NCBI GenBank assembly: GCA_900696645.1
Contig: CAADGV010000045.1
Coordinates: forward strand, 1 to 64,000
Direction of reading: 5' to 3'
From: an uncultured Chlorobiota bacterium
GTDB taxonomy: Bacteria > Bacteroidota > Ignavibacteria > UBA10030 > UBA6906
Length of the DNA stretch: 64,000 nt
Shown: in pieces, positions 1 through 64,000 of the stretch
Layout of the letters: each line of letters starts with the position of its first letter
Position numbering within the stretch: position 1 is the stretch's first letter
Made by a program: the position numbers and the translations under genes
Notes under the pieces: model-generated
The model's database searches: none
The model's input: the letters and a program-made list of their open reading frames with translations, nothing else
Told to the model about the DNA's origin: nothing

Positions 1-52
1 ATTCGACACGTTTCAGCCCGTAGCCCTCTTTGCTCGGGTTGGATAGCGCCAT
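1..52 (-). CDS. 5' end of an unidentified minus-strand gene (partial)
   Basis: Seen: on the minus strand an AAAGGAGG Shine-Dalgarno sequence (about 61-68) lies about 8 bases before an ATG at 52, and an open frame MALSNPSKEGYGLKRVE runs off the window edge. Only 17 residues are visible, so no family can be named. The strong ribosome-binding site is the main reason to believe in it. It is divergent from the broken FG-GAP gene that follows. The alternative is chance, since the frame is short, but a perfect SD with good spacing directly before an ATG makes a real start likely. Confidence 0.5.
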   Translation of the reverse strand, partial: MALSNPSKEGYGLKRVE

Positions 53-69
53 AGAAATATCCTCCTTTC

Positions 70-1736
70 GTGAAGGAAATAGCTAATTCTAAATATTCCT
101 ATGGTCATTTGATACGAACTTACGATAAGGATGGAAATTATATAAGGAGGTGGGCTACTCGTTCGGGCAGCTACGGCAAAACGAAAAGAAAGACTTCGCG
201 ATTGCCCGTTCGGACTCCATTCACATTCACCGGAATGACCACGACGAGATTGAAACCTCTGTGTGGCAACGACTCGCCGTGGTGCAACGAGTATTGTTTG
301 GGGCCCGATAAACTGGCAGGACGCCTCGGAAGATCTCGTAGTTTCTACGGGAAGCAAAATAAAAATCTATAGAAATTCCAATGCCGATACTCTTATATCA
401 TCCCCTCTGATCACCATCTCTGCGTCGGCAGGCAAGATCGTGGTCGCACAGATGAATCAGAATCTCAACAATCCCAACCAGAATGATCGTTTCGATATTG
501 TCGGTTTTGATGGCAAGGAAGTGTCCATCTACTACAACAGCAACAACAACGATTTCGACACTCTACAGCTTCTTACTGCAAGCGATGACGTAAGCGATAT
601 TGCGGTCGGCGATCTCAATAATGACGGATGGAATGATCTCGTCATCGGATACCTTTCATATACCCCGCAAGTTGAAGTGTTCTTGAACGATGGATACGGT
701 AGGTTGGAAACGTCACCAACGTACTCATTTGAAGCTTCCTGCTGTTACACCAATGTCCTTGTCGGTATTGCTGACTTTGGCGGTCCCAATACTGACAGCA
801 CTCGGAACGACAGTTGGAACGACATTATTGTTGGCTCTCATGAAGGTCGAATAGGAATCCTCATCAATACCGGCTCTTCACCGTACTTTGAAGAGGAATT
901 TGCCCAGGAACAGAGCATTGGCGTCTCCGGATACGAATCGCTGAAGCAGATCAGGATTGCAGATGTTCAAAACAAAGATTGCAGATGTTCAAAACAAAGG
1001 CGGGCAAAGCGTTATCGCTTCCATAGCCGGTGGTGGCTTCTTCCAGAATGAATGGTCAACAGGAAGGATACATCTGTTCAAGCACGCAGGCAACCCGGCA
1101 CCTGCCCCGCCACTGGGAATAAGTGCCATCTCTGTTCCCAGGGGCTACGGCAATTACAACGATGCAAAGATCACGTGGCGCGCCAACATCGAACGAGATC
1201 TCGCGGGTTACGCACTGGAGCGTCGCATCACCGGCGTGTGCGGCAACGGAAACTGGTATGTGCTGGCACAACTCGACGAGTCAACCACGGAATATATCGA
1301 TGAGCTTTCAACCGTGGGCGGAAACAACTGCCTTGCTGAGTACAGAGTGAAGGCATTTGATGCAGAGGATCATTACTCCGACCCTTCCGCAGTGGTGCAG
1401 ATCGCATTCGGTAGTGACATTTGGAAAGCAAACGCGGATCAAGGCAACAAGCCCCGGGTCTATGCTCTCCATCCAGCATTCCCCAATCCCTTCAACCCTT
1501 CCACACAAATCAAGTTCGATTTGTCGGAGGATAGCTTCGTATCCCTGAATGCGTTTGATGTATTAGGAAGGAAGGTCAGCGAGATTGCCAACGGTCACTA
1601 CGCAGCGGGGTATCACTCAGCAACATGGGATGCGTCGAAGGTAGCCAGTGGTGTGTACTTTGCGCGGTTTACGGCAACCGATGGGAATGGAAACATGAGA
1701 CTGAACAAAGTCACGAAGTTATTGCTAACTAAATGA
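70..1736 (+). pseudogene. Broken FG-GAP/VCBS-repeat surface protein with T9SS sorting domain
   Basis: The reading jumps frame three times. From about 70 it runs in frame 1 (ending near TYDKDGNYI). From about 144 it continues in frame 3 (EVGYSFGQLRQNEKKDFAIA). From about 270 it is in frame 2, with FG-GAP-like units such as VGDLNNDGWNDLVIG. From about 978 it is in the frame that ends at 1736. The first two jumps each look like loss of one base; the third is a 22-bp tandem duplication. The C-terminal part holds an Ig/fibronectin-like stretch and a type A sorting domain (HPAFPNPFNPSTQIKF, then DVLGRKV and GVYFARF), so the product would be secreted by the type IX system and attached to or released from the cell surface. 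The true N-terminus is not visible. Either a decayed gene or indel errors near a contig end would explain this. Confidence 0.75.
956..999 (+). repeat. 22-bp perfect tandem duplication causing a frameshift
   Basis: ATTGCAGATGTTCAAAACAA followed by AG occurs twice in direct succession (956-977 and 978-999) inside the FG-GAP/T9SS gene. Because 22 is not a multiple of three, the second copy shifts the frame. Removing one copy restores a continuous reading IRIADVQNKGGQSVIA. The copies are identical, so the event is recent or is an assembly or sequencing artefact. Confidence 0.95.
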
Positions 1737-1864
1737 GCATGTGGCACATTCAACAGTCATTTCAACTCAAGAAACACCTGTAGTCTTCCGATAACCTCCA
1801 TAACGGGATTCCCCCTCAACGGAGTCGTTGACCTGTTCATTCATACATCATGCAAGGAGCAGAC

Positions 1865-2068
1865 ATGTCAATCAGCGGAATCTCCGGCAGCTCTGCACTC
1901 GGCGTGCTTACAAGCGCCGCCAGCGGCCACATGCAGCAACGGATTGCTGCCAAAGTGGTGATGGATCAGATGGAAAGTGAAGCGGAAATGGTGACAAAAC
2001 TCGTTGAGTCGAGTCCGTCAACCGCATCCTCTCCGGGCGTCGGCAAGCGTGTTGATGCCAGAGCATGA
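1865..2068 (+). CDS. Small YjfB-like protein (putative motility protein family)
   Basis: The protein is 67 residues. The start at 1865 is chosen over an in-frame ATG at 1850 because AAGGAG lies 5 bases before it. Ser/Gly-rich N-terminus (MSISGISGSSALG), then a predicted amphipathic helix (HMQQRIAAKVVMDQMESEAE), then a low-complexity Ser/Pro tail. This layout resembles the YjfB/'putative motility protein' family of very short proteins (MxIS...QQ...AVLKKALDxQ...LV), whose function is unknown. No signal peptide is seen. It stands alone: downstream comes a terminator and then an unrelated gene. The family assignment is a pattern judgement and moderately sure; that the gene is real is more certain. 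Confidence 0.6.
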   Translation: MSISGISGSSALGVLTSAASGHMQQRIAAKVVMDQMESEAEMVTKLVESSPSTASSPGVGKRVDARA

Positions 2069-2089
2069 TCATGTTCTGGAAAGAACGGG

Positions 2090-2121
2090 AGGCGGCTTCG
2101 GGTAAACAGGGGCCGCCTTTT
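2090..2121 (+). terminator. Rho-independent terminator after the YjfB-like gene
   Basis: The stem AGGCGGC (2090-2096) pairs with GCCGCCT (2112-2118), with a 15-base loop and a short T run. It lies 21 bases past the stop codon of the small gene. Confidence 0.7.
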
Positions 2122-2188
2122 ATGTTTCAGACACGTGTTGCACATTCCCTCCCGATTCTGTAGCTTCTTCTCCCAAAGGAGCAGCCTC

Positions 2189-2929
2189 ATGCCACAAACC
2201 CCCGATACCATTCTGCTGATTGCCGATATCAGCGGCTATACGAAATTCATGAAGCAGCACACGATCTCGGTCAGTCATGCGAAGCAGATTATTGTGCGTT
2301 TGCTGAAGGCAATTATCCAAACCTCGAAAGCGCCGCTCAAAGTTGCTGAGCTTGAGGGAGACGCGGTATTCCTCTACGCACGCGCAAACGATGGTGCTCT
2401 CTCCACCATTGCCGAAGACATCAAATCCCAGATGGTCGAATTCTTCAAAGCATTCGAGTCCGAGCTTGCGCAAATCAATTCACTCAAAACCTGCCCCTGT
2501 GATGCGTGTGAGCATGTTTCACGGCTTCAACTCAAACAGGTTGTTCACGCAGGGAATGTGGAGGTTGAGCAGATTGAGCAATTCGAAAAGCTGTTCGGGT
2601 TTGACGTGATTCTTGTTCATAAGTTGCTGAAGAACTCGATTCCCGCCCATGAGTATGTGATGATGACTCATCCGACGTATGATGCGCTTAGGGGATTCTA
2701 CGGTCTGGAACCGGAAACTCGTGTTGAAATATTCGATGATGTAGGGGAGGTGCGGACCATGGTATTCTATCCTGCGCAAATGAAGGAACAGCTCGAACCG
2801 AAGACTGTGGCAGCGGAGGCGTCCCTTCTCGACAAGGCAAGGTGGCGTTCATTCATCACATACAAAACTCTTGTTGATGTTGCCGGGCTATCGAAAGACA
2901 CAGACAAGTTTGACGGGCTGCCCAAATAA
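2189..2929 (+). CDS. DUF2652 family protein (adenylate-cyclase-like fold, no known activity)
   Basis: The protein is 246 residues. The start at 2189 is preferred because AAAGGAG lies upstream of it; an earlier in-frame ATG at 2135 has no such site. The N-terminus reads LLIADISGYTKFM, like the beta-alpha start of class III nucleotidyl cyclase-type domains, followed by ELEGDAVFLY, the second metal-site-like strand in cyclases. A Cys pair (CPCDAC) follows near residue 105. Members of DUF2652 are found as soluble proteins often annotated as adenylate cyclase-like; catalytic activity is not established. It is monocistronic, between a terminator and a thioredoxin gene about 100 bases downstream. 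No membrane segment is visible. Confidence 0.75.
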   Translation: MPQTPDTILLIADISGYTKFMKQHTISVSHAKQIIVRLLKAIIQTSKAPLKVAELEGDAVFLYARANDGALSTIAEDIKSQMVEFFKAFESELAQINSLKTCPCDACEHVSRLQLKQVVHAGNVEVEQIEQFEKLFGFDVILVHKLLKNSIPAHEYVMMTHPTYDALRGFYGLEPETRVEIFDDVGEVRTMVFYPAQMKEQLEPKTVAAEASLLDKARWRSFITYKTLVDVAGLSKDTDKFDGLPK

Positions 2930-3032
2930 CTGACATGCAGTCTTTTTGTGACCATGTCGGGAACATTTCTTGCCTATTTTTGTTATACTTTCCAAGGACT
3001 CAGTCAACATATCTTTCAACACGGAGAATTTC

Positions 3033-3509
3033 ATGAGAACAACCAACATAATCGGTTTTGTTTTGCTGCTTATCGCGCTTGCTTTCAGCCAATTATACGC
3101 ACAGAAAGCCCCCAACTTCAAGCTGAAGTCGCAAGACGGAAAGGTTGTTGAGCTGGCAAAACTGAAGGGCAAGGTTGTTGTCGTGAATTTCTGGGCAACG
3201 TGGTGCGGCCCCTGCCGGAAAGAGATTCCCGGTTTTATGGAAGTGTACAAGGATTACAAAGATAAGGGACTCGAGATTGTCGGCGTTTCCCTCGACCAAG
3301 ATGGATGGGATGTCGTGAAGCCGTATCTTGGCCGCATGCCGATTTCCTATCCGGTAGTTATTGGCGATGGTGCATTGGCGGATGCGTACGGAGGAATCAA
3401 CGCGATTCCGGCAACGTTTATTGTTGACAAACAGGGGAACGTTGCAAAAAAGCATATCGGCTATTTGAGCAAGCCTGATTTCGAAAAGATTGTTAAGAGT
3501 TTATTATAA
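3033..3509 (+). CDS. TlpA/ResA-type periplasmic thiol-disulfide oxidoreductase
   Basis: The protein is 158 residues. The start at 3033 (MRTTNIIGF) follows GGAGAATTTC and gives a clean signal peptide ending LYA|QKAPN; the longer in-frame ORF from 2970 would bury it. It has an AhpC/TSA-type thioredoxin fold with FWATWCGPC (catalytic Cys58 and Cys61) and a cis-Pro near residue 127 (NAIPATFIVD). Family role: reduction of disulfides in the periplasm, often in cytochrome c or metal-cofactor maturation. The substrate here cannot be told from sequence. A lipoprotein and a barrel protein follow within 25 bases and may be co-transcribed. Gln at +1 fits the pattern of other exported proteins in this window. 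Confidence 0.9.
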   Translation: MRTTNIIGFVLLLIALAFSQLYAQKAPNFKLKSQDGKVVELAKLKGKVVVVNFWATWCGPCRKEIPGFMEVYKDYKDKGLEIVGVSLDQDGWDVVKPYLGRMPISYPVVIGDGALADAYGGINAIPATFIVDKQGNVAKKHIGYLSKPDFEKIVKSLL

Positions 3510-3533
3510 TTCATCGTTCGGGGAAACGGCGTC

Positions 3534-3887
3534 ATGAAATACGCAAGTCTGTTTCTGATTGTTATGCTTGCCGGCTGCGTCCAGCCCGGCGATGACGCCG
3601 TGAACGCCCCCGGAAATCGCAATCCAGTTATTCAGTCGCTTACTGCATCTCCTTCATCAGTTGATGTTGGATCGAGTTCCACGATTACTGTTGTTGCCAC
3701 TGATCCGGAGAACCAACCTCTTTCGTACAGATGGTCTGCTTCAACGGGTGATATCATTGGTGAAGGCGCGTCAGTTCGGTTCAGCGCTTCGTTCTGCTGC
3801 CGCGGACCGAACTACGTTCAAGTGACGGTGAAGGACAACGCGGGTGGCAGCACAACACAACAGGTTGACGTCTTCATCAACTACTGA
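3534..3887 (+). CDS. Lipoprotein with a single PKD/cadherin-like domain
   Basis: The protein is 117 residues. The N-terminus MKYASLFLIVMLAGCVQ is a classic type II signal peptide with the lipobox Cys at about residue 15. After a short linker one immunoglobulin-like domain follows (VQSLTASPSSV-type start, then ATDPENQPLSYRWSAS, then a DNAGGSTTQQVDV end), the usual spacing of PKD and cadherin-like domains. A CC pair sits near residue 91. It lies 24 bases after the thioredoxin gene and overlaps or abuts the next gene. Function is unknown; a structural or binding role at the outer membrane is inferred. Confidence 0.8.
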   Translation: MKYASLFLIVMLAGCVQPGDDAVNAPGNRNPVIQSLTASPSSVDVGSSSTITVVATDPENQPLSYRWSASTGDIIGEGASVRFSASFCCRGPNYVQVTVKDNAGGSTTQQVDVFINY

Positions 3888-3906
3888 ATCATCATCCGGC
3901 CCTGCT

Positions 3907-4866
3907 TTGAAATCGGCTTCTTTCTTTCTTCTCATTCTCATTTCAATTCTCGCAACCCCTGAACTCGCATCCGCTCAAGGGTGTTGTACGGCATCGGCAA
4001 CGTCGTTAAGGGGATTGGAGGGTGGGGCGTGGAATGCCGGTCTGCTCAACATCGGCGTCAACTATCAGTACAATTCCCTCACAACAACGTACAACGAACG
4101 GGCTCGCATCGACGATCCGTTACGGCGTACGGCGGCTGTCAGCTACTTCACGCTCTCCGCCGAGTACGGATTGAGTAAGCGTGTTTCAATCTTCGGCAGT
4201 GTCGGATTCAGCGACAAGTCCCGTGAAATAACGGTACGAAACAGCCTGACACTCTTTGACGAAACTTCGACGTTTCGTGCTTCAGGTTTCGGCGACATGC
4301 TACTTCTCTTCAAGTATCAACTTATTCCCGTTTCGATTACGTCGCCATTCGGGATGGCAATCGGCGCTGGCGCAAGTTTGCCGACGGGAAGCTTCACGAA
4401 AGAACGAAACGGTGTTCAGCTTTCAATCGACTTGCAGCCGGGTACCGGTGCAATCGGACTGCTTGGCTGGATTCATGCTTCGCATTTCTTTCAGTACGCA
4501 GGCATACAGTTGTCGGCGACGGCAACGTACAAGTATTCGGGAGTGAATTTGGACGGGTATCGAGTCGGCGATGAGCTTCTCACAGTTTTAGGCGGAGAGT
4601 ATCGGGCCGGCGAGAATTTCGGATTTCATATTCAGCTTCGAAGCCGCTTTGCGGGTTTGGATTACGCCAATCGCCGGGTTCTGACGGCAACAGGCGGCAC
4701 CTACCATGACGTTCTGCCTTCAATCGTGTATTACGACGGGCCGTCGTTTGTGCGTGTGTTTTCCCAGCTTCCGGTTTACAGAAATGTCAAGGGCATTCAG
4801 CTTACGCTCACCTATCTCTTAGGGGTAGAGTACACATATACGCTTGATCTCAGCGGCGACGATTAG
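3907..4866 (+). CDS. Outer-membrane beta-barrel protein, unknown substrate
   Basis: The proposed start is TTG at 3907, giving a clean signal peptide (LKSASFFLLILISILATPEL) cleaved at ASA|QGCC. The ATG at 3844 would overlap the previous gene by 44 bases and add a polar N-terminus that spoils the signal. The mature protein of about 295 residues is made of alternating amphipathic strands (NIGVNYQYNSL, FTLSAEYGLS, and others), resembling transporter-type barrels of the phenol-degradation/OmpA-like class. It begins with a CC pair (GCCTAS), as the preceding lipoprotein also contains one. The three-gene set (thioredoxin, lipoprotein, barrel) may act together in thiol or metal handling, but that is inference. 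Confidence 0.7.
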   Translation: MKSASFFLLILISILATPELASAQGCCTASATSLRGLEGGAWNAGLLNIGVNYQYNSLTTTYNERARIDDPLRRTAAVSYFTLSAEYGLSKRVSIFGSVGFSDKSREITVRNSLTLFDETSTFRASGFGDMLLLFKYQLIPVSITSPFGMAIGAGASLPTGSFTKERNGVQLSIDLQPGTGAIGLLGWIHASHFFQYAGIQLSATATYKYSGVNLDGYRVGDELLTVLGGEYRAGENFGFHIQLRSRFAGLDYANRRVLTATGGTYHDVLPSIVYYDGPSFVRVFSQLPVYRNVKGIQLTLTYLLGVEYTYTLDLSGDD

Positions 4867-5001
4867 CTGCAGAGAATGCCGCTCAGATCGCTTGCTGGCC
4901 GAACATTCTTTCCCAATTCTTCTCAAGACTCTCGTTGAACCGATACGCGGGAAATCGTATATTGAAGCAAATCATTCCGTAACCATCTACCCAAACCAAC
5001 A

Positions 5002-5943
5002 ATGAACGAGAAATCCAACGAAGAGAAGCTGGCAGAATTCGAAGCACGTGTCGCCCGCGGCGAGAAAGTCGAGCCCGGCGATTGGATGCCCGACGACTAT
5101 CGCAAAACGCTTATTCGCATGATCGGGCAACATGCCCACAGCGAAATCGTGGGCCAGTTGCCGGAAGGGAAATGGATTCCGTACGCGCCGGGATTCCGCC
5201 GCAAGCTGACGCTGATTGCGAAAGTGCAGGACGAAGCCGGGCACGGACAGCTATTGTACCGCGCCGCAGAAACTCTCGGAAAATCCCGTGAGGAAATGTT
5301 GGAGGAATTGCTTGCAGGCAAGGCAAAGTACGCGAATGTTTTCAACTATCCGACGCCGTCGTGGGCCGATGTCGGTGTGATCGGCTGGCTGGTTGATATG
5401 GCAGCAGTCGTGAATCAAACAATGCTTCAGCAGTCTTCATACGGCCCTTATGCTCGGGCAATGAAGCGCATCTGTTACGAAGAGTCGTTTCACATCAAGC
5501 AGGGGTATGATTTAGTCGCTACGCTTGCGAAAGGAACGCCGGAACAGAAAGCAATGGTGCAGCAGGCAATCGACCGCTGGTGGTACCCGACGCTCATGAT
5601 GTCCGGTCCCCCCGATCATCTCTCGGCACACACGGCGCAGTCGATGAAGTGGAGAATCAAAACCAAAACCAATGAGCAGGTTCGTCAGGAATATGTTGAT
5701 TTGATCGTTCCGCAAATCCGGGCGCTCGGGCTCACCGTCCCTGATGAGAACTGCCACTATGATGAAAAATCCGGCCACTGGCATTACACGCAACCGGATT
5801 GGGAAGAGTTGAGGCGTGTTGTTAACGGTGACGGGCCGATGAACAAGGAGCGGCTTGCTGTTCGACGCAAGGCTCATGAAGATGGCAGGTGGGTACGCGA
5901 GGCGCTGGCTGCAAAACAACGTCAGAAGGAAGCAGTTGCATGA
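5002..5943 (+). CDS. paaA: Phenylacetyl-CoA epoxidase, catalytic subunit A
   Basis: The protein is 313 residues, full length for PaaA. It is a ferritin-like di-iron oxygenase that converts phenylacetyl-CoA to the ring-1,2-epoxide. The iron ligand motifs are visible: QDEAGHGQ (about residues 76-83) and [10 protein letters not shown] (about 159-168). First gene of an operon with paaB, paaC and paaD whose ends overlap by a few bases. The C-terminus runs into the ATGA overlap with paaB. PaaA acts with PaaC as the catalytic pair, in the cytoplasm, in aerobic phenylacetate or phenylalanine breakdown. No promoter was identified in the 135 bases upstream. Confidence 0.97.
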
Positions 5944-6227
5944 CAGACACCCAGTTTGACACGTTCGAGGTGTTTCATCAGAAAAAGAAGGGAGACCCGC
6001 ACATTCATGTCGGTTCCGTGCATGCGCCTGACCCGCAGATTGCGCTTCAATATGCACGAGATCAATTCGCCCGCCGTCTTCCGTGCGTCAGTTTGTGGGT
6101 TGTGAATTCCAAGCATGTTATTGCAACCGACTATCAGGACGAACGCTTCTTCAACATTACTCTTGACAAATCTTACAGAGACCCCAAAGATTTCGATGCG
6201 CCACTGAAAGAGGAGACGCCGGGGTGA
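5940..6227 (+). CDS. paaB: Phenylacetyl-CoA epoxidase subunit B
   Basis: The protein is 95 residues. The start at 5940 is set by the ATGA overlap with the paaA stop; the frame is open upstream to 5889 but those residues are the paaA shadow. The sequence [20 protein letters not shown] followed by alanine-rich helix [12 protein letters not shown] is typical PaaB. It lacks catalytic residues; in the family it bridges PaaAC heterodimers into the larger complex. It overlaps paaC by the four bases GTGA. Confidence 0.95.
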
Positions 6228-7021
6228 ACGACTCTGCAACAGGATTTCCCCGCGAGGCGTTGAAGACGTTTCTGCTTGCCCTCGCCGATGACGAACTGAT
6301 GTTGGGTCACCGCGATTCCGAATGGACCGGCTACGGCCCTCTTCTTGAAGAGGATATTGCACTTTCCAACATCTCACAGGATGAACTGGGGCATTCGCTT
6401 GTATGGTTCAGTCTGTACGAGCAACTTGGCGGCAAATCGCCCGACGCAATGGCCTTTGAGCGATCGTGGAATGAATTCACGTGCTGCAGGTTTGTAACGT
6501 ACCCGAAAGGCGATTTCGCCTATACGGTAGTCCGGCAATACTTGTTCGATGAAGCAGAGCAGGTTCGTCTGCGAGCGCTGGCTCATTCCGCGTATCTGCC
6601 AATGAGAGAAGCCTCGGCAAAGATATTGCGTGAAGAGGCGTACCATCTCATGCACGCACAGGGACTCGTTGAGAGATTGGGCGATGCGACCGAAGAGAGC
6701 CATGCACGCATGCAAGCTGCGGTTGATGCCGCATTTCCGCAAGCGCTGGGAATGTTTGAGGAAATTGGCGGGGAAGATGAGTTGGTTAGGGCGGCGATTT
6801 TTCCAGGGAACGAAGACTTACAGGCCGAATGGCTGAAGCGTGTTGTTCCGGTTTTGACAGGCGCGTCGCTTCTTGTTCCTGCAAAGGAAATGAATGGTGC
6901 ATACGATACTCACACACAGCCGGATTTTGGTGGAAGAAAGAAGAACCACACGGAACATCTGCAGCAATTGGTTGAAGATTTGCAATCGGTATACCGGATT
7001 GCACCGGGAGCAAAGTGGTGA
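6224..7021 (+). CDS. paaC: Phenylacetyl-CoA epoxidase, structural subunit C
   Basis: The protein is 265 residues, starting with GTG at 6224 that overlaps the paaB stop. It has a ferritin-like four-helix fold with the remnant ligand motifs QDELGHS (about residue 50) and REEAYHLMH (about 135). In the family PaaC pairs with PaaA and is needed for activity, although the iron is held by PaaA. The stop codon overlaps the paaD start as TGATG, a sign of translational coupling. Confidence 0.96.
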   Translation: MNDSATGFPREALKTFLLALADDELMLGHRDSEWTGYGPLLEEDIALSNISQDELGHSLVWFSLYEQLGGKSPDAMAFERSWNEFTCCRFVTYPKGDFAYTVVRQYLFDEAEQVRLRALAHSAYLPMREASAKILREEAYHLMHAQGLVERLGDATEESHARMQAAVDAAFPQALGMFEEIGGEDELVRAAIFPGNEDLQAEWLKRVVPVLTGASLLVPAKEMNGAYDTHTQPDFGGRKKNHTEHLQQLVEDLQSVYRIAPGAKW

Positions 7022-7512
7022 TGGAAAAGGCGATGATTGATCAGACTACAATTTGGCAGGAACTCGGCAAAATCACCGATCCGGAGATACCCGTTCTTAC
7101 GTTGGTTGAGATGCAAGTCATCCGCAGCGTGGCGGTTTCAGAAGACGGGGTGAAAGTCGTGATCTCACCGACGTTCGTCGGATGCCCGGCCATGGAACAC
7201 ATGAAGGGGGAAATCCGGTCAGTGCTTGCGGCTCTCGGTTGCGAAAATGTTTCGATAGAAACGACGTTTACGCCTCCGTGGTCAACAGATATGCTGGAGC
7301 CGGAAGTGAAGGAAAAGTTGCGGGCTTTCGGCATTGCCCCTCCACCGAAGAATGAAGGCGAACTTGTTGCAGTACTGCAATTGCCGGTGGCATGCCCGTT
7401 TTGCAACTCCACACACACACATCTCGACAGTCCTTTCGGGGCGACACTCTGCAAACAAATTTACTACTGCGACAATTGCCGACAGTCGTTCGAGCGCTTC
7501 AAGCCGATTTGA
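7021..7512 (+). CDS. paaD: PaaD, MIP18-type maturation factor of the epoxidase
   Basis: The protein is 163 residues from ATG 7021; GTG 7015 in the same frame is an alternative. The N-terminal DUF59/MIP18 domain begins ITDPEIPVLTLVEM with a conserved GCPAMEHM segment. The C-terminal zinc ribbon carries CPFCNST and YYCDNCRQSF. In the family it helps assemble the Fe-S or metal centres of the complex. The operon ends here with a strong terminator, so the reductase gene paaE, which normally follows paaD, is missing from this locus. Confidence 0.95.
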   Translation: MEKAMIDQTTIWQELGKITDPEIPVLTLVEMQVIRSVAVSEDGVKVVISPTFVGCPAMEHMKGEIRSVLAALGCENVSIETTFTPPWSTDMLEPEVKEKLRAFGIAPPPKNEGELVAVLQLPVACPFCNSTHTHLDSPFGATLCKQIYYCDNCRQSFERFKPI

Positions 7513-7536
7513 TTGAACAGAGTTGATTAGAAACAG

Positions 7537-7566
7537 AAAAGCCGACCCGAAGGTCGGCTTTTTGTT
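7537..7566 (+). terminator. Terminator of the paaABCD operon
   Basis: The perfect stem GCCGACC (7541-7547) / GGTCGGC (7552-7558) with CGAA tetraloop, extended by A/T pairing and followed by TTTTTGTTT. It closes the paa operon, and the next gene is on the opposite strand. Confidence 0.9.
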
Positions 7567-7585
7567 TAGTGGTCAAGATCTCTGC

Positions 7586-8584
7586 TTACATCGTCAATAG
7601 GAAGTACTGGACAAGTTTCACAAGGGTTGCAGAATTTCTGATGTCCTGATTGTGATAATCAGTCCACAAGTATTTGCCCGTACCTACGTAATTCTCAACA
7701 ATGACGCCGACTTCAGGCGACGTATTCTTGATGACGCCATATACTTTTGCGTTGGTCGGGAGATTGGAGAATTTCTCATATCCCGATAGACGTCGTGAAT
7801 CGAGCGAGGTTGCCCAGCTTGCCACCGAGAAACCGACGAAATTCGACAAATTGGCGTCAATGATTTTCAGCGTATCGGTTGATGGGCTTCCTTGATTGTT
7901 GAACTGTGTGTAGAATGTTGACCATATTCTCTGCAGGTGGAAATAGTTGTAATGGCCACCGTACATCTTTCCGCCGCTCTCAATGTACCTGCCGTACACT
8001 CTGGACAACAACGCATAGGCGGAGCCACCCTCTGTGCCGCCATGGCAATTCGAGAAGATCAGTGTGTATTGCTTCAAGAAGTTGAGGAATCGTGTGGAAT
8101 CCACGTTAGCGGAATCCCGCATTGCATTAATTGTTGTGGAATCGTACGAACTGAATCCAACAATGCGAAGAACAGTTTCCAATTGTTCGGCGCTCGCTTT
8201 TATGACAAGAACCCTGACCGTAGTGTTCTGAGCCAGCCTGATTGTGCCGGCATTCGTTCCCGCCGGATTTGCCGCGACATTCACAGGAATTTCGGCGAGA
8301 AACGCCGACCCGATGGAGGCAATAAGAACCTGTTGTCCAGCAGGCGACTGTATTGTTGCCATGCCGGCTGCATCCGTGAAGGCGGAGAACTTCGGGTCGT
8401 TCGAGGGCGGGTTCTTCAATGTCAGCAAGGCGCCACCCTGCGGATCTCCCTGCGGATTCAAGACAAGTGCTGTGACCGGATATGTGGCATCGGGATTGGC
8501 CGGATCATCTTTCTTACATCCGACTATGAGCGTTCCCATCACAAGCAGAACAGTGAGCGCAACAAACAAAAAATGACGCTTCAT
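7586..8584 (-). CDS. Lipoprotein with carboxypeptidase-regulatory-like and ThuA-like (GATase-fold) domains
   Basis: The protein is 332 residues. Type II signal peptide ends LIVGCKKDD. Residues about 35-125 look like a carboxypeptidase-regulatory/TonB-plug-type beta domain (ALVLNPQGDPQGGALLTL). The C-terminal half has the pattern of class I glutamine-amidotransferase-like (ThuA/DJ-1-like) domains: LIFSNCHGGTEGG with a Cys in the nucleophile-elbow position, then GRYIESGGKMYGGHYNYF and a late VGVIVENYVGTGKYLWTDYH. Function is unknown. It is a single gene on the minus strand facing the paa terminator. The domain call is from pattern and would need a profile search; the lipoprotein call is firm. 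Confidence 0.65.
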   Translation of the reverse strand: MKRHFLFVALTVLLVMGTLIVGCKKDDPANPDATYPVTALVLNPQGDPQGGALLTLKNPPSNDPKFSAFTDAAGMATIQSPAGQQVLIASIGSAFLAEIPVNVAANPAGTNAGTIRLAQNTTVRVLVIKASAEQLETVLRIVGFSSYDSTTINAMRDSANVDSTRFLNFLKQYTLIFSNCHGGTEGGSAYALLSRVYGRYIESGGKMYGGHYNYFHLQRIWSTFYTQFNNQGSPSTDTLKIIDANLSNFVGFSVASWATSLDSRRLSGYEKFSNLPTNAKVYGVIKNTSPEVGVIVENYVGTGKYLWTDYHNQDIRNSATLVKLVQYFLLTM

Positions 8585-8756
8585 ACAAAGTACCTCCCCT
8601 TATATTTGAATTTTGATGAAAGTAACTTATGGATATGATGTTGCTCACCGCGGACCCGATGAGACTAAGGCGATTGTTTTATCCACAAGAAAATTACGGA
8701 AAACCCGTTCATCAAGTGTGACTTGGCGCAATCGCAGCAATAATTCAGCCTACTGT

Positions 8757-9320
8757 TTACAATTTCATCGATATGCCAAGATTCAGAAATCCGAACCCGT
8801 AGCCGATTTCACCGAACGCTGCAAAATTCTTCGAAAAGAAGTACCTGCCGCCGATGTGAATACCCCAAAAGAGGTAGCTGCTCGATGCTCCGGTCGCAAG
8901 CACCTGGCGCGCCGGGTCTCCTTCATACTTTGCCGAGACAATATTGTAACCGAGGTCCAATCCGCCGTACACATCAACCTTGTCATGCTGGATGGGGTAG
9001 TGATACGAACCACGGCCGGCAACGGTAATGTAGGTGTACTTCCAACTGTATGACGATCGAGTTCCGGCTATGAAAAGCGGGCTTTCAAATTTTGAGGACG
9101 TGTAGCCCACCCGTCCTCCTACGGAGAACATGTGGTCAATCCCGAAATCCATGCCGAGCGAAAGAACGGGAATGCTCGATGTACCGTAGAATCCGCCAAG
9201 TCCGCCGATGCCGAGCCCGAATTGGGCGACCTTGGCGTTCTGGTCGTAGGCGCTCTTTGCAGAGACGGTCGTCGTGAGCAACATCGTCAGCGCGATGAGA
9301 AAGAACAGGGGATTTTTCAT
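8757..9320 (-). CDS. Small outer-membrane beta-barrel protein
   Basis: The protein is 187 residues. Signal peptide MKNPLFFLIALTMLL with cleavage near VSA|KSA, one of the few exported proteins here without Gln at +1. The rest is Gly/Tyr-rich alternating strands (GLGIGGLGGFYGT, VGGRVGYTSSK, VYGGLDLGYNI) and ends in FLNLGISMKL, consistent with an 8-strand OmpX/OmpW-like barrel. Substrate or role is unknown. Its start is preceded by AAGGAGA on the minus strand. No operon partner is obvious, since neighbours lie about 100-170 bases away. Confidence 0.7.
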   Translation of the reverse strand: MKNPLFFLIALTMLLTTTVSAKSAYDQNAKVAQFGLGIGGLGGFYGTSSIPVLSLGMDFGIDHMFSVGGRVGYTSSKFESPLFIAGTRSSYSWKYTYITVAGRGSYHYPIQHDKVDVYGGLDLGYNIVSAKYEGDPARQVLATGASSSYLFWGIHIGGRYFFSKNFAAFGEIGYGFGFLNLGISMKL

Positions 9321-9429
9321 GGCAGCAGTCTCCTTATTGATTGTAGGTTTTGTTTAGTGAATTAAGTTGCAAATTATGGTTTTTTCGATGACATGCAAGG
9401 AAAACATGAAGCAATTTCTTAGCATCTCG

Positions 9430-11529
9430 CTATTTTTGCAGAATCAGTTTCCTTGTCTGGGCAAAACCTCCCGACTCGAGCCGGTAGAAGTACACGCCGC
9501 TTGCAAGACCCTCCGAAGAAAATGTCGTTTCGTAGCTTCCCGCCTGCAGCTTCTCGTTCACCAGAGTATTGACTTCTTTTCCCAACATATCGAATACTCT
9601 GAGCGTGACGAACCCCTGTTTCGGAATATGAAACTTGATGGTCGTGCTCGGATTGAACGGATTGGGATAGTTTTGCGAGAGGCTGAATCGCTCAGGCCGT
9701 TCGAAAGAAGCAAGCTGCACTCCCGTCACCTGTGAAGCAGGCCGGCGCCAAAGTCCCATCTGTGATGTTCCCGCAAACAACATTGTGCCCGAACCTGTTG
9801 GCACTGCGTTCAGCGTGTAGATAATTGGGAAAAGGATACCGAGGGCGTTTGGCAATCCGGTGTTGATGGTAGTCCAATTCCCGCCGTTGTTTTGCGAAAC
9901 GTACACACCGAAGCCGGCTCCGGCGATCAGAGCCGTACCAAATGACGTCAGCGAGTAGATGTTCGTGCTCATGAGTCCTGTGTTGGCTGGGGTCCAATTT
10001 CCACCATTGTTGGTCGAGCGGAATACGCCATTTTGCGTCCCGGCAAAAATATCGGTTCCGATGAAAGCAACAGCCCTGATGCTGGTGCTTGTAATTCCCG
10101 CCCCTATCGAAGTCCACTGACCGCCAGCGTTTGTGGAGATGTACAGGCCATTTCCCGCGGCGTAGAGATTCGAACCGGACACAGCGAGAACCTGCGCCGC
10201 GCCTGATCCCAGCCCTGTGTTCACAAGACTCCAGTTTGCGCCATCGTTCGTCGAACGATGTACTCCCGCGGATGATCCAACAAAGATATCCGTGCCCAGC
10301 ACGGCGAACGTCTGCATCGTTGACGAAGGGAGGCCGGTGTTTCTGGCAGACCAGCTTTCCCCGTTGTTCGTGGAGAAGTAGACTCCGGAGAGGCCGCCTG
10401 CGAAGAGGTTCGAGCCCCTTGCAGCAACAGCCTCAACCGAAGCGTTTGTCAAGCCGGTGTTTCTTGCTACCCAACTGTTCCCGTTGTCGGTGGACCTGAA
10501 TAGGCCGTTTTCGTTGGTTCCGGCAAAAAGATCAAACCCGCCGGCACCATTCGACTTTGTTGTGAATGACCGGATGTGTGTCGCTGCGATACCAAGGTTT
10601 GCTTCGTTCCACGAGGTACCGCCATTGGTCGAGATGTATAAACCGGCAAAGAAAGATGACCCTGCGGCGAAGAGTGTAGATCCGTTTGCGCCAAGGCAGG
10701 AGAGGATTGAACTCGACAAACCGGTGTTAATCGGATTCCAGCTTCCGCCGTTGTCTGTCGATACAAAAGCCCCGCTTCCTCCGCTGTAAACATTTGTTCC
10801 ATTTACCAGCAACGCGGTAGTAATGTTTGCACTGACGCCCGTCCAGTTCGTTCCGTTGTTTGTTGAGCGGAATACTCCGCTCAGGGTTCCTGCGAAGAGT
10901 GTTGTCCCGTTGACGGCGAGCGAGTTGACTGTCAGGTTGGTGAGGCCCGAAATAACGGGCGACCAGTTCGCCCCGCTGTTCGTGGAGATGAATACGCCGC
11001 CTCCCTGTGTTCCCGCAAAGACACTGGAACCGATTGCCGCAAGCGCATTGACCCGCGACGTGGTCAATCCGGTATTAATCGGGTTCCATGAAGCTCCGTC
11101 GTTCGTCGAGCGGAAGGCGCCGCTGGAGGTCCCGGCAAAGATGTCATTTCCATTCACAAGGAGCGAGAGTGCTCCCGTCGCCGTTGTACTGGTCCAGCTT
11201 GTGCCGTTGTTTGTGGTAACATATATCCCGGCGGCTGTTCCGGCAAACATGTTGGCCCCTTTTGCAGCGAACGCAACCCCTCCAAAATAGGATCCGCCAA
11301 AACTCAAACCCTCATTCGAAGCAGTCCAGCTTGCGCCATTGTTGGTGGATCGGAAGTTGCCTGCGCCGAGTGTTCCAACGAATAGTGTCGCGGTGTTGGG
11401 ATTCACACCAACGGCAGTAACCCAGCCACCGTACGGGCCGTTTGCCTGAACCCATTGACTCAACCCTGCTTGGGGCAACACTATCAGGATAGTAAGCAGA
11501 GCTGCAAATCCTCCGTACAACTTCTTCAT
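9430..11529 (-). CDS. Secreted BNR/YCF48-like beta-propeller protein with T9SS sorting domain
   Basis: The protein is 699 residues. The start at 11529 (MKKLYGG) has AAAGGAG just upstream; a longer in-frame ORF starts at 11577. Signal peptide ends AGLS|QWVQ. The body is about 14 tandem units of roughly 40 residues with the signature FRSTNNGxSW followed by GLxxxxVxALA, i.e. BNR/sialidase-like blades that would form one or two beta-propellers. The C-terminal 85 residues are a type A sorting domain: LSQNYPNPFNPSTTIKF, DMLGKEV, GVYFYRL, RKLILQK. It is therefore predicted cargo of the type IX secretion system. No catalytic Asp-box enzyme motif was recognised, so a binding role is likely but unproven. 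Confidence 0.88.
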   Translation of the reverse strand: MKKLYGGFAALLTILIVLPQAGLSQWVQANGPYGGWVTAVGVNPNTATLFVGTLGAGNFRSTNNGASWTASNEGLSFGGSYFGGVAFAAKGANMFAGTAAGIYVTTNNGTSWTSTTATGALSLLVNGNDIFAGTSSGAFRSTNDGASWNPINTGLTTSRVNALAAIGSSVFAGTQGGGVFISTNSGANWSPVISGLTNLTVNSLAVNGTTLFAGTLSGVFRSTNNGTNWTGVSANITTALLVNGTNVYSGGSGAFVSTDNGGSWNPINTGLSSSILSCLGANGSTLFAAGSSFFAGLYISTNGGTSWNEANLGIAATHIRSFTTKSNGAGGFDLFAGTNENGLFRSTDNGNSWVARNTGLTNASVEAVAARGSNLFAGGLSGVYFSTNNGESWSARNTGLPSSTMQTFAVLGTDIFVGSSAGVHRSTNDGANWSLVNTGLGSGAAQVLAVSGSNLYAAGNGLYISTNAGGQWTSIGAGITSTSIRAVAFIGTDIFAGTQNGVFRSTNNGGNWTPANTGLMSTNIYSLTSFGTALIAGAGFGVYVSQNNGGNWTTINTGLPNALGILFPIIYTLNAVPTGSGTMLFAGTSQMGLWRRPASQVTGVQLASFERPERFSLSQNYPNPFNPSTTIKFHIPKQGFVTLRVFDMLGKEVNTLVNEKLQAGSYETTFSSEGLASGVYFYRLESGGFAQTRKLILQK

Positions 11530-11582
11530 TCTCTTTCTCCTTTTATTGGCTCCTTTTGTGGGAATTATCGGGAACATACAGG

Positions 11583-11882
11583 TTAGTCCTTGCAGAACGT
11601 GCCCGCCATTCCGCCGGCGTCGAGACAGCCCTTCTCGTCAATAGTCAGAATCGTCGTCGAGCCGGCTATGCTGATTTTTACCTTCTTGCCTTCGACTTCG
11701 TAATTGCCCTCCTGCGTCATGCCCATTGCAGTCACTTCAACTTTACCTCCCGGCTTGAACATCATGCTTTGGCTGATGAGCGCGCCGCGGGATGTGTACG
11801 TGCCGCTGAGGCTGCTGTCGCAGGCGGCAAGGATGAAAGTGCAAGACAATACCAATGAAAAGAGGATTGGATGCTTCGTCAT
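11583..11882 (-). CDS. Small lipoprotein, unknown function
   Basis: The protein is 99 residues. Type II signal peptide with lipobox FILAACDSS. The mature part reads as a small beta-sandwich (LSGTYTSRGALISQSMMFKP, GNYEVEGKKVKISI) like lipoproteins annotated 'hypothetical' next to envelope genes. The C-terminal GCLDAGGMAGTFCKD has two Cys that may pair. It lies 53 bases upstream of the T9SS beta-propeller gene on the same strand and could share its transcript. Confidence 0.75.
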   Translation of the reverse strand: MTKHPILFSLVLSCTFILAACDSSLSGTYTSRGALISQSMMFKPGGKVEVTAMGMTQEGNYEVEGKKVKISIAGSTTILTIDEKGCLDAGGMAGTFCKD

Positions 11883-11982
11883 AATCTGATCTTTCGTGTC
11901 TGTTCCACATCTGAGATGTAACTTGCCATTTCACCCGCAGAGAGGAAGTTTGGAGAGCCTCTCTACTTCAGCTTGCGACTTT

Positions 11983-12555
11983 CTATCGTTTTGTGTTGAT
12001 TGCGATTGCCACCAACGCTCTGACCTGTTCGGCAACAACCCGCGTTAAGACGATGATGAGAAATCCGATAATGGGCATGATAACGACTGACATGAATCCA
12101 CCTGTCGAAAGGAAGGGAATCGGCAGCATGTAGCCCAGTCCGCCGTCGCGCAGGAAGATACCGCTTACGAACCCTGCACCGGCGCCAACAATGGCAATCC
12201 AGCTGCCGCACCACTCGCCGCAGGTCTGGAGAAAATGCGCGTAAACGGGCGTGGCAACGAATTCCGAATCGGGACTGCTCATCGCAGCCAAAACCTGCCG
12301 GCGGTTCCACCAGATCTGGCAACCGAGCCAGCTTGCTGCGGCAATTACGACCCACAAAATCAGAAACGCAAAGAAGAACGCTGCGCCCATGCTGAAGAGT
12401 TGATTGTCGATGGCAATGTAGAGAATCACCAGCGGAACCAGCAGATTGAATCCGGCCAGAATGGCGTAAAGCCAGCCGAACGGGGTTCGAAAGAATTTTC
12501 CCGAATCAATGTATTCGAGAAACGGCTTGTAGAGATCGAGGAATTTGTTGTTCAT
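11983..12555 (-). CDS. Four-TM integral membrane protein, DUF4282-like
   Basis: The protein is 190 residues. The N-terminal soluble part (FLDLYKPFLEYIDSGKFFRT) precedes four hydrophobic segments at about residues 30-48, 54-76, 118-136 and 150-175. The pattern of a short N-terminal domain, paired TM helices and a C-terminal cationic tail is like DUF4282 proteins, but that is a loose match. There is an SD-like GGAGG sequence before the ATG at 12555. No enzymatic motif is visible. The 200 bases upstream are non-coding and separate it from the divergent kinase gene. Confidence 0.6.
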   Translation of the reverse strand: MNNKFLDLYKPFLEYIDSGKFFRTPFGWLYAILAGFNLLVPLVILYIAIDNQLFSMGAAFFFAFLILWVVIAAASWLGCQIWWNRRQVLAAMSSPDSEFVATPVYAHFLQTCGEWCGSWIAIVGAGAGFVSGIFLRDGGLGYMLPIPFLSTGGFMSVVIMPIIGFLIIVLTRVVAEQVRALVAIAINTKR

Positions 12556-12757
12556 ACTGCCTCCTATAGGGGTTGTGGGTGGCGGTTTGTCGGAGGCTAA
12601 TATATATTGGTAAGGAGGGGATTACCATCACCATCTATTGGATGGTGGCTTTGACTGATTATTCGTCCGCAAACGGCTGATATCCGCGGAAACGGCTTTC
12701 GTTCCTTGACGTGTGTTTTTAGGGGGATTTCTGAACTTCTGTATTCTGGAGGGTTTC

Positions 12758-14734
12758 GTGAGAAAAATACTCGTCCTTGTCTGTCTCTGTGTTCAACCGG
12801 GCATTGCCCAGCAAGCCCGGCTCGATTCATTGTTGACTGCCCTCCGCAACCATCCTCACGAAGACACCATCAAGATCAATCTTCTCACTGAACTTGCGTA
12901 CATACACTACCCTTATTCAAATCCTGATTCGGGATTGGTTCTGGCAGACGTTGCCATTTCTCTCGCTCAACAACTCTCTTATCCGGCAAAACTCGCCTAT
13001 GCTTACCGCTGCAAAGGAATAAACTACTGGTCACTTTCCGAGTACGACAAAGCGTTGGAAATGTATTTGAAAGCGCTTGACACGTATGAAACCGTCGGTG
13101 ACGAAGACGGCAAAGGTGATACGTTTAACAACATCGGAGTTGTGTACCTCGGCTTGTCCGACTATGCAAACGCTTTGGAATACTATCTCAAAGCGATGCA
13201 CATCTACGAGAAGACCGGGAGTAAGCGGCTCGCCAATGTATTCTCGAACATCGGCTTGGTCTATAAGAACATGGGCGATTCGCACAAAGCGCTGGAGTTT
13301 CTGCTCAGGGCCTTGCCGCTGTATGAAGAGACCAGCAACACCCGGGGCATTGTGAATGCCTTTGGCAATATCGGCAACGTGTACGACGACCTTGACAGCA
13401 CGAGACGAGCTCTTGAGTACCACCACAGGGCTCTTCTGCTCAATCAGTCGCTGAACAGCAAAAAGGGTGTAGCAAATAACTTCAACAGTATCGGTATAAT
13501 TTATAACGGAGCCGGGAACTACCCGAAGGCCATCGAGTATCTTGAAAAATCCCTCAAGCTCTACGAAGAACTCGCCGACAAGAATGCCCTTGCCGTGACG
13601 CTGTATGAGATCGGCAAAATCTATCGGATGGCGCCGGAAGGTTTTTTGGCGGAACGCGGAATACCCGCGTCTATGCGATACGCAAAAGCTATTGCGTTTC
13701 AGCAACGTTCAATACAACTGTCGGGCGAGATTGGATCTGTGCACAGGGAGTCCTTTGCGTGGGAGGAACTGAGCGTTGCGTATGAAGCTCAGGGCGAATT
13801 CTCCAAATCCCTCAGCGCATACAAGAAGGCTGTAGAGTTACGCGACAGCGTTGCAAGCGAAAAGAACAGATCGCAAATAGAGGTAAAGGCTGCTCAGTAC
13901 GAGTTCGAGAAACGAGAGGCGCTTCTCAGAGCCGAACACAACAAGAAGGAAGAATTAGCCTTTGAGAAACTGAAGCAGCAACGCATTCAAAACAATTCAA
14001 TTATGGGAGGAGTGGCGATTCTTCTCGTTGCAGGCGTGTCGAGCTTCCTTTTCTACAAGAAAAGAACCGAAGCCGACCAGCGGAGACAGGAAGCGGAGTT
14101 CAGAATGCAGGTAACCGAAACTGAAATGAAAGCCCTTCGCTCGCAGATGAACCCGCATTTCATCTTCAACTCACTCAACTCCATCAGCGACTACATCTCG
14201 AAACACGACATTAAAATGGCGGATTACTACCTGACGAAATTTGCCAAACTGATGCGCCTTATCCTCGAACATTCCGAGAAAAAGGAAGTGCCTCTGTCGG
14301 ATGATCTCAAGGCTCTTGAACTCTACATGCAACTCGAAGCGATGCGCCTTAACAACAAATTCGTGTACGAAGTGCATGTTGATGAATCGATAGATAAGGA
14401 AACAACGCTCATCCCGCCGCTATTGCTTCAGCCCTTTGTGGAAAACAGCATCTGGCACGGCATCGCCCACAAGGACGGCAGCGGAAAAATCAAGATAAAA
14501 ATCGAGCGGCAGAACGGATCAATCAATTGCATTGTCGAGGACAACGGGATCGGGCGGAATCGGCAGTCATTCGTGCAGGAAGGGGAGAAGAAGCAATCGT
14601 ACGGCATCAAAATCACGAAGGCACGCATTGATATTCTGAATCAGATCAAGCAAGCCGATGCAACAGTCGAGTTATCCGATTTGCCGGAAGGAATGAGGGT
14701 AGAAGTGAAGCTGCCGCTTATTACAACCGATTGA
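12758..14734 (+). CDS. TPR-containing sensor histidine kinase of the LytS (His_kinase) family
   Basis: The protein is 658 residues from GTG 12758, placed 6 bases after GGAGG; an in-frame ATG at 12713 has no ribosome site and would spoil the signal peptide (VRKILVLVCLC, cleavage GIA|QQAR). Residues about 50-380 hold seven or more tetratricopeptide repeats (NNIGVVYLGLSDYANALEYY and similar), predicted periplasmic. A coiled-coil segment and one TM helix follow near residue 425 (MGGVAILLVAGVSSFLF). The kinase domain starts with the phospho-acceptor box QMNPHFIFNSLNSI and ends with the ATP-lid motif DNGIGRN. It pairs with the LytTR regulator 83 bases downstream. The input signal is unknown. Confidence 0.92.
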   Translation: MRKILVLVCLCVQPGIAQQARLDSLLTALRNHPHEDTIKINLLTELAYIHYPYSNPDSGLVLADVAISLAQQLSYPAKLAYAYRCKGINYWSLSEYDKALEMYLKALDTYETVGDEDGKGDTFNNIGVVYLGLSDYANALEYYLKAMHIYEKTGSKRLANVFSNIGLVYKNMGDSHKALEFLLRALPLYEETSNTRGIVNAFGNIGNVYDDLDSTRRALEYHHRALLLNQSLNSKKGVANNFNSIGIIYNGAGNYPKAIEYLEKSLKLYEELADKNALAVTLYEIGKIYRMAPEGFLAERGIPASMRYAKAIAFQQRSIQLSGEIGSVHRESFAWEELSVAYEAQGEFSKSLSAYKKAVELRDSVASEKNRSQIEVKAAQYEFEKREALLRAEHNKKEELAFEKLKQQRIQNNSIMGGVAILLVAGVSSFLFYKKRTEADQRRQEAEFRMQVTETEMKALRSQMNPHFIFNSLNSISDYISKHDIKMADYYLTKFAKLMRLILEHSEKKEVPLSDDLKALELYMQLEAMRLNNKFVYEVHVDESIDKETTLIPPLLLQPFVENSIWHGIAHKDGSGKIKIKIERQNGSINCIVEDNGIGRNRQSFVQEGEKKQSYGIKITKARIDILNQIKQADATVELSDLPEGMRVEVKLPLITTD

Positions 14735-14769
14735 ATCAGCAAAGAAGACGTTGGATACGATCTTGAGCC

Positions 14770-14793
14770 CTCTGTCCCTTTGTGTCTCTGTGG
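14770..14793 (+). repeat. Fragment of a dispersed CTTTGTG..GTGG-type repeat
   Basis: CTCTGTCCCTTTGTGTCTCTGTGG lies in the gap between the kinase and regulator genes. It resembles the stretch at 53034-53061 (CCTTTGTGCCTTGGTGG) and the reverse-oriented one at 47521-47553. The pieces share the rhythm 'CTTTGTG-CCTTxGTGG' rather than an exact sequence. Confidence 0.4.
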
Positions 14794-14817
14794 CATTGTA
14801 TTATTCCTGAAAGACTC

Positions 14818-15570
14818 ATGATATCTGCAATCATCATCGATGACGAACAATCCTGCATCGACCGCTTAAGCGGCTTGCTGGAAACCCATTGTGCTGAAAC
14901 CATCCGCTTGGCGGGGACTGCCGATTCGGTAGCAAAAGGAATCCAGGCCATTCACAGCACGCAGCCCGGATTGGTTTTTTTAGATGTTCAGATTGGCAGC
15001 GAAACAGGGTTTGATCTACTGCGGCAAATCGGTGAGATTCGCTTCGAGGTGATTTTCACGACGGCGTTCGAGAAGTATGCCGTGCAAGCGATCAAATTCA
15101 GCGCAGCCGACTACCTGCTGAAGCCGGTCGACCCTGATGATCTGCTGCAGGCAGTTGATCGGCTGAAGGCTAAAATTTCGAAAGAAGAAATGTCGCAGAA
15201 GCTGGATGTTCTTTTCCATAATCTGAAAACGATTGAAGGCGCCTCGAAGAAAATCAGTGTTCCGACGATTAACGGATTCGAGTTTCTGCAGGTGGGCGAT
15301 ATCATTCGCTGCGAGTCGGATGTCAACTACACCAGCATCTTCCTCAAAGGAAAGCAAAAGCTGACGGTGGCAAAGACTCTGAAGGAGTTTGAAGAACTTC
15401 TCTCGGAGTACAACTTCTTCCGCGTTCACAACTCCCATCTCATCAATCTCTCGCATATCAAAAAGTACAACAAAGGCACTGGCGGATACGTCACTATGAC
15501 CGACAACTCGGAGGTGGAGGTTTCAACGCGGAGGAAGGATGAGTTTTTGAAGAGGATTGGGGGGATGTGA
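14818..15570 (+). CDS. LytTR-family response regulator
   Basis: The protein is 250 residues from ATG 14818; the in-frame ATG at 14782 adds unlikely residues. The receiver domain (1-120) shows IIIDDE acidic pair, phospho-acceptor Asp in VFLDVQIG and conserved Thr and Lys (TTAFEKYA, LLKPVDP). The C-terminal LytTR DNA-binding domain (about 140-245) includes FFRVHNSHLINLSHIKKY. With the upstream LytS-type kinase it forms a two-component system. The target promoter is not visible. The 83-base gap to the kinase contains a short piece of a dispersed repeat (CCCTTTGTGTCTCTGTGG). Confidence 0.93.
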   Translation: MISAIIIDDEQSCIDRLSGLLETHCAETIRLAGTADSVAKGIQAIHSTQPGLVFLDVQIGSETGFDLLRQIGEIRFEVIFTTAFEKYAVQAIKFSAADYLLKPVDPDDLLQAVDRLKAKISKEEMSQKLDVLFHNLKTIEGASKKISVPTINGFEFLQVGDIIRCESDVNYTSIFLKGKQKLTVAKTLKEFEELLSEYNFFRVHNSHLINLSHIKKYNKGTGGYVTMTDNSEVEVSTRRKDEFLKRIGGM

Positions 15571-15595
15571 TTGATTCGATGGGCTCGGCTGGCAT

Positions 15596-15809
15596 TCTTT
15601 CGCCTCTCCGAGGCTCAACCGTGTGTGTATAGCGCGTTCCCACGACTTCGTCGTGGGTTGAGATCTGCCCGCCACTTCCGTGGCTTGGTGGTGCAACACC
15701 AGGGAGTTCTCTGGATGATGAGGAATCGGAAGCAGTTTCCGGGTTGTGGGTGTGATGAGGCCAGCGGCATTCTGCCGCCTCTGTGAGGTCTCCCAGCCTG
15801 TTTAGCGTT
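15596..15809 (+). repeat. Hairpin-array unit, copy 1
   Basis: A 214-base unit made of short palindromes: GCCTCTCCGAGGC, CCCACGACTTCGTCGTGGG, GCCACTTCCGTGGC, CCAGGGAGTTCTCTGG, GGAAGCAGTTTCC, GCGGCATTCTGCCGC. Many have a TTC-type loop. It starts 26 bases after the LytTR gene stop and is followed directly by a second copy. No convincing reading frame runs through it. The overlapping frames on the minus strand are low-complexity and rich in Arg, Pro and Ser. Confidence 0.9.
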
Positions 15810-16023
15810 CTCTCGCCTCTCCGAGGCTTTTCCGGTGTGTGTTGAGCGCGTTCCCACGACTTCGTCGTGGGTTAAGGTCTGCCCGCCACTTCGTGGCTTG
15901 AGGGTGCAACAACAGGGAGTTCTCTGGATGATGAGGGAAGCGGAAGCAGTTTCCGGGTTGCGGGTGTGATGAGGCCAGCGGCATTCTGCCGCCTCTGCGA
16001 GGTCTCCCAGCCTGTTTAGCGTT
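15810..16023 (+). repeat. Hairpin-array unit, copy 2
   Basis: Second tandem copy of the same unit, offset 213-214 bases from copy 1. The two copies differ only by scattered substitutions and one- or two-base indels (for example GCCACTTCGTGGC here against GCCACTTCCGTGGC). The stem of CCCACGACTTCGTCGTGGG (15854-15872) is fully kept. Changes falling mostly outside or in loop bases suggest the hairpins matter. Confidence 0.9.
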
Positions 16024-16180
16024 GTCTCGGCGAACTTCGTGGCGTATTGGAACCTTCTCGCCATCCCCTGGCTTGATGGATCCAGCATGTAAGTGCGCAA
16101 GTCCCGTAGGGACGACAAACGATAACCCACTGCGTAAGCAGTGGGTTCGAACAAGAAGAAGTTTACCCAAGCCCCGGAGG
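16024..16180 (+). repeat. Degenerate hairpin-rich tail of the array
   Basis: After the second unit come further short palindromes of the same kind: GTCCCGTAGGGAC, AACCCACTGCGTAAGCAGTGGGTT and GCCCCGGAGGGGC. The last lies about 100 bases from the nrdJ stop. The piece is not a third full copy but contains the same style of motifs. The stretch from 15571 to 16287 therefore holds repeats and a terminator and no gene. Confidence 0.7.
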
Positions 16181-16201
16181 GGCGCAAGAATACAAATACA
16201 G

Positions 16202-16241
16202 AACCCCGCCCAATCCTTACATGTCAGGATCGAACGGGGTT
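16202..16241 (-). terminator. Hairpin at the 3' end of nrdJ (probable terminator)
   Basis: The stem AACCCCG (16202-16208) / CGGGGTT (16235-16241) with an inner ATCCT/AGGAT helix lies 47 bases past the nrdJ stop. The U-tract on the minus strand is weak (CTGTATTTG), so the efficiency is uncertain; it could also be bidirectional. Confidence 0.45.
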
Positions 16242-16287
16242 ATTCTTTGTGTTGTAGAGGCGTTTAATTTAACCGTCCTACAAAATG

Positions 16288-18660
16288 TTAACACTTACTC
16301 CACCCGCAGTTCTGGCACAGTACGCAGCCACCGACATGTTCAACGTTGGTTCCGCATTCGGGGCAAGCCATGCTCGTCTTGGGTGTGGCATCGGAAGCAG
16401 TTGACTTCTTCGGTACGCCTTTCATGATCTTTACCGCCGGGGCTCCCTCGTCACGATAAAGCCTCATTCCCTCTTGCTCCCGTTCTTCGATGTAGCGCTC
16501 AAGCACCTTGCCGATGGCGTCCGGAGTTGAGAGAATCTGCTCGCCATTGCCGCCCCACACCGGCATCGGGCCTGAAATACCTTTGAGATGCTTCACTACT
16601 TCACGCGGCTCAATGCCCGAACGCAACGCCAGCGAAATCAGCCTGCTGATGGCCTCGCTTTGTGCTGCTGCATTGCCGCCTGCCTTGCCAATTGCCGAAA
16701 ATACCTCACAAATGCCGTTTTCATCCTCATTAATGGTCACATACAACGTGCCTTCGCCCGTTTTTACCCGTTCGGTAACGCCGTAGGTTCGTGTCGGGCG
16801 GTTGCGGGGAACCCGCTGCACAGATGCCGGGGCTGCCGAGCCTTTCTCTTTCTTCTTGGCAAACTCCTCGGTCTGCAAGATGCCTTCCCGACTTCCCTCG
16901 CGGTAAACAGTAATGCCTTTGAGTCCGGCTTTGTATGCCGTCATGTAAATGTCGGCTACGGTTTCAACGCTAACGTCTTCGGCAAGATTGACCGTCGAGG
17001 AGATTGAGCTATCCACATACTTCTGAATCACTCCCTGCATTTTCACTCGGAAGTAGGGGTCGATGTCGTGTGCCGTTACCACGTAATCCGGCAGATTCTC
17101 ATCATCCCCGAACATCTTCTTAATGAGGGGATGATAGACTTTGTATTCGGTGTACGTGTCGCCGTCGTGGTTCTTTACCTTTCGGCGATAGCTTGTGCAG
17201 AAGATCGGCTCAATGCCGGAGCTTGTCTGCGCCACGATGGATCCCGTACCAACCGGCGGCACCGTGATAACCGTGCTGTTGCGGATGCCGTTTTTCTTGA
17301 TAGCATCCTTGATTTCCTTCGGGAGAGCCTGGATGAACTTGCTCTTTGAATATCCTTCCCATTTGTAGAGGGGGAAGGAGCCTTTTTCTTTCGCCAACTC
17401 TACGGAAGTTTTGTACGACTCGTCGCGGATTACGCGCATGATCTTTTCCGTGGCATCGAGGGCTTCCTGCGAGTCGTATCTGATTTTCATCATCACCAAC
17501 GCGTCGGCAAGTCCGGTAATGCCCAACCCGATACGCCGGTCGGAGCCGACGGCTTTCTTTATTTTGTCGAGGGCGTGGTTCTGCATGTTGTACTCGACCA
17601 CGTTATCCATGAAGCGGGTTGAGATGCGTGTTACCTCGGCAAGCTCGTCGTACATGAAATTGCCCTTCCCGTCCACGAACTTTGCCAGATTGATATTGCC
17701 GAGATTGCACGCTGTGTACGACGCCAACGGCTGCTCGCCGCAGGGATTCGTGCTTGTGAGCGGGTTCGCGTACTCGACGTTGTGATAGTCCTTCATCGTA
17801 TCCCAGAAGATAATTCCGGGTTCGGCGGAAGCGTGGGCATTCTTGATAATCTTATACCACAACTCCTTTGCCTTCACGGTTCGATAGACTTTGCCTCCCC
17901 AGCGGAGATCGAAATCGGCGTCGTTCATTACGGCATTCATGAACTCATGCGTCAGCAAAACGCTGATGTTGGCATGTTGCACCTTGATGCGTCGCGGATC
18001 GTTCTTGATGGTAATGAACTTTTCGACGTCGGGATGGTCGACGCGAATCGTCAGCATCAATGCGCCGCGGCGTCCGGCTTGTGAAACGGTGTTTGTGCTT
18101 TCGCTGAAGAGATTCATGAATGCCGTTGCGCCGGGCGAGTGATCAATCGTCGCGTTGACGGAAGCGCCTTCAGGACGGAGAATCGACAAATCCGTTCCGA
18201 CGCCGCCGCCTGTGCGGTACACCATCGCCGATTCGGTGATGCAGCGGTAGATGCCTTCAAGACTGTCTTCTTCAATAGGGATGACGTAGCAATTGGAAAG
18301 TGTCGGGCGGCGCTTTGCCTCTTCGCGTCCGGCGCCGTGCATTACGCGACCCCCGGGGACGAACTTGAAATCGAACAACAAATTCAAAAACTGGTTGTAC
18401 CAATACTCCTTGCTCGCTTCCGTTGTTTCAACGGAGGCAAGCGCGCGGGCTATGCGGCTCCACATGTGCATCGGGCCCTGTTCGTTCGGGGCGAGATATT
18501 TCGAACGCAGAACATCGGCGGCGAGATCGTTATCGCCGTAATAGTCCTTTGCATCCAATGCAAGGTCGGTGATGTTCGGGTCGAGTGATGTTTTCGCTGC
18601 GTGAGTCTGGGTGGGTTTGGTTGAAACTGTTGGAGCGGGGGATATCTCCTTGTTCGCCAT
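16288..18660 (-). CDS. nrdJ: Class II (adenosylcobalamin-dependent) ribonucleoside-diphosphate reductase
   Basis: The protein is about 790 residues; ATG 18660 is favoured (AAGGG upstream), with ATG 18675 in frame as an alternative. It makes deoxyribonucleotides using B12. Features visible: SNCYVIPIEEDSLEGI (first active-site Cys), the thiyl-radical loop NPCGEQPLASYTACNLG, the PPVGTGSIVAQTSSGIEP segment of the barrel, and GLKGITVYREGSR near the end of the catalytic domain. After a linker the C-terminus carries a TSCPD-like region (TLYVTINEDENGICEVF) and a Cys-rich tail (CPECGT, CVLCQNCGWSKC). It is the only reductase seen here. It has a long leader with its own promoter and hairpin. Confidence 0.96.
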   Translation of the reverse strand: MANKEISPAPTVSTKPTQTHAAKTSLDPNITDLALDAKDYYGDNDLAADVLRSKYLAPNEQGPMHMWSRIARALASVETTEASKEYWYNQFLNLLFDFKFVPGGRVMHGAGREEAKRRPTLSNCYVIPIEEDSLEGIYRCITESAMVYRTGGGVGTDLSILRPEGASVNATIDHSPGATAFMNLFSESTNTVSQAGRRGALMLTIRVDHPDVEKFITIKNDPRRIKVQHANISVLLTHEFMNAVMNDADFDLRWGGKVYRTVKAKELWYKIIKNAHASAEPGIIFWDTMKDYHNVEYANPLTSTNPCGEQPLASYTACNLGNINLAKFVDGKGNFMYDELAEVTRISTRFMDNVVEYNMQNHALDKIKKAVGSDRRIGLGITGLADALVMMKIRYDSQEALDATEKIMRVIRDESYKTSVELAKEKGSFPLYKWEGYSKSKFIQALPKEIKDAIKKNGIRNSTVITVPPVGTGSIVAQTSSGIEPIFCTSYRRKVKNHDGDTYTEYKVYHPLIKKMFGDDENLPDYVVTAHDIDPYFRVKMQGVIQKYVDSSISSTVNLAEDVSVETVADIYMTAYKAGLKGITVYREGSREGILQTEEFAKKKEKGSAAPASVQRVPRNRPTRTYGVTERVKTGEGTLYVTINEDENGICEVFSAIGKAGGNAAAQSEAISRLISLALRSGIEPREVVKHLKGISGPMPVWGGNGEQILSTPDAIGKVLERYIEEREQEGMRLYRDEGAPAVKIMKGVPKKSTASDATPKTSMACPECGTNVEHVGGCVLCQNCGWSKC

Positions 18661-18704
18661 GGGCTGACCCTTCATTCTAGTGTTGCTGACTTCTGTTATT
18701 TTGC

Positions 18705-18744
18705 AAAAACGAAAGCCCGTCTCTACTGCTCATTTTCGGGCTTT
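18705..18744 (-). promoter_or_regulatory. Terminator-like hairpin in the nrdJ leader
   Basis: On the minus strand AAAGCCCG (18744-18737) pairs with CGGGCTTT (18719-18712) over a 17-base loop, followed by CGTTTTT. It lies between the predicted nrdJ promoter (18864-18892) and the start codon, about 45 bases before the ATG. Such a position suggests attenuation or a leader switch, but no known riboswitch core was recognised. Confidence 0.55.
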
Positions 18745-18863
18745 TTAGGGGATTCTTATTTTCTTTCTACTTTCTAAGTCCGTTCTCGCAACTTGCTGTC
18801 AATAAATAAGTTACAGAAAGAACTTGTGTTGTAGAAGGAGTTGTTTTCTTTTTGGTGGGTCAA

Positions 18864-18892
18864 AATATAACACCGCCACACGCCGAAGTCAA
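18864..18892 (-). promoter_or_regulatory. Predicted sigma70-type promoter of nrdJ
   Basis: Minus strand: TTGACT (18892-18887), exactly 17 bases, TATATT (18869-18864). Transcription would start near 18857 and give a leader of about 200 bases. The 540-base gap between nrdJ and the divergent acyl-CoA synthetase holds this promoter, the leader hairpin and the synthetase promoter, with no gene. Confidence 0.6.
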
Positions 18893-19085
18893 GTTAAAAT
18901 TTCAAACAAAATTTTTCCGTCAATAAAATCAATCACTTAGCCTAACTGAAAAATACTGCGATATGAACATGAGTGAACAATAGTATGCAACTTCGCAAGC
19001 TATCGGTTTATCAACCTACACTATGCTCTAATCTGACTCCGCTACACCACAATCCAATCTTACAGCGAACTTTGGACGGTATACC

Positions 19086-19114
19086 TTGTTTTTTGATGTG
19101 GGAGAGAATATATT
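19086..19114 (+). promoter_or_regulatory. Possible promoter of the acyl-CoA synthetase gene
   Basis: TTGTTT (19086-19091), 17 bases, TATATT (19109-19114), about 85 bases before the ATG at 19200. The -35 box is imperfect. Confidence 0.4.
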
Positions 19115-19199
19115 GAGTGCGGAAATTATCATCTCCCGATAACCATCCCGGCTGTAACGCTCCACCCGATAGTTCAATCAAACAAGAAAAGGGTCAGCT

Positions 19200-21017
19200 A
19201 TGTCAGTTGTAGTGCAGTTTGCAACTATTCCTGAAATGTTCGACAGGATCACGTCGAAATTCGCCAACTCCACCCGTCCGATGCTAATGGTAAAGAAGGA
19301 CGGGACGTATCAGCCAATCAGCTATGCAGAAGTCCGCAGAAAAGTCGAGTTGACGGCGTTTGGGCTAGCCGCTCTCGGGCTTCAGCGGGGGGATATGATA
19401 AGCATTATTGCCGAGAACCGGCCGGAATGGGCTTACGCAGATCAGGCGATTGCGGCGTTGGGAGCCGTTAGCGTTCCCGTCTATCCGACAATGACAGCAA
19501 AGCAGAATGAGTACATTTTCAACGATGCCGGCGTGAAAGCGGTTATCGTTTCCAATCAGTTTCAACTCAACAAAGTACTGAAGTCGCTCGAATCCGTTCC
19601 GACGCTGAAACACGTCATTGTCATGAATGAGGGGGTGGATGCCGGGGCCGCAAATGTTCTCTCGTTCGGCTATCTGCTCACACTCGGAGAGGAACTGAAG
19701 AATAAGCAGCCCGACCTTGTCGAAAAATCGCGCAAACTGGTAAAGCAGGATGATCTGCTGACGCTCATCTATACGTCCGGAACCACAGGCAATCCGAAGG
19801 GCGTGATGCTGACGCATTGGAATCTCTGCAGCAACATCCGGGACGCGGCAATCTGTATCAAAATAGAAGAGAACGACATTCTGCTTTCCTTCCTCCCGTT
19901 GAGTCACTCATTCGAACGCATGGCCGGAAATTATACGGCAATGGCTTGCGGGGCAACAATTGCCTACGCCGAAAGCATCGAAACAGTTCAAAACAATCTC
20001 GTTGAAGTCCGTCCCCATATTATCACCACCGTGCCACGACTGTTCGAGCGCATGCACAGCCGCATCATGAAAGCGGTGGATGCGGCTCCACCGAAGCGGC
20101 AGAAGCTGTTTTTCTGGGCAATCGAAACGGGCAGGCAGTTTGCAGCCGCCCGCAAAGCCCGGAAATTCTCCCCGATTCTGAAGGCGAAACATGCTCTTGC
20201 CGACAAGCTCGTTCTCAGTAAGATTCGGGCGAAGCTCGGCGGCAGAATGAAATTCATGGTGTCGGGAGGAGCCGCTCTTCCGAAGGAATTCGGCGAATTT
20301 TTTGAAGCCGTCGGCATCACGATTCTGGAAGGGTACGGACTCACGGAAACCTCGCCGGTTATTTCGGCTAACAGGCTCGACGAGTATCGCTTCGGCACAG
20401 TCGGGAGGGCCATTCCGAATGTTGAGGTGAAGATTGCGCCCGATGGCGAAATCCTCTCCCGCGGCCCGAACATCATGCAAGGATACTGGAACTTGCCGCA
20501 AGAAACCGCTCAAGTTATTGACAATGAGGGATGGTTCCATACTGGCGACATCGGCGTATTTGATGATGACGGGTTCTTGAAGATTACCGACAGGAAGAAG
20601 CATTTGTTCGTCAGCTCGGGAGGAAAGAACATAGCGCCGCAACCGATTGAGAATCTGTTCCTGACAAGCAAGTATATCGAACAGTTCGTGCTGATTGGCG
20701 ACCGGAGGATGTTCTGCACAGCGTTGGTTGTTCCCGATTTTGATGCATTGAAAACGTATGCTCAGGAGAAGGGGATCGCATTGGCTCACAATCACGAGCT
20801 CGTCCGTCATCCCGAAATCAACCAACTTATCGAAAAGGATATCGAGGGCATACAGCGAGACCTTGCGAACTTCGAGCGCGTCCGGAAATTCATTCTTCTT
20901 GCAAAGCCGTTCACTGTCGAAGATGGCGAGCTAACGCCAACTCAAAAAGTGAAACGAAAAGTTGTTGAGGAGAAATTCGCCGACCTCATCGACGGGATGT
21001 ATCAAGGCTTGCAATAG
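19200..21017 (+). CDS. Long-chain fatty acyl-CoA synthetase (AMP-forming)
   Basis: The protein is 605 residues. It activates fatty acids with ATP and CoA. The P-loop-like motif IYTSGTTGNPKGVM (about 190-203), the GYGLTETSP motif, and the GWFHTGDIG and TDRKKHLFVSSGGKNIAPQP segments are those of ANL-superfamily long-chain ligases (FAA1/FadD15 type). Starts at ATG 19200 after AAAAGGG. Monocistronic, with its own likely promoter. It could feed beta-oxidation or lipid synthesis; the neighbouring nuo genes do not decide this. Confidence 0.93.
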   Translation: MSVVVQFATIPEMFDRITSKFANSTRPMLMVKKDGTYQPISYAEVRRKVELTAFGLAALGLQRGDMISIIAENRPEWAYADQAIAALGAVSVPVYPTMTAKQNEYIFNDAGVKAVIVSNQFQLNKVLKSLESVPTLKHVIVMNEGVDAGAANVLSFGYLLTLGEELKNKQPDLVEKSRKLVKQDDLLTLIYTSGTTGNPKGVMLTHWNLCSNIRDAAICIKIEENDILLSFLPLSHSFERMAGNYTAMACGATIAYAESIETVQNNLVEVRPHIITTVPRLFERMHSRIMKAVDAAPPKRQKLFFWAIETGRQFAAARKARKFSPILKAKHALADKLVLSKIRAKLGGRMKFMVSGGAALPKEFGEFFEAVGITILEGYGLTETSPVISANRLDEYRFGTVGRAIPNVEVKIAPDGEILSRGPNIMQGYWNLPQETAQVIDNEGWFHTGDIGVFDDDGFLKITDRKKHLFVSSGGKNIAPQPIENLFLTSKYIEQFVLIGDRRMFCTALVVPDFDALKTYAQEKGIALAHNHELVRHPEINQLIEKDIEGIQRDLANFERVRKFILLAKPFTVEDGELTPTQKVKRKVVEEKFADLIDGMYQGLQ

Positions 21018-21190
21018 GTTGTTCAGCACATAGTCAGGGTGCCGTTGTTTGTTAAGCTATGTACGGCGGCGCCCGCGGCTTTAGATCCGGTGAATTTGCC
21101 CAAAACTTGCCTTTCCGCTCAGTTTTGCCTACCTTTTCTAAGCTTTTTCCACGGAATATTTCTTATTCGTATGTTGTTTAAGGTCTGTAG

Positions 21191-21547
21191 ATGATAGATC
21201 AGTATGTTCCCATCGGGATCATGATGGTAGTCGCCATCGTGTTCGGTATTGTGTTAGCCAATATCAACAAGTGGATCGGGCCAAAGCGTCCCAGCGACGA
21301 AAAACTCTCGACCTACGAAAGCGGTATGGAGCCGGTAAAAACGGCGCGGGAACGGTTCTCGATCAAATTCTATATGGTGGCGATGCTGTTCATCGTATTC
21401 GATATCGAAATCGTTTTCATGTATCCCTGGGCGGTGAAATTCAAGGAGCTGGGGTTGTTCGGGTTTGTCGAGATGACTGTGTTCATTCTGATTCTTGTAG
21501 TCGGATTTGTTTATGTATGGAGGAAAGGAGCGCTAAAATGGGATTAG
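21191..21547 (+). CDS. nuoA: NADH-quinone oxidoreductase subunit A
   Basis: The protein is 118 residues with three TM helices and the conserved loop [20 protein letters not shown], as well as [12 protein letters not shown]. It forms part of the membrane arm of complex I. First gene of the nuo operon; its end overlaps nuoB by 10 bases. Confidence 0.97.
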
Positions 21548-22080
21548 AGAAACTGGAACAAGACGGCTTCATGGTCACGAAGCTTGACGCGGCCATCAAC
21601 TGGGCACGCAAGAATTCCCTCTGGCCGATGCCGATGGGCATTTCGTGCTGCGCTATTGAGATGATGGCAACCGCCTCCCCACGGTTCGATATCTCGCGGT
21701 TCGGCTCAGAAGTAATGCGTTTTACTCCGCGCCAATGTGATATCATGATAGTGGCGGGGACAGTGACATACAAAATGGCCAAGGTCGTTCGCAAGATCTA
21801 CGACCAAATGCCCGACCCGAAGTGGGTAATTTCCATGGGAGCCTGCGCATCAAGCGGCGGTATGTTCCGTTCGTATTCTGTTGTTCAGGGCATCGATCAG
21901 TTCATGCCGGTTGATGTCTTTGTTGCGGGTTGTCCTCCACGGCCCGAGAATCTGTTGAATGCGCTTATAGCATTACAACGAAAAGTTGAGGGTGACCGGA
22001 CGCTCGGACATCTCATCAGCGGCGGGCCGATTAATATCAATGAAGCGGGAGAAATCGAAAAGGCTCACGTAGCTGCGTAA
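21538..22080 (+). CDS. nuoB: NADH-quinone oxidoreductase subunit B
   Basis: The protein is 180 residues. Start ATG 21538, preceded by AGGAAAGGAG; the frame is open far upstream but only because it overlaps nuoA. It carries the N2 cluster ligands: GISCCAIEM (tandem Cys), GACASSGG and AGCPPRPE. This subunit makes the last Fe-S step before quinone. Confidence 0.97.
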
Positions 22081-22112
22081 GGTTCTCTTCCTTCAATACC
22101 AAATCTGAATCA

Positions 22113-22595
22113 ATGAACGAACTCATAGTCAGCAAACTCAAAGAGAAATTTCCGGACAGCATCGAAGGCACAAGCGAATTCCGTGGCGACCTCACGGTTC
22201 AAGTCAAAAAAAACGATATTGTCAAAGTGGGCGAATTCCTCAAGAACGATCCCGAACTCTCATTTGATTTGATAATCGACCTGCTTGGCGTGGATATGTA
22301 CAGGCCCGAGGGGCGCTTCGAAGTTATCTATAACATCTACTCCATCAAGAACAGCAAATACGTCAGGCTGAAGGTTTTGGTTGATGAGGATGATTGTGTT
22401 GTTCCGACGGTAACGGGTGTTTGGCCCGGGGCCAACTGGCACGAACGCGAGACCTACGATATGATGGGCGTGAAGTTCTTCGGCCACCCCGACTTGCGCC
22501 GCATGTACATGCCGGAAGAATATGCGTATTATCCGCTCCGCAAAGATTTTCCCCTGATGGGAATCCCTGACTCGATCCCGCTTCCAAGAAAGTAA
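22113..22595 (+). CDS. nuoC: NADH-quinone oxidoreductase subunit C
   Basis: The protein is 160 residues, separate from NuoD (not the fused NuoCD of enterobacteria). Conserved signature WHERETYDMMGVKFFGHPDL followed by RRMYMPEE and YPLRKDFPL. It is a peripheral-arm subunit. It lies 32 bases after nuoB and 15 before nuoD. Confidence 0.96.
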   Translation: MNELIVSKLKEKFPDSIEGTSEFRGDLTVQVKKNDIVKVGEFLKNDPELSFDLIIDLLGVDMYRPEGRFEVIYNIYSIKNSKYVRLKVLVDEDDCVVPTVTGVWPGANWHERETYDMMGVKFFGHPDLRRMYMPEEYAYYPLRKDFPLMGIPDSIPLPRK

Positions 22596-22610
22596 CCTGA
22601 ATCGATTGCT

Positions 22611-23861
22611 ATGTTCGTTGCCGACCACCCGAAAAAAAGTCAAATCCTCCAAGCCCTCGAAGATGCCGACACGACGATAACCATCGAAGATCCGCTTGAG
22701 AACACGATGGTTCTCAACATGGGGCCGCAACACCCCGCCACGCACGGCGTGCTGCGGTTGCTTGTGAAACTCGACGGCGAAACCGTTGTCAATTCTGTGC
22801 CCGAGCTCGGATACCTTCACCGCGGCTATGAGAAGATTGGCGAGAACTCGACATATCACGAGTTCATTCCGCATACAGACCGGCTCGACTATCTTTCACC
22901 GCTTTCCAACAACGTCGGATATGTTCTTGCGGTTGAGAAACTGATCGGTGTTGAGGTGCCGGTGCGGGCGCAGTATATCCGTGTCTTGATCTGTGAAATG
23001 GCCCGCGTCGCTTCACATCTCGTTGCCGTCGGCAGCATGGCGATGGATGTCGGCGCGCTGACAGTGTTGCTGTGGACGTTCCGGGAACGCGAGAAGTTGC
23101 TGGATATCTACGATGTGCTTTGCGGCGCCCGGTTCACAACCAGCTACACCCGCATCGGCGGGCTGCAGCAAGACTGGACCGACACATGCACCGCTATGCT
23201 CACAAAGTTCCTCGATGAGTTTGATGTGTCGTTGAAGGAAGTGGAAGGCCTTCTCTTCACCAACAAAATCTTCATCGACCGTTGTGAAGATGTTGGCTTC
23301 ATTTCACAGGAGCAATGTATTGCTCTCGGAATGACGGGCCCGATTCTCCGTGCTTCCGGCGTGCCGCGTGATTTGCGTCGCGATAATCCCTATCTCGTCT
23401 ATAACGAGCTTGATTTTGATGTTATCACGGCGAAGGAAAGCGATTCGCTTGCACGATTCTATGTGAGATTTTCCGAAGCTCGCGAGAGTGCCAAAATTCT
23501 CCGCCAAGCCCTGCAGAAGATGCCGCAGGGTCCCATTCATGCCAATGAGGCGAAGAAGGTCCTTCCCCGGAAAGATCGCATCTACACGAAAATGGAAGAG
23601 TTGATTCACGACTTTATGCTCATCAATCTTGGCATTGATCCGCCCGTTGGCGAAGTGTATCAAGGCATCGAATCGTCGAAAGGTGAACTGGGCTTCTATC
23701 TTGTGAGCGACGGGACGGGGCATCCGTGGCGGTTGAAAATCCGCAGCCCCTCGATGGTAAATCTCTCCGCCTTGCCGGTGATGGTCAAGGGAGGGATGAT
23801 CTCCGATATCGTGGCAATCATCGGCAGCATTGATCCGGTGATGGGGGAAGCGGATAAGTAA
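22611..23861 (+). CDS. nuoD: NADH-quinone oxidoreductase subunit D
   Basis: The protein is 416 residues. Hallmarks: MGPQHPATHGVLR, GYLHRGYEKIGE, and the C-terminal GSIDPVMGEADK expected of the 49-kDa subunit that lines the quinone site. The first 25 residues (before DPLENTMVLN) are variable. Next comes a 77-base gap with a palindromic repeat before nuoE. Confidence 0.97.
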   Translation: MFVADHPKKSQILQALEDADTTITIEDPLENTMVLNMGPQHPATHGVLRLLVKLDGETVVNSVPELGYLHRGYEKIGENSTYHEFIPHTDRLDYLSPLSNNVGYVLAVEKLIGVEVPVRAQYIRVLICEMARVASHLVAVGSMAMDVGALTVLLWTFREREKLLDIYDVLCGARFTTSYTRIGGLQQDWTDTCTAMLTKFLDEFDVSLKEVEGLLFTNKIFIDRCEDVGFISQEQCIALGMTGPILRASGVPRDLRRDNPYLVYNELDFDVITAKESDSLARFYVRFSEARESAKILRQALQKMPQGPIHANEAKKVLPRKDRIYTKMEELIHDFMLINLGIDPPVGEVYQGIESSKGELGFYLVSDGTGHPWRLKIRSPSMVNLSALPVMVKGGMISDIVAIIGSIDPVMGEADK

Positions 23862-23928
23862 ATTTCGAATTGCGGATTTTCAATGTCGAATTGAACCGAT
23901 CCGCAATTCACAATTCGTAATTCGAAAT
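23862..23928 (+). repeat. Imperfect palindrome between nuoD and nuoE
   Basis: ATTTCGAATTGCGGAT begins directly after the nuoD stop and is mirrored by ATCCGCAATTC and then TAATTCGAAAT at the end of the 77-base gap, so it can fold into a long A/T-rich stem. It has no run of T after it, so it is not an obvious terminator; the family of 'TTCGAATTGCGGA' repeats could be mobile. Confidence 0.65.
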
Positions 23929-23938
23929 CCAACATACT

Positions 23939-24403
23939 ATGCTATCCGAACAGAATCTCAAGAAAATAGAAGAACTCAAAACGCATTATCCCAATCCGCG
24001 TCCGGTTGTGCTTGCCGCATTGTGGATGTGGCAGGATGAACACGGCTGGATTTCGGAAGAAGGAATGAAGTACGTTGCGGGTTTGGTGAACATGCCTCCG
24101 CATGAAGTGTACGGCATCGTTACATTTTACACCATGTTCAACCGCAAACCGGTTGGCAGGCACAAGATTGAAGTCTGCACGAATGTTTCCTGTATGCTGC
24201 GCAACAGCGACAAAATCGTGAAGCATTTAGAGAACAGGTTGAACGTGAAAATGGGTGAGACAACACCCGACAATCGTTTCACGCTGGTGGAAGCGGAATG
24301 TCTTGGCGCATGCGGCTACGCTCCGATGCTGCAATGCGGCGACGAGTACTACGAGAATCTGGACGAAGCAAAGGTGGACAGGATTTTGAGTGAGCTGAAG
24401 TAG
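23939..24403 (+). CDS. nuoE: NADH-quinone oxidoreductase subunit E
   Basis: The protein is 154 residues, a thioredoxin-fold [2Fe-2S] subunit. The cluster ligands appear as EVCTNVSCMLR (Cys-x4-Cys) and ECLGACGYAPM (Cys-x3-Cys). In the family it works with NuoF to oxidise NADH. It normally sits directly before nuoF; here a two-gene insert separates them. Confidence 0.96.
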   Translation: MLSEQNLKKIEELKTHYPNPRPVVLAALWMWQDEHGWISEEGMKYVAGLVNMPPHEVYGIVTFYTMFNRKPVGRHKIEVCTNVSCMLRNSDKIVKHLENRLNVKMGETTPDNRFTLVEAECLGACGYAPMLQCGDEYYENLDEAKVDRILSELK

Positions 24404-24436
24404 TTGTTTTTTTGAACCGACAACTCTGATGGAACA

Positions 24437-24748
24437 GTGGATATAGTCAGGTCAAAACGGGATGTTCCCATTAGGCTGCCGGGCGAACGGTGGATTCACA
24501 TAACAGAAGAACACTCCGAACTTGCCGGCTACTATTACGAAGTTCTTGAAGTTGTTTCAGATCCGGATATCATATTTGAAGGAAGTTCAGGTGAGTGCCT
24601 TGCCGTTAGACACATTGAACGCAACAAACATCTGGTTGTGGTTTACCGGGAAAGTAATGCCAACGACGGCTTTGTGATTACGGCCTTTCTTACAGGCCGA
24701 ATGAAGCAGCTCGAAAGAAGAAAGAAGATATGGGAGCGACAGAAATAG
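24437..24748 (+). CDS. Toxin-like small protein (PBECR/RelE-barnase-type nuclease fold, tentative)
   Basis: The protein is 103 residues, GTG start at 24437. The pattern RWIHITEEHSELAGYYYEVL, then EGSSGECLAVRHI, then KHLVVVYRE, then GFVITAFLTGRMKQLERRKKIW matches proteins annotated as PBECR or RelE/barnase-type nucleases that sit next to DUF2283 proteins. Histidines and arginines in those positions would be the catalytic candidates. It overlaps the next gene by 19 bases. The pair is inserted between nuoE and nuoF on the same strand. There is no strong ribosome site before the GTG, so the start is not certain. The toxin role is inferred from family and pairing. Confidence 0.6.
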   Translation: MDIVRSKRDVPIRLPGERWIHITEEHSELAGYYYEVLEVVSDPDIIFEGSSGECLAVRHIERNKHLVVVYRESNANDGFVITAFLTGRMKQLERRKKIWERQK

Positions 24749-24966
24749 CAGAAGTGCTGGCTCTTGTGCCGGAACTCTTGAAAGTCCCGCATTCGAGAAT
24801 ATGGACTTCTTACGACAAAGAGGCTGACGTTTTGTATATCAGCTTCAAGAAGCCGAGTCATGCCGATGATTCTGAAATAACCGATGATAATATAATCATT
24901 CGTTACGAAGGTGAGGAGGTTGTCGGTATAACTGTTCTTGATGCGAGCAAGAGGGTCAGAAATTAA
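24730..24966 (+). CDS. DUF2283 protein, likely antitoxin partner
   Basis: The protein is 78 residues. The DUF2283 signature is visible: WTSYDKEADVLYISF, then a spacer, then DDNIIIRYEGEEVVGITVLDASKR. DUF2283 proteins are small and usually sit beside RelE-like or DUF4258-type genes. It overlaps its partner by 19 bases, so translation is probably coupled. The reading ends 136 bases before nuoF. A second DUF2283 gene lies at 34423-34647. Confidence 0.75.
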   Translation: MGATEIAEVLALVPELLKVPHSRIWTSYDKEADVLYISFKKPSHADDSEITDDNIIIRYEGEEVVGITVLDASKRVRN

Positions 24967-25102
24967 TAGCCTTACCTTGACGGAAGCAGACTATTTCTGT
25001 GAGAACCTGAAATCGTTCCTTTGTGCAGCATGTTGAACAATCGGCTTGCACACTACGGAGTTACGCGGTACCGAAAATTAAACTGCAATTAACGTTGATG
25101 AG

Positions 25103-26413
25103 ATGGAAAAACTGATTCTTCCCAATATACCTGATCTGCACAAGCTTGACGTCTACGAAGCCAACGGCGGCTATCAGATGCTGCGCAAAGCCCTCGGCAT
25201 GAAGCCTGAAGAAGTGACAGACGAGGTGAAGAAAAGCAATCTTCGCGGCCGAGGCGGTGCCTGTTTCCCCACGGGGCTGAAGTGGACGTTCATGCCTAAA
25301 AACTCCGATAAGCCGAAATATCTCTGCATCAACGGCGATGAGAGTGAACCGGGCACATTCAAGGATCGGCAGATATTTGAAGACAATCCTCATTTGATGA
25401 TCGAAGGGGGATTGATCGCTGCGTACGCGATGGGTGTGCAGACAATCTACTTGTACATCCGAGGAGAGTACAATAAGTGGATCAAGATGGTGCAGAGGGC
25501 GGTGGACGACGCGTACGCAAAGGGATACATCGGCAAGAATATTCTCGGATCAAATTTCAGCACGAACTTCTACATTCATCGCGGAGCTGGCGCATACATC
25601 TGCGGAGAAGAATCGGCCCTCATGAATTCGTTGGAAGGCGAACGGGGCTACCCGCGAGTGAAGCCGCCGTTTCCCGCACAGTTCGGCTTGTGGGGGTGCC
25701 CGACGACGATCAACAACGTCGAAACGATCGCCAACGTACCGCTCATTCTGCGGATGGGCTGGGAAGCATATTCAAAGATCGGTCACCCGAAACATCCCGG
25801 GCCGATCCTCGTCGGCATCAGCGGTCACGTCAATGCGCCCGGCGTGTATGAAGTACCGACAGGCGTTCTGATCACGGATCTGATATACGGAAACCCGTCC
25901 ATCGGCGAAAAATACGGGCGCGGCGTTCCCGGCAACAAGAAAATCAAAGCTATCATCCCGGGCGGTTCATCAACAATGATCATGCGGGGTGATGCAATCG
26001 AAGGCGTAACGATGGATGCGGACGGATTGAAGGCGGCAGGTTCGTCCGTTGGTACCGCCGGACTTATTGTGATGGATGAAGATACGGATTTGATTCGCGT
26101 TATTACCCGCATCACGAAATTCTACTATCACGAATCGTGCGGACAGTGTACGCCGTGCCGCGAGGGAACGGGCTGGATGTTCAAGATTCTGAAGCGCTTT
26201 GAGAACCGCGAAGCGACGATGGAGGATATCGATTTGCTGTTAGATGTTGCCAACAACATCGAAGGCAATACCATTTGCGCGCTCGGTGATGCGGCGGCGT
26301 GGCCGGTGCAGAGCATGATCAAGCGGTTCCGCGACGAATTTGAGAAACGTGTCATGAAATCTAACGGTACAGCGAAGAGAAAATCGCCCGATATTGTTCA
26401 TGCATTGCGGTAA
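25103..26413 (+). CDS. nuoF: NADH-quinone oxidoreductase subunit F
   Basis: The protein is 436 residues. NADH/FMN-binding subunit: LRGRGGACFPTGLKW (NADH motif), GAGAYICGEESAL (FMN motif) and the 4Fe-4S ligands ESCGQCTPCREGTGW near residue 345. The operon ends here with a terminator, so nuoG to nuoN must be elsewhere in the genome. Confidence 0.97.
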   Translation: MEKLILPNIPDLHKLDVYEANGGYQMLRKALGMKPEEVTDEVKKSNLRGRGGACFPTGLKWTFMPKNSDKPKYLCINGDESEPGTFKDRQIFEDNPHLMIEGGLIAAYAMGVQTIYLYIRGEYNKWIKMVQRAVDDAYAKGYIGKNILGSNFSTNFYIHRGAGAYICGEESALMNSLEGERGYPRVKPPFPAQFGLWGCPTTINNVETIANVPLILRMGWEAYSKIGHPKHPGPILVGISGHVNAPGVYEVPTGVLITDLIYGNPSIGEKYGRGVPGNKKIKAIIPGGSSTMIMRGDAIEGVTMDADGLKAAGSSVGTAGLIVMDEDTDLIRVITRITKFYYHESCGQCTPCREGTGWMFKILKRFENREATMEDIDLLLDVANNIEGNTICALGDAAAWPVQSMIKRFRDEFEKRVMKSNGTAKRKSPDIVHALR

Positions 26414-26445
26414 ACGATTCTGAAATCAGATAGACTTGTTATTGT

Positions 26446-26472
26446 AAAGCCCTGTGTGAGCGGGGCTTTCGT
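26446..26472 (+). terminator. Terminator after nuoF
   Basis: AAAGCCC (26446-26452) pairs with GGGCTTT (26463-26469), with a TGTGTGAGCG-type loop. A T-rich tail follows (TTTCGTATTC). Located 33 bases after the nuoF stop. Confidence 0.7.
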
Positions 26473-26566
26473 ATTCTAAAGCATGATCTCAATCGATTGC
26501 ATCTCAACCATGCATCGGATATATTGACTCATCATTTTTTCCCCGTCACAACTATAGTCTCCCGTT

Positions 26567-27019
26567 ATGTCAGAACCCAAAGTCCAGATTACGCGGATTA
26601 ACGGCAGTGCAGAAGACATTCCTCTTCCTCACTACGCAACCGAACACTCGGCAGGCATGGACGTCTGCGCCGCAGTCGAGGGAGAATTTGTGCTGCGCGC
26701 AGGCGAAACGGCGCTCATTCCGAGCGGCTTCGCAATTGCCCTTCCTGAGGGATACGAGGCACAGATTCGTCCGCGTAGCGGGCTGGCAATCAAGCACCGG
26801 ATTACAGTTCTCAACTCTCCCGGCACCATCGACGCCGATTATCGCGGCGAAGTGAAAGTCATTCTCACAAATTTCGGCAAACAGGATTTCGTCATCAAAC
26901 GCGGCGAACGCATTGCACAAATGGTAATTGCCCGCTACTCGCGCATTACATGGGAAGAGAGGGAGACGCTCGAAGAGACGCAACGCGGTGCCGGCGGTTT
27001 TGGTCACACCGGCAGATGA
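26567..27019 (+). CDS. dut: Deoxyuridine 5'-triphosphate nucleotidohydrolase
   Basis: The protein is 150 residues, trimeric-type dUTPase. All five motifs are present: SAGMDVCA (I), RPRSGLA (II), [13 protein letters not shown] (III), GERIAQMV (IV) and [10 protein letters not shown] (V). It removes dUTP and supplies dUMP. The stop lies 7 bases before the likely GTG start of the next gene, so the two are probably co-transcribed. Confidence 0.97.
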
Positions 27020-27026
27020 GGGTGCA

Positions 27027-28256
27027 GTGGAAAACGAACAACCCCGACAACTCCCCGAGATTCTGACTCTTGTGCTGGCAGTAATTCTGCTGCTTGCGCT
27101 GGGCTACAGCGTGGCACCCGTTGTCTCTCCGTTCGTTATCATTGGCGCGTTAGCCTTTCTTCTCTATCCGATCCGGCAATCACAGTTTGCCCGCAGACTG
27201 CTGTGGCTTTCCGTCCTCGTATTCCTTCTCTGGTTCTTCTACTCTATCATCGGCATTCTCGTTCCGTTTATCATCGCCTTTCTTGCCGCATACATGATCA
27301 ATCCGATAGTGGTGAAACTGCAGCGACGGTCAATTCCGCGCTGGGCATCATCGCTCGTCTCTGTTCTAATGTTGTTTGGTCTTGTAGCTGCCGCCATCCT
27401 CTTCTTTGTCCCGCCTGCCATCCGGCAGTTTGAGGACATCCTTGCGGTCGCCTCGCATATCGCCTCCGAGTTCTCCGAGAGGCTGAAGTCGGGCGAGTTT
27501 CTTTCCGTCTTTGCGCGGTTCGGCGTCTCGGTTGAGGATGCACAAGAGATTATCAGCAGGGAAATTTCCCCCCGCATCTCGGACCTGTTGCGGACTTTGC
27601 TTGAGGGGATTTTCGGATTCGTGAGCGGATTTTCGTCGCTGGTGTTTCACATCATCAACGCAGTCATCATCCCGTTCATTATGTTCTATTTGCTGAAAGA
27701 TCTGCCGGCGCTTTCTGAGAATGCGCTGGCTCTCATTCCTGCAAGCAAACGGGACGGGGTTGTCAATACGCTGCAGAAAATAGACCGCATTATCGGGAAA
27801 TATCTTCGCGGGGCCATTATTGTGGCGATCCTTCAGGGTAGCCTTTCGGGAGTTGTACTCTGGTTGTTAGGCGTGAAGTACGCGCTGGTTCTTGGAATAA
27901 TGACCGGCTTGCTGAATTTCATTCCGTACGTCGGACTCATCACGAGTCTTGTCGTTTCGTCGCTTGTTGCTGCGTTCAGTGGTGGAGCCGTTCTGGCTAA
28001 GATCCTCGGCGTCGTTATTCTCTATCTCTCGCAGAAACTTCTCGAAGCGACAGTTCTTGCTCCGAAAATCATCGGCACGCAAGTCGGGCTGCATCCCGTG
28101 CTGTTGATTCTCTGCCTGTTGGTGTTCGGCTACTTTCTTGGATTTGTGGGATTGTTGATTGCGGTGCCGGCGACGGCGCTGATCATGGCGGCACTGAACG
28201 AATGGCTGGCAGCCCGGCATGCTGAAGAGCCTGTGAAGGTGGATGAGGTAGCATAG
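27027..28256 (+). CDS. AI-2E family transporter (PerM/YdiK-type permease)
   Basis: The protein is about 409 residues. GTG 27027 is used because residues further upstream in frame come from the dut shadow. Eight or so hydrophobic segments, starting LTLVLAVILLLALGYSVAPV, a long cytoplasmic/periplasmic helical region (about 130-190) and the family signature region GLLNFIPYVGLITSLV, PKIIGTQVGLHPVLLILCLL. Family members export AI-2 or act as Na+/H+ or auxin-like permeases; the substrate is not known here. The stop codon is followed directly by the rsmI-like ATG. Confidence 0.9.
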   Translation: MENEQPRQLPEILTLVLAVILLLALGYSVAPVVSPFVIIGALAFLLYPIRQSQFARRLLWLSVLVFLLWFFYSIIGILVPFIIAFLAAYMINPIVVKLQRRSIPRWASSLVSVLMLFGLVAAAILFFVPPAIRQFEDILAVASHIASEFSERLKSGEFLSVFARFGVSVEDAQEIISREISPRISDLLRTLLEGIFGFVSGFSSLVFHIINAVIIPFIMFYLLKDLPALSENALALIPASKRDGVVNTLQKIDRIIGKYLRGAIIVAILQGSLSGVVLWLLGVKYALVLGIMTGLLNFIPYVGLITSLVVSSLVAAFSGGAVLAKILGVVILYLSQKLLEATVLAPKIIGTQVGLHPVLLILCLLVFGYFLGFVGLLIAVPATALIMAALNEWLAARHAEEPVKVDEVA

Positions 28257-28949
28257 ATGAGCGGGATACTGTACCTTGTTGCCACACCCATCGGCAACGT
28301 AGACGACATCACGTTTCGTGCATTGAACGTATTGAAATCGGCCGATGTGATTGTCTGTGAGGAACGCCGAGAAGGAGAACGCCTGCTTCGCCACCTTCAG
28401 ATTCAGAAACCGGTTGAACAGCTCAACGAACACAACGAAGCTGCCGCATCGCATAACATCCTTCAGCATCTCGCATCGGGCAAGAACGTAGCCCTCATTT
28501 CCGACTGTGGCACGCCGGTGTTTTCCGATCCGGGGCAGTTGCTTGTCCGCAAAGCAATCGATCAGAAAGTAAAAATTGTACCGATTCCCGGCGCTTCATC
28601 ACTCATGCCGGCGCTGACTGTGTCAGGGTTTTTGATCGATCAGTTCGTGTTCTACGGTTGGTTGTCTCCCAAAAAAGAGCGGCGCCGCGCCGAGTTGAAG
28701 CAGCTTATGCAAGAACGACGCACAATCGTTCTGATGGATACGCCGTACAGGCTGGTATCTCTGCTCAGAGATCTTGCCGACACGTTTGCCAACACACGGC
28801 GCATGTGTGTTGCATTCAATCTCACCATGCCCGACGAGCAGATGTTCTACGGTAATGCCGTTGAGTTGCACAAGAGGTTCTCAGCAAAAGAGATGAAGGG
28901 TGAGTTTGTGATTGTGATTGAAGGCAAACCGACCGAACGGAGGAAGTAA
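28257..28949 (+). CDS. rsmI: RsmI-like ribosomal RNA 2'-O-methyltransferase (tetrapyrrole-methylase fold)
   Basis: The protein is 230 residues, against about 280 for standard RsmI. It begins GILYLVATPIGNVDDITFRAL, the hallmark of RsmI, which methylates C1402 of 16S rRNA. The usual AEDTRHT stretch is replaced by CEERREGERLL, and the C-terminal small domain is short. It may therefore be a divergent RsmI or a related SAM methyltransferase of the same fold. It starts immediately after the transporter stop. Confidence 0.75.
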   Translation: MSGILYLVATPIGNVDDITFRALNVLKSADVIVCEERREGERLLRHLQIQKPVEQLNEHNEAAASHNILQHLASGKNVALISDCGTPVFSDPGQLLVRKAIDQKVKIVPIPGASSLMPALTVSGFLIDQFVFYGWLSPKKERRRAELKQLMQERRTIVLMDTPYRLVSLLRDLADTFANTRRMCVAFNLTMPDEQMFYGNAVELHKRFSAKEMKGEFVIVIEGKPTERRK

Positions 28950-28972
28950 GTTGGAGCCAGACTCTCTATTGA

Positions 28973-29001
28973 TTGTACTTCGTCGCGGGATTGTGTATTT
29001 T
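28973..29001 (+). promoter_or_regulatory. Possible promoter for hicBA
   Basis: TTGTAC (28973-28978), 17 bases, TATTTT (28996-29001), 21 bases before the hicB ATG with GGAGG between. Weak -10; low certainty. Confidence 0.3.
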
Positions 29002-29021
29002 TTTTGAGATAGGAGGTTGAC

Positions 29022-29225
29022 ATGACTATGCAGTATAGAATTGCGCTCCGAAGATCGGAGGAGGGTTATAGCGTTTCGTGTCCGGCACTTCCGGGTTGCT
29101 GGTCGCAGGGCGAAACGGAGCATGAGGCGTTGGAGAACATCAAAGTGGCGATAGCAGAATACCTTGCAGCGGTTTCTGATTCGCTCGAAGATCAGGAAGT
29201 TCGTGTTGTTGAGGTAACAGTCTGA
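29022..29225 (+). CDS. hicB: HicB-like antitoxin
   Basis: The protein is 67 residues. ATG at 29022 with AGGAGG upstream. The partial RNase H-like HicB fold is visible: YRIALRRSEEGYSVSCPALPGCWSQGETEHEALENIKVAI. It has no HTH or RHH domain, so it belongs to the short form. It precedes hicA by only 3 bases and the two should be coupled. Confidence 0.9.
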   Translation: MTMQYRIALRRSEEGYSVSCPALPGCWSQGETEHEALENIKVAIAEYLAAVSDSLEDQEVRVVEVTV

Positions 29226-29228
29226 GTT

Positions 29229-29441
29229 ATGCCCAAACTTCCCGGTATCAATCACCTTCAAGCAGTGAAGGCGTTGGAAAAGTCGGGATTCCGCATCGTA
29301 CGTCAGGGGAAGCACATCATAATGTCTAACGGTACGCGGTTTCTCACTATCCCTCGTAACAACCCCGTCAATGCGTACACGATGGCTGGTATCGTCAAGG
29401 ATGCTGGACTCACTATCGAACAATTCAAAGAACTCATTTGA
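29229..29441 (+). CDS. hicA: HicA toxin (mRNA interferase)
   Basis: The protein is 70 residues. The dsRBD-like HicA fold: VKALEKSGFRIVRQGKHIIM with the catalytic His in the GKHI motif, then TIPRNNPVNAYTMAGIVKDA. HicA cleaves mRNA and is neutralised by HicB. The order here is antitoxin then toxin. Its stop overlaps the proposed TTG start of the next gene. Confidence 0.9.
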   Translation: MPKLPGINHLQAVKALEKSGFRIVRQGKHIIMSNGTRFLTIPRNNPVNAYTMAGIVKDAGLTIEQFKELI

Positions 29442-30184
29442 ACTTCTTTCTCTACGCATTTATCCTAACAGGTCTCCTCTTCCCGCCGCCCGCCAACGTC
29501 TCCATTGGCGACGCAGCCTTTTTCCGGATCGATTATCCTACGGCTATTGCCGCGTACGAAGCCGAACTGCAATCGTATCCGGATGATTCGGAACTTCTCT
29601 GGCGGCTTGCGCGAGTCTATGTGTGTGAGGGAGAAGTGAAGGAAAACGGCGAAGGCGAGAAGCACTTCCGGGAAGCCGAAACATTTGCGCGCCGCTGCAT
29701 CACCCTTGCTCCCGATAAGCCGGAGGGACATACTTGGCTTGCCGCCACGCTCGGCTACCTTGCGCTGAATGCCGGAATGAAAGAGCAAATCCGGTTAACG
29801 AACGAGTTACATTCCGAAATCGACAAAGCACTTGCTCTCAATCCGGATGATGATGCGGCATATTCCATTCGCGGTTCGTTCTACAGGGCTCTCGGCAATG
29901 TGAGCTGGTTTGAGCGTCAGCTTGCATCGATGTTTCTCGGCACACTTCCCGAGGGAGGATTTGAAGAAGGAGAAGTTGCATTGAAGAAAGCCATTTCGCT
30001 TGCGCCGGACGTGATGCGACATCACTACGAGTTGGGCGTTCTTTATCTTGATTGGGATAGGAAAGATGAAGCCCGCCGGGTTCTGGAATTTGCCGCAACC
30101 CTTCCGGTACGCGTAGCAATTGACCGGCCCCGCCTTCAGAAAATCAGGGAACTGCTTGCATCGTTGCAGAGTTCACATCAATAG
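29438..30184 (+). CDS. TPR-repeat protein, probably exported
   Basis: The protein is 248 residues. A TTG at 29438, overlapping the hicA stop, gives NFFLYAFILTGLLFPPPANV, a possible signal peptide. Then tetratricopeptide-type repeats: AFFRIDYPTAIAAYEAELQS, ARRCITLAPDKPEGHTWLAA, ALNPDDDAAYSIRGSFYRAL and KAISLAPDVMRHHYELGVLY. No catalytic motif. Probably a scaffold in the envelope; partner unknown. The start codon is not certain. Confidence 0.7.
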   Translation: MNFFLYAFILTGLLFPPPANVSIGDAAFFRIDYPTAIAAYEAELQSYPDDSELLWRLARVYVCEGEVKENGEGEKHFREAETFARRCITLAPDKPEGHTWLAATLGYLALNAGMKEQIRLTNELHSEIDKALALNPDDDAAYSIRGSFYRALGNVSWFERQLASMFLGTLPEGGFEEGEVALKKAISLAPDVMRHHYELGVLYLDWDRKDEARRVLEFAATLPVRVAIDRPRLQKIRELLASLQSSHQ

Positions 30185-30205
30185 TACATCCCACGAAAAA
30201 CAACA

Positions 30206-31060
30206 ATGGCGCGCTGGAAACGTACTCTCATCTATCTCACAATTCCGATCATCGTTCTCTACTTCGGAATTATAGGATGGTATTATGTCAAAGAAGATTC
30301 ATTTCTCTACTTTCCCCGCCAAGGATTGCGCAGCGCGGATGAATTCGATATGAATATTGAAACGGTCGAATTTCACACAAGCGACGGCGTCAAACTCGTC
30401 GGCTGGATTGTTCCGTCACTGATGCCGGATACGTCACAGTTCTGGCTGCTGTATTTTCACGGCAACGGCGGCAACATCTCGTCCCGAGGATATGTGGCGC
30501 AGTATCAAGCGCTTCGAAATCTCGGACTCAACGTACTTGCAATCGATTATCGCGGATACGGATTGAGCGAGGGTTCGCCGAGTGAGCAGGGACTCTATCT
30601 TGACGGGCGGGCCGCGTTCGAGTATCTCGTCCATCAGCGGCACATCTCGCCACGCCGGATCATTATCTTCGGATATTCGCTTGGTGCCGCAGTTGCAATT
30701 CATCTTGCTTCAGAAGTTGACGCGGCAGGGCTTATTGTCGAAGGGGCTTTCACCTCGGCAGTCGACGTCGGGCGTGAGCGGTATCCCTTTCTTCCCATTA
30801 ACCGGATGATGAAGAGCAGATTCGATTCTGAAAGTCGTATGCACGCTGTGGCCGAGCCTTCACTATTTCTTCATGCAGTCAATGATGAGATCATTCCAAT
30901 TGAGTTCGGGCGGCGATTGTTTGACGCGGCGCGGGAACCGAAGTTCTTCGTCGAAACCGCGGGAGGGCACAACACTGCGCATACTGCCGATTCGGCAAAG
31001 TTCTACGGCAGCATCACAGATTTTATACGGGAGTTGGCGCAATCCGGCAATATCGAGTAA
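30206..31060 (+). CDS. Membrane-anchored alpha/beta hydrolase
   Basis: The protein is 284 residues. N-terminal TM anchor (LIYLTIPIIVLYFGIIGWYY), then an alpha/beta-hydrolase domain with oxyanion motif FHGNGGN, the nucleophile elbow IFGYSLGAAVAI (Ser in GYSLG), a likely Asp in HAVNDEIIP and His in GGHNTAH. Resembles BEM46/ABHD12-13-type hydrolases. The substrate is unknown. Confidence 0.85.
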   Translation: MARWKRTLIYLTIPIIVLYFGIIGWYYVKEDSFLYFPRQGLRSADEFDMNIETVEFHTSDGVKLVGWIVPSLMPDTSQFWLLYFHGNGGNISSRGYVAQYQALRNLGLNVLAIDYRGYGLSEGSPSEQGLYLDGRAAFEYLVHQRHISPRRIIIFGYSLGAAVAIHLASEVDAAGLIVEGAFTSAVDVGRERYPFLPINRMMKSRFDSESRMHAVAEPSLFLHAVNDEIIPIEFGRRLFDAAREPKFFVETAGGHNTAHTADSAKFYGSITDFIRELAQSGNIE

Positions 31061-31084
31061 CAACACGGAGGGTTTTCCTTCTAT

Positions 31085-31843
31085 ATGGAAATACTGACAA
31101 GCCCTGAAGCGTGGGTCGCGTTGGTGACGCTTACTGTTCTGGAAATTGTGTTGGGGATTGACAACATCATTTTCATTTCGATTCTCTCGGGCAAGCTTCC
31201 CGTTGAGCAGCAGGCGAAAGCCCGCACGGTCGGGCTGGCGTTGGCGACGATTACGCGTGTTCTTCTTCTCCTTTCACTCACGTGGGTAATGAGCTTGACG
31301 GCTCCGATGTTTTCCGTGCTCGGAAACGAGATCTCCGGCAGGGATTTGATTCTCCTTCTGGGCGGATTGTTTCTGATTGGGAAAAGCACGCATGAGATTC
31401 ACGACAAGCTTGAAGGCTCGGAGGGAAAAGCTACCGGAAAGGTGAAAGCGAAGTTTTCGAGCATCATCATTCAGATTCTCCTCCTCGATATCGTCTTCTC
31501 GCTTGACTCGGTGATCACAGCAGTCGGTATGGCACGACATATCGAGATCATGATAGCGGCCGTCGTGATTGCCGTTGTTGTGATGATGCTGTCGGCGGGC
31601 GCTATCAGCAATTTTGTCGAACGTCATCCGACGGTGAAAATGCTTGCGCTGAGTTTTCTGTTGCTGATTGGCGTGACGCTGATTGCTGAAGGATTTGACC
31701 AGCACATCTCAAAAGGGTACGTGTACTTTGCAATGGCATTCTCCGTGTTTGTCGAGATGCTGAACCTCCGGCTCCGCTCGAAAACAACAGAGCCCGTGAA
31801 GTTGCATTCACCGTATAATCAAATCCGCCAGCAACAAGGATGA
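31085..31843 (+). CDS. TerC family integral membrane protein
   Basis: The protein is 252 residues with about seven TM segments. Signature: TVLEIVLGIDNIIFISIL near the start and LDIVFSLDSVITAVGM in the middle, the repeated acidic motifs of TerC/YkoY. The family is linked to tellurite resistance and metal (Mn2+) export. The stop is overlapped by the next ATG (ATGA). Confidence 0.92.
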   Translation: MEILTSPEAWVALVTLTVLEIVLGIDNIIFISILSGKLPVEQQAKARTVGLALATITRVLLLLSLTWVMSLTAPMFSVLGNEISGRDLILLLGGLFLIGKSTHEIHDKLEGSEGKATGKVKAKFSSIIIQILLLDIVFSLDSVITAVGMARHIEIMIAAVVIAVVVMMLSAGAISNFVERHPTVKMLALSFLLLIGVTLIAEGFDQHISKGYVYFAMAFSVFVEMLNLRLRSKTTEPVKLHSPYNQIRQQQG

Positions 31844-33000
31844 AACGCGTCTATCTCGATCATACCGCAACTACCCCGCTCGATGAACGAGTCTTCGAGG
31901 CAATGCGTCCCTACTTTTCGGAGGCGTTCGGCAACGCGTCGTCTGTTCATTCGTTTGGAAGAGAAGCAAAGTCGGCGTTAGAAAAGGCGCGGGAGACGAT
32001 CGCAAAAGCGATTGGTGCGCAAAGCGGCGAAGTGTTCTTCACAAGCGGCGGAACCGAGTCCGACAACTTTGCGATTCGAGGGATAGCAAAAGCGAGTTTG
32101 AAGAAAGGGAAGAATCATATCATCACATCGGCTGCTGAACATCCTGCCGTTCTGGAACCGTGTGAGATGTTGAGGGAGGAGGGATTTGATGTAACAGTTC
32201 TGCCGGTTGATGCGAACGGTATCGTCTCTCCTGATCAGGTGAAGCAGGCAATCACCGGCAAGACTTGCCTCGTTACGATCATGCACGCGAACAATGAAGT
32301 CGGCTCCATCTCGCCAATCAAAGAAATAGCGGAAGCGGTACATGAGAAAGGCCTGCCCCTCCACACCGACGCCGTTCAGACGCCGGGCAAGATTCCGCTG
32401 AATGTTGCAGAGTTGGGAGTAGATTTAGTGACCCTTTCCGCCCACAAATTGTACGGGCCGAAAGGTATCGGGGCGTTGTATGTGAAGAAGGGAACTGAAC
32501 TTGAACCGATGCTTCACGGCGGCGGACAAGAACGAGGCAAGCGTCCGGGAACCGAGAACGTGCCTCTTGCGGTTGGTTTTGCGAAAGCCGTTGAGCTTGC
32601 GGTTTCCGAAATGGAAGTTGAAATGAAACGGCTTGCAACGATTCGCGACAATCTCCAATCCGCAATCAGCAACCAGTTCCCGTCAGCAATCATCAACGGC
32701 CACCCGACCGAACGGCTTCCGAATATCCTCAACATTTCATTCGACAGCAGCAAGATTCAACTTGAAGGGGAGATGTTAGTGATGAATATGGATTTGGAGG
32801 GAATCGCCGTTACGAGCGGGTCGGCATGTACATCGGGAAGCATGCAGCCCTCGCATGTTCTGCTGGCGATGGGACGGGACGGAAAGACGGCACGGGCGAC
32901 GCTGCGGTTTGCATTTGGAAAAAGCAACACGACGGAAGATGTTGAGTACGTTGTGGCAAAACTCCGGCATGTTATAAGCCGCATGGCCGGGCGGGCCTGA
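31840..33000 (+). CDS. Cysteine desulfurase (NifS/IscS family)
   Basis: The protein is 386 residues. PLP-dependent class V enzyme: YLDHTATTPLDERV at the start, HTDAVQTPGK, the PLP lysine in TLSAHKLYGPKG, and the catalytic Cys in TSGSACTSGSMQPSHV. It provides sulfur for Fe-S clusters. Start overlaps the TerC-gene stop by 4 bases, so they are probably co-expressed. Whether it is the general IscS or a NifS paralogue cannot be settled here. Confidence 0.95.
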   Translation: MKRVYLDHTATTPLDERVFEAMRPYFSEAFGNASSVHSFGREAKSALEKARETIAKAIGAQSGEVFFTSGGTESDNFAIRGIAKASLKKGKNHIITSAAEHPAVLEPCEMLREEGFDVTVLPVDANGIVSPDQVKQAITGKTCLVTIMHANNEVGSISPIKEIAEAVHEKGLPLHTDAVQTPGKIPLNVAELGVDLVTLSAHKLYGPKGIGALYVKKGTELEPMLHGGGQERGKRPGTENVPLAVGFAKAVELAVSEMEVEMKRLATIRDNLQSAISNQFPSAIINGHPTERLPNILNISFDSSKIQLEGEMLVMNMDLEGIAVTSGSACTSGSMQPSHVLLAMGRDGKTARATLRFAFGKSNTTEDVEYVVAKLRHVISRMAGRA

Positions 33001-33006
33001 AACAAC

Positions 33007-33321
33007 CTACCTGCCTGCCCACCACATTGCGACGAAAACTGCCGTTATCGCAGCCACCACGATGCGCGTTCTACGGGCGACGCGATACTTCTGCCAACCC
33101 GCTTCATCAAGATAGTAACGGCCGTCTTCGAGACGTATCAATGCGCCGGCGTTGGTGAGACGCGGAATGCGTATGCGGCGAAGCCGTGCCGTATCAAGGG
33201 CGATCGCATGGTCGGCGCTTGTAGCGCCGGCATCCATAAGCTCCCGGACAATGCGTTTGTCCGCCCGCACCAATGCGGCAGCAAGCACAGCAAACATGGG
33301 GCCGAGTGTCTGTGGTATCAT
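33007..33321 (-). CDS. Small protein with winged-helix-like part and C-terminal TM helix
   Basis: The protein is 104 residues. N-terminal helical portion, then TARLRRIRIPRLTNAGALIR and LEDGRYYLDEAGWQKYR, like the wing of a MarR-type helix-turn-helix, and a hydrophobic end VVAAITAVFVAMWWAGR. Convergent with the desulfurase gene, 6 bases apart. No family recognised; that it is a real gene is likely from composition, function unknown. Confidence 0.5.
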   Translation of the reverse strand: MIPQTLGPMFAVLAAALVRADKRIVRELMDAGATSADHAIALDTARLRRIRIPRLTNAGALIRLEDGRYYLDEAGWQKYRVARRTRIVVAAITAVFVAMWWAGR

Positions 33322-33396
33322 GGTGTTTCATATGTTTTTGATGTGACTTTTTTTCCTTTGCCGTTGCGGAATCCGGTCCGCTGATGGCATCGTGAC

Positions 33397-33424
33397 GACA
33401 CTGTTGCTGTCACGGTTTCTTGGA
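33397..33424. repeat. Direct repeat A flanking the methyltransferase locus
   Basis: GACACTGTTGCTGTCACGGT at 33397 continues TTCTTGGA; it matches repeat B at 34307-34333 with about four differences (three substitutions and one indel) over 27-28 bases. Same orientation; about 910 bases apart. Confidence 0.5.
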
Positions 33425-33499
33425 CCCTGCGGGGGTACTATAGATAGCGGGAATGTCTTACAAGTACTCTGTACAGAATTGAGGAATAGCCATCCTGTA

Positions 33500-34213
33500 T
33501 TATTCTTGAATTCTGTGGTCAATCCGTGAATTCATGGAAAAAACCGCGAGAAGATTACTTCTGAGGTATTTGAGCGGTGAGAACCGTACCATCGAATACC
33601 AAAGTCCAAATACGATGGTAAGGAGCGCTTTGTCAAAGGGGACCTGTTCAATGAAATCAAGCCTTGACAGCCTTAGTGGCGGGACTCCACGTTTCATAAT
33701 CCCAAAGGAGTTGAAACGATGGTACGTCTCAAAAATGTCGTCACTCTGCACGCCAAATGTGTGTTGAATGACCCAACGTTTTACTCGGAATGAAACCAGT
33801 CGTGGGAGGAATATCAGGGGACTCCAGCTGTTGGTTGTCAAGATGATTAAATTTCCGCCCGGTTTCAATAACCGCAACACTTCCGAGAAATCTGCTGGTA
33901 TTTTCTGAAGGTGTTCCACCACAAAGCGCAATGTGATAAGGTCGGCATACTCCGAAGGAAGCGGAATGCTGCGCATGTCTGCGAGGAGAAATGGTGCTTC
34001 AACTCGCTCAGGATGGTCGAGTACATCGATACCGATGGCCTTCTTGGCCAAATGTCCGAAATCCGCAATATTCTCGTTCTTGCCGCATCCGATATCCAAC
34101 CAGATTATGTCCTTGGTAATGTACTAAGCAACAGTCTGCTCATAGATGACCCATCGATGTGGGTACTCGCGATGAAGTTTTCGAAAAATCTCTTCAGCCC
34201 GATGTGAGGTCAT
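33500..34213 (-). pseudogene. SAM-dependent methyltransferase gene with an internal amber codon
   Basis: The full frame starts at ATG 34213 (MTSHRAEEIFRKLHREYPHR...) and has TAG at 34126-34124, 29 codons in, after YEQTVA. Immediately after it the frame continues YITKDIIWLDIGCGKNEN, which holds the SAM-binding motif I, so the protein is broken just before its cofactor site. The downstream part (33500-34099) is class I methyltransferase type: PFLLADMRSIPLP, LRFVVEHL, RLLKPGGNLIILT. It could also be translated from a TTG at 34099 (giving MDIGCG), but this would remove the first strand. Base use is slightly A/T-richer than neighbours. Neighbour context is poor: it is flanked by short non-coding stretches and direct repeats. 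Confidence 0.75.
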
Positions 34214-34306
34214 ATCTTGTCACATGCATACATTGATACCTTCCATGGCTGATGTTCCTTTCGCGCGGTTCATCACGGGTTCTACGCCGCTTTTTGTACT
34301 GTTGGG

Positions 34307-34333
34307 GACAGTGTTGCTGCCACGGTTCTCGGA
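34307..34333. repeat. Direct repeat B flanking the methyltransferase locus
   Basis: GACAGTGTTGCTGCCACGGT then TCTCGGA; pairs with repeat A at 33397-33424 in direct orientation. It lies about 95 bases upstream of the methyltransferase ATG. Confidence 0.5.
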
Positions 34334-34422
34334 AAGTTCGCGGTTGTGTGACAGCCCGGAAAACTCCTCATGCCTTCACGGTTAATCTTTCATTTGGCCA
34401 AAATGCTGAGTATCCCTGTTGC

Positions 34423-34647
34423 CTACTGCTTTTCTTCTCCAGCAAACCCAACTCCCTCAAGTACAACCCTGCGCAGCGTCTCCTTGTTACCGAACCGCTT
34501 CATTGCATCAAGAATTTCGATACCGGCGAGCTTTCCATCGCTGTCGTAGTCGAAGGCGATTCCCTCCGCCACGTGGTGAGGCGTAACTGTTGTCTCACGA
34601 AAAGTGATTGAGAGAGCATCAACTTCTGCGTCATAGCTTATCTTCAC
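34423..34647 (-). CDS. DUF2283 protein, likely antitoxin
   Basis: The protein is 74 residues, beginning MKISYDAEVDALSITF, then HHVAEGIAFDYDSDGKLAGI and EILDAMKRF, the DUF2283 pattern. It follows the DUF4258 gene by 12 bases on the same strand; the order (nuclease-like gene first, DUF2283 second) is the same as in the pair at 24437-24966. An antitoxin role is inferred from the association. Confidence 0.8.
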   Translation of the reverse strand: MKISYDAEVDALSITFRETTVTPHHVAEGIAFDYDSDGKLAGIEILDAMKRFGNKETLRRVVLEGVGFAGEEKQ

Positions 34648-34659
34648 TTTTATCCTCCG

Positions 34660-34914
34660 TTAGAAATAGTAGGTATAAACTGTCACTACGACAATTTCGC
34701 CCACATCTTCAACAAAAATGGGCCTTACTTGCTTAGTGTCGTATTCTTTACCGTTCCACACGTTATTGTACGCAAAGTTCTTTTTGCATTCCAATCTTCC
34801 CAGTTCTGAAGGTTCCCACGGAGTTGTGCGGATGGCATCTTCGACCTCCGAGAGTGTGAAGCCTCTCTTTTCGATGTAACCCGCTGCGTGTCTGCTGAGT
34901 CTAATCGGCTTCAT
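34660..34914 (-). CDS. DUF4258 protein, RelE-like toxin candidate
   Basis: The protein is 84 residues. The DUF4258 pattern is clear: IRLSRHAAGYIEKRGFTLSE at the start (His near residue 9), VEDAIRTTPWEP, then KQVRPIFVEDVGEIVVVTVYTYY. DUF4258 is related to the BrnT/RelE type of small RNases. First gene of a two-gene module with DUF2283. It lies only 8 bases downstream of the metabolic fusion gene that follows it on the map. Confidence 0.8.
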   Translation of the reverse strand: MKPIRLSRHAAGYIEKRGFTLSEVEDAIRTTPWEPSELGRLECKKNFAYNNVWNGKEYDTKQVRPIFVEDVGEIVVVTVYTYYF

Positions 34915-34922
34915 GTGTGTAC

Positions 34923-36755
34923 TTACTTTTTCAGGATCGAGAATATCCCCTCAATCCTGCCCATCGGCGCCGAAAGTTGCACGCCGGCGACTTCATTCTT
35001 CACACGCTCAAACGTCTCGCGGGCAATCTTCACGCCTTCGGCGAAACCTTCTTCTTTCGTCGTTGTCTTGCGCATGCGGTCCATAATATCCGGCGGCACG
35101 CTGGCGCCCGGGACTTCGTTGTTCATGAACTCGGCGTTGCGGTATGAGACAAGCGGCCAAATGCCGCACAACAGAGGCAGTTTCACGTATTCAATCCGCT
35201 TCATTGCTTTTTCGAGAATGCGAATGTCGAACACGGGCTGCGTTACAATGTACTCGGCTCCGGCTTCAATCTTCCAATCCAATCTTCTGATTTCTTCATC
35301 AAGATTGATGGCGCCGGGGTTGAATCCGACGCCGGTGCAGAACCCCGTCGGGTCGCCGATCGGGTTGCCGGCAAGATCGAGACCGTGATTGAGACGATTG
35401 ATGATGTTGACAAGTCCGATTGCGTCAACATCGAACACAGCGGTTGCGTCGGGGTAGTTGCCCAACTTCGGCGGGTCGCCGGTGATGGCGATGAGATTGC
35501 GGACGCCGAGCGCCCACGCGCCTAACAAATCCGACTGCATGCCGATCACGTTCCTGTCGCGGCAGGCAAAATGCAACACAGGCTCAATGCCGACTTTTTG
35601 AAGAATGGTAACTGCAAGAGCGAGTGCCGACATGCGGGCACTTGCACGGGGCCCGTCAGGAATGTTGATGGCGTCAATGCCAAAGTGAAACAGCTTGCGC
35701 GCCTTCTCGACTTCTTTCACAGGCAGAACACCTTTGGGTGAAACGAGTTCTACCAGCGTCACAAATTCTTTGCGAAGCAATTTGTTGGAGAGGCGGGATT
35801 TCTCGCTCATTTCGTAGACTTTCACCGCCTCGGGCGCCGTGACTTTCAAATCGGCGACACGCATCTCGACACGCTTGACGGGCTGAAGCGCCTTGACGGC
35901 ACGGCGAATGGCTTTGATGTGTTCGGGATTTGTTCCGCAACACCCGCCGACAATCGCAGCGCCCGTTTGAATAAATCGCTTCGAATATTCGGCAATGTAT
36001 TCGGGAGATGTCATATAGATGTTTCTTCCGCCGACATTTTGCGGAAGTCCCGCATTCGGCTGAACGGAAATCGGCAAGCGAGTAAGCGGCTTGAGCTGCT
36101 CAAGCGCATCGAGCATCGTCTTCGGGCCGACGGAACAATTCATGCCGATGGCGTCAAGCTTGTAGTCTGCAACGCCGGCGACGAAACTCCGAATTGACGC
36201 TCCGCTCAACAAATTGCCGTCGTCGTTGATGGTGACCTGGGCAATGATGGGAATGTCGGGGTTGAGTTCCTTAACTGCACGGATTGCCTGGACAAGCTCC
36301 GAGACAAGTGAGAATGTTTCGAGAATAATCAAATCAACGCCGCCGTCGAGCAAGCCTTTGATCTGTTCCTTGAAAACATCCTTTGCTTCGTCGTACGAGA
36401 GTTTTCCAAGAGGCTCGATTTGCACGCCCAACGGTCCGACTGATCCCGCGACGAGAACGGAATCCCCGGCAACCTTCTTTGCAATCTGTGCGCCTTTGAG
36501 GTTCACTTCGTGGACTTTTGTTTCGAGTCCGTGTGCAGCAAGTTTGAAGCGGTTAGCGCCGTAGGTGTTCGTCTCGATCACGTCCGCGCCGGCGTTCACG
36601 TAGTCGCGATGCACCTCGCTGACGATGTCGGGATTGATGAGATTCAGTTCATCAAAGCACGTGTTGATGAAGATTCCTTTTTCGTACAAGTATGTGCCGA
36701 CGCCCCCGTCAAAGAGGATGACTTCTTTGCCCAAACGTTCGCGAAATTGTTTCAT
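34923..36755 (-). CDS. Homocysteine S-methyltransferase / 5,10-methylenetetrahydrofolate reductase fusion
   Basis: The protein is 610 residues. Residues about 1-300 are the Zn/homocysteine methyltransferase barrel: LFDGGVGTYLYE, GMNCSVGP and the metal-binding GGCCGTNP. Residues about 320-610 are the MTHFR (MetF) domain: LVELVSPKG, HFACRDRN, NLIAITGDPP, YIVTQPVFD and PLLCGIWPL. Such two-domain proteins (YitJ type) generate methylenetetrahydrofolate products and pass methyl groups to homocysteine. The pairing suggests methionine synthesis in one polypeptide. Confidence 0.95.
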   Translation of the reverse strand: MKQFRERLGKEVILFDGGVGTYLYEKGIFINTCFDELNLINPDIVSEVHRDYVNAGADVIETNTYGANRFKLAAHGLETKVHEVNLKGAQIAKKVAGDSVLVAGSVGPLGVQIEPLGKLSYDEAKDVFKEQIKGLLDGGVDLIILETFSLVSELVQAIRAVKELNPDIPIIAQVTINDDGNLLSGASIRSFVAGVADYKLDAIGMNCSVGPKTMLDALEQLKPLTRLPISVQPNAGLPQNVGGRNIYMTSPEYIAEYSKRFIQTGAAIVGGCCGTNPEHIKAIRRAVKALQPVKRVEMRVADLKVTAPEAVKVYEMSEKSRLSNKLLRKEFVTLVELVSPKGVLPVKEVEKARKLFHFGIDAINIPDGPRASARMSALALAVTILQKVGIEPVLHFACRDRNVIGMQSDLLGAWALGVRNLIAITGDPPKLGNYPDATAVFDVDAIGLVNIINRLNHGLDLAGNPIGDPTGFCTGVGFNPGAINLDEEIRRLDWKIEAGAEYIVTQPVFDIRILEKAMKRIEYVKLPLLCGIWPLVSYRNAEFMNNEVPGASVPPDIMDRMRKTTTKEEGFAEGVKIARETFERVKNEVAGVQLSAPMGRIEGIFSILKK

Positions 36756-36766
36756 GGTGTTCCTTA

Positions 36767-36815
36767 GATTGAAATCCTAATATCAAATATCGAAATACTA
36801 AACAAATTCAAAATG
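36767..36815 (+). repeat. Left inverted repeat of the four-helix-bundle element
   Basis: GATTGAAATCCTAATATCAA continues ATATCGAAATACTAAACAAA and TTCAAAATG. Its reverse complement aligns with 37200-37244 through the shared blocks GAAATCCTAAT, TCGAAA and CTAAACAA. It lies between the fusion gene and the four-helix gene and contains that gene's stop codon. Confidence 0.8.
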
Positions 36816-37202
36816 AGAAAACCTGAACAACAAAACCGGTTCTACTGCGATTTGGTCAAGATTGCGCCAAAAGATCTTCATCAATTCGGTTGATTCTTGA
36901 ATTAATGCCGCTCGTTCTGCTTCTGTGGCTTCGTTGCACTGTGTCAGTCGAAGCCAATAGCCGCTTTCTTTTGCTCCCTTTCGGCAAATCTTAATTCTCA
37001 TAAGAAAGTCCTTTTTCCCTAATGCTTCGTTTGCCTCAATGTAATTTGCGCCAACCGAACCGGATGAGCGAATGAGTTGCTTGCCATATTCAAGATTCGA
37101 CATTGTCTTCTGTAATCTTTCAACAAACCCTCCAACCCTTTTTGCAAACGCCTCGGTTCGTTCCTCGAGATCATATCGTTTGGGACTTGGTTTTTCAGAC
37201 AT
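36798..37202 (-). CDS. Four-helix-bundle protein (23S rRNA intervening-sequence/Avd-like family)
   Basis: The protein is 134 residues. The family signature is present: YDLEERTEAFAKRV, EYGKQLIRSSGSVGANYIEA, KKDFLMRIKICRKGAKESGY, WLRL, with four predicted helices. These proteins occur as S23/IVP genes and as Avd accessory proteins; isolated copies are common and their function is unknown. The gene lies inside an inverted-repeat pair, and its last codons (HFEFV) come from the left repeat. No reverse transcriptase is nearby, so a diversity-generating element is not indicated. Confidence 0.85.
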   Translation of the reverse strand: MSEKPSPKRYDLEERTEAFAKRVGGFVERLQKTMSNLEYGKQLIRSSGSVGANYIEANEALGKKDFLMRIKICRKGAKESGYWLRLTQCNEATEAERAALIQESTELMKIFWRNLDQIAVEPVLLFRFSHFEFV

Positions 37203-37244
37203 TCGAGCTTGTTTAGAGTTTCGACATTAGGATTTCGAATTCTT
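37200..37244 (-). repeat. Right inverted repeat of the four-helix-bundle element
   Basis: Read on the minus strand, AAGAATTCGAAATCCTAATG continues TCGAAACTCTAAACAAGC and TCGAATG. It matches the left repeat except for about 6-7 bases missing in the middle. It contains the stop codon of the ppx-like gene (frame ...EKNSKS*). Confidence 0.8.
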
Positions 37245-38150
37245 CTCCCATTCTCGCAATACCAATCCATACCGTACTCCCCGTTCACTCACAATCATCT
37301 CTTTGAATTTGAAATGCGCCATAATCTCGCGGAGAATCAGCACTCCCGCAACAATCACATCGTGCCGGCCTTTCATGAACGACGATTGTGCGAGAATTTC
37401 ACCCGAAGGCATTGCCCGCAAGGCTCTGAACAGAAGATACACTGTGTCAAGATCGAGTCTGTAGTTTCTTATGGCATCAATTGAAAACTCCTTGAGTCCT
37501 TGAGCAAGAATCGCAAGGGATGTTGCTGTTCCTGCTACTCCCACCAATGTCGAGCCCTTGAAATCGAACCGGCCTGCTTTGGCAAGCTCGTCTTCAACCA
37601 GCGTAATAGATGCCTCCAGTTCGGGATGCGTCGGCGGATCGTGCTTCAGGAAGCGTTCGGTGACCCGAACGGAGCCGACGTCGAGACTGATGGAATCGAT
37701 GATTGTCTTATCGTTACCGATGGTAATCTCTGTGCTGCCACCGCCAATATCAACCACCGTTGCTTTCGTGATTCCGGGTATGCCGCTGATTGCTCCGCGA
37801 TATGTCCAGTACGCTTCATCCTCGCCGCTGAGCACTTCAAGCTCGAATCCTGTGTGGGAGTGTACGAGTTCTGCAAACGCTTGCCTGTTGGTCGCGTCAC
37901 GAACTGCGCTTGTTCCGCACACGACCGTTTTTTCGACGTTGAAGGTTGAAATGATGGATTTGTATTCCTGCAAAACGCCAATCACGCGTTGCATTGCGTC
38001 GGTTTGCAAATTTCTGGAGCCGTCAACGCCTTTGCCGAGTCGAGGAATGCGCTGTTCATAGGCAAGCCGCTGAATGTCTCCATTCTTATCGACATTCGCG
38101 ACAAGAAGGAGAACGGTGTTGGTGCCGATGTCGATTGAGGCGATGCGCAT
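37227..38150 (-). CDS. Exopolyphosphatase / pppGpp phosphatase family protein (Ppx/GppA)
   Basis: The protein is 307 residues from ATG 38150 (MRIASIDIGTNTVLLLVANV), without the 18-residue in-frame upstream extension. ASKHA-fold enzyme: phosphate-1 motif SIDIGTNT, GEDEAYWTYRGAI, ATVVDIGGGSTEITIG and GVAGTATSLAIL. It degrades polyphosphate or pppGpp. It is the short form without a C-terminal HD domain. It lies 11 bases after prmA; its 3' end merges with the right repeat of the four-helix element, which provides the last residues and stop. Confidence 0.93.
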   Translation of the reverse strand: MRIASIDIGTNTVLLLVANVDKNGDIQRLAYEQRIPRLGKGVDGSRNLQTDAMQRVIGVLQEYKSIISTFNVEKTVVCGTSAVRDATNRQAFAELVHSHTGFELEVLSGEDEAYWTYRGAISGIPGITKATVVDIGGGSTEITIGNDKTIIDSISLDVGSVRVTERFLKHDPPTHPELEASITLVEDELAKAGRFDFKGSTLVGVAGTATSLAILAQGLKEFSIDAIRNYRLDLDTVYLLFRALRAMPSGEILAQSSFMKGRHDVIVAGVLILREIMAHFKFKEMIVSERGVRYGLVLREWEKNSKS

Positions 38151-38161
38151 CTGAGTACAGA

Positions 38162-39031
38162 TTACTGATTGGGGATTGCGGCTTGCAGGACAAACGCAAT
38201 CCATTCGTTCTCAGAAAGCGTTTCCGCAATCTGTAGTCCGTAATCCGCAATCGCTTTCCTCATGGGTTCTTCATCAATATTCAGCAAGCCCGAAAGGATG
38301 ATTGTTCCTCCCGGTTTCAATCTTAATGTCATCTCCGGAAGCAACGGCTCGATCACGTTCCGCTGGATGTTGGCAACAATCAAGTCGAACGTGCCGGAGG
38401 GAACGGACGAGAGTTCTCCGAGAATAATCCGTACCGGATTCTCAACACAATTGAGCTGAAGGTTCTCAAGCGCGTTGCTGTACGACCATTCGTCGTTGTC
38501 AACACCCACGGCCGACGATGCGCCGAGTTTGATTCCTGCAATCGCCAGGACACCTGTTCCCGTTCCCACATCCAGTAAGCTGATTCCTTGCCTCACGTAC
38601 CGTTCCATCAATTTCAGAACGAGCCGCGTTGTTTCATGATAGCCCGTGCCGAAGGACATTTTCGGATCGATCACGAGAACAAGCTCGCCGAGCTGTGCTT
38701 CGTACTTGTGCCACGTCGGTGTGATAACGATGCGATCCGTGACGTGAATGGGCCGAATAGTCTTTTCCCATTCCTCGTTCCAGTTCTTAGCTTCTAGTTC
38801 CCTGACGGAAATTGTCGGAATAACCGAATTGCCCGACCGATGCACAGTCTTGACGACACGTTCAACTTCAGCGAACAGGCCGTCACTCCACCGTTCTTTG
38901 TTCATGTAACATCGAAGGACGTTTCCTTCTTCCCAAAATCCTTCAAAGCCGAGTTGCGTGAGAATGCCGACAAGTTGTTCGCGGAGTTGCTCGTCTGCAA
39001 CGAGTTCAAGTTCGGTGTACGCGGCGGACAT
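38162..39031 (-). CDS. prmA: Ribosomal protein L11 methyltransferase
   Basis: The protein is 289 residues from ATG 39031. The frame is open further to 39289, but those residues lie over the neighbouring glutaminyl cyclase gene. The PrmA layout is present: an N-terminal alpha/beta substrate domain (to about residue 95), NWNEEWEKTIRPIHV, FGTGYHETTRL and SAM motif LLDVGTGTGVLAIAG, then LIVANIQRNV (NxxxN-type) and LKPGGTIILSG. It trimethylates L11. Upstream neighbour in transcription is the QC gene, 7 bases away. Confidence 0.95.
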   Translation of the reverse strand: MSAAYTELELVADEQLREQLVGILTQLGFEGFWEEGNVLRCYMNKERWSDGLFAEVERVVKTVHRSGNSVIPTISVRELEAKNWNEEWEKTIRPIHVTDRIVITPTWHKYEAQLGELVLVIDPKMSFGTGYHETTRLVLKLMERYVRQGISLLDVGTGTGVLAIAGIKLGASSAVGVDNDEWSYSNALENLQLNCVENPVRIILGELSSVPSGTFDLIVANIQRNVIEPLLPEMTLRLKPGGTIILSGLLNIDEEPMRKAIADYGLQIAETLSENEWIAFVLQAAIPNQ

Positions 39032-39038
39032 AGGGGAG

Positions 39039-40016
39039 TCAGGGTTGCTGAGTGTACACAACGTGTGTGACGACAGTTCCGACAACTTCAAGACTTTCGG
39101 GGCTGCAATGTTCCGGCACATCCTGATGTGTGTGCCAGAAGCGGTGTGACGGGTCGGGATAGTTGAAGTCGATGATGTTGATGGTTTTGATTCCGACCAT
39201 GTTGAGTTGGAGATGATCGTCGTTGATTTCCTCGCCCGGCTCGTCCACGAATTGCGTGTACCCGAGTTCTTTCGCCTTCGACCAGACAAGATTCAAAATG
39301 TCGGGGGCGTACTTCATCGAATTCAGTTCCTTCGGAATCTCAAGATACGTGTCGCCTACCATATCCAGCAAAATCCCGAACCTCGGATTGTAGTCTGCCG
39401 GCTTTGTGTTGGCGAAATAGCGTGAGCCGAGAAAGTACTTTGAAAGATCACCTTCGTAGCCGTAGTCTTCTCCATCGAACAGAACAATATCAACCCCGAT
39501 GGCAGGCGGCTGACTCTTCAGCAGTGAGGCGATTTCCAACAAAACCGCCACTCCGCTTGCGCCGTCGTTGGCGCCGATGATCGGCTCGTTTCTTCTGCTT
39601 TTATCTTCATCATGTTCTGCACGGGGACGCGTATCCCAATGCGCGGCGAGCAGAATGCGGCTCGTTGCCTGCGAATTGAAGCGCGCAATAATGTTTGTGA
39701 GAGCAAGCGTCTCGTTGTACCCCTGGGCTTTGAATTTCTGGAGTTCAACTTCGTCGGCAAACTGCCGCAGTGTATGTTCCAGCCAAATCACACACGCCGC
39801 ATGTCCGGGCGAGTTCGGATTGCGCGGGCCGAATTGAGTCTGCTTCACAAGATACTCGAATGCGCGAGTTCCGCTGAACTGTGGGATGGAAATCACTGAT
39901 TTTTCCGCGGTAGGTGGTGGTTGAGGCGACTCCGGTTTTGGAGAATCCGCACTACAGCCGGCAAGAAAGCCGACAACAATGAGCAAGAGCCGATTACGTT
40001 TCAAAGAGGGGTTCAT
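39039..40016 (-). CDS. Glutaminyl-peptide cyclotransferase (M28-like lipoprotein)
   Basis: The protein is 325 residues from ATG 40016. Type II signal LLLIVVGFLAGCSADS, then an M28/QC fold with the zinc and catalytic motifs: LLAAHWDTRP, GANDGASGVAVLLEIA (zinc Asp), VLFDGEDYG, LGSRYFA, LLDMVGD, then INDDHLQLNMVGIKTINIID and RFWHTHQDVPEH. The FWHTxxD end and the GSR...LLDxxG arrangement are those of type II glutaminyl cyclases rather than of aminopeptidases. It would convert N-terminal Gln of exported proteins to pyroglutamate, at the outer or inner membrane. Confidence 0.88.
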   Translation of the reverse strand: MNPSLKRNRLLLIVVGFLAGCSADSPKPESPQPPPTAEKSVISIPQFSGTRAFEYLVKQTQFGPRNPNSPGHAACVIWLEHTLRQFADEVELQKFKAQGYNETLALTNIIARFNSQATSRILLAAHWDTRPRAEHDEDKSRRNEPIIGANDGASGVAVLLEIASLLKSQPPAIGVDIVLFDGEDYGYEGDLSKYFLGSRYFANTKPADYNPRFGILLDMVGDTYLEIPKELNSMKYAPDILNLVWSKAKELGYTQFVDEPGEEINDDHLQLNMVGIKTINIIDFNYPDPSHRFWHTHQDVPEHCSPESLEVVGTVVTHVVYTQQP

Positions 40017-40187
40017 CCCTGCTGTACAAGAAAGAAGGTCAATTTCTCTCAAATGGTACCGAAATAGCAGGGGAAAAGCAAAGAGCGGAGAAATAGAATA
40101 ACAGCCCGCGAATCTACACTATCAACACGAATGGATCAGAAGGTTCGTGTTCATCATGCAAATTGGTGCGAGATGTGCGTCCGCTGG

Positions 40188-40218
40188 TGCAACCTTTTCC
40201 CCAAAAGTGCCGTCTAAC
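40188..40218 (+). promoter_or_regulatory. ECF-sigma-type promoter upstream of the DUF4097 gene
   Basis: TGCAACCTTTT (40188-40198) and CGTCTAAC (40211-40218), with 16 bases between the GCAACC and CGTC cores. This matches the GCAAC / CGTCTA pattern of RpoE-like ECF promoters. It lies about 45 bases before the ATG at 40263, after a 246-base gap with no gene. Confidence 0.7.
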
Positions 40219-40262
40219 AAAGTGACGTCATCCAATCAATCCAGACTTTTCAGGAGAGATCA

Positions 40263-41177
40263 ATGAATAGAACAGTCCGAATCATATTGGCAATGCTCAT
40301 CATCTATGCAGTCAGTTTCATCTATGCCTGCGCGGCGGAGAAGACATTTGACAAGAAGTTTGCAGCAACGCCGGGCGGCACATTCATCATCAAGACGGAC
40401 ATCGGTTCGGTAGATATTGCCGGAACGGATGCAAAGGAAGTATCGGTGTACGCAACATTGCGCGGGCGGCAACGTGATGTCGATGAATTTGAGATAACGG
40501 CATCGCAAACATCCGATGGCGTTGAAGTACGCGGGAGAAGCCCCCGTTCGGGCCGGTGGTTCAATTGGGGGAATAATGATCTTGAAGTCCGCTACACCAT
40601 CAAGGTGCCGGGGGAATACAATCTCAGAATGGAAACCTCCGGCGGCAATATCACCGTCAACAGCGTCAAGGGCAAGTTGAATGGCGGTACGTCGGGCGGA
40701 GATATTTCGCTCGCCGAAATTGCCGGCTCGGTTGATTTGGAGACTTCGGGTGGGAATATCCGTGCAGAGAAGGTTGAGGGCATGCTGCGGATGGAAACGT
40801 CGGGTGGAGACATCAAAATCTCCGACGTGAAAGGCGATGTGAACGTGCATACAAGCGGCGGCAACGTAATCCTCACGACGATCGAGGGGAAGGTCCGGGC
40901 AGAGACGTCAGGTGGCAACATCACTGTGAGAGTGAAAGAATCGAATCAGGGAGTGTTTGCCGAAACATCCGGCGGCAACATTGATATCATGATGCCGAAA
41001 AACGTCAGCGCCACGATTGATGCTTCGACGAGTGGCGGTGATGTGACATGCGACTTTCCGATTACAATGTCCGGCAAGATGAGTGACAGCCGGATTCGCG
41101 GAACGGTAAACGGCGGCGGCAACCCGATTCATGCACGGACTTCCGGCGGTGATATCCGGATTCGGGGATTTGAGTAG
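40263..41177 (+). CDS. DUF4097 beta-strand repeat protein (adhesin-like)
   Basis: The protein is 304 residues. N-terminal signal MNRTVRIILAMLIIYAVSFI, with a Cys at about residue 23 that may make it a lipoprotein. The body repeats the motif METSGGNI/TSGGDI about every 18-20 residues (at least eight copies), forming a parallel beta-helix as in DUF4097. Such genes are often in ECF-sigma regulons; here an ECF-type promoter lies 45 bases upstream. Its role is unknown, probably a cell-envelope stress or surface protein. Confidence 0.9.
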   Translation: MNRTVRIILAMLIIYAVSFIYACAAEKTFDKKFAATPGGTFIIKTDIGSVDIAGTDAKEVSVYATLRGRQRDVDEFEITASQTSDGVEVRGRSPRSGRWFNWGNNDLEVRYTIKVPGEYNLRMETSGGNITVNSVKGKLNGGTSGGDISLAEIAGSVDLETSGGNIRAEKVEGMLRMETSGGDIKISDVKGDVNVHTSGGNVILTTIEGKVRAETSGGNITVRVKESNQGVFAETSGGNIDIMMPKNVSATIDASTSGGDVTCDFPITMSGKMSDSRIRGTVNGGGNPIHARTSGGDIRIRGFE

Positions 41178-41200
41178 AATCCGGCGATTTTCCGAGAGTA

Positions 41201-41238
41201 ACAAGCCCGGTTTCGTGAGGAGCCGGGCTTTCTTGTTC
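41201..41238 (+). terminator. Terminator between the DUF4097 gene and dacB
   Basis: AAGCCCGG (41203-41210) / CCGGGCTT (41223-41230) with a T-rich tail TCTTGTT. Placed between convergent genes; it may also serve the minus-strand dacB. Confidence 0.85.
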
Positions 41239-42810
41239 TCAGAAAGCCGACCGTCTCAACCGGCTTAGAAAGACCCCAATTTGATCCTGCACGCGTCTGT
41301 ATGTCTGGGATTCGGCAGGATAGTTCATCATCATCATTGAAAAAGCCAGCGGCTCGCCGTCGGCGGTAAGCATGTAGCCGGAAAGTGCAGTAACTGCCGT
41401 CAGTGTGCCGGTCTTTGAACGCATGTTTCCTTGAGCGGACGTCCGTCTCATGCGTGCGCGTGTTGTGCCGTCAATTCCGGCAATCGAAAGTGAGTTGCTG
41501 AAACGCTCGAAGTGAGGCGAGTCGTACATCTTCTCAAGCAATCGTACCACTGTAGCCGGCGAGGCAAGATTCATTCTCGACAATCCCGAACCATCGGCGA
41601 TTCGTATTAAGTTGGTGTCGATGTCGAGATCGGCAAGAAATTCCTTCACAACAGACGCCCCCTTTGCAGCAGAGCCGGGCAATCCCTTCGACTCCGCTCC
41701 TAACACCTTCAGCAATACTTCCGCAGAAAGATTGTCGCTTTCCTTGTTAGTGTAAGCGATGAGTGTGTCAAGAGGGCGGGAGATTCGGGCAACTTCGGAA
41801 GCCTCCACAGTCACGGTGTCGATGACAATTTCAGAGACAGCAATACCGAGATTTCTCAATCGCCCGGCAAACACGTGAGTTGTGTAGCGCTCAGGTTCCA
41901 GAACGCTCAATTCCGCGGTCTGTTCCCGTGTGCCGGGCAACATCTCACCTTCAACGGTGAGGATATTCCGCCGCTCCCGCAAGACTCGTGTCAGCTTCAA
42001 CGGTATTGACAATGAATCCCTTGCAGTTATTCCTTTATTCTCGATCACCACAAAATCTGTCGGAGGCTCCGTCCGTACAGCAAGCGGGGCGCCGGGCCTA
42101 TTTCCCGGTGATGCAATCAGTTTTATTGAATTCCCGTTGAGTATTAGTGGACTGATGAAGGCCTGATACGGTTCCGGCTCATCATCCCAATTCCAGCCGT
42201 ACCCCCAATACACGCTGTCGAAATATGATGCATCGCCCGCTACTTTCCACGTTCTTTTTGGAGGGAGGGAGGATGCTGTAAGCAGGGCGAGTGAATCCAA
42301 ATCTCTCATCGAAAAAAGTGCATCGCCGAATCCTTTGATGAAAATGGTATTGGAAGAAGTATCAACGCTGACGACAGTCGGCAAGGAGAAGTCATCATCA
42401 AGAATTGCCAGCGCCGCAGCAGATGTGAAGAGCTTCTGATTTGATGCCGGATTGAACAACGAGTTGGCGTTAAGTTCGTACAACGTTTCACCTGTTCGCA
42501 ACGATGTGATCTTCAGCCCGATGTGAGCGGGCGGAAACAGTGAATCCGGTATCAACGAGTCAATTCTCGCCTTGACGTGTTGATACGCCGATCCGCTGAG
42601 TGTCGTCAATGCGCTCGGTTTGACAAACACCGGTTCGGCAATGGCGAACTCGGGCATCAGCTGCATCGCTGTTGTGTCTTCTCCCGTCGGGGGTGAAGGT
42701 GGAGGAACGCGTTGCAGGGTTTTGGTCGAGCATCCCGCTATCAAAAATATGCAGAGTGCAGCGCCTGTGAACGCTTTGTATTCTCTCACAACTAATCGAG
42801 TTGAGGTCAT
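41239..42810 (-). CDS. dacB: D-alanyl-D-alanine carboxypeptidase/endopeptidase (PBP4 family), lipoprotein
   Basis: The protein is 523 residues from ATG 42810; the frame is open to 43824 over secA and that part is rejected. Lipobox IFLIAGCSTK. S13-type motifs: NPASNQKLFTSAAAL (SxxK), KESDNLSAEVL (SxN) and MRSKTGTLTAV (KTG). It trims peptidoglycan cross-links in the periplasm. It is divergent from secA, about 100 bases away. Confidence 0.93.
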   Translation of the reverse strand: MTSTRLVVREYKAFTGAALCIFLIAGCSTKTLQRVPPPSPPTGEDTTAMQLMPEFAIAEPVFVKPSALTTLSGSAYQHVKARIDSLIPDSLFPPAHIGLKITSLRTGETLYELNANSLFNPASNQKLFTSAAALAILDDDFSLPTVVSVDTSSNTIFIKGFGDALFSMRDLDSLALLTASSLPPKRTWKVAGDASYFDSVYWGYGWNWDDEPEPYQAFISPLILNGNSIKLIASPGNRPGAPLAVRTEPPTDFVVIENKGITARDSLSIPLKLTRVLRERRNILTVEGEMLPGTREQTAELSVLEPERYTTHVFAGRLRNLGIAVSEIVIDTVTVEASEVARISRPLDTLIAYTNKESDNLSAEVLLKVLGAESKGLPGSAAKGASVVKEFLADLDIDTNLIRIADGSGLSRMNLASPATVVRLLEKMYDSPHFERFSNSLSIAGIDGTTRARMRRTSAQGNMRSKTGTLTAVTALSGYMLTADGEPLAFSMMMMNYPAESQTYRRVQDQIGVFLSRLRRSAF

Positions 42811-42909
42811 AGGTGTAGTATGTTCGGCGAGCCCGTAATCGTCTTGTTTGACATTGAAAATCTGTCTATATTTAGTCGAATTTTTCAACATTAACAACTG
42901 TGGTGTGTG

Positions 42910-45900
42910 ATGCTTGGTGTTCTGAAGAAGCTTTTCGGGAGTAAGCACGAACGGGACGTGAAGGCGCTTGAGCCGCTTGTCGGGCAGATAAACGCCTTCT
43001 ACGAAGAATATCAAAAGCTCTCTGACAACCAGTTGCGGGCGAAGACGGATGAATTCCGCGCCCGCATTCATGAAGCCATCAAAGATATCGAAGCAGAAAT
43101 CGAAACAACCAAGCAGCAACTCGCCGGACTTGAAGGTGCCGAGCGCGAAGCAGTTGCCACAAAGCTCGATGAACTGGAAAAAGAACGCGACGAGATAACC
43201 TCGGACACGCTGGATGAAATGCTTCCGGAAGCGTTCGCGGCGGTGAAGGATGCCTGCCGCAGGCTTGTGGGTCAGAAGTTCGACATCATGGGCAACACGG
43301 TTGTGTGGGACATGATCCCGTTTGACGTGCAGTTGATCGGCGGAGCGGTTTTGCATCAGGGCAAAATAGCCGAAATGGCAACAGGTGAAGGAAAAACCCT
43401 CGTTGCAACAATGCCCGTATATCTTAACGCCCTGCCGGGCCGCGGCGTGCATATCGTGACAGTGAACGATTACCTTGCCAAGCGCGACAGCGTCTGGATG
43501 GGGAAGGTGTACGAGTTTCTCGGACTCACCGTCGGGTGCATCCAGAACACGATGGATTCCTTCCAGCGGCGGAAGGAATATGCTTGTGATATTACTTACG
43601 GAACCAACAACGAATTCGGTTTCGACTATCTCCGCGACAACATGGTGGTGGACAAAGTCGATCTCGTTCATCGTGAATACTACTACGCCATCGTCGACGA
43701 AGTTGACTCGGTATTGATTGATGAGGCAAGAACCCCTCTCATCATCAGCGGACCGACCTCGCAGGAAGATCATAAGTTTGACGAGATGAAACCACGAGTC
43801 GAGCGGCTTGTCAATGCACAACACACCTTCGTATCAAAGATCGTTGCTGAAGCCGAGAAACTTCTCGAAGCGGGAAAAGAGGATGAAGCCGGCGTATTGT
43901 TGCTGCGGGCCAACCGGGGCTTGCCGAAACATCCGCGCTTGATGAAGGTTCTGTCAGAACCCGCGCATAAGAGACTCGTTCAAACCACCGAGGTGGAATA
44001 CTTGCGCGATCAATCGGCTCGCATGCACGAAATTGACGACGAGTTGTATTACGCAATCGATGAAAAGAACCATCAGATCAACTTGACGGATAAGGGGCGT
44101 GAGCTTCTCGCGCCGATGGTGACCGACAAGGACTTTTTTGTGCTGCCCGACTTGGGGACGGAGTTCAGCATTCTGGAAAACGACGACTCGTTGACACCGG
44201 AACAACGTCAGCAGAAGAAGGATGAACTGAATCGCTTGTATGCTGAACGCAGCGACAGGATTCACACGGTCACGCAATTGTTGCGGGCGTACTCCCTCTA
44301 TGCAAGAGATGACGAGTATGTCGTTACCGACGACGGGAAAGTGCAAATTGTTGACGAGTTTACCGGACGCCTTCTGCCCGGCCGCCGCTATTCGGATGGT
44401 TTGCATCAGGCGATCGAAGCAAAAGAGGGTGTCAAGGTTGAGCGTGATATGCAGACTCTTGCAACAATCACGCTACAGAATTATTTCCGCCTCTACAAGA
44501 AATTAGCGGGCATGACGGGTACAGCAGAAACGGAGGCGGGAGAGTTTTTCGATATTTATAAACTCGACGTTGTCGTTGTTCCGACAAACAAGCCGATGAT
44601 CCGCGTGGACATGAACGATCTTGTTTACAAGACGAAGCGCGAAAAATACAACGCCGTTCTTGAGAATATTGAGGAGATGCGTTCAAAGCAGCGTCCCGTT
44701 CTTGTGGGAACCACCAGCGTCGAAGTATCCGAAACCATCAGCCGCATGTTGAAGCGCAAAGGTGTGCCGCACAACGTGCTGAACGCGAAACAGCATCAGC
44801 GCGAAGCGGAAATTGTGTCGCATGCCGGTAACCCCGGCGCAATCACGATTGCCACGAACATGGCAGGCCGCGGAACGGACATCAAACTCGGGCCCGGTGT
44901 CCGCGAAGCGGGCGGGTTGCACATCATCGGCACCGAGCGGCACGAAGCGCGCCGCATTGACAGGCAGTTGCGTGGTCGTGCAGGCAGGCAAGGCGATCCC
45001 GGCTCGTCGTTGTTCTTCCTCTCTCTTGAAGATGATCTTATGCGTCTCTTCGGAAGTGAGCGCATCGCAAGCATTATGCAGCGGATGGGTTTGGAGGAGG
45101 GCGAAGTCATCACCCATCCTCTCATCACAAAATCCGTTGAGCGTGCGCAGAAGAAGGTCGAGGAAAACAACTTCGGCATCCGCAAACGATTGCTGGAATA
45201 TGACAACGTCATGAATCAACAGCGCGAGGTCGTGTATACACGCCGTCGCAGGGCGCTGGTGAGTGATCGCATCAAAGAAGATATTCTCGATCTCCTTGAT
45301 GACCAGGCACAAAAGCTTGTTGATACGTACTACGAAGAAGGAGATATCGAAGGTCTGGTCAACGATCTGCGCTCGCAACTTCTTGTTGACTTCCAGATAC
45401 TGCCGCAACGATTCCGGGATATCGGCAAAGAGGGTGTAAAGAACGAGATCATCAACGCTGCACGTGAGTTCTACAAGCGCAAGGAAGAGAAGCTCGGCGT
45501 CGAAATGATGACACAAATCGAGAAGATGGTTGTTCTCCGTGTCATCGACGAAAAATGGAAAGATCATCTGCGCGAAATGGATGACCTGAAAGAGGGAATC
45601 CATCTGCGCGCCTACGGTCAGAAAGATCCGATCGTGGAGTACAAGACGGAGGCGTTCCGCATGTTCATGGAGTTCCTCGATCAGGTGAACACGGAAATCG
45701 TTACAACGGCCTTCAAGCTGTTTCCGGTGGAACAGCAGCAGTTGCCGTTGCGCGGACCCCGACGCCCGCAACAGATGCGGACAAGTCATGAAGCGGCTAC
45801 CGGCATGGGCTTCCAGGGAAATCGCGAGCCGGTTCCCGGCGGAGCAGCGCAGGCTCCGGCTGAAGCAAAGGCCGGCAAGCCCCAGCCGATTCACGTCGGA

Positions 45901-45972
45901 GAAAAGATCGGGCGCAACGATCCGTGTCCGTGCGGAAGCGGGAAAAAATACAAGCAATGCCATGGCAAATGA
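42910..45972 (+). CDS. secA: Preprotein translocase ATPase SecA
   Basis: The protein is 1020 residues, ATG 42910 (GTG 42907 in frame is possible). It drives Sec export. Walker [19 protein letters not shown]-like [16 protein letters not shown], helicase [27 protein letters not shown], and the C-terminal zinc tail [15 protein letters not shown]. Residues about 60-110 hold a Glu/Lys-rich coiled stretch ([13 protein letters not shown]), and there is an insertion around 320-360 typical of FCB-group SecAs. A P-II gene follows 25 bases later. Confidence 0.98.
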
Positions 45973-45985
45973 GACAATTCGATAA

Positions 45986-46336
<351 letters not shown>

Positions 46337-46365
46337 GGTCAGCAGTCATTAGTCATGGTCAGGTG

Positions 46366-46390
46366 CCCCGTTGAGTCAACGGGGTTTTTG
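46366..46390 (+). terminator. Terminator after glnB
   Basis: CCCCGTTGAGTCAACGGGG forms a 7-8 bp stem followed by TTTTTG, 30 bases past the glnB stop and just before era. Confidence 0.9.
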
Positions 46391-46404
46391 TTTTCAGAAA
46401 TCGC

Positions 46405-47328
46405 ATGAATGAAGAGCAAAACATCTCCGCAGATTTCCGCTGTGGCTACGTTGCCATCATCGGCGAGCCGAACGTCGGCAAGTCCACGCTACTGAATGCG
46501 TTGTTGCAGCAAAGAATCTCGATTGTGACGCCGAAGGCGCAGACGACGCGGCACAAGATTCTGGGCATCCTCTCAACCGAAGCGTATCAAATGATCTTTC
46601 TCGATACGCCGGGCATCATCAAGCCGAAGTACCTCCTTCAAGAAGTGATGATGGAGTTCGCCACCTCGGCCATTCAGGATGCGGACGTGTTATTCTTTAT
46701 GATCGATGCGACGAAGCCCGGCATTGACGACGACCTTGTACACGCGGAAGCGTTTGGAAAGCTCGAGGGACTGAACAAGCCGGTCTTCCTTCTTATTAAC
46801 AAAGTCGATGCGGTGGATAAGCGTGAAGTTCTGCCCGTGATTGATTTCTATTCAAAGGCTTTTTCTTTCAAGGAGATTTTTCCGATCTCGGCCCTGAAGG
46901 CGGAGGGAACAAACGAGTTGCTTGCAACAGCGGCTCATTTGCTGCCGAAACACCCGCCGTTCTATCCTCTCGATATTGTGAGTGAACATAGCGAGCGGTT
47001 TTTTGTGAGCGAGATTATCCGGGAGAAGATATTTCTCTGTACGAAGGAGGAGATTCCCTACTCGACGGCGGTGGAGATTATTGAGTTCAAGGAACGGGAA
47101 GCAGGGAAGACATTCATCAGCGCGGAAATTTACGTCGAGCGCGATTCACAGAAAGGAATCCTCATCGGCAAGAAGGGGGCGATGCTGAAGGAGATTGGGG
47201 CGAAGGCGCGGAAGAGCATTGAAGAGTTCTTGCAACACCCCGTGTTTCTCGAACTGCATGTGAAAGTGCAAAAGGAGTGGCGTGAGAACGCCGCCGCGCT
47301 CGGTCGCCTTGGCTACAAATCTCAGTGA
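46405..47328 (+). CDS. era: GTPase Era
   Basis: The protein is 307 residues. G1 GEPNVGKSTLLN, G2 TPKAQTTRHKI, G3 DTPGI, G4 NKVD and G5 SALKAEG, then a KH RNA-binding domain (ILIGKKGAMLKEIGAKARKS). It helps assemble the 30S subunit by binding the 16S rRNA 3' end. A strong terminator stands between glnB and era, so era probably has its own promoter in the short gap. Confidence 0.96.
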   Translation: MNEEQNISADFRCGYVAIIGEPNVGKSTLLNALLQQRISIVTPKAQTTRHKILGILSTEAYQMIFLDTPGIIKPKYLLQEVMMEFATSAIQDADVLFFMIDATKPGIDDDLVHAEAFGKLEGLNKPVFLLINKVDAVDKREVLPVIDFYSKAFSFKEIFPISALKAEGTNELLATAAHLLPKHPPFYPLDIVSEHSERFFVSEIIREKIFLCTKEEIPYSTAVEIIEFKEREAGKTFISAEIYVERDSQKGILIGKKGAMLKEIGAKARKSIEEFLQHPVFLELHVKVQKEWRENAAALGRLGYKSQ

Positions 47329-47336
47329 ACCGTTCG

Positions 47337-47495
47337 CTACCGCTCAAAAATCAGATAATACACCACATACAGCCACGAGAAAAATCCGTGCACAATCGCC
47401 CACAGCACGGATTTGTGCAACGACCACGAGATGCAAATCGAAAGCGCCGTGCCGAAGCTGACGCCGTTACGGATGATCTCTTTTCTGATTTCCAT
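47337..47495 (-). CDS. 52-residue membrane protein
   Basis: A short minus-strand gene: AGGAGG 5 bases before ATG 47495; translation MEIRKEIIRNGVSFGTALSI then CISWSLHKSVLWAIVHGFFS and WLYVVYYLIFER, ending in TAG at 47337. It has one or two hydrophobic segments and a charged N-terminus. It is a clean candidate, converging with era, and shorter than usual gene-calling limits. Small membrane proteins of this look are common and mostly uncharacterised. Confidence 0.7.
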   Translation of the reverse strand: MEIRKEIIRNGVSFGTALSICISWSLHKSVLWAIVHGFFSWLYVVYYLIFER

Positions 47496-47520
47496 TTTTC
47501 CTCCTGTTAGAAAGATCTTG

Positions 47521-47553
47521 CCACCAAGTCACCAAGGCTCAAAGTTTCACAAG
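47521..47553 (-). repeat. Fragment of a dispersed CTTTGTG..GTGG-type repeat
   Basis: CCACCAAGTCACCAAGGCTC followed by AAAGTTTCACAAG is the reverse-strand form of the pieces at 14770 and 53034. It lies in the gap between the 52-residue gene and the deaminase gene. Confidence 0.4.
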
Positions 47554-47572
47554 GAAAGCCAACGATGAGGTT

Positions 47573-48028
47573 TCACTCCTCTCCAATATCTTCATTCCAA
47601 ATTGCCGGGTGTTGTTTGATGTATGCCGAAAGCATGTCGATACATTCTTGAGAACTGATGTCAATCACTTCCACGCCGTTCTCGCGCAACCACTCAATCC
47701 CGCCCGAAAAATTCACCGACTCTCCGACGATGACTTTCCCGATGTTGAATTGGCGGATTAAACCGGAACAATACCAGCACGGAGCAAGAGTCGTCACCAT
47801 AATCTTATCCCGATACGTTCGCTGCCTGCCTGCTTTGCGGAACGCATCCGTCTCGCCATGAACGGACGGGTCGTTTTCCTGTATGCGACGGTTGTGCCCC
47901 TTGCCGAGCAGAGTACCGTCGCCGTCGAACAGCGCGGCGCCGATAGGGATTCCTCCCTCTTGCAAACCGAGCCGGGCTTCATCCATCGCAACAGAGAGAA
48001 GTTGCGTGTAGTCAAGGTTCTGTTTCAT
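47573..48028 (-). CDS. Cytosine-deaminase-like enzyme (yeast Fcy1 type)
   Basis: The protein is 151 residues, a zinc-dependent CDA-fold deaminase. Zinc motifs SVHGETDAF (HxE) and TLAPCWYCSG (PCxxC). Around them the sequence closely follows yeast cytosine deaminase: EGGIPIGAALFD, GKGHNRRIQEN, VIVGESVNFSGG and the C-terminal WNEDIGE. That points to cytosine to uracil conversion rather than the general CDA or TadA classes, although the assignment is from memory of the family. Single gene, followed (in transcription) by the 52-residue gene. Confidence 0.8.
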   Translation of the reverse strand: MKQNLDYTQLLSVAMDEARLGLQEGGIPIGAALFDGDGTLLGKGHNRRIQENDPSVHGETDAFRKAGRQRTYRDKIMVTTLAPCWYCSGLIRQFNIGKVIVGESVNFSGGIEWLRENGVEVIDISSQECIDMLSAYIKQHPAIWNEDIGEE

Positions 48029-48033
48029 ATGGA

Positions 48034-48798
48034 CTATCCGGCAACGAAATTATCGTAGAAGAGTTTCAGGATCATTACAATCACGACCGTTAAGAAAATC
48101 GGGCGTACGAAAGATGCGCCTCGTTTAATTACTAATCCCGAACCGAGTCGTGCGCCGAGAATCTGCCCTGCCGCCATTGCAAGTCCGGACGTGAACCATA
48201 CATGTCCGCCGATGGCAAACACAACAAGCGAGACAATATTACTGGTGAAGTTCATCAACTTTGTGTAGCCCGTCGCTTTTGCGAGATTGAACCCGAGCAG
48301 GACCACGAACGAGATTGCCCAAAACGAACCGACGCCGGGCCCGAAGAATCCGTCGTAGAATCCGAAGCAGACTCCGGTGAGAATAAATGCGGGATTGTTT
48401 GACATCCTCGGTCGCTGATCGATTTCTCCCAATTTCGGAGTGAAGAATGTATAGATCAAAATCCCCGCCAGCATAAACGGGATGACTTTGCCGAGGATAG
48501 CCGCATCAATTTGCTGAACAGCCCACGCGCCAAGCGCGGCACCAACAAGCGTGCTGATGATGCCGCTGCGCGCCGTACGCAAATCAATGTTCCTCTTGCG
48601 AACATGATAGGCTGTTGCTGTGAAGCTGCCGAAGCTTGATTGGAACTTGTTCGTACCGAGCGCAACTTGGGGAGGAAGTCCGATGCCCAACAAAACGGGA
48701 AGCGTAATCAGTCCGCCGCCGCCTGCGATGGAATCAACAAGTCCGGCTGCTGCACCGGCAAGAAAGAGAAGAAGCGTTACCCAGAAGGTGTCAAGCAT
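48034..48798 (-). CDS. TSUP-family permease (TauE/SafE)
   Basis: The protein is 254 residues from ATG 48798; a GTG two codons upstream (48804) is in frame. Eight TM segments with the typical AGGGGLITLPVLLGIGLPPQ and GFYDGFFGPGVGSFWAISFV repeats. The family moves sulfite, sulfonate or related anions; the substrate is unknown. It stops 6 bases before the deaminase start. Confidence 0.9.
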   Translation of the reverse strand: MLDTFWVTLLLFLAGAAAGLVDSIAGGGGLITLPVLLGIGLPPQVALGTNKFQSSFGSFTATAYHVRKRNIDLRTARSGIISTLVGAALGAWAVQQIDAAILGKVIPFMLAGILIYTFFTPKLGEIDQRPRMSNNPAFILTGVCFGFYDGFFGPGVGSFWAISFVVLLGFNLAKATGYTKLMNFTSNIVSLVVFAIGGHVWFTSGLAMAAGQILGARLGSGLVIKRGASFVRPIFLTVVIVMILKLFYDNFVAG

Positions 48799-48861
48799 TT
48801 TCACTTGGAGAGTCGTTCTTGGGTATCAAGGTAAGGGAGATGAGGCAAAAAACAAACTGTC

Positions 48862-49353
48862 TCAGGTTTCTTTCACCGCGACCGAAATTCTATGAACCTC
48901 GAGGCAGGCAAGGAGATCGGTAGGAGATATTTCAACGAGGAATCCCCGCTTTCCTCCGTTGATGAAAATGTTGTCGAGATCGAAGATTGTTTTCTCTGCA
49001 TACACCGGCAACGGCTTGAGAGTCCCGAACGGGCTCGTTCCTCCCACCATGTACCCTGTGTGTCGCTGAGCGGTCTGCGGATTGCAGGGAGAAACACTCT
49101 TGACATCGAGAATGCGGGCGAGAGATTTCGTGGAGATTTCACAATCGCCGTGCATCAGCACAATCAGCGGATTCTTCTCATGTGTTTCGAGAACAATCGT
49201 CTTGATAACATTGTGTTCAGGAACGCCGAGCGATTTCGAGGAGAGTGTCGTTCCACCATGTTCTTGGTACGTGTAGAAGTGAGGGATGAAGGGAATGTTC
49301 TTGTTTCGAAGAAAGCGGATGGCTTGCGTTACAGGGATGTCCTGCTTACTCAT
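48862..49353 (-). CDS. ybaK: YbaK/EbsC-type Cys-tRNA(Pro) deacylase
   Basis: The protein is 163 residues from ATG 49353, whose ATGA overlaps the stop of the SGNH gene. Family features: AIRFLRNKNIPFIPHFYTY, KTIVLETHEKNPLIVLMHGD, the catalytic Lys in EISTKSLARIL, and GYMVGGTSPFGTLKPLPVYA. It hydrolyses misacylated Cys-tRNA(Pro). Downstream is the TSUP gene. Confidence 0.92.
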   Translation of the reverse strand: MSKQDIPVTQAIRFLRNKNIPFIPHFYTYQEHGGTTLSSKSLGVPEHNVIKTIVLETHEKNPLIVLMHGDCEISTKSLARILDVKSVSPCNPQTAQRHTGYMVGGTSPFGTLKPLPVYAEKTIFDLDNIFINGGKRGFLVEISPTDLLACLEVHRISVAVKET

Positions 49354-50326
49354 GTGAGGCAAAGTCGTAGCCTTTCAGGTGTTCCAGAACCTGATAGGCA
49401 ACGTATTCGTGGCCTTTGGCATTCCAATGTCCATCTATCTCAAAATTTAATTCGGGGTGAGTCTCCCGTGAGGGAATGCGGATGATGGGTGTTTTGTATT
49501 CGGCCACCACCACTTCCAACTCGTTGAGTTGGTGTTCATTCAGGTCTGCGCTCAGGAGAACAATCGGCCAACCGTTACGCTCGCAGATAGCGACAATTTC
49601 GTGAATCAAGCGGTAGGTAAGTTGGTTATTGCGCTGTACTTCCTCCTCGCTTGGCATCGCTTGCGGTGCTGCGGCGGTGAACGACATAACATCCCTGACG
49701 AGGCAAATCAGGTACGAATACGCGAGTCCGGGGACTGCATCAATTATTTTTTGAACATGACGGAGCGAGCCGGGTGAACGGGGAGAGTTCTCCACAAGCG
49801 AATCGTTATCAGCAAGGTGGAACAGTCCTTCGGCTAAATTGTCGTAGAAATCGTTATCAGAAAGCTGAAGCACGACAAGCCGCGGGTTGTATCGCTTGCC
49901 CTCGTTTCTCAGGAACTTCACCCATCTGCCGTTGCCCAAGTTGCCGATGCCGGCATTAACAACGGGAATTGGTCGGGCGGTATTCTGCTTGGCCAACGTG
50001 CTGCGAACCAGGTCGGGAAATTCTTCGCCGTCATTGACGCCGTAGCCTTCCGTGAATGAATCTCCCAAGAACAAGATGCCGCGTTCGGGAAAAGATGACG
50101 GCTCAGGTCCGCGAAAGCCGAGAGAATTTGTGGTGAACTGCATGCGGAACTCCGGGGCGATGCGAACACACGAGAGATTCGCCTTCAATCGCTTCCCGTA
50201 CTCCGGGTCGTATTCACTGAAAGTTGGCCCGACGTTGCGGACGGGAATGAACGCACGGACCATCAACTCGCCAAGCATCAACGAGAAAATTACACTTGCA
50301 ACAAACAATCGTACCGTGCGATACAT
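49346..50326 (-). CDS. SGNH/GDSL hydrolase with N-terminal TM anchor
   Basis: The protein is 326 residues. TM or uncleaved signal segment YRTVRLFVASVIFSLMLGEL, then the SGNH blocks: LFLGDSFTEGYGV (Ser), NAGIGNLGNG (Gly/Asn), LQLSDNDFYDN, and IDGHWNAKGHEYVA (DxxH). It could be an esterase or a sugar O-acetylhydrolase; the substrate is unknown. GGAG lies just before the ATG. The 247 bases between it and the decarboxylase hold a nine-A run and no convincing gene. Confidence 0.85.
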   Translation of the reverse strand: MYRTVRLFVASVIFSLMLGELMVRAFIPVRNVGPTFSEYDPEYGKRLKANLSCVRIAPEFRMQFTTNSLGFRGPEPSSFPERGILFLGDSFTEGYGVNDGEEFPDLVRSTLAKQNTARPIPVVNAGIGNLGNGRWVKFLRNEGKRYNPRLVVLQLSDNDFYDNLAEGLFHLADNDSLVENSPRSPGSLRHVQKIIDAVPGLAYSYLICLVRDVMSFTAAAPQAMPSEEEVQRNNQLTYRLIHEIVAICERNGWPIVLLSADLNEHQLNELEVVVAEYKTPIIRIPSRETHPELNFEIDGHWNAKGHEYVAYQVLEHLKGYDFASHE

Positions 50327-50573
50327 CTACTCTCCAGTAACTGTTGCCTGAAGTTGCCTCACAGGCCGCGGGCGACGCGTGATTTTGTTTAGTAAAGAAC
50401 TGGAAAAACGTAAGTGGAAGAATCGATCCCCTCGGTTCCGGCAGGCTCCTCCGACAAAATAAATCAGGCGGATGAGTATTGCAAGCAGAATTCCCAAAAA
50501 AAAAGGAGCTGTGTTACGTATGATTGTACAGCAATTTCACGCAGAAATGCGGGTTTCGGTGAGCAACTCCCTT

Positions 50574-51926
50574 TTACATGTGCTCAGCAGCAATTCGCAA
50601 CATGGCGGCAAGACTCATTTCAACATCTTCATCCGTTGTTGCCCACGACGATACACTTATGCGCATTGCGGTTCTTCCCTGCCATACCGTTCCGCCGCAC
50701 CAACATGTCCCGTCGTGCTGAATCTCTTCAATAATCTTGTTTGTTTTAGAAGGATCGCCGAACGAAACGAGTACTTGATTCAGAACGACATCGTTCAGAA
50801 TGTCGAAACCCGCTTTTGAAAATCCGTCGGCAAATCTCCGTGCATGACGGCAGGTTCGCTCGATCATTTCTGCAACACCGGAACGGCCCAGCGAACGCAG
50901 CACCGCCCAGACCTCAACACCGCGTGCCCGACGCGACAGTTCGGGTGTGTAGTCGGAGGGATTTCTATGCTCTGTTTCTGTTGGCAAGTACTCGGCAGTG
51001 ATTGCCATTGCCGCCCGGAGTGCTTCTCTGTTGCGAACGAATGCAATGCCGCAGTCGTACGGCACATTCAACCATTTGTGGGCATCGGTTGCCCATGAAT
51101 CTGCTTTTTCTATTCCTGCAACAAGACGTGCCCGCGTGGGAGCCGCTACCGCCCACAAGCCGAATGCTCCGTCGATGTGAACCCACGCCCCGGACTTCTT
51201 TGCCCGATCGCAAATCAGATCAACCGGGTCACACGCTCCGGTATTGACGTTTCCGACTTGCGCGCAAATGATTTTCGGGCCGGAAAATTCAGGCAACGCC
51301 CCGGCAATCATTCGTCCCTGATCATCCACGGGAATCTTCACGACTCTGTTTCGACCGAGTCCAAGCAAGCCCAACGATTTGATGAGAGTAGGATGTGCCT
51401 CGGTGCCGATTACGACAGTGATGGGCGGAGCGCCGAAAAGTCCGTCTGCTTCAACATTCCATCCTGCTTGCTTGAGAACAGAATGACGTGCCGCAGCAAG
51501 GCACGTAAAGTTGGCAACAGTTGCCCCCGTAACACATCCGCATCCCGTTTCCGGCGGCAACTTCAGGATATCGACGAGCCAGCGGAGTACAACTTGTTCG
51601 AGATAGGCCGTTGCGGGAGTGATGTTGAAGAGTCCCGTGTTCTGATCCCACGCGCCCGCAAGCCAGTTGGCAGCGAGAGAAACAGGCAACGATCCGCCGA
51701 TGACAAATCCAAAAAACCGGCGTCTTGCAATGCCCATTGTGGCAGGCGAACCGATTTCGTCGAGTTGTTGCAGAACCTTTTCCGGCTCGGTCGGATTCTC
51801 CGGCAGCGGTTCATCGAACAGTCTCAGATTTGCAACAGCCTCTGCCGTAGGCCCGACGTTGCGGGTTTGAATAGATTGAAGATAGTTGAGAGAACGTTTT
51901 GTCGCTGCTTCAAAGAGAGAACTCAT
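50574..51926 (-). CDS. PLP-dependent amino-acid decarboxylase (group II)
   Basis: The protein is 450 residues, start 51926 (MSSLFEAATKRS) following GGAG; an in-frame ATG lies further up at 51938. Group II fold: FFGFVIGGSLPVSLAANWL, GCVTGATVANFTCLAAAR, AWVHIDGAFGLWA (Asp that holds the PLP) and the Schiff-base Lys in SWATDAHKWLNVPYDCG. Close to aromatic-L-amino-acid and glutamate-type decarboxylases; the substrate cannot be set. It has a strong overlapping open frame on the + strand (51177-52679), which is rejected. Confidence 0.9.
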   Translation of the reverse strand: MSSLFEAATKRSLNYLQSIQTRNVGPTAEAVANLRLFDEPLPENPTEPEKVLQQLDEIGSPATMGIARRRFFGFVIGGSLPVSLAANWLAGAWDQNTGLFNITPATAYLEQVVLRWLVDILKLPPETGCGCVTGATVANFTCLAAARHSVLKQAGWNVEADGLFGAPPITVVIGTEAHPTLIKSLGLLGLGRNRVVKIPVDDQGRMIAGALPEFSGPKIICAQVGNVNTGACDPVDLICDRAKKSGAWVHIDGAFGLWAVAAPTRARLVAGIEKADSWATDAHKWLNVPYDCGIAFVRNREALRAAMAITAEYLPTETEHRNPSDYTPELSRRARGVEVWAVLRSLGRSGVAEMIERTCRHARRFADGFSKAGFDILNDVVLNQVLVSFGDPSKTNKIIEEIQHDGTCWCGGTVWQGRTAMRISVSSWATTDEDVEMSLAAMLRIAAEHM

Positions 51927-52065
51927 CTGATTCTCCATACAATGCTGATAAAATGCGTTGCAAAATATATCCTTAATCTCAGACCCAATCAACAAATAGC
52001 TTTCCTCGCTCGCACATTCTTCGTAACTTATTCCCAAACTCTATTCACGAATCACGTATCATTCG

Positions 52066-52974
52066 CTGAACTCCGAACGCATAAAAATCTATCTGGCTTT
52101 CGTCACCGCTTGTCTTGTATGGGGATCGACGTGGCTTGCCATCAAGATCGGGCTTACCAGCATTCCGCCGTTTCTTGGCGCCGGACTCCGTTTCTCGATT
52201 GCCTCGGTGCTCCTGTTCGTGATTGTGAGAACAAGACGCATCGAAGTACCGATGACGGCCGATGCAAAGAAAGTCTACTTGGTTCTTATTCTTTTCGCCT
52301 ACACTCTTCCGTTTGCATTTGTGTACTGGGCTCAACAGCATATCGCAACAGGACTTGCGAGCATCCTGTTTGCGGCGTATCCGTTCTTTGTTGCCATCTT
52401 TTCCCAGATCATGTTGAAAAGCGAGAGTCTCAATTTATTCAAGGTAACGGGAATCGTTCTCGGCTTCATCGGCATTGTCGTGATCTTTGCCGGCGACATT
52501 CATGTGTCCGAGCCCCGGTCCGTAATAGCGATGGGACTGATTCTGGCAAATTCACTTATGCAGGCATATTGTCTCGTGCTGGTGAAGAAGTTTGGCCAGC
52601 CGTTAAGTCCGTTTGCCGTGAATCTTGTCGGGATGTTCTGGAGCGGCGCGGCGCTGATCGGGCTGAGTTTTGCCGTTGAATCGCATGTAAGTATTGTGTG
52701 GGACACAGCGGCAATCGGTTCAATCATCTATCTTTCAACTATTGGTTCTGTGCTGGTTTTTGTAGCGTATTTCTGGCTGTTGAAGCGGGTCGAGGCTGTG
52801 TATTTGTCGTTGATCAGTTTCATTACGCCTATTGTAGCAGTAATTCTTGGAGCAGTAGTGTTGGGAGAGAAGTTGGAAACGAACGTGTTTATCGGCGCGG
52901 CATGCGTTCTGGTCGGATTGTTGATCGCGAATGGCAAGGCTTTTTATCGGAGGATGAGTGAATCGGTGGGATAG
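52066..52974 (+). CDS. EamA/DMT family permease with a non-canonical start
   Basis: The protein is about 302 residues with ten hydrophobic segments in two EamA halves (CLVWGSTWLAIKIGLTSIPP near the start, LVFVAYFWLLKRVEAVYLSL in the second). Reading back from the internal GTG 52207, the frame is open to 52027 but has no ATG, GTG or TTG before 52207. A CTG at 52066 gives NSERIKIYLAFVTACLVWGS, the expected length and first helix. Starting at 52207 would delete the first helix and the WGSTW motif. So either a CTG start or loss of an original start codon. The C-terminus overlaps the start of the next gene by 17 bases. Confidence 0.8.
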   Translation: MNSERIKIYLAFVTACLVWGSTWLAIKIGLTSIPPFLGAGLRFSIASVLLFVIVRTRRIEVPMTADAKKVYLVLILFAYTLPFAFVYWAQQHIATGLASILFAAYPFFVAIFSQIMLKSESLNLFKVTGIVLGFIGIVVIFAGDIHVSEPRSVIAMGLILANSLMQAYCLVLVKKFGQPLSPFAVNLVGMFWSGAALIGLSFAVESHVSIVWDTAAIGSIIYLSTIGSVLVFVAYFWLLKRVEAVYLSLISFITPIVAVILGAVVLGEKLETNVFIGAACVLVGLLIANGKAFYRRMSESVG

Positions 52975-55018
52975 CTTAACACAATTAAAACACGAGGACA
53001 CGAAGTCGCGTGGTTTTTTTCGAAGATGTAATTCTTGGTGCCTTTGTGCCTTGGTGGTTTGCTTTACGTTGCCAACGCTTGGTCAATCGCTGCAATTTGC
53101 TTTTGAGAAAGAAGGGCGATTCATTGCTCCTGAGCAGCGTTTTGCCTTATCATTTGCACGCGGGATTGACGCGTACGAAGGTCCGCAGCCGTTCGATATG
53201 CTTCACTATAGGCTCGATATCAACCTTCCCATGACTGTCGATGCGTTGGAGGGCAGTGTGAGAATGTTGATGAGATTGAAAGAGAATGCAGACTCTCTCG
53301 TCTTGCATTCCGTCGGGTTATCACTTGATACAGTTCGTGTTGACGGGGTTCTCAAATCAACATCAAGAGATTCTGCAACCGAGTCATTTACCATTCACTT
53401 CAACGGAACGAGAACTGCGGGTGAAACACTTCAGATTGACATTGACTATCATCGTATCCCCGGCTATCCTCGGCCAAGCTCGCGCCGGGGGTTCTACTTC
53501 TTCCGTGACACCATCGGATTGCCGTCGAATCTCGGATACACATTCTCCGAACCCTCCGATGCACGATTCTGGTTTCCGTGCTATGATGAGCCGTGGGAAA
53601 AGGCAACCGCTGAACTGAACATTACTGCGCCCAATGGCTATGTTGCCGCCTCCAACGGCAAACTCATCGGCACAACGAATAATGGCAACAGCACAACAAC
53701 TTGGCGATGGCGGCAAAATCAGCCGATCACGACGTATTTGATGTGCATGACGGTTTCACGCTTCAGCGTCTCGATGATTCCGTATGTTAAGTCGACAGGG
53801 GATACAATTCCTCTTCAGTACTACACGTGGAATGCTCCGCCGTTTATCGATTCGGCATGGACCGCGAGCTTTCTTACGACTGTCGGGCAGATGGTGTCGG
53901 CATATTCCGGATTGTTCGGTGAGTATCCGTTTGACAAATACGGCATGACGTGTATTGTTCCGTTTGGGTATTTGGGGATGGAACATCAAACCATCACAAC
54001 GATGAATCGTTACTATGCTACGAGTCATCGCGTCGTCTCGCACGAACTTGCGCATCAGTGGTGGGGCAACGATGTGACATGTGGAACGTGGGCGGACATT
54101 TGGCTGAACGAAAGCTTTGCCACCTACAGCGAGGCGTTGTGGCGTGAACATCTCTACGGTTTCGATTCGCTGAAAGCCTATATGCGAGACACGCTCAGCG
54201 GGTTCCAATTCGGTTCGTGGCAGGGGGCGATTTACGACCCGGTTGGACAAGGTTTCAATCTGTTCGATCAGGTCGTATATACCAAAGGAGGTTGGGTGTT
54301 GCATACGCTTCGCGGAGTTGTCGGGGATTCGGCATTCTTCAGCATGCTGCGCGCATATCGAGACAAGTATCAAGGGAAAAGCGCCGTTACCTCGGAGTTG
54401 AAAGCAGTTGCCGACTCAGTTGTTGGGAGTGATATGAGTTGGTTCTTCAATCAATGGATCTTCGGCAAAGGCTGGCCGAAATACTCCTCGCGCTTCACAG
54501 GGGCGGCGGACACAATCTCTCTGACCATTCAACAGCAACAGGATGTGTTGTGGCCGACATACAAGATGCCGATACGTGTCCGGGCGTATCATGGAATGAA
54601 CCGCACGGACTACATTGTGCAGGATAGTCTTCGCGTGCAGACATTCTTACTTCCTCTTTCTGTTCAGCCGGACAGCGTTGTCCTCGATCCCGACGGATGG
54701 ATTCTGAAGCAAATTGTCGCGCCGACGAATGTCGGTGAGGAGAAAGGAAAGCCCGGCGAGTTTCGGTTGTTTCAGAACTATCCCAATCCGTTCAATCCGG
54801 GCACAACCTTGTCATTCGTTATTGGTCATGTGTCATTGGTTTCGTTGAAAGTATATGATGTGTTGGGCAGGGAAGTAGCCATGCTTGTGCATGAGGTGAA
54901 GAATCCGGGTGCATACACGCTTCAGTTCGATGCGTCTGATCTGGCGAGCGGCGTGTACTACTACAGAATGACATCCGGGAGTTTTTCTGAAACCAAAAAG
55001 ATGTTGCTCGTGCGTTGA
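52958..55018 (+). CDS. M1-family metallopeptidase with T9SS sorting domain
   Basis: The protein is about 686 residues. Gluzincin motif SHELAHQWWGNDVTC (HExxH) followed by the Glu in NESFATYSEAL; GYLGMEHQTITT takes the place of the usual exopeptidase GAMEN. C-terminal type A sorting domain: LFQNYPNPFNPGTTLSF, DVLGREV, GVYYYRM, KKMLLVR. It would digest peptides at or outside the cell surface. The signal peptide (CLCALVVCFTLPTLG|QS) is encoded by a piece of a dispersed repeat, and the N-terminal 30 residues are unusual. The start at 52958 overlaps the EamA gene and is not certain. Confidence 0.85.
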   Translation: MNRWDSLTQLKHEDTKSRGFFRRCNSWCLCALVVCFTLPTLGQSLQFAFEKEGRFIAPEQRFALSFARGIDAYEGPQPFDMLHYRLDINLPMTVDALEGSVRMLMRLKENADSLVLHSVGLSLDTVRVDGVLKSTSRDSATESFTIHFNGTRTAGETLQIDIDYHRIPGYPRPSSRRGFYFFRDTIGLPSNLGYTFSEPSDARFWFPCYDEPWEKATAELNITAPNGYVAASNGKLIGTTNNGNSTTTWRWRQNQPITTYLMCMTVSRFSVSMIPYVKSTGDTIPLQYYTWNAPPFIDSAWTASFLTTVGQMVSAYSGLFGEYPFDKYGMTCIVPFGYLGMEHQTITTMNRYYATSHRVVSHELAHQWWGNDVTCGTWADIWLNESFATYSEALWREHLYGFDSLKAYMRDTLSGFQFGSWQGAIYDPVGQGFNLFDQVVYTKGGWVLHTLRGVVGDSAFFSMLRAYRDKYQGKSAVTSELKAVADSVVGSDMSWFFNQWIFGKGWPKYSSRFTGAADTISLTIQQQQDVLWPTYKMPIRVRAYHGMNRTDYIVQDSLRVQTFLLPLSVQPDSVVLDPDGWILKQIVAPTNVGEEKGKPGEFRLFQNYPNPFNPGTTLSFVIGHVSLVSLKVYDVLGREVAMLVHEVKNPGAYTLQFDASDLASGVYYYRMTSGSFSETKKMLLVR
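52991..53061 (+). repeat. Dispersed repeat covering the M1 signal-peptide region
   Basis: CACGAGGACACGAAGTCGCG and later CTTGGTGCCTTTGTGCCTTGG then TGGTTTG have the look of the short 'CACNAAGGCACNAAG' repeats seen at 14770 and 47521. In the frame of the M1 gene the second part is read as the hydrophobic core WCLCALVVC of the signal peptide. Confidence 0.5.
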
Positions 55019-55088
55019 GCCGGGTTGTGGTTGTGTTGCAAGTTGCCGCATGTTTGTTTATCATTTTCTCAGAAAGATTGAGGCGCGT

Positions 55089-55649
55089 ATGAACAAGATT
55101 GCCGATGAACTTAAGGTAACATACGAAGATCTACTTGCATTGGGGGAATCTAACAAGAGAGTCGAATTGTTCGACGGAGAACCTGTTATGGCTGCTGCGA
55201 TGCCAAAGATTTCTCATCAACTCATCGCCAAGAATTTAGGCAAAGCGCTTGACGCCTACGTTGAGCGAAACAATCGCGGGCTTATGCTGATACATCCCGT
55301 GGATGTTGTACTTTCACAGCACAACGTTGTTCAGCCTGATCTTTCGTACCTAACCAATGATCAATTGCCGTTGGAAAGTGATTCAGAACTGAATCAGGTG
55401 CCCGCAATGGTGGTGGAGATTCTTTCCCCTTCCACGGAAGAGAGGGATCGAAAAATCAAGTTCAAGGAATATGCCCGGTTTGGAGTGAAGGAGTACTGGC
55501 TCGTTTCGCCGAACGACCATCGAATTGAAGTATACGCGAGGTCAGACAAAGGATTTCTCTTGTTCAAATCTTTCAGCCGGGATGATGAGCTGAATACTCC
55601 CTTGTTTCCCGACATTCATCTCAAAGTCGATTCGATTTTCCCGCAATGA
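55089..55649 (+). CDS. Uma2-family endonuclease-like protein (DUF820)
   Basis: The protein is 186 residues, starting at 55089 (MNKIADELKVTYEDLLAL); the frame is open 13 codons further up. Restriction-endonuclease-like PD-(D/E)xK fold with the family signature: RVELFDGEPVMAAAMPKISH, VVQPDLSYL and AMVVEILSPSTEERDRKIKF, KEYARFGVKEYWLV. Such genes are numerous in Cyanobacteria and FCB bacteria; function is uncertain. It sits between the M1 and uvrC genes and is probably independent. Confidence 0.85.
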   Translation: MNKIADELKVTYEDLLALGESNKRVELFDGEPVMAAAMPKISHQLIAKNLGKALDAYVERNNRGLMLIHPVDVVLSQHNVVQPDLSYLTNDQLPLESDSELNQVPAMVVEILSPSTEERDRKIKFKEYARFGVKEYWLVSPNDHRIEVYARSDKGFLLFKSFSRDDELNTPLFPDIHLKVDSIFPQ

Positions 55650-55710
55650 AGCAAATTGTCTTGCGAACGATGCCAATCCAGCGGGATTGGCTTTTCCTTT
55701 TTTGGGAATT

Positions 55711-57603
55711 ATGCCTCACCAATCCCTCAATGTAAGAATCACTGCCGAAGCGGCCACTGTACGAGAGAAGCTGGAGAATCTTCCTACCGGTCCCGGTGTT
55801 TACCAGCACAAAGATGCCGATGGAAAAGTCCTGTACGTTGGCAAAGCCAAAAACCTGCGCAACCGCGTCCGGCAATACTTTCAGAAGTCGCGTAACGTTG
55901 AAGCCCGGATCGAACGGATGCTGGCGAAGGCAACCGACCTCGAAATCATCGTGACGGATTCAGAAGTCGAGGCACTGATTCTTGAAGCAAATATCATCAA
56001 GAAACTCAAGCCCCGGTACAACGTCAATCTGAAAGACGACAAAAGCTATCCCTATATTGTCATCACCAACGAACCGTATCCGCGAGTCTTCGTCACCCGA
56101 CAGATACGCCGCGATGGCTCGCGTTACTTCGGCCCGTACACGGACGTAAAGAACGTCCGTTCGGCGCTCAAGGCGGTACGCGATATCTTCATGATTCGCA
56201 GTTGCAACTACTTCATCGATGATGAAGTCATCAAAAAAAGGAAAATCAAAATCTGCCTCGATTATCATATCAAAAAGTGCGAAGGGCCATGTGAAGGACT
56301 CGTATCTCAGGTGAAATATAATGCGATGATCGATCAAGTTGCGTCCGTGTTGCAGGGGAAGACGGAGACGTTGATCCAGTTGTTGCGTGAAGAAATGGAT
56401 CGGCTTGCCGGGGAGATGAAGTTTGAGGAGGCGGCAGTGTTGCGTGATCGCATCAAGGGGCTTGAGGCTTACTCCGGGAAGCAGAAAGCTGTCGATCTCG
56501 ATCAGATTGACAGGGATATTTTTGCATTTGCCTCGGAAGGGGACGATGCGTGCGGCGTAATTTTCAAGATTCGTGACGGAAAGCTGATAGGCAGGCAACA
56601 TTATTATATGGGGAATGTGGAGGAGAAACCGGAAGCTGAGATTCTGGAAACGTTGCTTCAGCAATACTACCTTGAAGCAGACTACGTTCCCAAAGAGATC
56701 TTTCTTCCGTCTGAAATTGAAGACAACAATGCTGTGCAGCGATGGCTTTCTGAAAAACGGCGTGAGGCAGTATCACTCATTCATCCGACGGAAGGCGAGG
56801 AAGCTAAGCTTGTCCGGCTCTCGCAAAGCAACGCAAAGTTTCTGCTGGATGAATTGAAGATTCAGAAAATGAAGCGTGCCGATTATGTTCCGCATGCCGT
56901 GAAAGCGTTGCAGCGGGATTTGCGCCTCGAAAAACTTCCACGCCGCATCGAGTGTTTCGACAATTCGAACATTCAGGGAAGCGATCCGGTTGCATCGCTG
57001 GTTGTGTTTGTTGACGGCAAGCCCAGGAAAAGCGAGTATCGAAAATTCAAAATCAAATCCGTTGTCGGGCCGGATGACTTTGCCAGCATGCGTGAAATTG
57101 TTGAACGGAGATATACCCGCGTGTTGAACGAAGGACTTGAATTGCCCGACCTCATCATGGTTGATGGCGGAAAGGGACAACTCTCAAGCGCCGTTGAAGT
57201 GCTGACGAACATCGGTCTGAAGCAACAACCGATCATCGGGCTTGCGAAGCGGCTCGAGGAGGTTTTCATTCCCGGAAAGAGCGAGCCTGAATTGCTTCCG
57301 AAGTCGTCAACGGGATTACGGTTGTTGCAGCAAATCCGCGATGAAGCGCACAGATTTGCCATCACGTTCCACCGCTCAAGGCGAACAAAGCGGACATTGC
57401 AAACCGAGTTGGACTTGATAGAGGGAATCGGCAAAAAGCGGGCGAAGGAGTTATTGGAGATTTTTGGCTCGGTTCAAGGGGTGAAGTTTGCAACACCTGA
57501 ACAGATTGCAGAAGTTGTCGGTGAGAAGGTCGCCGGAAAAATTGCGGAATACTTCTCGGACACTGAACCCGAAACAACCATTGAGCATAAAGTTGAGAAC
57601 TGA
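55711..57603 (+). CDS. uvrC: UvrABC system protein C
   Basis: The protein is 630 residues, start ATG 55711 (MPHQSLNV). N-terminal GIY-YIG nuclease: PTGPGVYQHKDADGKVLYVG, KNLRNRVRQYF; Cys-rich region around CEGPCEGLV; UVR motif EEMDRLAGEMKFEEAAVLRD; RNase H-like C-terminal nuclease with IECFDNSNIQG and LIMVDGGKGQLSSA; and a C-terminal HhH2 (LIEGIGKKRAKELLEIFGS). It cuts both sides of DNA lesions in excision repair. Starts 62 bases after the Uma2 gene. Confidence 0.97.
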   Translation: MPHQSLNVRITAEAATVREKLENLPTGPGVYQHKDADGKVLYVGKAKNLRNRVRQYFQKSRNVEARIERMLAKATDLEIIVTDSEVEALILEANIIKKLKPRYNVNLKDDKSYPYIVITNEPYPRVFVTRQIRRDGSRYFGPYTDVKNVRSALKAVRDIFMIRSCNYFIDDEVIKKRKIKICLDYHIKKCEGPCEGLVSQVKYNAMIDQVASVLQGKTETLIQLLREEMDRLAGEMKFEEAAVLRDRIKGLEAYSGKQKAVDLDQIDRDIFAFASEGDDACGVIFKIRDGKLIGRQHYYMGNVEEKPEAEILETLLQQYYLEADYVPKEIFLPSEIEDNNAVQRWLSEKRREAVSLIHPTEGEEAKLVRLSQSNAKFLLDELKIQKMKRADYVPHAVKALQRDLRLEKLPRRIECFDNSNIQGSDPVASLVVFVDGKPRKSEYRKFKIKSVVGPDDFASMREIVERRYTRVLNEGLELPDLIMVDGGKGQLSSAVEVLTNIGLKQQPIIGLAKRLEEVFIPGKSEPELLPKSSTGLRLLQQIRDEAHRFAITFHRSRRTKRTLQTELDLIEGIGKKRAKELLEIFGSVQGVKFATPEQIAEVVGEKVAGKIAEYFSDTEPETTIEHKVEN

Positions 57604-57763
57604 CAACATTATCGCACGATTTACGTCTTTTGACGTACTCAAATTGTCTTGGATGTCAACTAAATATGGATAACGCAAGAACAGGCAGTTTTGATGCAAA
57701 AGAAAAAGAAGTACCTTCTTAAAGACAACAAATCCAACTAACACTATCAGCAACGGAGTGACA

Positions 57764-60277
57764 ATGTTGAAGCCGAATTCCATGTTGTTCATTTCTTTCT
57801 TTTCTCTGCTTCTTTCTGTACAGTCAACAAATGCCCAGTGGGGGAATCCGCATCATCGTGAAGAAGGCGAGGATGAGACAGGAGAAGAAATTCTTGCCCG
57901 TGAGCAATACTATATTGAGCATCGTGCCGGCGGGCCGGGCAGAATAATACCGTTCGATGCGTACGCAAATGCCGTGCGGCAGCACCTCGCGATGCCGCGT
58001 GATGAGGATTTTCTTGCCAACCCGACAGCGGTGGTAACATGGGAAACACGCAATCCCGTGGGGATGTTCTACGCGAGAACGAACAACAACTACATCGCGG
58101 GAAGAACAAACTTCATGGTGTTTCACCCGACAGATCCCGACAAGTTCTACTGCGCTGCAGCCGGTGGTGGAATCTGGAAAACAACGGATGGCGGCGCGAA
58201 CTGGGTTCCGCTGACAGATTTTCTTACATCGCTTGCCTCGGGCGGTTTGGCGCTCGACCCCAACAATCCGGCAGTGCTGTACTACGGCACAGGTGAGCTG
58301 AATTTTTCCGGCGATAGTTGGTACGGTGACGGGATCTACAAAACGACAAATGAAGGCGATTCGTGGACGAAGGTTGCCACCACTGCGGTCGGTCAACGAT
58401 TTTCGCAGTTGGTGGTTGATCCCACAAACTCGAACATCGTTTATGCTGCCGGGTCGCTTGGGGTTTTCAAATCAACGAATGCCGGAGGAATCTGGAACTC
58501 CACCACGACAGGCAACAATGCAAATTGCCTGATTATGGATCCGACCGACACACAAGTTTTGTACACATCGGTCGGCGGTTCCGGGACGAATACAATCAGG
58601 AAATCAACGAATGGCGGTGGTTCATGGACGACGTTAACTGGCGGGCTTCCCACCGATGGAAGGCGTTCCCAGCTTGCCATGGCTCCGAGCAACAACCTGA
58701 TTCTCTATGCAAGTATTGCCAACACCAGCGGCGGTTTGCGCGGATTGTATAAAACAACCGACGGCGGTGAGAACTGGACCTTGCAAGCATCATCACCGAA
58801 CTATCTCGGTTCGCAGGGCTGGTATGATAATTCTGTCTGCGTGCATCCGACAAATCCTGACTTTGTTGTTGTCGGCGGAATCGACATCTACTCATCATCC
58901 AACAGCGGCGTGACGCTCACTCAGCGAACATCATGGTCAACGACATCGTCGAGCAACATGTCACATGCGGATATTCACTTTCTGCAATACAACGGTTCTG
59001 TGTTGTACTGCGGCTCGGATGGCGGCGTGTACAAATCGACGAACAATGCGGTTACCTGGACTGATCTCAATGCTACAATGTCAACACTGCAATATCAAAG
59101 CGCCGATTACGACCCGACCGATCCCCTGAAATTGTACGGGGGAACCCAGGACAATAATCTTGAAACATCGACGAACGGCGGGCTTGTGTGGATTCAACGA
59201 ACAACCGGTGATGGAGGATATTCCATTGTCGATCCTGTAACACCCAATTATGTGTACGGACAGTACGTTCAGGGTTCGTTGAAACGTTCGTCGAACTACG
59301 GGGTGAGCTTCACCGAGATCGCCCCGACCGGCTCGACCGGCGGCCTCTTCTACAATCCGTATGAGATGGCACCGGGCGACAACAATACAATCGTGTATTG
59401 TGAGGGAGATGTGTGGAAGGCGACTTCGGTCAAAACAGCAACAACAAGCAGCGGCTGGACCCAGCTTGCCACAACTGCCGTGATTGGCGGATCCGTCTCG
59501 GCAATTGGAATCAGCCATTCGAATCCCGACAAAATCTACATCGGCACAAGCAACGGACGAATTCACGTTACGACGAATAACGGCACAAACTGGACGACGA
59601 CGACGGGGTTTGCAAAGGTAAGCGACTTCGCCGTCGATCCGGCAAACGACAACATCTGTTATGCGACGTTTACCGGCTTCACTTCTACAATGCATGTTTA
59701 CAAGACGACGAATGGCGGCACGTCGTGGTTCAGCGTCACAGGCAATCTGCCGAACATTCCCACCAGTACCATTGTACTGCGCGCCAACGCTCCGCGCACG
59801 CTTTTCGTTGGCACCGATCTCGGCGTGTACAAGTCAACGGATGATGGCATCTCGTGGGTTGTATTCAGTAACGGCCTCCCCACGGCAACTGTGTATGACA
59901 TGAAGTACAAGGAGGGAAACCAGTTGCTGCTCGTCGCCACACACGGCCGGGGTTGCTGGATGTTCGACTATGGCGCGTACCTTGTGACAAGTGTTCCTGA
60001 AGCACAGATACCGAAGGAATTTGCGTTGCATCAAAACTACCCCAATCCGTTCAATCCGGGTACGACATTCAGATTCGATTTGCCCAAAACGTCAAACGTA
60101 TCACTGAGAGTGTTTGATGTTATGGGAAAAGAAGTGGCAACCGTTGTCAACGACATTCGCGAGGCAGGCGAACATCGCGAGACGTGGAGCGCTGTCGGAC
60201 TTGCCAGCGGCGTGTACTACTACCGCTTGATCGCCGAATCGTTTGTACAAACGGGGAAGATGTTGCTGTTGAAATAA
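57764..60277 (+). CDS. Sortilin/Vps10-like beta-propeller secreted protein with T9SS sorting domain
   Basis: The protein is about 837 residues, ATG 57764 (GTG 57758 is in frame). Signal MLFISFFSLLLSVQSTNA|QWGN. Then a series of WD/Asp-box-like blades: IWKTTDGGANWVPLTDFL, IYKTTNEGDSWTKV, VFKSTNAGGIW, RKSTNGGGSW, VYKSTNNAVTW and so on, as in sortilin-like and exo-xyloglucanase-type propellers. Ends in a type A sorting domain: LHQNYPNPFNPGTTFRF, DVMGKEV, GVYYYRL, GKMLLLK. Predicted type IX cargo, perhaps polysaccharide- or protein-binding. Confidence 0.9.
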   Translation: MLKPNSMLFISFFSLLLSVQSTNAQWGNPHHREEGEDETGEEILAREQYYIEHRAGGPGRIIPFDAYANAVRQHLAMPRDEDFLANPTAVVTWETRNPVGMFYARTNNNYIAGRTNFMVFHPTDPDKFYCAAAGGGIWKTTDGGANWVPLTDFLTSLASGGLALDPNNPAVLYYGTGELNFSGDSWYGDGIYKTTNEGDSWTKVATTAVGQRFSQLVVDPTNSNIVYAAGSLGVFKSTNAGGIWNSTTTGNNANCLIMDPTDTQVLYTSVGGSGTNTIRKSTNGGGSWTTLTGGLPTDGRRSQLAMAPSNNLILYASIANTSGGLRGLYKTTDGGENWTLQASSPNYLGSQGWYDNSVCVHPTNPDFVVVGGIDIYSSSNSGVTLTQRTSWSTTSSSNMSHADIHFLQYNGSVLYCGSDGGVYKSTNNAVTWTDLNATMSTLQYQSADYDPTDPLKLYGGTQDNNLETSTNGGLVWIQRTTGDGGYSIVDPVTPNYVYGQYVQGSLKRSSNYGVSFTEIAPTGSTGGLFYNPYEMAPGDNNTIVYCEGDVWKATSVKTATTSSGWTQLATTAVIGGSVSAIGISHSNPDKIYIGTSNGRIHVTTNNGTNWTTTTGFAKVSDFAVDPANDNICYATFTGFTSTMHVYKTTNGGTSWFSVTGNLPNIPTSTIVLRANAPRTLFVGTDLGVYKSTDDGISWVVFSNGLPTATVYDMKYKEGNQLLLVATHGRGCWMFDYGAYLVTSVPEAQIPKEFALHQNYPNPFNPGTTFRFDLPKTSNVSLRVFDVMGKEVATVVNDIREAGEHRETWSAVGLASGVYYYRLIAESFVQTGKMLLLK

Positions 60278-60414
60278 CTCCGCAGGATTCGGAGATGGAA
60301 AAGGCTTGAGCTCAGATCTTCAAGCCTTTTGCTTTTCTTGTGCGTGTCGTTGACTATCGAACCAACCGTTTGTAGATTACTTGTGTCATTATCAAAGGTT
60401 TCGAGGTTACAAAG

Positions 60415-61719
60415 ATGTTGCGAGCGTACATAGTATTGTTGCTGATTCTCGGTAGCTTCGCGGCGGGTCAGCCTTCGTACAGCCAGGATCAATGGAGGCC
60501 GCTTCCCCGCCCGACAAATGAGATCCTTTTCAGACTCTCTTTTCTTGACAGTTTGCGGGGCTGGGTGTGCGGCTTCAATGGTACGATGTTAAAAACCACG
60601 AACGGTGGGAATTCGTGGGAGACCCAAAATTCGGGAATCAATACGGATATCCGGCGGGTGTTTGCACTGAATGATCGCTTCGCCTGGGCGTTGAGCTTTG
60701 TCCATTGGGTTGACACATCAACGTGGTTTGGCACTAAAATTCTGAAAACCACTAACGGCGGAACAGTATGGACAAACACAGAGTACCCCGATTGGGGCGA
60801 GTTTTTCAACTCGATTGTCTTCAAAGATTCACTCAACGGGTGGATGGGAGGCGAGTTTGGCCGGATGGTGCGCACTACAAATGGCGGCGAAACCTGGATT
60901 CCCGTTAATGTGAACCCGCCTTCTCCCTGGTCCCTTATCAATATCAAGTTTCTGACGCCGGAGTTGGGGTTCGCGATGGGCGGGCGAATTGACATCATCG
61001 GAACAATCTGGAAAACAACAGATGGGGGGTTGAACTGGAGAACTCAAGGGTTTCCCGATCCGCCAAGCCCTGAGCCTGTCCATGATGTGCATATGGTGGA
61101 TTCATTGCACATCGTTGGCATTACCGGCGACCAGGATTACGGGGCGAGCATGTTACGATCGCGCAATGCCGGGGAGGATTGGGACTATACGTTCCTGAAT
61201 ATTTTCGGCGAGCCGCTTGCGCTTTCCTTCCGGACGGAAAAAGAAGCATGGGTTCCGCTTGGTTTCGCCGCACGTATGATGTACACTCCCGACACACTGC
61301 ACACGTGGATCGAAATGGACACGCCCGGCAGGCGGGCGATTTACGACCTGGTTTTTACTGATTCACTGACGGGGTATGCGGTGGGTGATTCGGGGACGAT
61401 TCTGAAATTCAAGCCGAAAGCCACAAGCGTGTCGGAGAAAAACAGTCATGCTTCCGGCACGTTCACACTATTTCAGAACTACCCGAACCCGTTCAATCCG
61501 GCGACAACTATTTCTTTTGATCTTCCCCTACAGTCATTTGTTACGCTGCGTGTATTCAATCTGCTTGGCCAGGAGGTTCGTACGCTCGTGAACCAGGTAA
61601 GAGAGCCGGGCAGGCATCACGTAACATTCAATGCCGGAGACTTGCCGAGCGGCATCTACATCTCTCGCATTCGGGCGGGAACAGCCGTACAAAGTTCCAA
61701 AATGATGTTGTTGAGATAG
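60415..61719 (+). CDS. YCF48-like beta-propeller protein with T9SS sorting domain
   Basis: The protein is 434 residues. Signal peptide MLRAYIVLLLILGSFAAG with cleavage near SYS|QDQW. YCF48-type repeats: MLKTTNGGNSWETQNSG, ILKTTNGGTVWTNTEY, MVRTTNGGETW, IWKTTDGGLNWRTQGF. C-terminal sorting domain LFQNYPNPFNPATTISF, NLLGQEV, GIYISRI. It has the same style as the preceding protein; both probably reach the surface by the type IX route. It lies 137 bases after it. Confidence 0.9.
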   Translation: MLRAYIVLLLILGSFAAGQPSYSQDQWRPLPRPTNEILFRLSFLDSLRGWVCGFNGTMLKTTNGGNSWETQNSGINTDIRRVFALNDRFAWALSFVHWVDTSTWFGTKILKTTNGGTVWTNTEYPDWGEFFNSIVFKDSLNGWMGGEFGRMVRTTNGGETWIPVNVNPPSPWSLINIKFLTPELGFAMGGRIDIIGTIWKTTDGGLNWRTQGFPDPPSPEPVHDVHMVDSLHIVGITGDQDYGASMLRSRNAGEDWDYTFLNIFGEPLALSFRTEKEAWVPLGFAARMMYTPDTLHTWIEMDTPGRRAIYDLVFTDSLTGYAVGDSGTILKFKPKATSVSEKNSHASGTFTLFQNYPNPFNPATTISFDLPLQSFVTLRVFNLLGQEVRTLVNQVREPGRHHVTFNAGDLPSGIYISRIRAGTAVQSSKMMLLR

Positions 61720-61786
61720 GGGTTGTAGAGAGTTACAGCATCGGCGCCGGGGTAATCCCGGCGCCAATGTTTCTGCATGTTGGTTT

Positions 61787-63937
61787 CTACATCGAGTATC
61801 CCAACGTAATCCCACCGAAGTACGTTTTCGGTTCGCCCGCTTCGTAGAATTCCTTTCGTGTTGAGTTAATGTTGATGAATGCGACGTATCTCTTGTCGGC
61901 AACATTGTTAATGCCACCGGAGATGAGGAGGTTGAACTTGTCAAACACAAAATCCACCCCGCCTGAGATATTCAGGAGTTGATATCCCGACGTCTTATCC
62001 GAATTAAAATCATCAACATACATTCCGCTTATGCTCATGAGATGCGTCTTAAGAAATCCCGTGATGTTATCATGCAGCACGCGTGTGTAGGAGAGTGCCA
62101 ATGAGATATTATGTTTCGGAACGCTCGGCACGACATTGCCGGAGAATCTGCTATCCTGAATAACAAAATCTCCCTGCTGATTCAACACGATGTTGCGTGC
62201 AACGTATTCCGAGTATGTGAAGTTGGAATACGTGTACGCAGCCTTCATTCGTAAACCGTACAGTAACTCGGCATCTGCCCCAACTTCAAGTCCCGTGCGG
62301 TTGGTTCTCGCCGCGTTGCGGAAGAAAACGTCGCCTTCGAGCTCGAAGGGAACGACCTCATCATCTATTTTCGTGTTGAAGAACGTCACTTCAAAGAATA
62401 TCCTTCTGAAAAAATCGAGATCATCAACGGAATGACTCCCTTTGATGCCCAACTCGAAGTTCTTGGATCGTTGTGGTTCCAGATCCGGATTGAGCATAAC
62501 TTCGGGTTTTGTACTAAGCGGAAAATTGCCGAGCTCATTGCCTGCCGGCGTGTCAAATCCAAGTCCGTACGATGTGTAAAGGGCGATTCTCGGAGTGAGC
62601 TTGTAATTGAGAGCCGCCTTCGGGGTGAACTTGCCAAACGTTCGACGGGAGTTTCGTACTTCCAACAGTTGATTGTTATTGATGAAGACGACATTGTCAT
62701 ACCGGCCTGTCAGCAGAAGGTTCATCCTGTCATTGATAATACCGAAGGAATTCTGCACGTAGAAGCCGGCGTTACTGATTGTCTCGTCGGTCAAATCCCT
62801 AAGCAAATCCCCCTTCTTTCCGCTGATATTGTTGTACTCTTCAATCGGCCCCGACTGATAGAACACGTCGCCGCCGAGTGAGAATTCATTCTTGTGCCCT
62901 CCCAACTCCGTACGATTCGTCCAGCGGGCGCTCGCTCCGATACCGTTGCGGTTGAAGACACGGTACGTGGCCGCAGTACGGTGGAAGTATTTCATCGTGC
63001 CGTACCCTGTAACCTCCACTTCATTCTTTCGATCCTCGTCGAGAGCGGTCTCGAAGCGAACACCCAACCGTCCCTTCTGCGTGACACGTTTCGCATCGCG
63101 GCCAACATCCCGCGGGTTCGGCTGGAAAGGATCCTGGTCATAGCGTGCACGCGTCAGCGATCCGGGAAGTCTGATCAAGCCTGAAACATAGTACCCGACC
63201 AGCGTCAGGCGTGAGAGTTCGGACGGCTGCGTTTCAACGGCTGAATTGAAAATATGCCAATAGTCCTGGCTGTGCTCGCGGTACCCGCGGGCCGAGTGAT
63301 AGTTATATGTTGCCAGAAACCGGTACTGATCGGTCTTTACCGCCGCTTTGAAACCGTTGCTGCTGAGGCCGAACGAACCGAATTCGTTGAACTGTGTTAC
63401 ATGCGATCGTGTGAAGTTCAGGTCGCTGATGAAGTTGATAACGCCGCCCGGTGCGTTCGTATACAGCGAAGAGGCATTTCCTTTGACGATTTCGATCGCC
63501 CCGACATTTTGAAAGTCAATGGACTCAATGCGGGTCTGTCCGTCAGGCTCGGATTCGGGAATGCCGTCCTGCAATATCCGGACACCCCGGATGCCTGTGT
63601 TCGACCTGCTTCCGAAACCGCGAATCGAAATGCGTACGTCGTGGTTGCCGTAACGCGATTGCATGAACAACCCCGGCGTTCCGCCCAACACATCGCTGAT
63701 GCTTACTTTCTTATCGTATTTGTATTCATAATTGCTGACACGTTGAACCGAGTACGGGATGTCAATCACTTTCGTTCGCGTACGCGTACCGCTGCTGATG
63801 ATCTCATCGATCTGGTACGTGCGAAGAGTGTCTTCATCCGACGCCCTCTCCCTTTGGGCAAATGTAATGCCGGGAGATACGGTCAGCAGCATGAGGAATA
63901 CCAACACCCCATGCATAACCAATCTGAAGTATTCCAT
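61787..63937 (-). CDS. TonB-dependent outer-membrane receptor
   Basis: The protein is 716 residues. Signal peptide ends ITFA|QRER. TonB-box-like stretch then plug domain: IPYSVQRVSNYEY, DVLGGTPGLFMQSRYGNHDV and RISIRGFGSRSNTGIRGVRI, IEIVKGNASSLYTNAPGGVI. The rest is a 22-strand-type barrel (RYDNVVFINNNQ, LYTSYGLGFDTP) with the C-terminal TYFGGITLGYSM. FecA/CirA-like; the substrate may be an iron siderophore but this cannot be told. AAGGA lies upstream of the ATG at 63937. Confidence 0.95.
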   Translation of the reverse strand: MEYFRLVMHGVLVFLMLLTVSPGITFAQRERASDEDTLRTYQIDEIISSGTRTRTKVIDIPYSVQRVSNYEYKYDKKVSISDVLGGTPGLFMQSRYGNHDVRISIRGFGSRSNTGIRGVRILQDGIPESEPDGQTRIESIDFQNVGAIEIVKGNASSLYTNAPGGVINFISDLNFTRSHVTQFNEFGSFGLSSNGFKAAVKTDQYRFLATYNYHSARGYREHSQDYWHIFNSAVETQPSELSRLTLVGYYVSGLIRLPGSLTRARYDQDPFQPNPRDVGRDAKRVTQKGRLGVRFETALDEDRKNEVEVTGYGTMKYFHRTAATYRVFNRNGIGASARWTNRTELGGHKNEFSLGGDVFYQSGPIEEYNNISGKKGDLLRDLTDETISNAGFYVQNSFGIINDRMNLLLTGRYDNVVFINNNQLLEVRNSRRTFGKFTPKAALNYKLTPRIALYTSYGLGFDTPAGNELGNFPLSTKPEVMLNPDLEPQRSKNFELGIKGSHSVDDLDFFRRIFFEVTFFNTKIDDEVVPFELEGDVFFRNAARTNRTGLEVGADAELLYGLRMKAAYTYSNFTYSEYVARNIVLNQQGDFVIQDSRFSGNVVPSVPKHNISLALSYTRVLHDNITGFLKTHLMSISGMYVDDFNSDKTSGYQLLNISGGVDFVFDKFNLLISGGINNVADKRYVAFININSTRKEFYEAGEPKTYFGGITLGYSM

Positions 63938-64000
63938 ACATTATTCCTTATACTTGTAGGTATTTGTGTAATAGCACAGCCACACGCTATTCGGAAGCGC

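What the first reader, a model, noticed from the sequence alone, without database searches (positions are those of the whole stretch)
15596..16180. Array of short TTC-loop hairpins in two tandem 214-bp units
Seen: two adjacent units contain the same seven palindromes, such as CCCACGACTTCGTCGTGGG and GCGGCATTCTGCCGC, and a third, degenerate part follows. Copies differ mainly by indels and by changes that keep the stems. The array lies between a two-component system and nrdJ, with no gene. Inference: a REP-like or RNA-structured repeat of unknown type, perhaps transcribed with the regulator or recognised by a transposase.
Basis: seen in the sequence. Interest (0 to 1): 0.65.

Follow-up and report, generated by a model that had tools for sequence, protein, structure and literature searches.

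The report
Gene-less hairpin array of a transposase
The repeated hairpins are DNA end-pieces of a small mobile-element family whose transposase gene is still present at the same spot in a sister species, and the same end-pieces, found beside such genes across many bacterial phyla, contain what databases list as a small RNA called Acido-Lenti-1.

Summary
The array is real. Two 214-bp repeats (91% match) carry a three-hairpin module (H1-H2-H3, ~94 bp). A degenerate third copy and one inverted copy follow (+ + (+) -). The inverted copy contains Rfam Acido-Lenti-1 (RF01687). In a congeneric genome the same site holds + + + - [Y1 transposase gene] + + + + (+) -. A second own-genome site also has a gene-less module pair where that species has the gene. 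A covariance model trained only on the 12 units of this locus in the two genomes hits 61 of 80 named loci carrying related Y1 genes (Acidobacteria, Planctomycetes, Verrucomicrobia, Bacteroidetes and others). Of its 136 hits, 96 lie within 200 bp of the gene and none beyond 2 kb, mostly as inverted repeats around it. Rfam's own Acido-Lenti-1 model gives 69 hits in 29 of these 80 loci, all within 1.1 kb of the gene. Stems covary without G-U excess, pointing to DNA-level palindromes. The transposases carry the Y...Q..HH signature of TnpA-Y1 subclass 1.2, which Quentin et al. 2018 tabulated as having no REP. Best reading: a gene-less relic of a REPtron-like element of subclass 1.2, a new variant of a known kind, that reassigns an Rfam 'sRNA' as DNA ends. 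Movement itself was not shown.

The parts
15597..15690 (+). Module copy 1 (H1 15602-15614, H2 15639-15657, H3 15671-15684)
   Evidence: model R1 88.9 bits
15691..15809 (.). Filler of the 214-bp repeat with extra palindromes (TGGTGCAACACCA 15689-15701, CGGAAGCAGTTTCCG 15727-15741, GCGGCATTCTGCCGC 15764-15778)
   Evidence: not seen in the sister-species units
15810..15903 (+). Module copy 2 (H1 15815-15827, H2 15853-15871, H3 15885-15897)
   Evidence: R1 91.7 bits
15904..15985 (.). Second copy of the filler (CGGAAGCAGTTTCCG 15941-15955, GCGGCATTCTGCCGC 15978-15992)
15986..16078 (+). Degenerate third forward module
   Evidence: R1 26.7 bits, E 1.2e-3 own genome; R2 17 bits, E 0.034
16095..16188 (-). 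Intact inverted module closing the array (H1 rc 16171-16183, H2 rc 16124-16147, H3 rc 16101-16113)
   Evidence: R1 80.9 bits, R2 75.4 bits; hairpins
16100..16145 (-). Rfam RF01687 Acido-Lenti-1 match = H2-H3 of the inverted module
   Evidence: 48.7 bits, gathering 37
16202..16241 (.). Terminator-like inverted repeat after the array; a similar one stands at the same place in the sister species
   Evidence: read
14782..15570 (+). LytTR response regulator, left border
   Evidence: Pfam
16288..18675 (-). nrdJ-type ribonucleotide reductase, right border
   Evidence: Pfam PF02867, PF12637

Best explanation
The array is a gene-less (solo) relic of a REPtron-like element of the IS200/IS605-related tyrosine (Y1, HUH) transposase group that carries the Y...Q..HH signature (TnpA-Y1 subclass 1.2 of Quentin et al.). 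SHOWN: (1) the repeat unit is a three-hairpin module H1-H2-H3 with consensus C[GCCCC-TNC-GGGGC]T - about 30 nt - [8-bp stem, ~4-nt loop]CTA - about 11 nt - C[GCCCC-TNC-GGGGC]T; (2) this module sits next to Y1 genes of this group across phyla, mainly as an inverted pair around the gene; (3) Rfam Acido-Lenti-1 is the H2-H3 part of the module; (4) at this site, and at a second one, the sister species has the gene between the modules and this genome does not. INFERRED: the module folds as a hairpin in single-stranded DNA (for example on the lagging-strand template). The transposase would read loop bases (the conserved T and C of the triloop), the C...T feet and the CTA after H2 as guide sequences, then cut and rejoin the strand. 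Repeated insertion beside existing modules, or replication slippage and recombination between them, would build the arrays. In this genome the unit '- gene +' was lost, by transposase excision or recombination between modules, leaving + + (+) -. The alternative polarity (gain in the sister) is not excluded.
For: Same-site Y1 gene in sister genome G001 (Y1_Tnp E 1.4e-26). Units pair in 98.6% of 216 cells with 5 of 18 pairs changed on both sides. R1, trained on 12 units of this locus in the two genomes only, hits 61 of 80 independent Y1 loci: 96 of 136 hits within 200 bp, 0 beyond 2 kb (247 kb searched there); upstream - 36 / + 9, downstream + 45 / - 6. R2 in 30 loci from a profile search of the phylum: 28 of 30 have a module within 200 bp. 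Rfam's own model: 69 hits in 29 of 80 loci, max distance 1105 bp. Control ORF ends 1.7-1.9 triloop hairpins/kb versus 10.5-11.0/kb at Y1 genes. Genome level: RF01687 over cut-off in 28 of 296 genomes, 23 of them with the Y1 (of the other 268, 108), Fisher p 2e-5. R2 copies: 12, 43, 57, 64, 94, 36, 11 in seven genomes; 0, 0, 0 in three genomes without a Y1 match. Second orthologous site. All 3 own Y1 genes are of this type and have hairpins beside them.
Against: 19 of 80 loci show no R1 match at E<1e-3, and 5 of 28 genomes over the Acido-Lenti-1 cut-off (18 of 60 at E<=1e-3) show no Y1 at E<=1e-30. No clean empty site or target site was found: one test fell on a synteny break. No outgroup fixes the direction of change. 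The 80 loci were retrieved with peptide patterns that include the signature, which biases the motif count though not the flank result. The extra palindromes of the 214-bp unit are unexplained. No activity was tested.
Confidence: 0.84

Rival explanations
1. The hairpins are a structured RNA (Acido-Lenti-1 sRNA, or a 3' UTR element of the LytTR operon) and lie near Y1 genes only because both sit in intergenic or mobile regions.
For: Rfam types RF01687 as sRNA; the array follows a regulator gene on the same strand.
Against: All 69 RF01687 hits in 80 loci lie within 1.1 kb of the gene, with orientation set by the gene. Paired positions have 15 G-T against 57 A-C cells of 2462 (15 against 35 without the loop-closing pair 12-29), whereas RNA should tolerate G-U far more than A-C. 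Forward and inverted copies stand side by side. Other ORF ends are not enriched in hairpins.
Confidence: 0.07
2. Composite: module copies were first spread by the transposase and are now kept as host features (terminator, mRNA end protection, nucleoid protein site) after the gene was lost.
For: Array remains between convergent genes, next to a terminator-like repeat; roles of this sort are hypothesised for REPs (abstract of PMC3733652).
Against: No conservation beyond the two sister species: 14 other relatives with at least 850 bp read downstream of nrdJ lack it. One forward copy is already degenerate.
Confidence: 0.2
3. The gene was never in this genome's array; modules are mobilised in trans by one of the three Y1 genes elsewhere, and G001 gained the gene at both sites.
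For: Three intact Y1 genes of the same group in the own genome; tight inverted module pairs without a gene exist at many places in G001.
Against: Array borders match in both species; the inverted module of the window aligns slightly better with G001's right-hand than left-hand inverted module (scores 121 against 113.5). This weakly favours loss, but does not decide.
Confidence: 0.35
4. Chance palindromes or a local duplication without meaning.
For: Only one other hit (32 bp, 91%) in the genome by plain DNA search.
Against: All covariance-model results.
Confidence: 0.01

Closest known systems
REPtron / RAYT (TnpA-REP, class 2) with GTAG-tagged REPs
   Same: Y1 HUH transposase gene flanked by palindromes; extra copies dispersed in the genome, often as inverted pairs
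   Different: Palindromes are 5-bp stems with TNC triloops in a three-hairpin module; no GTAG/GTGG foot; transposase has the Y...Q..HH motif, not Y...NP
TnpA-Y1 subclass 1.2 (Quentin et al. 2018, PMC6006769)
   Same: Signature Y---Q--HH, ~150 aa, PF01797, low copy
   Different: Paper tabulates 'REP: no' and says generally without terminal secondary structures; its automatic REP search required GT[AG]G and stems of 7-20 nt. Here most examined loci carry the module, also outside Cyanobacteria and Bacteroidetes
IS200/IS605 insertion sequences (IS608, ISDra2)
   Same: Closest solved structures by sequence; palindromic ends; loop T contacted by the transposase (PMC8266576 section 27)
   Different: Copies diverged; gene-less module arrays; presence of tnpB in the loci was not systematically tested
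Acido-Lenti-1 RNA (RF01687)
   Same: Its two hairpins and spacer are H2-H3 of the module; window match 48.7 bits
   Different: Listed as sRNA; here it is part of a longer DNA module tied to a transposase gene
CGTC-tagged REPs (Di Nocera 2013, PMC3733652)
   Same: Short palindromes in intergenic DNA
   Different: 8-9 bp stems, 4-5 nt loops, single hairpins, no associated transposase (sections 6 and 16 read)

Membership tests
REPtron / REP of a Y1 transposase | Palindromic units flank a Y1 HUH transposase gene | tested here: met
   57 of 80 named loci and 28 of 30 phylum loci have a module within 200 bp; none in the window itself, where the gene is missing
REPtron / REP of a Y1 transposase | Many dispersed copies in the host genome | tested here: met
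   12 in own genome (low), 43, 57, 64, 94, 36 and 11 in six others (lower bounds, 150 candidates scored in most)
Classical GTAG REP (RAYT class 2) | 5' GT[AG]G foot and stem of at least 7 bp | tested here: not met
   Foot is C, 3' T; H1 and H3 stems 5 bp
Classical RAYT protein | Y---NP motif; NCBIfam REP_Tyr_transpos cut-off 80 bits | tested here: not met
   Y...Q..HH; 23.6, none listed, 25.6 and 35.3 bits in the four proteins
TnpA-Y1 subclass 1.2 | Y---Q--HH signature with HUH motif | tested here: met
   HUH in 80 and Y...Q..HH in 78 of 80 (pattern-biased retrieval); both in 30 of 30
TnpA-Y1 subclass 1.2 | Placement by the authors' own HMMs or tree | not testable with these tools
IS200/IS605 insertion sequence | Defined ends, target tetranucleotide, near-identical copies | tested here: inconclusive
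   One attempt at an empty site hit a synteny break
Acido-Lenti-1 (RF01687) | Score over gathering cut-off | tested here: met
   48.7 against 37 bits for the inverted module only
Acido-Lenti-1 as a functional sRNA | Conserved as transcribed RNA | not testable with these tools
   No RNA data; lack of G-U excess speaks against

The most novel reading that the evidence does not exclude
A pan-phylum family of three-hairpin DNA modules is the cognate substrate of the Y...Q..HH transposases (subclass 1.2), a group believed to lack REPs. Rfam's Acido-Lenti-1 'sRNA' is not an RNA gene but a fragment of these DNA ends.
Probability: 0.78. Interest if true: 0.7.

Novelty: new variant of a known kind. Interest (0 to 1): 0.63.

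Why it matters
It gives an orphan class of transposases its probable DNA substrate, and explains a database 'small RNA' that a 2026 paper still calls of little-known function (PMC13298647, passage read) and proposes as a possible regulator of protease genes. It supplies a searchable model for annotating many intergenic arrays in Bacteroidetes, Planctomycetes, Acidobacteria and Verrucomicrobia. The module also sets a clear biochemical question: how a single small HUH enzyme reads three hairpins whose stems vary while loops and feet stay fixed.

Tried and rejected
Plain DNA search of the own genome suggested a single-copy array; this was misleading, because the stems vary and only covariance models find relatives. 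DNA search of 150 relatives found the sister array but little else. Relation to CGTC REPs considered and rejected after reading. Protein-coding reading of the 190-aa minus-strand ORF: no Pfam match. Chance similarity at 5135-5153 lies in a coding ORF. Empty-site search with a 13-kb stretch of the sister genome found that its elements sit where synteny breaks between two contigs, so no ends could be defined. In A4 there are more A-C than G-T cells (35 against 15 without pair 12-29); this might mean wobble on the complementary strand, but cells are not independent and I draw nothing from it. Rows dropped: only R1 matches with E<1e-3 in the 80 named loci were counted (136 of the 168 listed; the others are weaker or lie in own-genome loci L003-L005). 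A4 used matches with E<=5e-4 from 65 sources; named loci without such matches were left out. The 5 genomes with RF01687 but no Y1 match were not followed up. G002 was not tested for the Y1 gene. R2 was not run on the 19 named loci without an R1 match. No structure was predicted.

Full report
WHAT IS THERE. TRF finds two 214-bp repeats at 15595-16029 with 91% matches. Most of the listed palindromes are present in both, and hairpin density is the highest in the window. Left of the array is a TPR/His_kinase protein and a LytTR response regulator; right of it, convergent, a ribonucleotide reductase of nrdJ type. The 'third, degenerate part' has on the minus strand a clear Rfam match, Acido-Lenti-1 RF01687, 48.7 bits against a cut-off of 37. 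The own genome is a 4.2-Mb draft in 46 contigs.

THE SISTER SPECIES. Of 40 other genomes searched, only G001 (same genus, 81% identity) has a close copy of the response regulator; three others have 35-48% matches. Directly behind the gene in G001 lie three forward units with the same hairpins and one inverted unit. Then comes an intact 150-aa Y1 transposase gene, four forward units and a degenerate one, another inverted unit, a terminator-like repeat, a further ORF and nrdJ. The protein is Y1_Tnp (E 1.4e-26), closest by sequence among solved structures to IS200-like transposases including ISHp608 (E 1e-8 and 3.5e-8). It scores 23.6 bits against NCBIfam's REP-transposase cut-off of 80. Window and G001 share both borders of the array. 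Of 19 other relatives with nrdJ, the 14 with at least 850 bp read downstream have no array there, and R2 finds no module in their loci.

THE MODULE. Forward and inverted units have the same order of hairpins when each is read on its own strand: H1 (5-bp stem, triloop), H2 (8-bp stem), H3 (5-bp stem, triloop). Over 12 units of this locus in the two genomes 98.6% of 216 cells pair, 5 of 18 pairs have changes on both sides, and sliding the partner by 1-3 columns gives at most 43.5%. I built covariance model R1 from these 12 units only.

INDEPENDENT TEST IN NAMED GENOMES. HUH is present in 80 and Y...Q..HH in 78 of 80; two have internal stops. Simple count: perfect triloop hairpins of stem >=5 occur at 10.8/kb within 200 bp of the gene against 1.5/kb at 2-4 kb; 78 of 80 loci have at least one within 200 bp, with loops TTC, TCC, TAC, AAC and their complements dominating. 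Ends of 149 other ORFs in the same loci have 1.7-1.9/kb. R1 then gave 136 hits at E<1e-3 in 61 of 80 loci: 96 within 200 bp, 22 at 200-500, 13 at 500-1000, 5 at 1-2 kb, none beyond (247 kb searched there). Within 200 bp, upstream hits are 36 minus and 9 plus, downstream 45 plus and 6 minus; 57 loci have a hit there and 25 have both ends in inverted orientation. Nineteen loci have no hit at all. A second set of 30 loci, taken from a profile search of the phylum, gave 28 of 30 with an R2 module within 200 bp (two of the 30 are own-genome and G001 loci, leaving 26 of 28; R2 was trained on the R1 matches).

ACIDO-LENTI-1. With Rfam's own model and cut-off, the 80 loci (all searched whole) hold 69 matches in 29 loci: 47 within 200 bp of the Y1 gene, the farthest at 1105 bp. 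44 of 69 fall inside an R1 hit on the same strand. Conversely, taking the best RF01687 match of 29 genomes of the phylum, 7 of 29 have a Y1 gene of this group within 1.5 kb; in the listed matches, pairs on one contig lie 21-651 bp apart in 12 Y1 loci (only near pairs were put into that script). At genome level 23 of 28 genomes over the cut-off have the Y1 at E<=1e-30 against 108 of the other 268 (Fisher p 2e-5; for E<=1e-3 42 of 60 against 89 of 236, p 6e-6). Genomes are related, so these p-values are optimistic. Five (eighteen) positive genomes lack the Y1 match.

DNA OR RNA. In 144 aligned R1 matches 96.9% of cells pair; all 18 pairs have changes on both sides, 510 cells against 105 in shuffles (the alignment is fitted to the structure, which favours it). 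Of 2462 cells 15 are G-T and 57 A-C (15 and 35 without the loop-closing pair 12-29), so there is no G-U excess. That RNA helices normally show many G-U pairs is general knowledge, not tested here. Together with gene-bound orientation this favours palindromes acting as DNA. Conserved unpaired letters: C before and T after H1, T and C of the triloops, CTA after H2, and less strictly C before and T after H3.

COPIES AND THE SECOND SITE. R2 (trained on the 144 matches) finds 12 modules in the own genome, 43 in G001, 57 in G002, 64, 94, 36 and 11 in four others of the phylum, and 0 in each of three genomes without Y1 match (most counts are lower bounds; the ten genomes were chosen by me). In G001 many stand as close inverted pairs. 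One own-genome pair (G000:C11, L252 2928-3020 + and 3125-3219 -) was compared with three relatives: the orthologous site in G001 holds + - gene + - + -, the gene again being a Y1; the other two gave no match. So at both sites compared the sister has the gene and this genome does not. No outgroup sequence settles loss against gain.

HOW IT MAY WORK. By analogy with TnpA of IS608/ISDra2 and TnpA-REP (loop T and irregularities contacted, strand-specific; PMC8266576, abstract and sections 27 and 29 read) the enzyme probably binds the folded single strand through loop and foot letters, leaving stems free to vary. This is inference. Array growth by repeated insertion at module ends, or by slippage, is also inference.

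LITERATURE. Quentin et al. 2018 (PMC6006769; abstract, sections 12, 15 part 1, 18, 38 and passages read) define subclass 1.2 by Y---Q--HH, list 'REP: no' and a range of Cyanobacteria and Bacteroidetes. Their automatic REP search required GT[AG]G and stems of 7-20 nt, which these modules would fail. Di Nocera 2013 (PMC3733652; abstract, sections 6 and 16) does not describe such modules in the parts read. Weinberg 2010 (PMC2864571; passages) lists Acido-Lenti-1 as 'probably' an RNA and probably not cis-regulatory. PMC13298647 (passage) says little is known of its function; PMC10059132 (passage) only counts copies. Searches for 'Acido-Lenti-1' (3 papers), 'TnpAREP'/'subclass 1.2' (5), 'REPtron' (4), 'TnpAY1' (2), RAYT with REPIN since 2019 (4) and mixed terms showed no paper linking Acido-Lenti-1 or such modules with Y1 transposases. 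Titles and abstract starts only were seen for most, and subscription journals, preprints and ISfinder were not available.

VERDICT. Observation confirmed; a REP-like array belonging to a Y1 transposase element is well supported; RNA function is not. Known kind (REPtron), new variant (subclass 1.2 with three-hairpin modules), with the reassignment of RF01687 as the most useful consequence.

Noticed in passing
window 15691-15809 and 15904-15985: Extra palindromes of the 214-bp unit (CGGAAGCAGTTTCCG, GCGGCATTCTGCCGC and others) have no counterpart in the sister-species units; origin unexplained.
   Followed up: partly
L006 (G000:C33:216000-225500): Two Y1 genes lie about 5 kb apart in the own genome, each with its own hairpin type; the first has single long palindromes (CCCACAACTTTAGTTGTGGG) rather than full modules.
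   Followed up: partly
L219 (G001:C2:120500-133500): Module clusters of the sister genome sit where synteny with the window genome breaks (C33 on one side, C17 on the other), as if the repeats had taken part in rearrangement.
   Followed up: no
genomes G180, G197, G217, G368, G378: Carry Acido-Lenti-1 over the cut-off but no Y1 match at E<=1e-30: either the gene is lost or another transposase acts.
   Followed up: no
literature, PMC6006769 section 27 (Class 3): Class 3 Y1 proteins of Acidobacteria and Planctomycetes have CnGA-footed structures with ~600 copies in Solibacter usitatus; Weinberg's 'Solibacter-1' motif may be the same thing (guess).
   Followed up: no
window 955-999: Two perfect 22-bp tandem copies where ORFs 263-1051 and 957-1736 overlap, possibly a frameshifting duplication.
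   Followed up: no

Follow-up and report, generated by a model that had tools for sequence, protein, structure and literature searches.

Heptad-Repeat Arms around a Single IVP/S23 Gene: A Likely Dispersed Element of about 470 bp

The window (that is, the whole stretch of 64,000 nucleotides that was analysed) contains a 471-bp unit between a ppx-type gene and a methyltransferase gene. The explanation preferred here, and held to be likely, is that an element of about 470 bp has been dispersed and that this unit is one of its copies; in it, arms of AANNNCK heptads followed by AAACAA surround one IVP/S23 gene. Its dispersal as a unit rests on data, and its way of movement is inferred. Heptad repeats have been described repeatedly in cyanobacteria, Xanthomonas, Geobacter and giant sulfur bacteria without their origin being given, and here they appear as the inverted ends of units that carry an IVP gene. 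The ends of the element are defined, there is a candidate for its cognate protein, and sites lacking the unit are known, so the binding of IVP proteins and the movement of rRNA intervening sequences (IVS) become directly testable. Caution is also needed in annotation, as many annotated genes owe their stop codon and final residues to such insertions.

Structure of the Element

The whole element occupies positions 36772..37242 on the minus strand, its ends being fitted to the cross-phylum arm consensus given below. The 5′ terminal arm (37200..37242, minus strand) consists of the heptads AATTCG/AAATCCT/AATGTCG/AAACTCT and then AAACAAG.., and both the stop codon of ppx and the start codon of the IVP gene lie inside it. 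When aligned with 80 related loci, it agrees with 30 of the 43 consensus letters and, together with the 3′ arm, forms the best match in the window. The 3′ terminal arm (36772..36809, minus strand) is inverted relative to the 5′ arm, contains the IVP stop codon (36798-36800) and is the top match within the window, with 31 of 38 consensus letters. Both arms have a 7-nt period.

The original prediction, made from sequence alone, had claimed inverted repeats sharing GAAATCCTAAT, TCGAAA and CTAAACAA in the same order. This claim held: the three motifs follow one another in 36771-36804 and in the reverse complement of 37200-37236, and the inverted-arm score of 14.5 was reached by none of the 3151 pairs of the same geometry elsewhere in the window (mean 6.7, maximum 13.3). 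It also held that the IVP gene takes its stop codon and last residues from the left repeat, and the ppx gene its stop codon from the right repeat, which supplies the IVP start codon as well. What had been missed was the 7-nt period and the fitted ends (36772 and 37242), as well as the breadth of the family, its bias towards sense orientation and stop codons, and its parallel with the rRNA intervening sequences.

The sole gene of the element is the IVP/S23 four-helix-bundle ORF (36798..37202, minus strand, 134 aa), which matches TIGR02436 with 57 bits and PF05635 with 43 bits, both above the cut-off. The upstream host gene on the same strand encodes a Ppx/GppA-type phosphatase (PF02541; 37227..38204), whose final codons and stop (37227-37229) are supplied by the 5′ arm. 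The downstream host gene (34923..36755, minus strand) encodes a homocysteine S-methyltransferase/methylenetetrahydrofolate reductase (NF006396, 739 bits) and starts 16 nt past the end of the element. No Rfam match was obtained at this ppx/metF-type locus, and the protein of the element had no match to a catalogued defence protein in PADLOC-DB.

To our knowledge, no function has been assigned to IVP/S23 “four helix bundle” genes. The AlphaFold2 model of the protein (mean pLDDT 86) has four helices, and the closest solved structures are 2RLD, 2GSC and Avd (4DWL; TM 0.5-0.6 for Avd). The IVP protein is accordingly predicted, at good confidence, to have the fold of the S23 proteins and Avd.

The ppx Locus in Related Genomes and Heptads Elsewhere

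The sister species G001 carries the unit at the identical place. In G009, which belongs to a related genus, the unit is absent, and ppx is followed by a short plain spacer and then by the methyltransferase gene; in the more distant congener G002 it is also absent, with a different short heptad hairpin in its place. In both of these genomes without the element, ppx directly precedes the methyltransferase gene, and the 3′ end of ppx differs. Since the unit is present in the source genome (G000) and G001 and absent from G002 and G009, it has been gained, or lost elsewhere, as a block. Two checks proposed with the original prediction are hereby answered: empty sites were to be sought in relatives, and such sites exist, the one in G002 being occupied by the hairpin; and the presence of the repeats and gene at the same place in all relatives, which would have spoken against mobility, was not observed.

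The next-best match to the arm consensus in the window (27 of 43 letters) is a gene-less heptad hairpin between nuoD and nuoE (23862..23938, plus strand, self-complementarity score 26.8). The same spacer holds other, mutually different heptad hairpins in G001 and in G002. Two heptad arrays have no inverted partner nearby: the first (38155-38204) lies in the 3′ end of prmA, immediately ahead of ppx, and the second (32649-32676) is within a cysteine-desulfurase-like ORF, where it encodes LQSAISNQ. The source genome is not littered with heptads: of the 242 spacers in 464 kb, no more than 8 pass, and several of these adjoin IVP genes. Five of its six other IVP loci have inverted arms, with a sequence that is different each time and mostly with the 7-nt period. 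On contig C24 of this genome, two IVP units (L003, L004) lie around a nucleotide-sugar dehydrogenase gene in successive gaps of one operon.

Distribution across Phyla

The subfamily of the window's IVP gene was used as the query against a database with one genome per species, giving more than 570 relatives, of which the best 80 (50-76% protein identity to the query) were analysed. These loci span Bacteroidota, deltaproteobacteria, Planctomycetota, Nitrospirota, Patescibacteria, Omnitrophota, Chloroflexota, WOR-3, Verrucomicrobiota and others, and include one archaeon, of the Methanophagales. They come mostly from metagenome-assembled genomes, so that individual contigs may have been assigned wrongly, but misassignment cannot account for so wide a spread.

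At nearly all 80 loci the arms are homologous to those of the window. The consensus consists of four heptads AANNNCK, then AAACAA and then a TTCRAA-like end, with the start codon directly after. The lag-7 score averages 11.3 in one arm and 11.7 in the other; apart from lag 14, the remaining lags score about 4-6. The outer boundary is sharp, that is to say, the sequences to the left of the first AAA are unrelated among copies. The length is uniform as well: the median of the 53 well-fitted copies is 472, and 472 or 473 is most frequent. At the DNA level, identity between phyla reaches 82%, with a median of 69% over at least 380 nt. The possibility, raised beforehand as a refutation, that the repeats are unrelated low-complexity sequence can therefore be set aside: one consensus is maintained across the phyla, and the repeats end sharply on their outer side.

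The neighbouring genes are of many kinds. Of the upstream neighbours, 78 were usable, and these form 69 homology clusters; the 80 downstream neighbours form 73. The 82 copies (the 80 loci, the window's and the sister's) adjoin about 70 unrelated genes. Since the same ends stand beside so many unrelated genes, the arms travel with the gene. The check for several copies with the same ends was thereby passed, and the claim of a small mobile or once-mobile element carrying only a four-helix gene is supported as regards dispersal; recent mobility was not shown. The search within single genomes gave no near-identical copies at separate sites, that is, no recent transposition was caught, and “recently mobile” is consequently not supported. 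Nor was a target-site duplication present (the longest flank repeat averaged 3.7, against 3.4 in shuffled pairs). Searching viral contigs gave no relative of the element, and phage records gave one partial match.

The IVP gene is in sense with the upstream ORF at 72 of 78 loci. In 27 of 45 cases the stop codon of the upstream gene starts between -11 and +3 of the left end of the element, and the next gene usually begins 0 to 24 nt past its right end. Both the sense bias and the placement at stop codons could stem from the insertion mechanism or from selection against harmful insertions, and this remains undecided.

One alternative explanation is an RNA-level element, which would insert via RNA with a reverse transcriptase supplied in trans, as in the retrohoming that uses Avd. 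It is favoured by the strong sense bias, by insertion mostly just behind stop codons and by the structural kinship with Avd. However, selection could equally yield the sense bias, and no RVT_1 match was found in the source genome or in the IVP-rich genomes G092 (15 copies), G095 (16), G111 (14) and G180 (15). As no reverse transcriptase was found here or in several IVP-rich genomes, a resident enzyme is unlikely to drive retrohoming of the Avd-like type, and the RNA-level explanation as a whole is unlikely too.

Joint Dispersal of Arms and Gene

In one genus, five species carry 11 to 16 IVP copies per genome, and most of the slots are common to the species. The slots in that genus are thus mostly old, which means that movement was rare or took place earlier. 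At several slots, the IVP gene of one species is a different one, with 37-68% identity where 92-100% is otherwise found, while the flanking proteins are mostly 94-99% identical; at these slots both arms differ as well. Moreover, among pairs of loci at different slots, the similarity of the arms climbs with that of the proteins, and the outer flanks stay flat. The pairs are not independent, so this trend is support and not proof. Taken together, it is very likely that arms and gene were dispersed together as a unit to many unrelated places and across phyla. A link to polysaccharide operons was also considered and was dropped, because in one genus the neighbours proved to be housekeeping genes of diverse kinds.

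It could be argued instead that the unit is an immobile regulatory cassette of operons with fast-evolving arms. Slots common to species, and sometimes to genera, speak for this, as does the recurrence of different heptad hairpins in the nuoD-nuoE spacer. Against it stand the same ends beside about 70 unrelated neighbours, 60-70% protein identity across phyla and the sites without the element at the ppx locus. As regards dispersal over long times the cassette explanation is already contradicted, and it is considered very unlikely.

Two side observations concern the arrangement of units within operons. In another genus, four IVP units follow one another in a phenylacetate-type operon (G111:C14:220770-226854). 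In the comparison of L245 with L236, one unit seemingly lies inside the remnant of another, as the 3′ arm of the relative persists behind the newer unit.

Heptad Arms as a Trait of IVP Loci

IVP/S23 genes were found in 114 of the 148 sampled genomes of the phylum, with up to 16 copies. For 63 IVP loci of the phylum, the inverted flanks exceeded the 99th percentile of cross-paired flanks in 44% and the 95th in 68%. In both flanks of these loci the strongest periods are lag 7 and its double, followed by lag 8; the gene and the remainder of the window lack this pattern. Other IVP subfamilies, those on cyanobacterial plasmids among them, have different arms, which are equally heptad-periodic and inverted. 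As a control, the solo Y1 transposase genes of the phylum were used, and their flanks are inverted and of REP type, without the 7-nt period. Since the flanks of IVP genes are heptad-periodic and those of Y1 genes are not, the heptads are a trait of IVP loci. The solo Y1 (RAYT-like) genes (L169-L208) are abundant in the phylum and mostly lie between inverted REP-like hairpins, e.g., GGGCTTTAGCCC or TCCCGTTAGGGA.

The heptad type (G, T or C before AA) is concordant between both arms of one element in 59 of 63 cases, and the element-wide type correlates at 0.89-0.94. No covariation was detected at the three free positions of the heptad, and the arms match element-wide and not position by position. 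It is inferred that base pairing accounts less well for this element-wide agreement than a shared binding motif or homogenisation does. In the predicted RNA fold the arms are paired (z of only -1.6), again without covariation in register. RNA pairing as the cause of the likeness of the arms was rejected as not shown, because the free positions do not covary in register.

A code of recognition by the protein was considered as well, with Arg24/Asp39 for G-type arms and Ile for T-type arms. A plain test made it look strong, but it did not hold up in simulation on the tree (one of 66 columns, p 0.011), and close relatives whose arms are of opposite type have these residues in common; it was rejected.

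Another explanation regards the heptads as separate simple repeats born of slippage, with the IVP genes merely near them. In favour of it, gene-less heptads also occur without IVP genes, and the literature treats heptads as simple repeats (PMC4692102, PMC4679880, PMC2700814). Yet the arms match in inverted order at the same locus, the heptad type is element-wide, distance and boundary are fixed, and heptads are absent around Y1 genes, which makes slippage very unlikely.

Proposed Mechanism

For the dispersed element preferred here, the following mechanism is inferred. The arms would serve as arrayed binding sites, and the protein bound to them would be the cognate IVP, an Avd-like bundle that is probably pentameric. 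Since the element encodes no known enzymes for movement, it would rely on enzymes supplied in trans. Its insertion may be tolerated because the arms bring stop codons and spare the ribosome-binding site of the next gene, and also because the arms of the transcript could pair and place the unit in a hairpin, as in the 23S rRNA intervening sequences. As far as the protein is concerned, these steps are weakly secured: its binding to the heptad arms of the unit that encodes it is inferred without binding data and could go either way, and its direct part in movement, also an inference, is rather doubted than expected.

In a bolder reading, which is no more than possible and stands or falls as a whole, IVP/Avd-type proteins define a class of mobile elements without a known recombinase, and the protein would read its own heptad arms and drive sense insertion behind stop codons with host enzymes. 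If this were true, the class would include, as members or as remnants, the rRNA intervening sequences, the cyanobacterial short tandemly repeated sequences (STRRs) and many orphan heptad hairpins.

The most serious competitor, which remains possible, is a non-autonomous passenger, that is, a MITE-like unit moved in trans by the transposase of another element, with the IVP gene as cargo or regulator. The lack of a known recombinase in the element and the gene-less heptad hairpins at the same kind of place agree with it. On the other hand, the solo Y1/RAYT genes of the phylum lie between REP-like hairpins of their own without the 7-nt period, and some IVP-bearing genomes have no Y1 match at all (G086 with 9 copies, G099 with 8 and G087 with 5). 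Furthermore, no transposase bearing the arms of the element was found among the 80 loci, transposase families other than Y1 being outside the search.

Comparison with Known Systems

It has been reported that the 23S rRNA IVS of Coxiella burnetii is 428 nt long and has one S23 ORF, complementary ends and heptamers GACAGAT in tandem directly before the ORF; it was called a selfish element, and horizontal transfer was suspected (PMC4990558). IVP genes have also been found in rRNA insertions of Patescibacteria (PMC11270868). The present element is similar in being small, with one S23/IVP ORF inside inverted-repeat ends and with heptamers, and it meets the definition of an IVS by its ORF (TIGR02436, PF05635, fold match to 2RLD and 2GSC). 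However, an IVS lies in helix 45 of 23S rRNA and is cut out by RNase III, whereas the element lies between protein genes, here ppx and a metF-type gene, so that the criterion of location fails; in addition, its heptad arms are conserved over phyla. It is therefore likely to be a free-standing relative of the rRNA intervening sequences and, by location, not one of them; there are no data on excision from the transcript.

As for insertion sequences, the element has terminal inverted repeats with defined ends, but it fails on the transposase, its only ORF being the IVP gene, and on the target-site duplication. The REP/RAYT system resembles it in having one gene between its own inverted hairpins and gene-less hairpins elsewhere; it differs in that the element has no HUH/Y1 transposase and its arms are heptad arrays and not short REP palindromes. 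With the Avd of diversity-generating retroelements it shares the four-helix fold, while the criterion for such a retroelement fails, as RVT_1 (reverse transcriptase) has no match in the source genome.

Heptad repeats, some of them in inverted pairs, are known from Xanthomonas (GGGAATC) and Nostoc (PMC4692102), Geobacter (PMC2700814) and Beggiatoaceae (TAACTGA; PMC4679880), and these papers draw no link to IVP genes. Like the arms of the element, the known repeats have a 7-nt period, are intergenic and often form inverted pairs; unlike them, they are described without any gene, whereas the heptads of the element are the ends of an IVP unit. A link between heptad repeats and IVP genes was not found in the open-access literature searched (subscription papers were not covered, and priority is uncertain).

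Twelve plasmid IVP loci (11 cyanobacterial and one from Bernardetia) were examined, and lag 7 was the strongest period in both flanks of all 12. Because these loci share heptads, the cross-paired control is itself high, and just two of the 12 lie above its 99th percentile. Several have perfect or near-perfect inverted heptad arrays, such as Nostoc sp. C052 with an identical arm of 39 bp on each side. The classical STRRs of cyanobacteria thus appear as the ends of IVP units, at least at the loci examined. It was also observed that cyanobacterial plasmid IVP genes (L351, L355-L358) adjoin defence genes, namely DISARM drmD, BREX pglX and cas1/cas2.
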